Source: a virus. From it: a stretch of 23,653 bases of DNA. This document shows, one piece after another, positions 1 to 23,653 of this stretch; position 1 is the stretch's first letter; every line of letters starts with the position of its first letter. The stretch covers positions 1-23,653 of the IMG/VR virus record IMGVR_UViG_3300021961_000639; one strand, written 5' to 3'. The notes under the pieces are model-generated. The model was not told where the DNA came from and did not search any database. It worked only from the letters and a program-made list of their open reading frames with translations. The translations under genes were made by a program, and so were the position numbers.

Positions 1-330
1 TCTGTAGAACCAGCCCCAGCAGCTAAAGTCGTTTGTTGTTATGTCAAAGACTGTATTTGTCGCTGCTTGCGCGTACTGCGAGCTGCCGTTGAGAATAATG
101 TATTGACCGTAAACGCCGTTTGTAGTTGAGTATGTGGGCGTTCCAAACGCGGTTAGATTGTTTGCGCCGACTGAATCGTTGACGTTTGACGCAAAGGCAT
201 ACCTGCTAGTTGGCGTTATGTCAAGAGCTGTTAACTCTGTAGACGTGCCGACCACCACGTTTTTCCAGTTTCTGCGCTGCCTATGCGCTATGTCGCCTTC
301 CGTCCAGACTTGACCGAATAAGTTTGTCAT
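1..330 (-). CDS. LamG-like tail-tip / receptor-binding protein (partial, 3' end outside window)
   Basis: The reading frame opens with ATG at 330, two bases after the TAA of the preceding gene, and stays open to the window edge, giving 110 residues. The visible part has an N-terminal segment beginning MTNLFGQVWTEGD, then a beta-rich stretch with NDSVGANNLTAFGTP, YGQYIILNGSSQYAQ and the edge motif DFSCWGWFYR. This is the usual opening of a concanavalin A-like (LamG-type) jelly-roll, where an extended N-terminus anchors a sugar- or protein-binding domain. Its place as the last gene after the baseplate hub suggests a distal tail or receptor-binding protein. The fold assignment rests on motif resemblance only; the C-terminal half is not visible. 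Confidence 0.7.
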   Translation of the reverse strand, partial: MTNLFGQVWTEGDIAHRQRRNWKNVVVGTSTELTALDITPTSRYAFASNVNDSVGANNLTAFGTPTYSTTNGVYGQYIILNGSSQYAQAATNTVFDITTNDFSCWGWFYR

Positions 331-332
331 TA

Positions 333-1295
333 TTATTTCACGTCCGAAAAGCCGATGACGTCTGGCGCTGTCAGCTGCCCTTGTGTCATCACCGTCTGTA
401 TCTGCGAACTTGAAAGAGTGGTGTTGAACGCGCTAAACTGTGAAATTATGCACTTGGCGGTCCCGTTCGTGGATGTACCGCCTTGCTGGTGGGAGCCGAT
501 TGTAATTGTTACAGTCGTTATCGGCATCTGCTGGGTAAGCGACGCATTGCTGTTCGCGTCTCTCGTGCCGTTTATCCAGACCTCCATGCCGATGTTTGTG
601 GTGAAGTTGTCGCCAAACTGGAGAATTACATGCGTATAGACGAGAGGCGTTATCGCGGTCGCGCTCGTTATTACATCTTGTCCGCCCACGTTCTTGCTCT
701 TGTAAAATTTGATGTGGCCTGTACTGTCTATGGAGCACGCGGGGCACGTCTTGCTAGTGTCTGCGTTAGTGCTCTGACACCAGAGAAGCTTTTCATCTGA
801 AGGGAGCTGATAGAGATAAATCCAGAAGGAATAACAGAAAGTGGCTGGGAGCGAAAGATTGCTGACTTGGGTGGCTTCAAAGTAAGTTGACGTTGCACCT
901 TCTGTGCTGAACTTTAAGCCCTTGCTGCGAAAGCCGCCGGGAATTGCGGTAACTCCAGCATCATATGAAATCGAGCTCCCTGTTATCGTTGCAACGTCAG
1001 AAGAGTTGCCTGTCGCGTCAGAGCCATCATTTTCAAACTGATACCATAGTTTGTGGGATGAGTTTGAGACCCATCCTGTAGCAGTTGGAATATAAAATTC
1101 CCCTGCGTCGCTCGACTGTATGTTAAGTGGCGCGTCATAGACGTTAATTGTGTCTGACTGCCCTAGTCCACTGATTATTGTGGAAGAGCTAACCGCGCTC
1201 GTTGTCGCGTTTGTGAGGTCGCTGAGGTTGTTGGCGTTCTGCGTGAGAAGGTCTGTGCCGGTTGTTTCACCGTGCTTGTTTGTTGTCTCGCCCAT
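333..1295 (-). CDS. LamG-domain tail fibre / receptor-binding protein
   Basis: A 320-residue protein starting with ATG at 1295, ten bases after the preceding stop. Residues 1-80 are Ser/Thr/Asn-rich and low in complexity, probably an extended attachment region. From about residue 82 (HKLWYQFENDGSDATGN) to 310 it has the pattern of a concanavalin A-like LamG jelly-roll: LKFSTEGATSTYFEA, CYSFWIYLYQLP, TPLVYTHVILQFGD, MEVWINGTRDANSN and a final ISQFSAFNTTLSSSQIQTVM strand-helix. Such domains in tailed viruses bind host surface sugars or glycoproteins. It lies in the last transcription unit with a second LamG protein and a tail-fibre-like protein, so a distal tail location is likely. Which ligand it binds cannot be read from the sequence. 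Confidence 0.75.
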   Translation of the reverse strand: MGETTNKHGETTGTDLLTQNANNLSDLTNATTSAVSSSTIISGLGQSDTINVYDAPLNIQSSDAGEFYIPTATGWVSNSSHKLWYQFENDGSDATGNSSDVATITGSSISYDAGVTAIPGGFRSKGLKFSTEGATSTYFEATQVSNLSLPATFCYSFWIYLYQLPSDEKLLWCQSTNADTSKTCPACSIDSTGHIKFYKSKNVGGQDVITSATAITPLVYTHVILQFGDNFTTNIGMEVWINGTRDANSNASLTQQMPITTVTITIGSHQQGGTSTNGTAKCIISQFSAFNTTLSSSQIQTVMTQGQLTAPDVIGFSDVK

Positions 1296-1304
1296 TCTTT
1301 TTCA

Positions 1305-1820
1305 TCAAACTCCCACAAAAGTCAGCTGCCACGCGATGACTGCGGCGTTTGTTGTTGCTTTAACAAAGGCCGTCGAAAGCACGCGTCTGGCAAACATCGT
1401 GCCGCTTGCCGACGCTGAGAATAGGCCAACCTCATTCCACGTGGCGTTTGCGTCTCCTGCTCCGTAAAACGAGTCCAGACGCGCCGTCCCAGTGCTCACG
1501 TAGTACCCGCTGCCCTGAACACGACTTCCAGTTTCAGCCAGAAGCGCCGTTTGACTCGCAGAAGCAGCGCTGCTGCTCGTTCCTACTCCAGTGTATCTGG
1601 CGTAGGTCGTTCCAGCGTTGACCGTTAAAGCGGCTATAGCGTCAAGGCCAGAATTTACTGCTAGGTTGTGGCCTCTGTCATGATAAACTGTAACTTTGCC
1701 AAGTGCACGCCTTCGCTGCATACGCCAATAGTCCTCGATGCTCTGAATGGCGTCTTTCTCAAAGCCGTAAACGTCCACGTTGACCGCGACGCGTGCGAAT
1801 GCGCCAATCTGGCCTTGCAT
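1305..1820 (-). CDS. tail fibre / baseplate-associated protein
   Basis: A 171-residue protein with ATG at 1820. It has a short helical segment (SIEDYWRMQRRRALG, residues 27-41), then a Gly/Ala/Ser/Thr-rich beta region (NAGTTYARYTGVGTSSSAAS) and a C-terminus of the form WNEVGLF..GTMFARR..W.LTFVGV. That C-terminal pattern (EVGLF, then sGtMlaR, then W.l.f) is common in small tail-fibre or tail-tip proteins of tailed phages. It is the first gene of the distal unit, preceded by octamer motif 1855-1862 and a pyrimidine-rich leader. Role by position: adaptor between baseplate hub and LamG receptor-binding proteins. The exact family was not identified. Confidence 0.6.
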   Translation of the reverse strand: MQGQIGAFARVAVNVDVYGFEKDAIQSIEDYWRMQRRRALGKVTVYHDRGHNLAVNSGLDAIAALTVNAGTTYARYTGVGTSSSAASASQTALLAETGSRVQGSGYYVSTGTARLDSFYGAGDANATWNEVGLFSASASGTMFARRVLSTAFVKATTNAAVIAWQLTFVGV

Positions 1821-1827
1821 TTACTTG

Positions 1828-1843
1828 AAGAAAAAAAGAAGAG
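1828..1843 (-). terminator. pyrimidine-rich tract, possible U-rich archaeal terminator
   Basis: On the minus strand this is a 16-nt run of C and T with seven consecutive T, between the hub gene stop and the next start. There is no stem in front of it. Archaeal transcription commonly ends at U-rich stretches without a hairpin, so it could end the hub transcript, but it would also sit at the very start of a transcript initiated from motif 1855-1862. Confidence 0.35.
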
Positions 1844-1854
1844 CTGACTTGCAA

Positions 1855-1862
1855 GAGAACTA
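1855..1862 (-). promoter_or_regulatory. octamer motif TAGTTCTC (unit H)
   Basis: Exact TAGTTCTC on the minus strand, directly after the TGA stop of the hub gene and 34 nt before the ATG at 1820. One of eight GAACTA-core sites, all at gene junctions. Probable promoter element for the tail-tip unit. Confidence 0.6.
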
Positions 1863-3602
1863 TCAGGGATAAGTTGCAAACTGCGTGAGCGTCAGGTTGA
1901 CGAAAAAGTTGCCTGTCGCGCCGAAATCCCCTCCCTCAAAGACGTACTCTATGTTTCCCACCGTAAAAAAGCCCGTCAGAGTCTGTCCTGATTGCGTCTT
2001 GCTGACATAGACCAGCTGCCCCGGCTTGAGCGCCGTGTCTGGGCAATACACGCTGCACTTGAAGATAATTTTCTGCTTGCTGGACTTTTCAAACTGTGAC
2101 TGTATGTACTGGCGCATCGTGTTTTGGTTGTAAAGCGTTGGATTTTTCACGACATCTTCCCAAAAGTGCCGTGTGGTGCTTGTGGGCGCGCTTCCGTAAC
2201 CGTGCCACTCGTATATGCTGGCGTCTGTGAAGTCTATCCTAAAGTTAAAGTTGAAAGATGAGGTGTTAACCGTCCAAGTCGCGCCATCAGTGCTGCTTGC
2301 GTTTGTGCCTGTCGCTGCGGCATCTTTTCCCCAAGAGTAAGAGTTGCTGCCGTCGTTGGGAGGATAAACCACAATCCAGTGCGCTTTTCCTGTGTTGAGG
2401 TTCTTGTTTACGGGAAAGTAGTGCCAGCCAAGCGTGTTGGAGATGCTGCCCCCCGGCTTTTGTCCTGACGCGATGAGAGAGCCGCTGGGATTTCCGCTCA
2501 GGTCTTCCACAAGCTCAAAGGCAAAGGGAGGCGTCGGCACGGTTGAGGAGCGTGAGATGTAGAGCGCAATCGCTGAGCAGTTTCTGTAAAGCGGGGTGAA
2601 CTTTTGCGCGTAGTAAGAAGTGGTTATCGTCTGCGATGAGCTGTTTGTCTCCTTGCTTGTCGTCGTGTCCGTTTGCCCGCTCCCGTCGTCAAAGCCGTAC
2701 AGCCTGACGCGGTGTTCTTCGAGGGTGTACGTTATTGTGGGCGCAGGATTCTGCATGATAAGACCGTAATTCGTATAGGGCGCGTTGATGAGAGAGTCAG
2801 AAGGGTTGTCCGTTATCAGAGTCTCCGTGGCGTTAGGGGGAGGAGTGCCGGCGGGAACGTAAACGAGCTTTTTGTCAGGCGTGAAATAATGAATGGTGTT
2901 GCCAAGCGCGTCAATGTCGTCAAGTATTGCCTTTATGCGCTGGCCTGACGCGCTAAAAACAGGGACGCTCCTTCCAGTGTCTATGATGTTGCTTTGGTCA
3001 AGGGGGAAGGAGAGAAGGTAGTCCTGATCACAGACTCGCACGACTCCTGTGCTTGCGTTAAGTTGGTCGATTATGAGAGCGTCTTTAGCTCCGCTTGTGC
3101 CGTCTGGGTTCAAACCAAGCGCGGCAAAAAATAGATTCTTCAAGTTTGTGGACGTGTCAGAAGCAAGCGGCGTTTTTCCATCGGTGTCTTTCTGCTGCTC
3201 TCTGTAGAGAGTGCCCACGCGACCCATAGTTATTGTCGTGCCTGCGTCAAGGCCATGTAGACTTAGACGCATAAGCGCTCTTGATGGCTCTTCGATTTCG
3301 ATGCTCTCAATCAAGCCGAAAAGAATGTCTTCCGTCGAAGACGTTTTGCCTATTGAAAACATTATTGGGTTGCCTGCTTTTACAGTGTTAAGGAGAGTCA
3401 GAGCGGCTGAATTTGTGCCGTCGCTGCTTGTGATTGTACAAAAGAATTCGCCACCCGTGTTGTCAAAGGATGGCTTTATCTGTGCGTGCAGAAGCCGAAA
3501 GTTAAACGTGGGGGTAAAAGGGTTGAATTCGTGGTACGAGCCATCATCTGGATACTTGTAAATCTTGATGACCGGCAGAATCGGCCTCTTTGTAAGGGTC
3601 AC
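1863..3602 (-). CDS. baseplate hub / tail protein with an inserted beta-sandwich domain
   Basis: A 579-residue protein starting with GTG at 3602. Residues 1-130 (LLHAQIKPSFDNTGGEFFCT, ILFGLIESIEIEEPSRALMR) and 200-300 (IKAILDDIDALGNTIHYFTP, KKLVYVPAGTPPP) resemble the gpD/gp27-type hub found beneath the tail tube, in which beta-barrels form a ring. Residues 510-577 (TALKPGQLVYVSKTQSGQ, FFTVGNIEYVFEGGDF) look like the closing hub barrel. Residues about 325-459 read as an extra beta-sandwich (AQKFTPLYRNCSAIALYISR, LSGNPSGSLIASG, STDGATW), common as an add-on binding domain. It follows the tape measure, the normal place for tail-tip genes, and has its own octamer motif (3634-3641), so it appears to form a one-gene unit. 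Hub identity is by position and motif feel, not by close homology. Confidence 0.68.
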   Translation of the reverse strand: MTLTKRPILPVIKIYKYPDDGSYHEFNPFTPTFNFRLLHAQIKPSFDNTGGEFFCTITSSDGTNSAALTLLNTVKAGNPIMFSIGKTSSTEDILFGLIESIEIEEPSRALMRLSLHGLDAGTTITMGRVGTLYREQQKDTDGKTPLASDTSTNLKNLFFAALGLNPDGTSGAKDALIIDQLNASTGVVRVCDQDYLLSFPLDQSNIIDTGRSVPVFSASGQRIKAILDDIDALGNTIHYFTPDKKLVYVPAGTPPPNATETLITDNPSDSLINAPYTNYGLIMQNPAPTITYTLEEHRVRLYGFDDGSGQTDTTTSKETNSSSQTITTSYYAQKFTPLYRNCSAIALYISRSSTVPTPPFAFELVEDLSGNPSGSLIASGQKPGGSISNTLGWHYFPVNKNLNTGKAHWIVVYPPNDGSNSYSWGKDAAATGTNASSTDGATWTVNTSSFNFNFRIDFTDASIYEWHGYGSAPTSTTRHFWEDVVKNPTLYNQNTMRQYIQSQFEKSSKQKIIFKCSVYCPDTALKPGQLVYVSKTQSGQTLTGFFTVGNIEYVFEGGDFGATGNFFVNLTLTQFATYP

Positions 3603-3616
3603 TCTGGCTGAGGCTT

Positions 3617-3630
3617 GGAGAGAAAAAGAT
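3617..3630 (-). terminator. pyrimidine-rich tract after the tape measure gene
   Basis: Minus-strand ATCTTTTTCTCTCC between the tape measure stop and the hub start, with no stem-loop before it. It may be a U-rich archaeal terminator or part of the hub leader. Confidence 0.3.
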
Positions 3631-3633
3631 AGT

Positions 3634-3641
3634 GAGAACTA
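3634..3641 (-). promoter_or_regulatory. octamer motif TAGTTCTC (unit G)
   Basis: Exact TAGTTCTC, five bases after the TAG stop of the tape measure gene and 31 nt before the GTG at 3602. It shares the longer core AGTTCTCACTA with the site at 12220-12227. Probable promoter of the hub gene. Confidence 0.6.
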
Positions 3642-3646
3642 CTCCA

Positions 3647-5344
3647 CTAGCGCTGGCCTCTCCTATGCAGAGCCTGTTTGAGATATACAGCATCGAACTT
3701 TTGAAAGAGCTCCCGTTCCGTTATCACGCTTGCCCCGTTTACGTTTACGACGTACACGTTGACACTGGAGCCGCTTGCGCCGTTCAGCTTGCTTGAAGGT
3801 ATGATGTATTCTGGACCTGCTTCTCCCATTATTCCACGCTGGCCTGACGACAATCCCAATGTCAGCGTGGGTTCTGTGACGATTCCGCCGCTTGCTCTTG
3901 TGGGAAAAAGGCTAACGTAGTTGCTGCCGACCGGTGTCGTTCCCCTTATGGCACCACCAGTACCGCTAGTTAGAGAGCTGTAGCCAGCAGAAACGCTAGA
4001 ATAGTTTACGGATGTGGGAGGCGGTGTGTTAGCTACTGGCGTTGCAGTGGTTCTGCTTCCGCCGCTTATCGTTGGGACCGTAGAGGGGGCTATACCAGTT
4101 GGCTGAGGACTTGCTGCAAGAGGAACCGTTGCACCAGGCAGCGTAAAACCTTGCTGCTGCGGGAAAGGCGAAGGGGGGCCTTGTACCTGAGGCTGCGCCT
4201 GCCAGTTAGTCACTGCCACACTTTGCACGCTGGGAAAATTCTGCACGTTTGTCCTCTGCGTGATATTTGCAATGGCAGTCATAAAAGAGGCCGAAACGCT
4301 AGAGAGCGCGTTTCTCATGGTGTCGCTTAGGTTCTGCACAGAGCTTTGTACCGTGATTCCCACGTTCACAAGCCCATAAGCGAGCGAAAAAGTCTGCTGC
4401 TTGAACTCGCTAGATATGCTGTCTATAAGCTGCTTGACCTTGTCCCCCATGTTTGTCTGCAAAAGTGCGATTGCAGCCGTTACACCGACAATAGGAATTA
4501 TGGCCGGCAGATTGGTACGCGCCCACTCGCCAAGCTTGTCCCTCACGCCCTGCGCCGTCTTGTTTGCTATGCCTGACTGGCTATCCTCGCATATCGTCTG
4601 GCAGCGGCCGTTAAGGACAAATGGGCCAGTCCCTTGAACTCCACCGGGACCGCCAAAGCGGCTGCCACCTGTGCCCGTGATTCCTCCGCCGCCTCCAAAG
4701 CCTCCTCCACCGGCGCCGCCAGCTCCCCCAGCTCCACCGCCTCCAAAGCCAAACGCCCCTGCTATCCTTTTCACAAAGTTTACGATTTCAGGAGACTTTG
4801 TGACTATCGAGCCTACAGAGCTTCCAAGATGAGCAATCGAAGTCACAAAGGCAAAGTAGTTTGAAAGCTTGGCCTGCGATGTCTGCTCGTTCAGTTCTTT
4901 GGCCTGCTGCTTTAGCAGGTTGAGATTCTCCTCTGCGTCTGCAAGCGCTCTTTTGTCGCCCGACGAACGCGCACGCGCAACTTCCCGCTCTGCACGTGCA
5001 AGGTTGAGGTTTACCTCTGTGGCCTTGCTGCTGGTCTGGTTGAAGAGCAGCTGCGCCAAGTTGTACGTGTTAAGGGCAGTCGTGGCGGCGCCGGTTATCC
5101 TAGAGATGGTGCCCATCGTTTCAGAGAATTTTCGCAGTTCTGGGTGCTCTGCCTGCAAGAGCGCTTTTTGGTACGCGCTGTCGTTGTTAAAGCGCCTTAA
5201 CTGTGAGATGACGTTTTGCTTTGTCTTGTAGTATTCGTTCCAAGAGCCGTTGCCCTTTTCTACTTCGCGCCTGAAAGCCTCCAGCTCTGCCTTGGCCTGC
5301 TGCACATTCTCCACGGTAATGCGCATCTTTAGCTCGTTTGCCAT
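3647..5344 (-). CDS. tail tape measure protein
   Basis: A 565-residue protein, ATG at 5344, two bases after the preceding stop. Residues 8-160 are strongly helical and coiled-coil-like (ENVQQAKAELEAFRREVEKG, LARAEREVARARSSGDKRAL). Residues 199-240 are a Gly-rich linker, 279-296 a hydrophobic segment (LPAIIPIVGVTAAIALLQ) that could enter the host membrane, and 385-480 a Pro/Ser/Thr-rich disordered stretch. Near the C-terminus, GEAGPEYIIPSSKL (507-520) is the motif seen near the end of many tape measure proteins. The position between tail chaperones and hub fits. Tape measures set tail length; at the rule-of-thumb 0.15 nm per residue this one would give a tail of at most about 85 nm, less if the Gly- and Pro-rich parts are not stretched. 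It is short for the family. Confidence 0.88.
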   Translation of the reverse strand: MANELKMRITVENVQQAKAELEAFRREVEKGNGSWNEYYKTKQNVISQLRRFNNDSAYQKALLQAEHPELRKFSETMGTISRITGAATTALNTYNLAQLLFNQTSSKATEVNLNLARAEREVARARSSGDKRALADAEENLNLLKQQAKELNEQTSQAKLSNYFAFVTSIAHLGSSVGSIVTKSPEIVNFVKRIAGAFGFGGGGAGGAGGAGGGGFGGGGGITGTGGSRFGGPGGVQGTGPFVLNGRCQTICEDSQSGIANKTAQGVRDKLGEWARTNLPAIIPIVGVTAAIALLQTNMGDKVKQLIDSISSEFKQQTFSLAYGLVNVGITVQSSVQNLSDTMRNALSSVSASFMTAIANITQRTNVQNFPSVQSVAVTNWQAQPQVQGPPSPFPQQQGFTLPGATVPLAASPQPTGIAPSTVPTISGGSRTTATPVANTPPPTSVNYSSVSAGYSSLTSGTGGAIRGTTPVGSNYVSLFPTRASGGIVTEPTLTLGLSSGQRGIMGEAGPEYIIPSSKLNGASGSSVNVYVVNVNGASVITERELFQKFDAVYLKQALHRRGQR

Positions 5345-5345
5345 T

Positions 5346-5816
5346 CTATCTCAGACTCCTTGCGCTGTTTGCCGCGTCGCTCCAAGCTGTAACAACTATC
5401 TCAGGGAAAGGCTCTGTGTTTTCAATTACCGCCGGCTCCAAGAAAGGCATGGGCTCTGAGGGTCCAGACCTCATTGCAAATACATCTTCCCCCGTCACTT
5501 TGTCGACCCAGTGCAGCACCTTGGCGTTTACGGGTTCTACAATTCCCCTACCGTTTTCCACCCAGTACGCGTACTCTAGGTCGCTTCCAACCACCGCGTC
5601 CAAGTCTCCAAGCCGATCCAGGATTTTTATCGACGCCAGCAGCTGTCCCCTTACGACGCTACCGTTGTTTTGAAGGTTGCTCCTTGCGTCCGCTATTATC
5701 TTTTCTAGAAGGGCTTCAAACATGTGCGGGGTCTTTATCTCGTGAAATTCAATCGCGTTTTGAAGTGCCCTTCGTGCGTCGTCGTAGCCCTTCATGTCCT
5801 CCGCTCTGTCGGTCAA
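5346..5816 (-). CDS. HK97 gp10-like head-tail joining / tail completion protein
   Basis: A 156-residue protein. Residues 13-60 are helical; residues 82-135 carry the gp10 signature: LEYAYWVENGRGIV, then NAKVLHWVDKVTGEDVF and PMPFLEPAV. HK97 gp10-family proteins cap or join the tail to the head neck. The longest start is TTG at 5816, overlapping the preceding TGA as TTGA; ATG at 5795 (MKGYDDARRAL) has a GGAGG three bases upstream and is a real alternative. The gene lies between the tail chaperones and the tape measure, whereas gp10 homologues usually sit upstream of the tail tube gene, so the order is unusual. It ends two bases before the tape measure ATG, suggesting translational coupling. 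Confidence 0.78.
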   Translation of the reverse strand: MTDRAEDMKGYDDARRALQNAIEFHEIKTPHMFEALLEKIIADARSNLQNNGSVVRGQLLASIKILDRLGDLDAVVGSDLEYAYWVENGRGIVEPVNAKVLHWVDKVTGEDVFAMRSGPSEPMPFLEPAVIENTEPFPEIVVTAWSDAANSARSLR

Positions 5817-6115
5817 AGGGGCGTGCCTCCCAGAGCAGAGCCGATAAAAGCCTCCTTGTTGAGCATTATGCTGGAAGAGCTTCCACGTCCCTGCTGCTGT
5901 CGTGCTCTTGCTTCTGCTTCCTTTATCTCTCTAAAGGCAAGATACGCGTTTGTGCAGACAACGAGGGCCAGATAGCGGTCGTATTCCATCTCCTCCAGTT
6001 CTCTGATTGAAAGGCCACCGCCTACCTCCTGCATGAGCCTGAAGGTGTTTACAATGTCGATAGCTTCAGGGTGCTCTAGCAGTTCTGGCGCGTCCAGGTT
6101 TCCGAATTGAATCAC
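5813..6115 (-). CDS. tail assembly chaperone, downstream (T) part made by -1 frameshift
   Basis: A 100-codon frame, -1 relative to the upstream chaperone gene and overlapping its stop as GTGA. Content is helical: APELLEHPEAIDIVNTFRLM, IRELEEMEYDRYLALVV, REIKEAEARARQQQGRG. In most siphoviruses the second chaperone frame is expressed only as an extension of the first (lambda gpG/gpGT arrangement). Here the frame is open from the slippery heptamer at 6136-6142 through seven extra codons into this ORF, giving a predicted 223-residue fusion. The GTG at 6115 could also be an independent start. It would help build the tail tube around the tape measure and is normally absent from the finished tail. 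Confidence 0.72.
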   Translation of the reverse strand: MIQFGNLDAPELLEHPEAIDIVNTFRLMQEVGGGLSIRELEEMEYDRYLALVVCTNAYLAFREIKEAEARARQQQGRGSSSSIMLNKEAFIGSALGGTPL

Positions 6116-6483
6116 CTCGGCGATGGCGCGCTTGAGTTTTTTGGTAGCTCTGTGCTCCCTGTTCTGAGCCTGTCAAAGAGCTCCAGTATTTCTGGGTACT
6201 CCAGGTTTTCAATGGTCTCGGCTGGGACTTCGTAACACTGCGATAGCTTTTGGTACGTCCAGTCATCCAGCTTGTCTTGAGCCTCCACGAGGGCCTTGTT
6301 GATTGCTTCAAAGTCCTTGGGGTCTGAGTTTATCATGCGCATGGATAGAACGTCGACGGTCGACTGCATGCCCCGCAAGAGTCGCACGTCTTTTCCCGTG
6401 AGCTTGTGCTTTAGCACAAACGCGCTGCCCCCCTTTATTACGACAGAATCTGTCACAACCGTCACGGACTCGCTGGCGCTCAA
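6112..6483 (-). CDS. tail assembly chaperone, upstream (G) part
   Basis: A 123-residue protein starting with TTG at 6483, overlapping the tail tube stop as TTGA; no ATG is available before residue 39. Order is beta-rich N-terminus (VTVVTDSVVIKGGSAFVLKH), then helices (LVEAQDKLDDWTYQKLSQCY, YPEILELFDRLRTG). Size, position between tail tube and tape measure, and the overlapping -1 partner match the lambda G gene and its relatives. The stop lies eight codons after a slippery A AAA AAC, so most ribosomes should yield this short product and a minority the 223-residue fusion. Confidence 0.72.
   Translation of the reverse strand: MSASESVTVVTDSVVIKGGSAFVLKHKLTGKDVRLLRGMQSTVDVLSMRMINSDPKDFEAINKALVEAQDKLDDWTYQKLSQCYEVPAETIENLEYPEILELFDRLRTGSTELPKNSSAPSPR
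6136..6160 (-). promoter_or_regulatory. programmed -1 frameshift site (A AAA AAC with upstream AGGGAG)
   Basis: The heptamer A AAA AAC occupies 6142-6136 on the minus strand and is in the correct zero frame, since codons 115 and 116 of the upstream chaperone are AAA and AAC. AGGGAG, a Shine-Dalgarno-like hexamer, lies at 6160-6155, 12 nt before it; the E. coli dnaX frameshift signal has the same hexamer about 10 nt before A AAA AAG. After slippage the new frame has no stop until the end of the downstream chaperone frame. No convincing downstream stem was identified by eye. Confidence 0.72.
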
Positions 6484-7388
6484 GTTATGCTCACCGAGAC
6501 CGCCCTAAAGCCGCAGACCTCCACGGTCGCGTTTGCGTCGTCAGCGCTGTGCGCCCTGGTGTACGATTCAATCTTGGCGCTTGATATTGTGAGTGTGCTT
6601 GTCGAGCTCTTTAGCACATAGGCAAGGGTGCGTGCGGTGGCGGTATTCCAGTCGTTCTCAAGCGTTGTGGCCTCTGATGCGGTGAACAGGTTTGTGAAGC
6701 TGCCAGTGATTCTACGCGCATGGGGCATCGTTCCAAACGGGTTTGCAGTCCCAAGCAGGTGCTCAGGCGTCGTGTTTCTCTCCACCGTGACCGAGAGCGA
6801 TTTTCCATTGAGGCTTATCGAGTTCCAGGAGAGAGGAGCAGAGCCTCCGTCAAGCCACGTCCAGACTGGGCCCGTTGGGTTTGATGCCCAAGATGGGGTC
6901 GTCAGGCCAAGTGAGCCTGATGCTGTTGGCTCGATGGCGGACATTGCTTCCAGTTCGACCGTAGCCTCAAGTGGCCTGCCAATGTTTGCGTCAAAGGTGA
7001 TGCGCTTTGGCCTGCAGCCCTTTACAAGCACGAATTTCTCTGTGGTGCCGTTTACGTACTGCGAGTAAGCAATGGTCATGCTCTCAGAGATGGTGCCTGT
7101 AGGTGTGCCGTAGTTTGCAGCGTTGATGAAGCGCTTGGCAAACGCGCTTGAAATGAACTGCATTTTCATGCTAAGGTTGTAAGTGTAAACTCCCTGCGCC
7201 TCGTCCAGAACGTCCTCAGTTCCTACCTGCGGAATGTCGATAAGCGCGTCGTTTTTGCGAAGCTCAAGCGACGTAACAGAGCCACAGGTGGTAAAACTTG
7301 GGCTTGATGTAGGGGTCGTGCCCTCTGTACTTTCCACCACGTACTGAGGGTTTTTGACAAAGAGCTGCGGCGATGTTGCCGAGACCAT
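6480..7388 (-). CDS. major tail tube protein
   Basis: A 302-residue, almost entirely beta-rich protein with few charged helices. Features fitting a siphovirus tail tube subunit are an N-terminal ESTEGTTPTSSPSFTTCGSV, an internal SMKMQFISSAFAKRFINAAN helix after a beta segment, RPKRITFDANIGRPLEATVE, and a C-terminal half with GSFTNLFTASEATTLENDWN and ADDANATVEVCGFRAVSV, resembling a repeat of the tube fold. Start is ATG at 7388, sharing one base with the TAA of the small gene before it. It is followed by the chaperone pair and tape measure, the canonical tail order. Homotypic rings would form the DNA-conducting tube. Confidence 0.78.
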   Translation of the reverse strand: MVSATSPQLFVKNPQYVVESTEGTTPTSSPSFTTCGSVTSLELRKNDALIDIPQVGTEDVLDEAQGVYTYNLSMKMQFISSAFAKRFINAANYGTPTGTISESMTIAYSQYVNGTTEKFVLVKGCRPKRITFDANIGRPLEATVELEAMSAIEPTASGSLGLTTPSWASNPTGPVWTWLDGGSAPLSWNSISLNGKSLSVTVERNTTPEHLLGTANPFGTMPHARRITGSFTNLFTASEATTLENDWNTATARTLAYVLKSSTSTLTISSAKIESYTRAHSADDANATVEVCGFRAVSVSIT

Positions 7389-7555
7389 TAAGCGGCACCG
7401 CCCTCACTTTTTTCGGCGTCTTCGGCGATTGCCTCTGTCTTGTATTCTCCAGTCTTTGGATTGTGATAGAGATGGCACCTTACGCCATTGTAAAATCCCT
7501 CTTCAGTCTCGCAGACAAAACCTTCAGGCGGGTTACAGCCCTTGCTTCCTGCCAT
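7388..7555 (-). CDS. small Cys-containing protein, unknown
   Basis: A 55-residue frame with ATG at 7555 and TAA overlapping the tail tube ATG by one base (TAATG), a coupling that supports it being translated. It begins MAGSKGCNPPEGFVCETEEG and contains FYNGVRCHLYHNPKTGEYKT and an acidic tail. Cys7, Cys15, Cys27 with His28 and His31 could bind a metal, but no known family is recognised. It may regulate or assist tail tube production, or be a minor tail component. Confidence 0.65.
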   Translation of the reverse strand: MAGSKGCNPPEGFVCETEEGFYNGVRCHLYHNPKTGEYKTEAIAEDAEKSEGGAA

Positions 7556-7602
7556 TTATGCGAGTTGCAAACTTTGTTAAGCCAAAGAGAAGTATCAGCG
7601 GG

Positions 7603-8115
7603 TCAATCCTCGACCACAACGCCATCCCAGATGAGCGTGATTGTTGCCACGCTTCGCAGTACAAGGGAAATGTCTGCGGCTATCCCAGTGTTTGCCCTGC
7701 TCTCGTTTCCAGTCTCTATTTCCTGAAAGTCGTCGTCAATGTGCCATTCTTCAAAGCCATCGTTGAAGAGAGCGCGCCTGTCTGTCTTGACTATGCGGCG
7801 AATCTCTTGCTCCATTGCAAATTTTCTGTCAAAGATGTCCTGCAGTACAGGACCCTTTGCCAAGACGTGCACCTTGTACCTTGCAGTAAAACGATAGCGG
7901 CTAGAACCCAGTACTGCTGGAGGCGATGTAGTGATAAGATGCTTGACAAATATGCCATAGTCCTTGCTCAGGTCTGCAAAGCGTCTTGCAAAGGTAATCG
8001 CGCTAGCTGCTGGGCTATTTTCCCTCCAGTCGGTTGAGAGCTTGTCTAGAATTGTGGTAATGGGATTGGTAGAAAGCGGTGCGCTGCCTGCAGCAGTGGC
8101 GATGACAAGAACCAT
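7603..8115 (-). CDS. putative tail terminator / neck protein
   Basis: A 170-residue protein, ATG at 8115. The pattern is alpha/beta: an N-terminal helix after TNPITTILDKLSTDW, a segment IFVKHLITTSPPAVLGSSRY, beta strand YRFTARYKVHVLA, helix VLQDIFDRKFAMEQEIRRIV, and a C-terminal strand VLRSVATITLIWDGVVVED. Tail terminators (lambda gpU, HK97 gp10-adjacent proteins) are alpha/beta proteins of similar size encoded directly before the tail tube gene. Position and secondary structure support the call; no diagnostic motif was seen, and another neck role is possible. Confidence 0.5.
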   Translation of the reverse strand: MVLVIATAAGSAPLSTNPITTILDKLSTDWRENSPAASAITFARRFADLSKDYGIFVKHLITTSPPAVLGSSRYRFTARYKVHVLAKGPVLQDIFDRKFAMEQEIRRIVKTDRRALFNDGFEEWHIDDDFQEIETGNESRANTGIAADISLVLRSVATITLIWDGVVVED

Positions 8116-8129
8116 GAATGAAAAACTCT

Positions 8130-8142
8130 GAAAAAAAGAAAG
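8130..8142 (-). terminator. pyrimidine-rich tract between membrane protein and tail terminator genes
   Basis: Minus-strand CTTTCTTTTTTTC in the 36-nt gap between 8152 and 8115. This gap lacks the octamer motif, so if the tract stops transcription it would act as an attenuator inside unit F rather than between units. Confidence 0.25.
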
Positions 8143-8151
8143 TTAAGGGAA

Positions 8152-8490
8152 TTAAGGCGTGGTTTTTGTGCTTCCTTCCGATGCTGCCGTTGCCGTTGCT
8201 GCTGCGCCTGCAGACTTGCGTGCCATGCTTCCAAATCCTGCCGCCGCACCAAAAATCGTGGCGTACGCAATCAGCAGCTGCCAGTCAGGCGTGCTAGGGT
8301 TTGTAAATATGTCCGTCTGCACGAGTCCAACGGTCGTAAGGAAGCCTGTGAGGGTCGCTGTCAGGATGCTTGCTACATGCTTGCGCACGTCAAAGGGTTC
8401 TCCGCTTTGCAGCCAGCCAAGGGCAGACAACGTGAGCCCGCCAAGGCCGCCTGCAACTAGGCCGCCAAGCACTGCCAGAAAGGTTTCCAT
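8152..8490 (-). CDS. small membrane protein with two to three membrane segments (holin-like?)
   Basis: A 112-residue protein, ATG at 8490. Residues 4-26 (Gly/Leu-rich) are hydrophobic, residues 41-58 (ASILTATLTGFLTTVGLV) form a second segment and residues 71-88 (LLIAYATIFGAAAGFGSM) a third, followed by an Ala/Thr/Lys tail. Length, segment number and polar tail resemble class I holins, and the N-terminus has small-residue packing. However, it sits between connector and tail genes rather than beside a lysis enzyme, and no endolysin is in the window. It could instead be a virion or host-membrane-interacting protein. It opens unit F behind octamer motif 8519-8526. Confidence 0.6.
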   Translation of the reverse strand: METFLAVLGGLVAGGLGGLTLSALGWLQSGEPFDVRKHVASILTATLTGFLTTVGLVQTDIFTNPSTPDWQLLIAYATIFGAAAGFGSMARKSAGAAATATAASEGSTKTTP

Positions 8491-8518
8491 TTGAGCTGGC
8501 TCGCATTTTCGACGATAA

Positions 8519-8526
8519 CAGAACTA
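8519..8526 (-). promoter_or_regulatory. octamer motif TAGTTCTG (unit F)
   Basis: One mismatch to TAGTTCTC at the last base. It lies three bases after the TGA of the 70-residue membrane protein and 28 nt before the ATG at 8490. Probable promoter of the tail unit running to the tape measure gene. Confidence 0.55.
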
Positions 8527-8529
8527 CCA

Positions 8530-8742
8530 TCATTGGCTCAAGATTCCGATGATTATTGCGGCTATGAGGATGAATATCAAGATGGCAAGCATGGTGTTTA
8601 TGGCGTCTAAGAGCCCAGCAAGGGCCATCCCTGCCCTGCGCTTTCTTTTGTCCCTCCAGTCAGCGCCGTAGGGGTGCTCTGGGTATCGCTTGTCCTCGTT
8701 CTCTTCGTCGTCAGGATACTTTTTCTTGTTATTATCGGCCAA
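8530..8742 (-). CDS. single-pass membrane protein
   Basis: A 70-residue protein starting with TTG at 8742, five bases after the preceding stop (no ATG before residue 39). Residues 1-37 are highly charged (MADNNKKKYPDDEENEDKRY, DWRDKRKRR), then residues 43-68 are strongly hydrophobic (AGLLDAINTMLAILIFILIA). A charged N-terminus with a C-terminal anchor suggests a tail-anchored protein with its N-terminus in the cytoplasm. It is the last gene of the connector unit and faces another membrane protein across the next motif. Function unknown; holin or antiholin is one option. Confidence 0.6.
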   Translation of the reverse strand: MADNNKKKYPDDEENEDKRYPEHPYGADWRDKRKRRAGMALAGLLDAINTMLAILIFILIAAIIIGILSQ

Positions 8743-8747
8743 TACCC

Positions 8748-9125
8748 TTATTCGTCTGAAAGCGGCGCAGACCGGTAATCGCTGGTAACCGAAACAGTCT
8801 TTGTGCGCGTGGTGGGAGTTGCCTTGAACCGTGCAACCATCCTGTTTATCACGTTTTGATACTCTTCGTCAAAGGCTTTTTTGAGCTCTATCTGCCGAGT
8901 TATCAGTGCCACGCGTGCTGCGGTTCTCCAGTCAGCAGCTGCATGAACATCTGTTGTAATGTCACCGCCTGAAAATGGTGGAGTTGCACCGGCATACGCG
9001 TACAAATCGTTTTCAACGTCGGTGTCCGCATATGGGCCTTCCTGCGCGATTAGCGCATCATAGCTTGTGTTTGAAGTGTCCCCCGTTAGAATCCCTTCCA
9101 CCTTTGAGCTGGTGTAGTACGTCAA
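8748..9125 (-). CDS. head-tail connector (gp6/gp15-like adaptor)
   Basis: A 125-residue, mostly helical protein with the typical adaptor opening: SSKVEGILTG, then SYDALIAQEGPYADTDVEND and later DITTDVHAAADWRTAARVAL followed by a long helix to residue 104. HK97 gp6 and SPP1 gp15 relatives, which form the ring beneath the portal, have this pattern of short helices with a conserved hydrophobic strip. The only possible start is TTG at 9125, overlapping the preceding TGA as TTGA, with GAGGAG eleven bases upstream. It follows the capsid genes, the expected place for a neck protein. Confidence 0.65.
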   Translation of the reverse strand: MTYYTSSKVEGILTGDTSNTSYDALIAQEGPYADTDVENDLYAYAGATPPFSGGDITTDVHAAADWRTAARVALITRQIELKKAFDEEYQNVINRMVARFKATPTTRTKTVSVTSDYRSAPLSDE

Positions 9126-9244
9126 GAGTAAAGCAGCTCCTCTGAAACTAGAATCTTGGTCTCCACGGACTCTTCAAGGGCCTCGTAGAGTCCTTTTCTT
9201 GTCCTTGGTGCCTTTCTTGCGTTGAGCTCTTGATGCTGCGCCAT
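9122..9244 (-). CDS. 40-residue basic microprotein, unknown
   Basis: ATG at 9244, two bases after the stop of the gene before, and TGA overlapping the connector start. It encodes MAQHQELNARKAPRTRKGLY then an acidic helix (EALEESVETKILVSEELLYS). The basic front and acidic amphipathic back are like short linker or assembly peptides, but no family is recognised. Tight packing on both sides makes it likely to be translated. Confidence 0.55.
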   Translation of the reverse strand: MAQHQELNARKAPRTRKGLYEALEESVETKILVSEELLYS

Positions 9245-9246
9245 TT

Positions 9247-9408
9247 TCAAAAGTCGCTCGCAATGTCGAGGTCTATGCACTCAAAGTTGGTGGCAACGCC
9301 GCGCTCAAATTCGCAGTTTGGAGGATGCTTCATGTTATTGATAGCGTCGTTAATGGTCTCGCCTTCGTTTGTGCGCCTGCAAGAACTGCACTTTGCTCTA
9401 AATGGCAT
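9247..9408 (-). CDS. 53-residue Cys-rich protein, putative zinc-binding
   Basis: ATG at 9408 gives 53 residues. A longer frame to 9513 would overlap the major capsid gene by 64 nt and starts in capsid-coding sequence, so the inner ATG is chosen; it also lies 27 nt after octamer motif 9436-9443. The protein has C7-S-S-C10, C32 and C44 (MPFRAKCSSCRRTNEGE, HPPNCEFERG, NFECIDLDIA), consistent with a small zinc knuckle. It opens the connector unit. Function unknown. Confidence 0.6.
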   Translation of the reverse strand: MPFRAKCSSCRRTNEGETINDAINNMKHPPNCEFERGVATNFECIDLDIASDF

Positions 9409-9414
9409 AAATGC

Positions 9415-9437
9415 AGAGAAAAAGAAAGAAAAGAAAG
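9415..9437 (-). terminator. long pyrimidine tract downstream of the major capsid gene
   Basis: Minus-strand run of C/T only, about 23 nt, with several T blocks and no stem. It follows the capsid stop at 9450 by about a dozen bases and slightly overlaps motif 9436-9443. U-rich termination after the most highly expressed gene would be sensible in an archaeon. Confidence 0.4.
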
Positions 9438-9443
9438 GAACTA
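9436..9443 (-). promoter_or_regulatory. octamer motif TAGTTCCT (unit E)
   Basis: Core TAGTTC intact, last two bases differ from TAGTTCTC. Six bases after the capsid TAG stop and 27 nt before the ATG at 9408. Probable promoter of the connector unit. Confidence 0.5.
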
Positions 9444-9449
9444 AGCGCT

Positions 9450-10475
9450 CTATGCAGAGACGCCAGTCATCTTTCTTGAGCCGTCTGCCGTTACCTTCTT
9501 GGGCTGCAGCCACTGTCTGATGACGTAGCCGTCAGCCCCCCTGTGCGGGTCTCTGTACTGCTCTGCCACCGTTGGGCCCTCGCCAAGCAGGAAGGTTGCT
9601 GGGTCAAGCATCGTCGCAACAGTGTTTGTGAATCCACTGTCCACGATTACGGTTATGCCGGGAAAGCCAGGCAGCGGGAATGTCCCAAACGTGTACCTGT
9701 CAACTGCCCTTACCGCGCTACCGTTGACCCATGTGTTGCTGATGTAGTCGGCCCATACGCGCGTGTTCATGGTTATGATGGTCGGCCTGTAGTGCAGGTC
9801 GTTTATCGTTGCCACCACGTCCATTATGTCAGGCATCGGGTTTCTGTCGCTGATGCCAGACGTTGCTGCGCCCCAGTCTCCCTTAGCGACCGTGGTTGCG
9901 GTCTCGATTTCAGTGATTATCTGCGTGTTTGCCGCGCTTCCAAGTGCGCCAGCTGCCTGTGCGATGTCGTAGGCAAGTGGCTCTATCGTGCCCCTTATCC
10001 TTGCCTCGTCAGATGCATACACATCTACGACGTTCTTCCAGAGGCCAAAGGTCACCTTGCTAAATTCAGTGTTGGTTTCGTCTGGGACATTGAGCTCAGG
10101 GACCTTCTGGCGTGCCGCCATCTTGGCGTTTCTGTAGGGAACGTCAAGCTGGAGCTTTGGAACGGCTATCCTTGTCATTGCGTTTATGGCAAAGTAGTCG
10201 CGCCACTGAGTTCCTACGACCTCCTGCAGCATGTCGGTTGCCGTGATGTTTGAGATTTCGTTGCTGTCGATTACTGCGTCGCGCTGGTGTCTTTCTGCCG
10301 CACGCACCATCTCATGAGCGATAAACTCGATTCTGCCATCGCCCAGCTTGCGCTCTGGGTTGAGTTTGGCTATCGGCTCATATGTGGAGTCGTTGGCAAA
10401 GTCCACTGTTGGTATCGATCCAACATAGAACTTTTTCGTGTACGGAGAGTATGTTACGCCCCTAACTGTAGACAT
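9450..10475 (-). CDS. major capsid protein, HK97 fold
   Basis: A 341-residue protein, ATG at 10475, one base after the cement protein stop. Residues 42-90 hold a helical N-arm with R/E pairs; residues 120-160 (VPELNVPDETNTEFSKVTFG) read as the E-loop and returning strand; residues 164-192 (LAYDIAQAAGALGSAANTQI) form the long P-domain spine helix; PTIITMNTRVWADYI (231-245) matches the A-domain helix found in many HK97-type capsids; DGYVIRQWLQPKKV (315-328) the closing strands. Preceded by protease-scaffold and cement genes, as in the standard capsid cassette. No obvious cleavage site could be fixed, though residues 1-40 may be removed on maturation. Confidence 0.87.
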   Translation of the reverse strand: MSTVRGVTYSPYTKKFYVGSIPTVDFANDSTYEPIAKLNPERKLGDGRIEFIAHEMVRAAERHQRDAVIDSNEISNITATDMLQEVVGTQWRDYFAINAMTRIAVPKLQLDVPYRNAKMAARQKVPELNVPDETNTEFSKVTFGLWKNVVDVYASDEARIRGTIEPLAYDIAQAAGALGSAANTQIITEIETATTVAKGDWGAATSGISDRNPMPDIMDVVATINDLHYRPTIITMNTRVWADYISNTWVNGSAVRAVDRYTFGTFPLPGFPGITVIVDSGFTNTVATMLDPATFLLGEGPTVAEQYRDPHRGADGYVIRQWLQPKKVTADGSRKMTGVSA

Positions 10476-10476
10476 T

Positions 10477-10962
10477 TTAGAGCCCCAACCTCACGATAAT
10501 GGTGTCCGTGTTCGCCGCGTCGCTGATCACGGTCGTGTCGCCTTCCTTGCCGACGTAGCGGCCAACTGTGAATCCGTAGCCCTTGTTTACAGCGTCAAGT
10601 TCCGCCGTTGTGGGTGTCGAGCCTGCAGCATATGCTGGCTGAGTGTGCGCTACAACTGTGGTTTGCGAGCCAATTTTGACAAGATTGTAGGCCTTGATGT
10701 TGCCGCCCGCTTTGACGTAGACGTAGGTGTTGCCAACTGCGACATTGACCGATTCGTCGCCGTCGTTTGAGCCACCAGTCTTTGTTTCGAGCGCGACGCC
10801 AAAGCCCGTGTATATCGTGGAAGAAGTTGTGCCTGCTATGACATCGCCGTTTGAATCGAAGCTTACTAGGTCGCCCTTTGTGATTGCCTCAGAAGCGTTG
10901 AGACCGCACTTTTGGACCTCGATGTTTATGGTCTTGGCAATTTCGCCCGGAGACTTTGCCAT
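10477..10962 (-). CDS. capsid cement / head decoration protein (DUF2190-like)
   Basis: A 161-residue beta-rich protein, ATG at 10962, two bases after the protease stop. The stretch ITKGDLVSFDSNGDVIAGTT, YTGFGVALETKTGG, VNVAVGNTYVYVKAGGNIKA is close in pattern to capsid cement proteins of the DUF2190 type (itkGdlV, GvA, v.v..G.v.v), which sit between HK97-type capsomers and stiffen the shell. The position between prohead protease and major capsid gene is the usual one for decoration proteins. The acidic low-complexity middle (GGSNDGDES) may be a surface loop. Confidence 0.75.
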   Translation of the reverse strand: MAKSPGEIAKTINIEVQKCGLNASEAITKGDLVSFDSNGDVIAGTTSSTIYTGFGVALETKTGGSNDGDESVNVAVGNTYVYVKAGGNIKAYNLVKIGSQTTVVAHTQPAYAAGSTPTTAELDAVNKGYGFTVGRYVGKEGDTTVISDAANTDTIIVRLGL

Positions 10963-10964
10963 GT

Positions 10965-12188
10965 CTAGGCGAGACCTCCCCTAATTGCCAGGAGCCTCTC
11001 GTCGTCGTTGCGATACTGCCTTTCTGCTGAGGCGTTAACCTGAATCTTGAATGGCTTCTTTGCTGCATTAGCTGCGGCGTCTTTCTTTGCGCTGGCAGCC
11101 GCTGCATACTCGGATGCAAGGCTTTCAAGCGCCTCTGCGTCAAGTTTGTAAAGTTTGCCGGCCTCTGTCTCTTTTTCGTCGGCCTTTATCTTGCCCAGCT
11201 CAACTTTGGCTGAAAGAATGCGCTCGATATGTGGCCGTTTGATTGCCGCCTCATACTGCGACCTGAGCGCGTTATTCTCTTCCTTTAGAGCCTGAAGAGA
11301 TGCGTTCAAAGCCTCAATCTGGGCGGAATAATCAACGACTGTAGTCGCCTGCTGCTGCGAGTGAACAGCGTCGTTACCCATTTGGGTGCTGTCAGCTTTT
11401 TCTCGGTCTAGAGAAGTACCGCGAGTGATGATGCTGCCGTACTTGGCCTTGATGCTTCCGCAGATTTTGTGAGCCGCTTCATCGTCGTATCCTTCGTCTG
11501 CCATCTTTTGCAGGCATTCATCAAAGGGAAAGTCGCCGGCGTCTTTCTGCTGCTCTGCCGCGTACTGTGGAAGAACCCATGTGCCGGTGCCGCTTGTGGT
11601 GCCTGTTGTGTAAGTAGGAATTGTGAAATAGTTGGTTGCATTAGTGCTGGCCTGCACCTGCCGCAGCTGGTTCATGCATACGCCGTGGGAGCCAGAACAC
11701 TGGCCTTTTATCAGAGCCTTGTACTCGCCAAATGCTGGGCGCTTGACTCCCGCTAGATGGTACGCGACGTAGCGCTTGATTGTCTCTCTCTTGCGCCCGT
11801 CGCTTGTCGCTGTTCTCTGAACGTCTTCGTCGTCTGCTCCGATGGAGGGAGAAACAAAGCCAATCTCGCCGCGCTTTATCTGCTCCCTTGTTTCTGGGTC
11901 TGTGATTTCAGCAACGGCAAAAGCCTTGCCGCTCTGCTCGTCAATCCCAACGTCGATGATTGTGCCTTTTCTGTACTGCTCTTGGATCTCGTACTTTGGA
12001 TGCCCAAAGTCGGGGGTTACAACAAAGGGCTTGCCGAGAAATGTCTTTAGGTCGCGTTCAAGTGCTTCTCTGGTTACGCCCCACTGGTTGACGTTGTGAG
12101 TGTCATCCAGCAGAAACGATTTGATGAAAAACTTGTCGCCGCGCTCAAAGCTGTTAATGGTTGAAGCATAGCGCGTAGCATCTGCCAT
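10965..12188 (-). CDS. prohead protease fused to scaffold
   Basis: A 407-residue protein, ATG at 12188. Residues 18-160 resemble the herpesvirus-type serine protease of tailed phages (DUF2213-like): IKSFLLDDTHNVNQWGVT, GTIIDVGIDEQSGKAFAV, GEIGFVSPSIGAD (108-120) with candidate nucleophile Ser113 or Ser115, and YVAYHLAGVKRPAFG (140-154) with His144 as the likely catalytic His. Residues 219-251 (PFDECLQKMADEG, AAHKICGSIKAKYG) are a Cys-paired helical insert seen in several prohead proteases. Residues 285-400 are coiled-coil and Ala/Lys-rich (IEALNASLQALKEENNALRS), typical of the scaffold part. A protease-scaffold fusion cleaves itself out of the procapsid. It leads the capsid unit behind motif 12220-12227. 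Confidence 0.82.
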   Translation of the reverse strand: MADATRYASTINSFERGDKFFIKSFLLDDTHNVNQWGVTREALERDLKTFLGKPFVVTPDFGHPKYEIQEQYRKGTIIDVGIDEQSGKAFAVAEITDPETREQIKRGEIGFVSPSIGADDEDVQRTATSDGRKRETIKRYVAYHLAGVKRPAFGEYKALIKGQCSGSHGVCMNQLRQVQASTNATNYFTIPTYTTGTTSGTGTWVLPQYAAEQQKDAGDFPFDECLQKMADEGYDDEAAHKICGSIKAKYGSIITRGTSLDREKADSTQMGNDAVHSQQQATTVVDYSAQIEALNASLQALKEENNALRSQYEAAIKRPHIERILSAKVELGKIKADEKETEAGKLYKLDAEALESLASEYAAAASAKKDAAANAAKKPFKIQVNASAERQYRNDDERLLAIRGGLA

Positions 12189-12219
12189 TACAGCCCCAAG
12201 GTGAGCGCTTTTCGCTAGT

Positions 12220-12227
12220 GAGAACTA
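12220..12227 (-). promoter_or_regulatory. octamer motif TAGTTCTC (unit D)
   Basis: Exact TAGTTCTC, 31 nt before the protease ATG. No minus-strand gene ends here (the nearest upstream minus-strand stop is at 12468), so this copy separates the motif from stop codons but keeps its distance to a start codon, favouring a promoter over a terminator. It overlaps the TATA-like box of the plus-strand gene. Confidence 0.62.
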
Positions 12228-12234
12228 ATAAAAG
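12226..12234 (+). promoter_or_regulatory. TATA-like box for the plus-strand gene
   Basis: TAATAAAAG starts 36 nt before the ATG at 12262. An archaeal TATA box lies about 26 nt before the transcription start, which would leave a leader of only a few bases. It overlaps the minus-strand octamer at 12220-12227, making this a compact divergent control region. Confidence 0.4.
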
Positions 12235-12261
12235 GCACAAAATTGATTGTTATGTACTGGC

Positions 12262-12456
12262 ATGGCGGCAATGACATATTACATCAAACTGCATTGCGAC
12301 ATCAATAGCGTTTACAAGAAAATAAAAGGTAGGCGTTGCGCGCGCTGTAAAAGGACAATTAGCAGTCATCCTTTGTTCTACAATTATAAAGAAGGCATTC
12401 TTTGGGTGGCTTGTGACCCCGAAAAGAAAGTAAGCGAATTACTAGCCATGCCATGA
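12262..12456 (+). CDS. small zinc-ribbon-like protein, only plus-strand gene
   Basis: A 64-residue protein with ATG at 12262 (an inner ATG at 12271 is possible; the outer TTG at 12247 is less likely). Sequence order: MAAMTYYIKLHCDINSVYKK, then RRCARCKRTISSHPLFYNYK with a CxxC knuckle, and GILWVACDPEKKVSELL with a third Cys. Cys12, Cys30, Cys33 and Cys54 could bind zinc. It points opposite to all its neighbours and ends 11 bases before the convergent glycosyltransferase stop. Its base composition (AAA, AAT, ATA codons) looks more AT-rich than its neighbours, as in an acquired accessory gene. A regulatory or anti-host role is possible but not shown. Confidence 0.7.
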   Translation: MAAMTYYIKLHCDINSVYKKIKGRRCARCKRTISSHPLFYNYKEGILWVACDPEKKVSELLAMP

Positions 12457-12467
12457 CTAAAGTGTGA

Positions 12468-13169
12468 TTAAGTGCGCCCAAGCTCTCGTTTTACTTTCAA
12501 AATCGCCTCCCCCTCGGTCTCTAGCGTCTGCGGGATAATCTTGCTCTCAAAGGCTTTCAGCTCTTTTTGATACTGCTCGCGCTTTTGCAGATACTCTTTT
12601 TTTCTTAAAGTGTGGTCGTGCATTATCCTGATTCCGTACGCCCAGCCGGAGCGCTCGTGGTTTACGTATTTTCCAATTGCGTCGCTCTTTTTTGCAATCA
12701 AATAGTGTGCACGCCGATATTCCAGCTCTCTAGGATGCAGCGCCAGGCGTGGCATAAATCGAAACCAGTCTTTCTTTTCGTGGTCCGCAACAGGGACTCT
12801 GTAGAGCAGTTTGGTGGGAGTCGTCTTGTTGTTTAGCCACCAGAAAAAGGTCGTCAAGTCGCCTTCCAGCCATTCGTCGCTGTCTATTATCAGCAAATAG
12901 TCGCAGTCGCAGATGTTAAAGTAAATCTGGCGCTTTTGAAACTCTGGCAGGTCTGGCGCGTCTAGCAGAACGGTGTTTGAAAAAGACTGCACGAGCTCTC
13001 TGCTTCCGTCATTGGACAGCGCGGTTTCGCCATCAAAGCCTGCGTACCTGCCGTCAATGCAAAAGACCCTGTCAAACCTTGCAAGCGTGGGAAGACATCG
13101 CTTTAACTCCTCGTAAGCATTGTAAAACACAAGCCCCCCTGCTATCGTGCACGTGCGTGCGCCTATCAT
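12468..13169 (-). CDS. GT-A fold glycosyltransferase (family 2-like)
   Basis: A 233-residue protein. ATG at 13169 is chosen because it starts just before the first strand (TCTIAGGLVFYNAYEELKRC); a TTG at 13193 would add eight residues encoded by a hairpin. RVFCIDGRYAGFDG gives the second strand, FQKRQIYFNICDCDYLLIID the segment before the metal-binding D-S-D (Asp96, Asp98; LLIIDSDEWLEGD). HDHTLRKKEYLQKREQYQKE forms the C-terminal helix. GT-A enzymes move sugars from nucleotide donors to acceptors. It directly follows the fibre gene and has its own motif (13201-13208), so modification of the Ser/Thr-rich fibre or other virion proteins is a reasonable idea; DNA or host glycan substrates remain possible. 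Confidence 0.75.
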   Translation of the reverse strand: MIGARTCTIAGGLVFYNAYEELKRCLPTLARFDRVFCIDGRYAGFDGETALSNDGSRELVQSFSNTVLLDAPDLPEFQKRQIYFNICDCDYLLIIDSDEWLEGDLTTFFWWLNNKTTPTKLLYRVPVADHEKKDWFRFMPRLALHPRELEYRRAHYLIAKKSDAIGKYVNHERSGWAYGIRIMHDHTLRKKEYLQKREQYQKELKAFESKIIPQTLETEGEAILKVKRELGRT

Positions 13170-13171
13170 AA

Positions 13172-13194
13172 TTTGCCGAAAAAACTTCGGCAAA
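13172..13194 (-). promoter_or_regulatory. 9-bp perfect hairpin in the glycosyltransferase leader
   Basis: On the minus strand TTTGCCGAA, loop GTTTT, then TTCGGCAAA: a perfect 9-bp stem ending three bases before the ATG at 13169. It is not followed by a T-run in the minus direction, so an intrinsic terminator is unlikely. In the leader it could hide the start codon or protect the mRNA end. Confidence 0.5.
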
Positions 13195-13200
13195 ACTATT

Positions 13201-13208
13201 GGGAACTA
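13201..13208 (-). promoter_or_regulatory. octamer motif TAGTTCCC (unit C)
   Basis: Core TAGTTC intact, one mismatch to TAGTTCTC at the seventh base. Its first three bases are the TAG stop of the fibre gene (13208-13206). It lies 31 nt before the glycosyltransferase ATG at 13169. Confidence 0.55.
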
Positions 13209-15362
13209 TAGGAGGTCAATCAAATCCAGTATCTGCAGCACTTCCAAGGGCTCTTGCGAGATGTAATCCACCGGCGCAGTGACTTTTACCTTTATCCTGT
13301 CGCTGCGCGTAGGCACGCTGACTATAAAGCGCTCTTTTCTTGATATCTGAGAGATTGCTGGAATGCGCGTGTATCCATGCAGTCTCAGCGCCTTTGGCTT
13401 TTCGCCCTCTACCCTAAGAACGCTATTTAAGCCACTGATTTTGCCAAGTATCGGCACTTGAACAAGGTACTTTAAAGATATTCTCGCAGTCACACGTAGT
13501 TTTACAAGCTCCCGAGCCTTGATTTCAGTGTAAATGCGTCTGCGCCTTGTTTCTCCTCCACCAAAAGCCTGTTTCGACTCTGTAACAGGGGGCGCTTCTG
13601 CCTCAAGTATTGCGTCGGCAGAGAAAGTGACTGCCGCAGTCTTTTTCAGAAGGGCGTCCGCTGAAAAGGTGCTTGAAAAGCTCTTTTTCAAGAGCGCGTC
13701 AGTGGAAAAGCTCTTTGTCAGAGTCTTTTTTACAAACGCGTCAGCTAGGAAGCTCTTGCTTTGGGTCTTTTTCAAAAATGCATCCGCAGCAAAGCTCTTT
13801 GTTTGGGTCTTTCTGAGCACGGCATCGCTCGTAAAGCCCTTTGTGAAGGTCTTTTTGAGATACGCGTCTGCCGTGAAGCTCTTTGTCTGGCTTTTCTTTA
13901 GAAAAGCGTCCGCTGAAAACGTCTTTGTAAGGCTTTTTTTCAGCAGCGCATCAAGCGTAAACGTCTTTAGTTTTGTTGCGACAAGTATAGAGTCTGCTGT
14001 CCAGGTCTTGCTCAGCGTCTTTTTCAGGTACGCGTCGCTCGTAAAGGTCTTGGTAAGTGCCTTCTTCAGCCATCCGTCGACTGTAAAGGTCTTGCTTGTG
14101 ACTTTTTTTAGGATGGCATCGGCGCTGAACGTCTTTGTCTTTGTCTGCTTTAGAAGCGCGTCAACGGTAAAGCTCTTGGTTGTTTGGTCGCCCTCTCTTA
14201 GAATGATAGAAACAGACTTCCAGGTGATAGAGCCCGACGTGTTGGGGCAGACCGTCTGGTAGTTTATCTTGTCCGTTGCAGCGACGTTGACAGTGTTAGA
14301 CGTATCAGAGAAAAGACCAGTTGCTCCAGCCGCTATGGAGACTCCAATGCCGCTATCTGCGCTGTTTATCCTGAACTTTAGGGTGGTCGCAGACGTAGCA
14401 ATGGAATTGGCGCTAACGTACACGTCCAAGTCACTGAACTTGTACGCGTTTTGCACCTTGTACTGAAAGTTAGCCTCCGTGGTGGAGAGAGTAAAAAGAC
14501 CGCCAACCGGCTCGTAGTTTGTGCTGTTAAAGTTTTGAGTGAACGCGCTGTGGTTTACCGCGCAGATGGCCTTGTTGTTTGAGGTTTCAAATTCTCCCTT
14601 TATCCAAGCCGTGTTGATGTTGCCAGTACCAGTGCTCGTCGTTAGTGACCAGTTGAAATTATCTCCTGAGGCTATGGTGTCGGTGTTTGACGTGTCCTCC
14701 TGCAGTCCAGTGGCTCCAGAGCCATAAGTGACAGAAAATGCGCCATCGGCACCGTTGACGCGGCTCTTGAAAGTGCTGTTTGTAGTGCGCGCATTGGAGC
14801 CCACAAAGACTGCAAAGTTTTTCATCACTCCAGCCGTGCGTATCTTCATCTGAGCCTCGACTTCTGTGGTCACCCACGCGCCTCTCGTGGGGTGGCCGTA
14901 CACGGTGGAGGAGGCTGTTCCAAAAGTTACGTCGTAACCCCAGACTGGCATGGACGTTGTTTTTGTCGTGCTGGTTGGATCTGACTGCAGCCCTAGCGTA
15001 TTTGAGGTAATGCTAGTGCCGGTCGCCCCCGTAATTATTTTCCAGTTTACGTCGTCGCCCGCTGCGATGGACACAGAGTTTGAGGTGTCCTCAAAGACGC
15101 CGGTCGAGCTTGCACCGACGGATATGACGATAGAGGTGTCTGCGCCATTTTTGCGCAGGGTCCAAGTCGATGCGGCTGTTACGGTGTTTGTCTGAACGAA
15201 AATCTGTGCGTTTCTAAGAGTCGTTGCGTGACGTACGCGTATCTTGCGGTTGGCCTCTGTGCTGGTGTTTGTTCGCTGGCTGTTTCCAACGCCCATGTAC
15301 GTGGTCGTAGCAGCGTTTATGGTAGTATTCTGCCCTTGTACCCAGAGAAGCGAGTTTCCCAA
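13206..15362 (-). CDS. repeat-containing virion fibre / adhesin
   Basis: A 718-residue protein. The only usable start is TTG at 15362 (an in-frame TGA lies three codons upstream). Residues 1-390 hold three related beta-sandwich domains about 130 residues apart; each has the segment N-G/S-A-D...GA.TG...DTSN....A..D..N (residues 70-109, 201-240, 331-370). Residues 395-589 are fourteen copies of a 14-residue repeat, consensus TKTFSADALLKKTL. Residues 590-718 are basic and beta-rich (RRRRIYTEIKARELVKLRVT), ending in the hydrophobic VLQILDLIDLL. This reads as head or tip domains on a repetitive shaft with an anchoring end. It is encoded in the head cluster after portal, so a capsid or neck fibre is as likely as a tail fibre. 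Family not identified. Confidence 0.75.
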   Translation of the reverse strand: MGNSLLWVQGQNTTINAATTTYMGVGNSQRTNTSTEANRKIRVRHATTLRNAQIFVQTNTVTAASTWTLRKNGADTSIVISVGASSTGVFEDTSNSVSIAAGDDVNWKIITGATGTSITSNTLGLQSDPTSTTKTTSMPVWGYDVTFGTASSTVYGHPTRGAWVTTEVEAQMKIRTAGVMKNFAVFVGSNARTTNSTFKSRVNGADGAFSVTYGSGATGLQEDTSNTDTIASGDNFNWSLTTSTGTGNINTAWIKGEFETSNNKAICAVNHSAFTQNFNSTNYEPVGGLFTLSTTEANFQYKVQNAYKFSDLDVYVSANSIATSATTLKFRINSADSGIGVSIAAGATGLFSDTSNTVNVAATDKINYQTVCPNTSGSITWKSVSIILREGDQTTKSFTVDALLKQTKTKTFSADAILKKVTSKTFTVDGWLKKALTKTFTSDAYLKKTLSKTWTADSILVATKLKTFTLDALLKKSLTKTFSADAFLKKSQTKSFTADAYLKKTFTKGFTSDAVLRKTQTKSFAADAFLKKTQSKSFLADAFVKKTLTKSFSTDALLKKSFSSTFSADALLKKTAAVTFSADAILEAEAPPVTESKQAFGGGETRRRRIYTEIKARELVKLRVTARISLKYLVQVPILGKISGLNSVLRVEGEKPKALRLHGYTRIPAISQISRKERFIVSVPTRSDRIKVKVTAPVDYISQEPLEVLQILDLIDLL
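13596..14180 (-). repeat. fourteen tandem 42-bp coding repeats (14-residue units)
   Basis: Within the fibre gene, residues 395-589 repeat every 14 residues as [TS]K[TS]F[TS]xDAxLKKxx. Phe4, Asp7, Ala8, Leu10 and Lys11 are the most constant positions; the fifth copy (SKTWTADSILVATK) and the last (AVTFSADAILEAE) diverge most. Copies differ at the DNA level, so the array is old or under protein selection rather than freshly expanded. Confidence 0.9.
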
Positions 15363-15374
15363 TTGGTGTCATCA

Positions 15375-15851
15375 TCAGCTTAATACAACCTTGCCGCTCC
15401 AAAGCGGGTTTATTGCAACCAGCAGGGCGTTGAACGCGGTCTTTATGCTGTTTGTAATTGTTCCTGTAGGGGCTCCCGGCAAAGACACGTTGACTATCCT
15501 GTTCTTGTCTGTTCCCGTAAAGGTCACCTGAAACGTTATGCCGGGCTTGAAGTCCCTGTACGTGGAGCCATCGGCGTTTGTGAAAGTCTGCGTAACAGAT
15601 GAGACGTTTGCCAGGATGTATGCCCTCGCTGCCTCCTTGCGCTTGTGCTCGTCCCATATCGTGGCGTGTATGTCCGAGAGCGGCACGTTTTGGTGGTTTG
15701 CGCACAGCATGGTTTTTCTGACATTTCCAGCGGCGTCTGTTCTCTGCGCTATTACCTGCACGTTTTGCCAGTCCGTGCCTTCGTCAAAGGAAAATTCTAT
15801 CTCGCAGCCGCAGGTCATGGGAACCCAATGCTGGTACTTTACCGTGCCCAA
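15375..15851 (-). CDS. virion structural protein, unknown
   Basis: A 158-residue protein starting with TTG at 15851, overlapping the preceding gene by 13 bases. It has a Cys pair near the front (TCGCEIEFSFDEGTDW) and Cys50 (KTMLCANHQNVPLSD), then helix IWDEHKRKEAARAYILAN, a beta region (YRDFKPGITFQVTFTG) and a C-terminal helix TNSIKTAFNALLVAI. Its context between portal and fibre suggests a head or neck component. No family recognised. Confidence 0.6.
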   Translation of the reverse strand: MGTVKYQHWVPMTCGCEIEFSFDEGTDWQNVQVIAQRTDAAGNVRKTMLCANHQNVPLSDIHATIWDEHKRKEAARAYILANVSSVTQTFTNADGSTYRDFKPGITFQVTFTGTDKNRIVNVSLPGAPTGTITNSIKTAFNALLVAINPLWSGKVVLS

Positions 15852-16216
15852 GTGAGCTGGCTCATCTCCTGCGGAATCAGGTTAACCTTGTCAAAGGGCG
15901 CAGCACCCCACTCTGTCATGCTTTCCGTGTGGCCGTCGTCAAAGACAAAGGTCACGGTCTTTAGCACGTTGGCGATGCCGCTTGTGCATCCCACCAAGTA
16001 AAACTCGTGCACTCCACCTGAGAGAAAGCGCACTACTCGCCTGCGCAGAAAGAGGTTTTCGCCGGGCCTCAGCCTCAGCTTGTGGATGGTCTTGCCGTTG
16101 TACGTCAGCTCAAATGACTCTAGCTTTTTTCTGTCGATTTTCAGGTACGTTGGGTCTCTCTGGTCGTCGCTCCATTCTAGGGACGTTCCATCGTTGTAGT
16201 TTGCCCTGAAATTCAT
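15839..16216 (-). CDS. virion-associated protein, unknown
   Basis: A 125-residue protein, ATG at 16216, five bases after the preceding stop. It is beta-rich and basic in the middle (LRLRPGENLFLRRRVVRFLS), with LESFELTYNGKTIHK and KTVTFVFDDGHTESM strands. It resembles no family I can name. Overlap with the next gene and its place in the portal unit suggest a structural role near the head. Confidence 0.6.
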   Translation of the reverse strand: MNFRANYNDGTSLEWSDDQRDPTYLKIDRKKLESFELTYNGKTIHKLRLRPGENLFLRRRVVRFLSGGVHEFYLVGCTSGIANVLKTVTFVFDDGHTESMTEWGAAPFDKVNLIPQEMSQLTWAR

Positions 16217-16221
16217 GGCCG

Positions 16222-16794
16222 CTATATCTCGTCATACTGCAGCGTGAACGTCTCGTTTGCCAGGTCCCCCGGTGACGCGCTTGAAGTGGTTTCCATCTGC
16301 AGAACGAAATAATTTGTGGTTTCGTTGGTGGCGTTTATGATGTTGCCAGACTCGCTTATTGTGAGAGAGAGCGGCGAGCCCGACGTGTATGTGAAAACAT
16401 CTGTTGAAGTCGAAATATCTGTGTGCCCACCCGCCATCGCTTGGTCGTCAGTGTCTGCCACGTCGTAGCCAGTAGTCGCGCCAGAGTTGTGAACTGGGAA
16501 CTGGTCTCCCACCTTTACCGTAATTCCAGTCCCAAAGCCTCCGCCGTCTGTGTAGAGTTTTACGTTGTCAACCTGCACGCTGGGAGCTCCCGTGCACTTT
16601 AGATAAAGCGACTTCCAGCGGCTGTACGAAGTTCCAGCGGCTGGCACTATGCAGGGGTTGTTGCTGTCGATGGTGGCGTTGTCAGCTCGCTTGAACCGCA
16701 GGTTGGGCGGGCCAAGCGCATCAATACTTGTTGACGCGCCGGGCGAGTTGTCGCTGCCGCCAGTGTCTAGCATTACGTTAAAAGTCGCAACCAT
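16222..16794 (-). CDS. beta-rich virion structural protein
   Basis: A 190-residue protein, ATG at 16794, two bases after the preceding TAA. It is Ser/Thr/Gly/Asp-rich and nearly all beta: LGPPNLRFKRADNATIDSNN, SRWKSLYLKCTGAPSVQVDN, KLYTDGGGFGTGITVKVGDQ, NYFVLQMETTSSASPGDLAN, TFTLQYDEI. The composition and strand pattern are those of a jelly-roll or Ig-like surface protein. It may decorate the capsid or carry fibres. Function inferred from context only. Confidence 0.6.
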   Translation of the reverse strand: MVATFNVMLDTGGSDNSPGASTSIDALGPPNLRFKRADNATIDSNNPCIVPAAGTSYSRWKSLYLKCTGAPSVQVDNVKLYTDGGGFGTGITVKVGDQFPVHNSGATTGYDVADTDDQAMAGGHTDISTSTDVFTYTSGSPLSLTISESGNIINATNETTNYFVLQMETTSSASPGDLANETFTLQYDEI

Positions 16795-16796
16795 GC

Positions 16797-17093
16797 TTAG
16801 CCAATCACTACCTCGAAGTTTATCTCAGTGCTTAAAGGAACCACTCTCTCTAACTTTGGCGCAAAGGTGAGGGAGACTGCGCCAAACTCGCCCGGCGCTA
16901 GGTATCTGGGAAAGTTTGTCACCGTAAGGTCAGGGTCGTTTGTCTGCGGGCTCTCAAGCTCCACCGGCGCTGCATAGTCGTTTCTGACAAAAAGCGCTAT
17001 CGTGCTCTTTTTGCCTATCTGAGTGACTGGGAACCTTATAAGGCCAACGCCGCTTTCATTTGGCCGCTGCTTGTCTGAAAAGAAGGACAGCAT
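16797..17093 (-). CDS. Ig-like/ASH-type beta-sandwich protein
   Basis: A 98-residue protein, ATG at 17093, eight bases after the portal stop. The pattern KKSTIALFVRNDYAAPVELE, LTVTNFPRYLAPGEFGAVSL, TFAPKLERVVPLSTEINFEV is that of a single immunoglobulin-like sandwich in which LAPGEF..VSLTFAP is a common edge. Small Ig-like proteins often decorate tailed-virus capsids. It is probably a head-surface or fibre-adaptor protein. Confidence 0.6.
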   Translation of the reverse strand: MLSFFSDKQRPNESGVGLIRFPVTQIGKKSTIALFVRNDYAAPVELESPQTNDPDLTVTNFPRYLAPGEFGAVSLTFAPKLERVVPLSTEINFEVVIG

Positions 17094-17101
17094 TTCTCTC
17101 T

Positions 17102-18517
17102 CTATGAGCCCCCGCCGATTTTAGCCACCCTCTCCTTCAAGGTGTTCATTATCTCCAGCTTTTGCTTTGCCATCTGCGCCTGCGGGTTGTTCTCTGCCAT
17201 GGCCTGCTGTTGCTGCTGTTGCTTGGCCTCCATCTCCTGCTTGCTCTTTTCCAGTTCGTCCTTGAACTGCTCAAGGCCGAGCAGCGTAAGGATTGCCTGG
17301 TCTGGGAATCCTGGCACTGCGCTCTTTAGTTTGTTTGCGGCATCCACAGAATCAACCCAGCTTTCTATCGTTATGGGCTCAAACTCTGCTTTTACGCGCA
17401 CTTTTTCCAAGATGTCTGCACGGCCAATAGCGCGAATGTTGCGCTCGTACCACTGCGCCGAAACTATTCTTGAAAGCCACTCCCTGTCACTCTGGACTGG
17501 GCCGGCCATAAAGAGCCGAATCTTGCCAAAGAGAGTTGCCATGTTGCTGTCCTCCTCCCTGCCAAGAAGCGGCCCTGGGACTGCGCTGTTGCCTATTATC
17601 ATGCGCTCGTAGGTCTCGGCCAGCTGAACGATATCAGCCACCTTGGCCTGCAAGTCCATGGGAATATACTCGACGTCTTCCTTTGGCTTGCCAGAAATGA
17701 AGTTAAAAGCCCCCGGCATCATGCCGTCCTTTATGGTGTTTAGCTGCGTGCGCGTGTCTGTCTCCGTCTTTCCGTCGGTGTTTACGATTACAAGTCCATA
17801 GGAAGCCCACATGCTCTGCGCAATCTCGGGGGCGTCGTATTCCAGCACCCTCTGCAGTGCCCTTGCAGCGCCCACTACCCTTTGAAGCTCAGAGTATCCG
17901 TAATACATCGCCCTCCTTATTGGCGAGTTGGCTTTGTTTACGAGGTAAATCATGCTCCCAGCAGGGATTGTTTTTGAAGAGTTGAATGCCTCAACGCCTT
18001 CAAGCGTCCAGTCCATGTCGCTGGCAATCATTGGCTTGCCAAGGTCTCTGCTATGGAGAACCTTCAACTGCTCGGGAAGGCTTGGCGTTTGCTCGATATC
18101 TCTTGCGCCAGGCACAAACTCCTCCATGGGCTCAAAGAGAATCACCCCACGACCGAACACCTTTGCCATAGTGGTGGCGTCGACAAGGGCCTGCTGGAAA
18201 TGGAGGTCCCTGTCAATCTCCTTGAGCTCGTCTAAAACGTCGTCGTACTGCTTCAGCTCTGATTGAATCTGCTCTTCCTTTTTGTCCTTGCTGTCTATTA
18301 GCTCAAAGACTGGCTTTATTCCAGCCCCAAAAACGAATTCTATTTTCTTGTCGATTACAGCGCCTGCAAGGGTAGAAGCCCAGACGTCCTCAAAATACTG
18401 CATCTCTTTGTCGTTGTAGCTTGGAGAAAGCCCGCCACTTCCGACCACAAAGGCCGCATCGTACTGCTTGTTTGGCCTGTTTGTGGATATGTACACTTTA
18501 GGGATTTTACGAGGCAA
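17102..18517 (-). CDS. portal protein
   Basis: A 471-residue protein. The start is TTG at 18517: an in-frame TAA lies four codons before it and no ATG is available near; GTG at 18496 is the next option. Segments fitting a portal are YFEDVWASTLAGAVIDKKIE, ATTMAKVFGRGVILFEPMEE, KVLHSRDLG, SELQRVVGAARALQRVLEYD (stem helix), ETYERMIIGNSAVPGPLLGR (a strongly portal-like stretch with SxVPxxxL), WLSRIVSAQWYERNIRAI and a Gln-rich C-terminal coiled coil (residues 425-465). It forms the dodecameric ring at the packaging vertex and directly follows the terminase genes, as usual. The closest type is the Mu gp29/DUF1073-like group, by feel only. Confidence 0.82.
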   Translation of the reverse strand: MPRKIPKVYISTNRPNKQYDAAFVVGSGGLSPSYNDKEMQYFEDVWASTLAGAVIDKKIEFVFGAGIKPVFELIDSKDKKEEQIQSELKQYDDVLDELKEIDRDLHFQQALVDATTMAKVFGRGVILFEPMEEFVPGARDIEQTPSLPEQLKVLHSRDLGKPMIASDMDWTLEGVEAFNSSKTIPAGSMIYLVNKANSPIRRAMYYGYSELQRVVGAARALQRVLEYDAPEIAQSMWASYGLVIVNTDGKTETDTRTQLNTIKDGMMPGAFNFISGKPKEDVEYIPMDLQAKVADIVQLAETYERMIIGNSAVPGPLLGREEDSNMATLFGKIRLFMAGPVQSDREWLSRIVSAQWYERNIRAIGRADILEKVRVKAEFEPITIESWVDSVDAANKLKSAVPGFPDQAILTLLGLEQFKDELEKSKQEMEAKQQQQQQAMAENNPQAQMAKQKLEIMNTLKERVAKIGGGS

Positions 18518-18680
18518 ATTCTGGGAATTTTAGGTACAGATTTGGGAAGAGAAGTATTGCAAGGGGAGTTGAATTCCCCCTGCCATCTCCATGAGCCGGT
18601 GCGTGTGTGTGTCTGCCTATGAGAGAGGGTTTGGACACCCACGAGAGACTTGACCAAGACATGAACACTGTCGACAGCAT
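18507..18680 (-). CDS. doubtful 57-residue ORF in the portal leader
   Basis: ATG at 18680 to TAA at 18507, overlapping the portal TTG by 11 bases. It encodes MLSTVFMSWSSLSWVSKPSL and ends FPNLYLKFPEFAS. Composition is rich in Ser, Trp and His and resembles no family. It is listed because the 222-nt stretch between terminase nuclease and portal otherwise has no gene and opens with octamer motif 18735-18742. A long non-coding leader is equally likely. Confidence 0.2.
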   Translation of the reverse strand: MLSTVFMSWSSLSWVSKPSLIGRHTHAPAHGDGRGNSTPLAILLFPNLYLKFPEFAS

Positions 18681-18739
18681 CACACGCCACCGGCATCTGA
18701 TAGACGCGTTCTTTTCTTGGAAATTAAATTTTGAAAGAA
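18518..18739 (-). other. 222-nt gap before portal: probable long leader
   Basis: This is the only sizeable non-coding gap in the packaging-head region. It contains the perfect palindrome CTGTCGACAG (18668-18677), a GT-dinucleotide run near 18601-18612, and a short GGGGA...TCCCC stem near 18560-18580. An overlapping 113-codon frame (18355-18696) runs into portal and looks non-coding. The gap could be a regulatory leader, a small RNA or hold the doubtful 57-residue ORF. Confidence 0.45.
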
Positions 18740-18742
18740 CTA
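18735..18742 (-). promoter_or_regulatory. octamer motif TAGTTCTT (unit B)
   Basis: Core TAGTTC intact, last base differs. The TAG is also the stop of the terminase nuclease gene (18742-18740). Followed by AT-rich CAAAATTTAATTTCC. The nearest ATG (18696) is 38 nt away but the portal start is 217 nt away, so a transcript from here would have a long leader. Confidence 0.5.
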
Positions 18743-19426
18743 TCTTGGCATCCTTACGACCCAGCTCCTGCTTTCAATTCCCCTCAAGCGTGGCGCCACG
18801 CCCGTCCCCAAAAGGTCGCCTGTCCCCTTGTCACCATAGGTGTATTTCTTGTTGGCTACGGTGACATGCCTTTTTCTATCTCGCATGTACACGCGAGCCT
18901 TGAAGCAGGCAAGCATGAGCGCCATTACAAGGTCGTCATGTTCGGAGCCCTCTGCGTAATAGGAGATGTTGCCGCTCTCTGTTCTGTGCTCTGCAAATAT
19001 CGACAGCTGTCGTTTCAACTCATCCAATTCAGAATTGGTTGATATAGGAAACACGAGGCGCTCGTCGGCAAACCACTCCAGCATCAGTTTTACCATCGCG
19101 TTTTTGTCCATCGTCTTTTCGCCGGCTTGTTTTTTGAGATCTTTGATGTCCTTGCTCGTGGTGACTGGAAAGGCAGGGAGGTTGTGCTTGTACTTTAGAA
19201 CCTCGTACACGTGCGCGCCCACGCTATTAATCTCCACCATTAGAAACTGAAAGGGGTGAAGCCTATGGATTCTGGCTATTTCATTTTCCACGTCGATGTA
19301 ATTGCGCCCTAGCCAGCGCTTTGCGTTTAAAATTTTCACCACGCCATCCTCGACATGCACGCCCACAAGCGCGCTAGAGTCACGGCTTTTACCGCTGTCG
19401 AGACCTGCTATTCTAACTGCTGTCAT
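18740..19426 (-). CDS. large terminase, nuclease part (RNase H fold)
   Basis: A 228-residue protein from ATG at 19426, which begins exactly before the first strand (MTAVRIAGLDSGKSRDSSAL). A longer frame from ATG 19486 would add 20 residues of no clear fold. The RNase H-type acidic set is visible: Asp10 in AGLDSG, Glu65 in FLMVEINSVGAHV, and Asp164/Asp165 in GSEHDDLVMALMLACFKA. These bind two metal ions and cut concatemeric DNA at the start and end of headfilling. In most tailed viruses this domain is fused behind the ATPase; here it is a separate gene after a gap of about 100 nt. Its TAG stop is part of motif 18735-18742. Confidence 0.82.
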   Translation of the reverse strand: MTAVRIAGLDSGKSRDSSALVGVHVEDGVVKILNAKRWLGRNYIDVENEIARIHRLHPFQFLMVEINSVGAHVYEVLKYKHNLPAFPVTTSKDIKDLKKQAGEKTMDKNAMVKLMLEWFADERLVFPISTNSELDELKRQLSIFAEHRTESGNISYYAEGSEHDDLVMALMLACFKARVYMRDRKRHVTVANKKYTYGDKGTGDLLGTGVAPRLRGIESRSWVVRMPR

Positions 19427-19517
19427 CTTTCCATCTCTCTTTATATCCGAGGGAACTTGGGCATTCGTTGTTAGAACAGCATTCATTCATTCGGAGAAAG
19501 TTGCAGATGGGGCACAT
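19413..19517 (-). CDS. possible 34-residue Cys-rich microprotein between the terminase halves
   Basis: ATG at 19517, eight bases after the ATPase stop, to TAG at 19413, overlapping the nuclease start by 14 bases. It encodes MCPICNFLRMNECCSNNECP then SSLGYKERWKDDSS. Five Cys residues (2, 5, 13, 14, 19) form CxxC and CC/C groups that could bind zinc. It fills the gap between the two terminase genes. Its shortness makes coding status uncertain, but the Cys spacing is not what random sequence usually gives. Confidence 0.42.
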   Translation of the reverse strand: MCPICNFLRMNECCSNNECPSSLGYKERWKDDSS

Positions 19518-19525
19518 GTCATAGG

Positions 19526-20446
19526 CTACCATGCTTCCACCTCATGCGCGCCCTCTGGGAATTCAGAGCCAAAGATTGAACCCCTTCCCGTGGTGTACTG
19601 GTTAAGATACTCTTGCGCCACGTCAACAGTCTTGTCTGCCAGCATCGCCAGAATCTCCTCACGCGTGTACAGGTTGCCTTCTGTCGCCCAGATGTTGTAC
19701 TTGAAAAACTGCCACTCTTGCTCGTCGTGCTCTTGCTCTATCTCGTAGTGAAAGCCTCTGGGACCCTTTGGCGTCGATAAGAGAAAGAGGTCGCTCCTGT
19801 TGGTCTTGACGATTGGCATTACAGAGTTCAGCACCGGCCTGTCATCAATCAGGTCCCACTTGGCCGCCTCGTCCATGATAAATGCCACAATCTTTGTGTC
19901 GCCAGTGGCGGCCTCTGGGTTCGCCGGCAGACCTTCGTACGATGTGCCGTTGGCAAGCTGCAGTTTAAGGTCATGCTGCGACTCTTGCTTGTCTACCAGC
20001 TTGGGGTAAGCCTTGAAGAGCTCCTTTAGGCGCTGCATCAGCTTTTTCGTTGCTGCGCTTCTTGTGCCTGCGATAATCTTGACCTGCTTGCCTGCGTATT
20101 TGTTAAATGCCCTGTAAGCCACGATGCGGAGCATGAGCTCAGAAAAGCCCATCTGCCTGCCCTTGTTCAGATGAAACTTGTGCAGGCTCGCGCTATCGAT
20201 GGCCTCAAAGAATTCTAGCTGATACGGGGTAAGCTCGTGAGGCTCGTACGTGCGAGGGTGAACTGGAAGCCCAACGGCTTTGTTAAACTCTGTAAAAGAT
20301 AACTTGGAAAAGCGCTCCGTTATTGCCTCTGCAGTTTCGCCTTCTATGTCCTGTAGCTGCCGCTGGAGCTCGCTCACGTAGAGCTGCGATGCGTCTATTT
20401 TCCCTTCAAGAATGGGGTAAATCGATGGCGCTCTGCCCAACTTCAT
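19526..20446 (-). CDS. large terminase, ATPase part
   Basis: A 306-residue protein, ATG at 20446, overlapping the small terminase by 41 bases. Residues 60-92 (YEPHELTPYQLEFFEAI) are the usual adenine-binding Q-motif region; LNKGRQMGFSELM (93-105) is the terminase Walker A with the K/R-rich, GxS form; IVAFIMDEAAKW (186-197) is Walker B with Asp192 and catalytic Glu193; FLLSTPKGPRG (221-231) is the coupling motif. The frame ends at residue 306 in GSEFPEGAHEVEAW, just where a standard large terminase would go on into its nuclease domain. It drives DNA into the procapsid through the portal. Confidence 0.87.
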   Translation of the reverse strand: MKLGRAPSIYPILEGKIDASQLYVSELQRQLQDIEGETAEAITERFSKLSFTEFNKAVGLPVHPRTYEPHELTPYQLEFFEAIDSASLHKFHLNKGRQMGFSELMLRIVAYRAFNKYAGKQVKIIAGTRSAATKKLMQRLKELFKAYPKLVDKQESQHDLKLQLANGTSYEGLPANPEAATGDTKIVAFIMDEAAKWDLIDDRPVLNSVMPIVKTNRSDLFLLSTPKGPRGFHYEIEQEHDEQEWQFFKYNIWATEGNLYTREEILAMLADKTVDVAQEYLNQYTTGRGSIFGSEFPEGAHEVEAW

Positions 20447-20843
20447 TTTCCACGTGCGCTCCTAGCGCTCTGGCCTCTGCGTCTCTGATTGCAACCTCCC
20501 TCGTGGCTTCGTAGTATGCAGAAAGGTAAGGCTGGATGGAGGCGATTTTTTCCAAGATGCAGGCTTTTTTGAATGCGCCCTGCTCGAGGTGGTAGTTTTT
20601 CCACAGCTCCTGCTGGATTAGTTCAAGCTGGTCAATTCGCTCTATGTGCTGGTTTACAAAGCCCTGCTTCGCAATCTCGTAGAGCCGCTTTAGTTTGGTG
20701 GCTTCAATCGTGCCCTTTATTCTGTAAAAAGTGGCTCTGCTGATGTCGATGCCGTGAGCCTTTAGGTACGCTAGCGCCTGCTCTTCCTTTAGGCGCATGA
20801 CCATGCAGTTTATGACTAATCTTTCAGTATCGTTAAGCGGCAA
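20406..20843 (-). CDS. small terminase subunit
   Basis: A 145-residue helical protein starting with TTG at 20843. Residues 7-48 (ERLVINCMVMRLKEEQALAY, then GIDISRATFYRIKGTIE) form a helix-turn-helix, the DNA-binding part of small terminases; residues 60-125 are coiled-coil-like (NQHIERIDQLELIQQELWKN) for ring assembly. It overlaps the large terminase ATPase gene, the normal pairing. It would recognise the packaging site. It is preceded by motif 20880-20887, 36 nt upstream, so it probably heads the first late unit. Confidence 0.78.
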   Translation of the reverse strand: MPLNDTERLVINCMVMRLKEEQALAYLKAHGIDISRATFYRIKGTIEATKLKRLYEIAKQGFVNQHIERIDQLELIQQELWKNYHLEQGAFKKACILEKIASIQPYLSAYYEATREVAIRDAEARALGAHVENEVGQSAIDLPHS

Positions 20844-20879
20844 TCAGCGAACGTGGCCTGATACGAAAAATCTCAAATA

Positions 20880-20887
20880 GAGAACTA
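20880..20887 (-). promoter_or_regulatory. octamer motif TAGTTCTC (unit A)
   Basis: Exact TAGTTCTC; its TAG is the stop of the 68-residue gene (20887-20885). It lies 36 nt before the small terminase TTG at 20843. This is the most upstream copy in the window; none was found from 20888 to 23653. Confidence 0.6.
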
Positions 20888-21091
20888 TGCGCTACCGCAT
20901 ACAGTTTTCTCCACTTCATCAATCACAACGAGAGCCGTCTCAAGTCCTTCGGCAATACCCGCTAGCCTTCTCGCTTCCTTTTCGTTTCCTTTTTTTATGA
21001 ACGATTCGGCCATAGATGTAGCAGCTGATTCTCTCTTTGCCATCTCTGAACGCAAAGTCTGAAAAATCCACCTTAATTCCGACTGGCTCAA
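20885..21091 (-). CDS. small helical protein, unknown
   Basis: A 68-residue helical protein, TTG at 21091 (ATG at 21043 would shorten it by 16). Sequence order: MSQSELRWIFQTLRSEMAKR, then a helical MAESFIKKGNEKEARRLAGI and ETALVVIDEVEKTVCGSA. The pattern is amphipathic and could dimerise. It closes the accessory operon. No family recognised. Confidence 0.55.
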   Translation of the reverse strand: MSQSELRWIFQTLRSEMAKRESAATSMAESFIKKGNEKEARRLAGIAEGLETALVVIDEVEKTVCGSA

Positions 21092-21100
21092 GACTACTCT

Positions 21101-21229
21101 CTACTCCATGCAGTGCACTATGATATAGTTTCGGTGCTTTTTTGCTGCTTCTTTGGCCGCCTTTTCGCTCTTGAAAAACTCGTCGTGCTCCCGCTTGTAG
21201 CCCCACCAGCGCATAACACAGTGCGTCAT
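21101..21229 (-). CDS. 42-residue basic protein, unknown
   Basis: ATG at 21229, overlapping the preceding TGA as ATGA, to TAG at 21101. It encodes MTHCVMRWWGYKREHDEFFK then SEKAAKEAAKKHRNYIIVHC. Rich in Lys, His and aromatic residues, with a helical middle; it may bind nucleic acid. The four-base overlap supports translation. A competing 102-codon frame (20940-21248) looks like a shadow. Confidence 0.55.
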   Translation of the reverse strand: MTHCVMRWWGYKREHDEFFKSEKAAKEAAKKHRNYIIVHCME

Positions 21230-21393
21230 CTTGCCGTATGCTCCTCATCCAGATGCCTTACGTACTCTTGGTGCAGGACGTGCACGTAGAACTTGCCGCC
21301 GACGGTATCAGCATACTTGCCAAAATGTGCTGCCAGATTACAAAAGACCTGGCATTTTGCGCAGCCGTCGATTACATGAAACTGTTTAGCCAT
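21226..21393 (-). CDS. 55-residue Cys/His-rich protein, unknown
   Basis: ATG at 21393, nine bases after the preceding stop, overlapping the next gene as ATGA. It encodes MAKQFHVIDGCAKCQVFCNL, then AAHFGKYADTVGGKFYVHVL and HQEYVRHLDEEHTAR. Cys11, Cys14, Cys18 with His residues could form a metal site. Small Cys/His proteins are frequent in archaeal virus accessory operons. Function unknown. Confidence 0.6.
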   Translation of the reverse strand: MAKQFHVIDGCAKCQVFCNLAAHFGKYADTVGGKFYVHVLHQEYVRHLDEEHTAR

Positions 21394-21401
21394 CTCTGCA
21401 T

Positions 21402-21503
21402 TCACTTCTTTTTACCGAATGAATACCCCAAACTGAATGCCGAGAGCGCTATAGCGAGCGCAGATAAAAGCGCAGTCGATAAAGGCACGCTATACTCTGT
21501 CAT
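21402..21503 (-). CDS. 33-residue single-pass membrane peptide
   Basis: ATG at 21503, one base after the zinc-ribbon gene's TGA. It encodes MTEYSVPLSTALLSALAIAL then SAFSLGYSFGKKK: one membrane segment with a basic C-terminal end, suggesting the C-terminus stays inside. The longer frame up to 21602 overlaps the zinc-ribbon gene and is not used. Confidence 0.5.
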   Translation of the reverse strand: MTEYSVPLSTALLSALAIALSAFSLGYSFGKKK

Positions 21504-21504
21504 C

Positions 21505-21798
21505 TCAAGCGCTCCTGTCTCCTTTCTCGTCGCATTGCGCGCACATCCATCCACCGTAGGGATATGGCTTGCCGTTTTCCTTCCGCTCTTCAGGGCTGTC
21601 AAGGTCTGGGACTCGATTGATAAACTTGCCCGAACCCCACGCTACGCTCTCTCCACATTGACAACATATTTCTTGCTCTCTCTCGTCTATCATTGAAAAA
21701 GTATTCTTGCAACCTTTACAAAAGCATTTCACTGTGTCCCCAAACACATATGCAATCTTTTCTGAGGCACATATGGGGCACTTGCTGCGGCAGCTCAT
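21505..21798 (-). CDS. zinc-ribbon protein with four CxxC-type knuckles
   Basis: A 97-residue protein, ATG at 21798, overlapping the acetyltransferase stop as ATGA. It has CPICASEK (Cys7/Cys10), CFCKGC (25-30), ICCQCGES (45-48) and MCAQCDE (85-89): enough ligands for two zinc sites. The first half (SKCPICASEKIAYVFGDTVK) is a classic TFIIS/rubredoxin-like ribbon. Such proteins bind nucleic acid or partner proteins. It is translationally coupled to the acetyltransferase gene, so a joint role is possible. Confidence 0.7.
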   Translation of the reverse strand: MSCRSKCPICASEKIAYVFGDTVKCFCKGCKNTFSMIDEREQEICCQCGESVAWGSGKFINRVPDLDSPEERKENGKPYPYGGWMCAQCDEKGDRSA

Positions 21799-22391
21799 TT
21801 TGCCGCTATAAAGAGTGCATACCCATATCGCATGATAGGTGACTTTAAGCGCCTTTGCATCGCCGCCTTCTCCGTAGGCTTTGGATACATATCCTGCTGT
21901 GGCAGCTCCTTCTCCACCTTGAAGTAATAGGCATAGCTCTTTGGGAGAAAGTTAGAGTAGTACATCATGGTACCCATCATCTCCACAAAGCGTGTGCCAG
22001 CCTTTCTCCATGTGTTCTCTATAAGATAGCTTGCAGCACCTATCCCTCTCAACGATGGATGAATCACAATCCTGCTAACGTATGTTATCCACTTGTTTAC
22101 AAACGAATAGCGCTCACTCCTGTTTTTTACACGTTTAAGCGCAGCTCCTAATGGCGTTTTGTTTCTTGCAGTTATCTCAAGACTAGGCGCAGAGTAAACT
22201 ATGGCCCCATAAAGTATGCCAGTTGCTTTGTGAAATAGCCCAAAGACCTTGCGCACGACTGAGGGCAATTCTACGTTAACATAATGAAACTGCGAGAGCT
22301 TGTAATACCAGTGCTTTTGCACCTCTCTAATTTCAAACTCTTGCTCTAGAAAATCATAGTTGTTTAGTGGTTTGTTTGGTCCCTCTGCCAC
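21795..22391 (-). CDS. GNAT acetyltransferase, COG2401/Mom-like
   Basis: GTG at 22391 gives 198 residues and overlaps the ASCH gene by 38 bases; an ATG at 22451 would overlap it by 98. Domain order: HWYYKLSQFHYVN (27-39), VFGLFHKATGILYGAIVYSA (strands), VSRIVIHPSLRGIGAASYLI (105-124), the acyl-CoA-binding loop, then FVEMMGTMMYYSNFLPKSYA (135-154), matching the vE..a.M...npFf..aGm stretch of the acetyltransferase half of COG2401 proteins. Phage Mu Mom, which hypermodifies adenine in DNA, belongs to the same superfamily. In COG2401 this domain is fused behind an ABC ATPase; here the ATPase is two genes upstream in the same operon. Substrate unknown: DNA base, tRNA or protein. Confidence 0.75.
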   Translation of the reverse strand: MAEGPNKPLNNYDFLEQEFEIREVQKHWYYKLSQFHYVNVELPSVVRKVFGLFHKATGILYGAIVYSAPSLEITARNKTPLGAALKRVKNRSERYSFVNKWITYVSRIVIHPSLRGIGAASYLIENTWRKAGTRFVEMMGTMMYYSNFLPKSYAYYFKVEKELPQQDMYPKPTEKAAMQRRLKSPIMRYGYALFIAAK

Positions 22392-22737
22392 GAAAAGTTT
22401 CCACGTCACGGTAAAGCGAGTGCAGCGGCTTCCATCTATAGAGAAGTTCATCAGAGTGGTCTGTGGCCGAGAACTGTGGTAAGGGCTTGACGCTTTTGAT
22501 GTGCCATGCGTGTGTCGCCTTGTAAATCCGCCCACTTGGAGCCAGCTGCAATGCTATGGCTTTAGGAAGCTGCAAGCTCCTATCGAATTGCACGATGCCG
22601 CGCACACGACCAGCATTTAGAAGGTAAACGTCGCAGTTGAGAAAGTCATCAGGGCAGGCATAGGCTCTAAACTCCCACTCTTTCTTTCCCTCTAGTATCT
22701 GCGTGATAAAGGGCTCTCTGATTGTTATGCCGTTCAC
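22354..22737 (-). CDS. ASCH-domain protein
   Basis: A 127-residue protein starting with GTG at 22737, overlapping the ATPase stop as GTGA. The front MNGITIREPFITQILEGKKE, then WEFRAY and NCDVYLLNAGRVRGIVQFD is the ASCH signature (I.i..Pf...Il.GkK..E.R..........v...GrI.G...). ASCH domains have a PUA-like fold, bind RNA or modified nucleosides, and some members are N4-acetylcytidine amidohydrolases. Placed between an ABC ATPase and an acetyltransferase with overlapping ends, it probably supplies nucleic-acid recognition for the pair. The C-terminal 30 residues are unstructured and basic. Confidence 0.78.
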   Translation of the reverse strand: MNGITIREPFITQILEGKKEWEFRAYACPDDFLNCDVYLLNAGRVRGIVQFDRSLQLPKAIALQLAPSGRIYKATHAWHIKSVKPLPQFSATDHSDELLYRWKPLHSLYRDVETFRGRGTKQTTKQL

Positions 22738-23408
22738 TTTTGCGCTGCCTCACTAACTTGTACTTTGGCATCAAATTCTTTAAAGAGCGTATAATCTGCC
22801 TTTAGGTGCTCCCTAAGATCCTCATGAGCAGATGCAAGGAAAAACGTTATGCCATACTGGTCTCTTATTCTGCGCATGTTAATGGCAATGGCCTTGGCCG
22901 TGATTCTGTCAAGCGTGCTGCAAAACTCGTCAAATATGAGATAGCAGTCTTCAACTCCAGACTCTTTTCGCTCTCTCTGCAGCTTCATTACGCAGTAATA
23001 GAGGCAAAAGCGAAACTTCTCCCCGTCCGATAATTGCGTGTATCTGGAGACAAACTTCCATGCCTCACCAAGCCCGCACTTTGAGAGCAGTTTCAACTTC
23101 TCTTCGCTTGTGACCTCGGGAAAGTATTCTATCAGCGGCAAGTCTTGCAACGCCAGCTCAGTCCACTTGCGCACGTACATCACTTTTTTGCCCTGCTTGA
23201 CAAGCTCCTCGTAAACAGCGTTTAGAATTGAAGACTTGCCGGAGCCAGAATAGCCGCATATGTAATAGAGTTTGCCGGCCACTATTGGCAGCTCCAAATC
23301 CGTTACAATCTCTCTCTCCTTTTCGCTTGTAAGACCAAAGCTCTCTATGATTTTCTTTGTGTTTGCAGTGTTGTCAAAGCGCTGCTTGTAACTAATGCTG
23401 ACCTTCAT
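22734..23408 (-). CDS. ABC-type ATPase, COG2401-like
   Basis: A 224-residue protein from ATG at 23408 (TTG at 23417 adds three residues). Walker A is GYSGSGKSS (52-60); the ABC signature is LSDGEKFRF (126-134); Walker B is CYLIFDEFCSTLDR (155-168) with Asp160 and Glu161; the switch His is His195 in ASAHEDL. The forms LSDGEKFRF, DEFCSTLDRITAKA and ASAHEDL match the ATPase of COG2401 (usually lSdGqrfRy, DEFca.LDr.tA, ATsHeDL). There are no membrane segments, so it is not a transporter subunit but a soluble, probably nucleic-acid-linked ATPase. COG2401 normally carries its GNAT domain in the same chain; here it is a separate gene. Confidence 0.85.
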   Translation of the reverse strand: MKVSISYKQRFDNTANTKKIIESFGLTSEKEREIVTDLELPIVAGKLYYICGYSGSGKSSILNAVYEELVKQGKKVMYVRKWTELALQDLPLIEYFPEVTSEEKLKLLSKCGLGEAWKFVSRYTQLSDGEKFRFCLYYCVMKLQRERKESGVEDCYLIFDEFCSTLDRITAKAIAINMRRIRDQYGITFFLASAHEDLREHLKADYTLFKEFDAKVQVSEAAQK

Positions 23409-23653
23409 TTGCCCCAAGCCTCCTCATGTTCTCTTCGTGCCTAAAGTATCGCGCAAGGGAGATTAGCGCCTCCTCTTTTTGCTCTTCCAAGTCTTTTAGA
23501 GTAGAGAGCACAAAATCATAATCCTCCATTTTTTCAAACTCAAAGGAAAGGATGTATTTTTTTAGAGTCTCTTTAATCTCCAGCTCTATGGGCTCCTTTA
23601 TGCCCATGTTAACTTCAATGGCCTTTCTTAGAGCCTGCTCGTCCTCTGCAATC
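23392..23653 (-). CDS. small helical protein, partial at 5' end
   Basis: The frame is open to the window edge (IAEDEQALRKAIEVN before the internal ATG at 23607), so the gene probably begins outside; ATG 23607 would give 71 residues. Visible parts are KEPIELEIKETLKKYILSFE, EDYDFVLSTLKDLEEQKEEA and SLARYFRHEENMRRLGANE: long charged helices. It overlaps the ABC ATPase start by 17 bases and is probably co-translated with it. Function unknown. Confidence 0.6.
   Translation of the reverse strand, partial: IAEDEQALRKAIEVNMGIKEPIELEIKETLKKYILSFEFEKMEDYDFVLSTLKDLEEQKEEALISLARYFRHEENMRRLGANEGQH

Follow-up and report, generated by a model that had tools for sequence, protein, structure and literature searches.

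A ParB, ABC ATPase, ASCH and GNAT gene cassette upstream of the terminase genes of a probable archaeal virus, a predicted DNA-modification system

The right end of a 23.7-kb IMG/VR virus record carries, on the minus strand, an operon of ParB-like, ABC ATPase, ASCH and GNAT acyltransferase genes that lies upstream of the terminase genes. The whole record of 23,653 nucleotides is referred to below as the window. The cassette is predicted to be a late-expressed viral DNA-modification system that most likely adds an acyl-type group to the bases of viral DNA, a reading given a probability of slightly over one half. Iyer et al. (2021; PMC7824862) have already predicted that GNAT and ABC ATPase, when coupled, produce an acyl-modified DNA base of uncharacterised type, with phage pT24 as the example, and have credited the prediction to Iyer et al. 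(2013; gkt573). Bell et al. (2020; PMC7641849) have described (PIN)-GNAT-EVE operons with ASCH, for which DNA-base acetylation was proposed by Iyer. The general idea, which was also the main proposal of an earlier note on this DNA, is therefore not new, and the window cassette belongs, with one part added, to a kind of system that has been predicted before and is uncharacterised. As far as the accessible literature shows, what is new is the archaeal-virus ASCH variant, the regular presence of ParB in the split forms, the fixed place before the terminase and the structural similarity of the GNAT model to the solved Mom. The domains of the cassette are not mentioned in the MetaGPA paper.

The four overlapping reading frames described in the earlier note, for the ABC, ASCH, GNAT and zinc-ribbon proteins, are all present on the minus strand. 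The gene for a soluble ABC ATPase of 224 aa (22734–23408) has a GTGA in common with the ASCH (PUA-like) gene (22354–22737), and the gene for a GNAT acyltransferase of predicted Mom-like fold (21795–22391) has an ATGA in common with the zinc-ribbon gene (21505–21798). The 38-nt overlap given for ASCH and GNAT corresponds to a GNAT start at GTG 22391, with GTG 22409 as the alternative. The GNAT reading frame is open upstream to 22535, and one of these two starts is likely because residues 1–50 of the GNAT model are disordered and the conserved domain begins near residue 55. The note had omitted ParB, the most regular extra partner. An ORF at 23392–23652 (minus strand), cut by the contig end, encodes the C-terminal part (86 aa) of a ParB-like protein. 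It matches the ParB C-terminus of a relative, L096, with 33% identity and 67% positives over 49 aa (E 7e-6), and overlaps the ABC gene (ATG at 23408) by 17 nt, as the L096 gene does; the operon thus has at least one more gene.

The note had called for a search for the same gene order elsewhere, and this order was found in L096, a 247-kb contig of the Nitrososphaera sp. MAG bin14, where a provirus-like locus reads ParB-ABC-ASCH-GNAT-TerS-TerL as in the window. Identity between the two is 47% for the ABC ATPase, 44% for the ASCH protein, about 50% (48–52%) for the GNAT and 61% for the terminase small subunit-like gene (20406–20843, minus strand), whose counterpart lies between GNAT and TerL in L096 and whose TerS role is suggested by its position. 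The order, the identities and the shared 17-nt overlap point to a Nitrososphaerota host and to ParB-ABC-ASCH-GNAT as the cassette, and the virus probably infects soil ammonia-oxidising archaea. Among the 70 Nitrososphaera-family genomes covered, the cassette is rare (1/70). In contrast to the window, L096 is without the zinc ribbon, TerS following straight after GNAT. The zinc-ribbon protein, recognised from CxxC motifs in its translation, has no Pfam match, and its inclusion in the system by the note could not be upheld since none occurs between GNAT and TerS in L096; it probably stands outside the conserved cassette. A search of seven archaeal genomes, run without a positive control, found no relatives of the zinc ribbon as a Com-like partner. 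The terminase large subunit of the window, which is part of the syntenic context (18740–20446, minus strand), is interrupted by two in-frame stops that separate an ATPase ORF from a nuclease ORF of the same frame, whereas TerL of L096 is one intact ORF. The split could be a sequencing error, decay or a true split.

The pairing of the ABC ATPase with the GNAT is nearly constant. Locus content was scored with HMMs built from the cassette, and the GNAT adjoins or is fused to the ABC ATPase in 230 of 235 fetched loci, a set chosen for similarity to the ABC or GNAT protein and containing some redundancy. This is a very strong answer to the co-occurrence check that the note had set, and it supports the ABC ATPase and the Mom-like GNAT as a functional unit. 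A further 224 loci came from scanning viral and genome collections, and reduction of redundancy at 65% identity left 67 representatives, namely the window and 66 others (43 split, 36 of these with ParB, and 23 fused). The gene set, recurring in hundreds of other loci, is not due to chance. Matches to the window ABC protein were found by tblastn in 63 phage records; single-sequence scans of the viral contig collection with the ABC, GNAT and ASCH proteins gave no matches, and alignments were needed. The cassette occurs in phages of proteobacteria, actinobacteria, firmicutes and bacteroidetes and at loci in planctomycete and archaeal genomes. Annotated phage records show the order ParB-ParB-ABC-small gene(s)-GNAT, followed in several by terminase and portal genes, and others have a fused ABC-GNAT gene. 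In three sets of loci, 47/77, 47/79 and 63/64 have TerL on the same strand and no more than 4.5 kb downstream. Many planctomycete contigs (L097–L174) have the cassette, frequently in the order ABC-GNAT-ParB with TerS-like and TerL genes after it, which suggests a large group of unstudied proviruses.

The ABC protein matches Pfam ABC_tran (E 4e-7) and has intact Walker A (GYSGSGKS), signature (LSDGE), Walker B (YLIFDE), D-loop (STLD) and H-loop (SAHED) motifs, with no membrane or coiled-coil part in its 224 residues. It is homologous to the ABC ATPase of phage pT24 (LC168164/NC_049383; 30% identity, E 3e-10 by tblastn), and in both the window and L096 it is coupled to a GNAT in the same operon, as in the system of Iyer et al. 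Compared with that system, so far as the 2021 paper describes it, the window has separate genes with an ASCH gene between them, a ParB gene and an archaeal host.

ParB was found within 4.5 kb in 160 of the 175 split loci and is mostly absent from fused ABC-GNAT loci (3/55). Within 4.5 kb of the ABC gene there were 289 ParB matches, against 1 in the remaining 571 kb. The N-terminal domain, whose window counterpart lies beyond the contig end, is assigned in the L096 orthologue by matches to PHROG_498 (E 1.5e-23) and parB_part (E 1e-6). By the same PHROG_498 match and by PADLOC MTase_II (E 4e-16), it closely resembles the N-terminal part of phage proteins in which ParB is fused to a DNA methyltransferase. 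In Microbacterium phage Pickles13 (L240, 2469–3621) a ParB-like gene overlaps a Mom homologue, a ParB-GNAT pairing without the ABC ATPase. The ParB proteins of SSU5 are annotated as partition proteins, and this annotation, together with the regularity of ParB and the fixed place before TerS-TerL, would also suit an aid to genome segregation or packaging in which ParB and the ABC ATPase form a small partition or condensation device and the GNAT is regulatory. Such a role is considered unlikely: an SMC coiled coil would not fit into so short an ABC protein, the constant partner is the GNAT and not ParB, which most fused forms lack, and the cassette is also present in a T4-like Straboviridae phage (L013).

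The GNAT protein is weak in Pfam (E 0.07) and matches PHROG_886 (E 1e-6). In this family and in several records (e.g., SSU5, L002 4892–5782) the GNAT is labelled 'ABC transporter ATP-binding subunit', an annotation that looks wrong. The predicted model has a clear GNAT fold, with pLDDT above 80 across residues 61–210. Its best Foldseek match in the PDB is Mu Mom (8bv8; E 1.7e-6, the next family at 1.5e-5), and a Mom also ranks first in a viral library (5e-8). Below it are large phage proteins annotated as endonucleases, including one of phage PA5oct, in which Mom-nuclease fusions are said to occur (PMC7824862). With VIA-align, Mom (Z 11.7 over 155 residues at 4.8 A) is tied with ordinary GNATs (11.6), including RimI and Ard1. 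The invariant residues of the family are H84, Y85, R124, R155, R163, E185 and M190, and His84-Tyr85, which comes after the first helix and is invariant in 41 family members, pairs in a profile alignment with the invariant HY of seven Mom proteins. Sequence similarity to Mom is weak (hhalign of the family against the seven Mom proteins, probability 25%, E 8e-4). Unlike Mom, the family keeps the RGxG acyl-CoA motif, and ordinary acyl-CoA use would be expected from it. Mom also differs in having no ABC ATPase partner.

The ASCH protein, weak in Pfam (E 0.23), was identified through its L096 relative, a profile match to ZmASCH (E 2e-5), which is the closest solved ASCH by profile, and a fold search (VIA-align) in which ASCH structures fill the top rows with Z 6–8, the confidence of the model being modest (pLDDT 66). 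Among the fetched loci an ASCH gene near the cassette was found only in the window, L096 and Streptococcus phage MismyG, and helix-turn-helix and sigma-like families predominated when 120 neighbours were tallied by Pfam, with no ASCH among the 25 families listed. MismyG resembles the window in having ParB, ABC, GNAT and ASCH beside the terminase; it differs in its order (ParB-ABC-GNAT-ASCH, then terminase), where GNAT precedes ASCH, and belongs to another branch of the tree. The operons described by Bell et al. likewise have a GNAT with a PUA/ASCH protein and a proposed base acetylation, but as described (PMC7641849) they are without ABC ATPase or ParB and are often near host defence genes.

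A YqfB-like ac4C amidohydrolase, which would act as an eraser of an N4-acyl mark, was considered for the ASCH protein and rejected. Thr24 is the nucleophile in the GxKxxTxR motif of YqfB and T24A kills activity; in the window motif GKKEWEFR, aligned by eye, Glu takes the place of this essential Thr, which makes the activity unlikely. ZmASCH has been reported as a ribonuclease with the RNA-cleavage residues Tyr47 and Lys53. By eye these are only partly kept (Tyr and Arg in the window, Leu and Gln in L096), and for this reason no nuclease function is claimed for the window protein.

The reported activity of ZmASCH bears on a second alternative, the acylation of RNA or tRNA, in which the GNAT and the ATPase would act on cytidine as TmcA and NAT10 do, with ASCH binding RNA. 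The tRNA(Met) (TmcA) and NAT10 cytidine acetyltransferases are among the PDB Foldseek matches of the GNAT model. A further point in favour is that TmcA-type enzymes also combine a GNAT with a P-loop ATPase. The ABC ATPase is not of TmcA's helicase type, however, ASCH is present in only three loci, and the linkage to ParB and terminase points to DNA, so that an RNA substrate appears improbable. Host takeover through acylation of a host protein such as RNA polymerase or a ribosomal protein would agree with the tie to the protein N-acetyltransferases RimI and Ard1 and with the phage GNAT Rac, which acetylates RNA polymerase (PMC7824862), but it has an equally poor prospect, because neither a DNA-binding ParB nor an ABC ATPase would be needed, the invariant HY and the best Foldseek match point to Mom, and the hosts are as different as Nitrososphaera, Planctomycetes and proteobacteria.

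Modification of DNA bases is favoured by the ABC/GNAT pairing, the proximity of ParB, the Mom fold match and the shared HY, the likeness of ParB to methyltransferase fusions, the ParB-Mom overlap in Pickles13, the published prediction and the linkage to TerL. Against it stand the tie of Mom with ordinary GNATs in Z, the weak Mom profile match, the retained RGxG, the selection of partly redundant loci by similarity and the scarcity of ParB in fused forms. Acyl modification of nucleic acid, as put forward in the earlier note, is the best reading and a predicted one, while the descent from COG2401, the zinc ribbon as part of the system and the novelty of the idea were not supported. Under the DNA-modification reading, the GNAT would take an acyl group from an acyl-CoA and attach it to the amino group of a base in viral DNA, like Mom with its own donor. 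The ABC ATPase may form an ATP-switched dimer or clamp that delivers or distorts the DNA and thereby gives the GNAT access to the base, the ParB-like protein may serve as a DNA-binding or NTP-dependent loading factor, and ASCH may recognise the target or the modified base. The place before the terminase fits late expression, as with Mu mom, which is a C-dependent late gene (PMC4461284), and would mean that the cassette is expressed early enough for progeny DNA to be marked before it is packaged, with protection from host nucleases as the expected result. More tentatively, and with the odds somewhat against it, ParB, ABC, ASCH and GNAT may together be a four-part ATP-driven machine that writes an undescribed acyl mark on DNA bases in viruses of ammonia-oxidising archaea and, without ASCH, in tailed viruses at large, with expression coupled to packaging. 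The usual annotations in this widespread cassette are 'ABC transporter' and 'partition protein'. If a new DNA base is written, the cassette would be among the commoner uncharacterised anti-restriction systems, and cultured phages with the cassette, such as SSU5 and Nican01, make the question directly testable.

The note had also described the genes as a three-gene version of COG2401, whose proteins are single chains with ABC and acetyltransferase domains. The composition agrees, the two domains being the same and the fused relatives in Bathyarchaeota and other archaeal contigs being homologous to the window, whereas the window genes are separate. In a tree of ABC and GNAT sequences the window groups with L096 on a deep branch (support 0.998). 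This branch lies outside a clade of 41 tips (support 1.0) to which the archaeal fused proteins and the proteobacterial split ones belong, and fused and split forms alternate in the tree. The window genes therefore did not arise by splitting of the archaeal fused form, and the suggested descent is not supported.

Two further genes of the window, both on the minus strand, were noted. The 241-aa protein encoded at 12468–13193 has no Pfam match and by eye resembles a small glycosyltransferase (LIIDSDEWLEG). The gene at 13206–15362 encodes a virion-like protein of 718 aa in which a short repeat of the type KTFTADAxLKK occurs about a dozen times.
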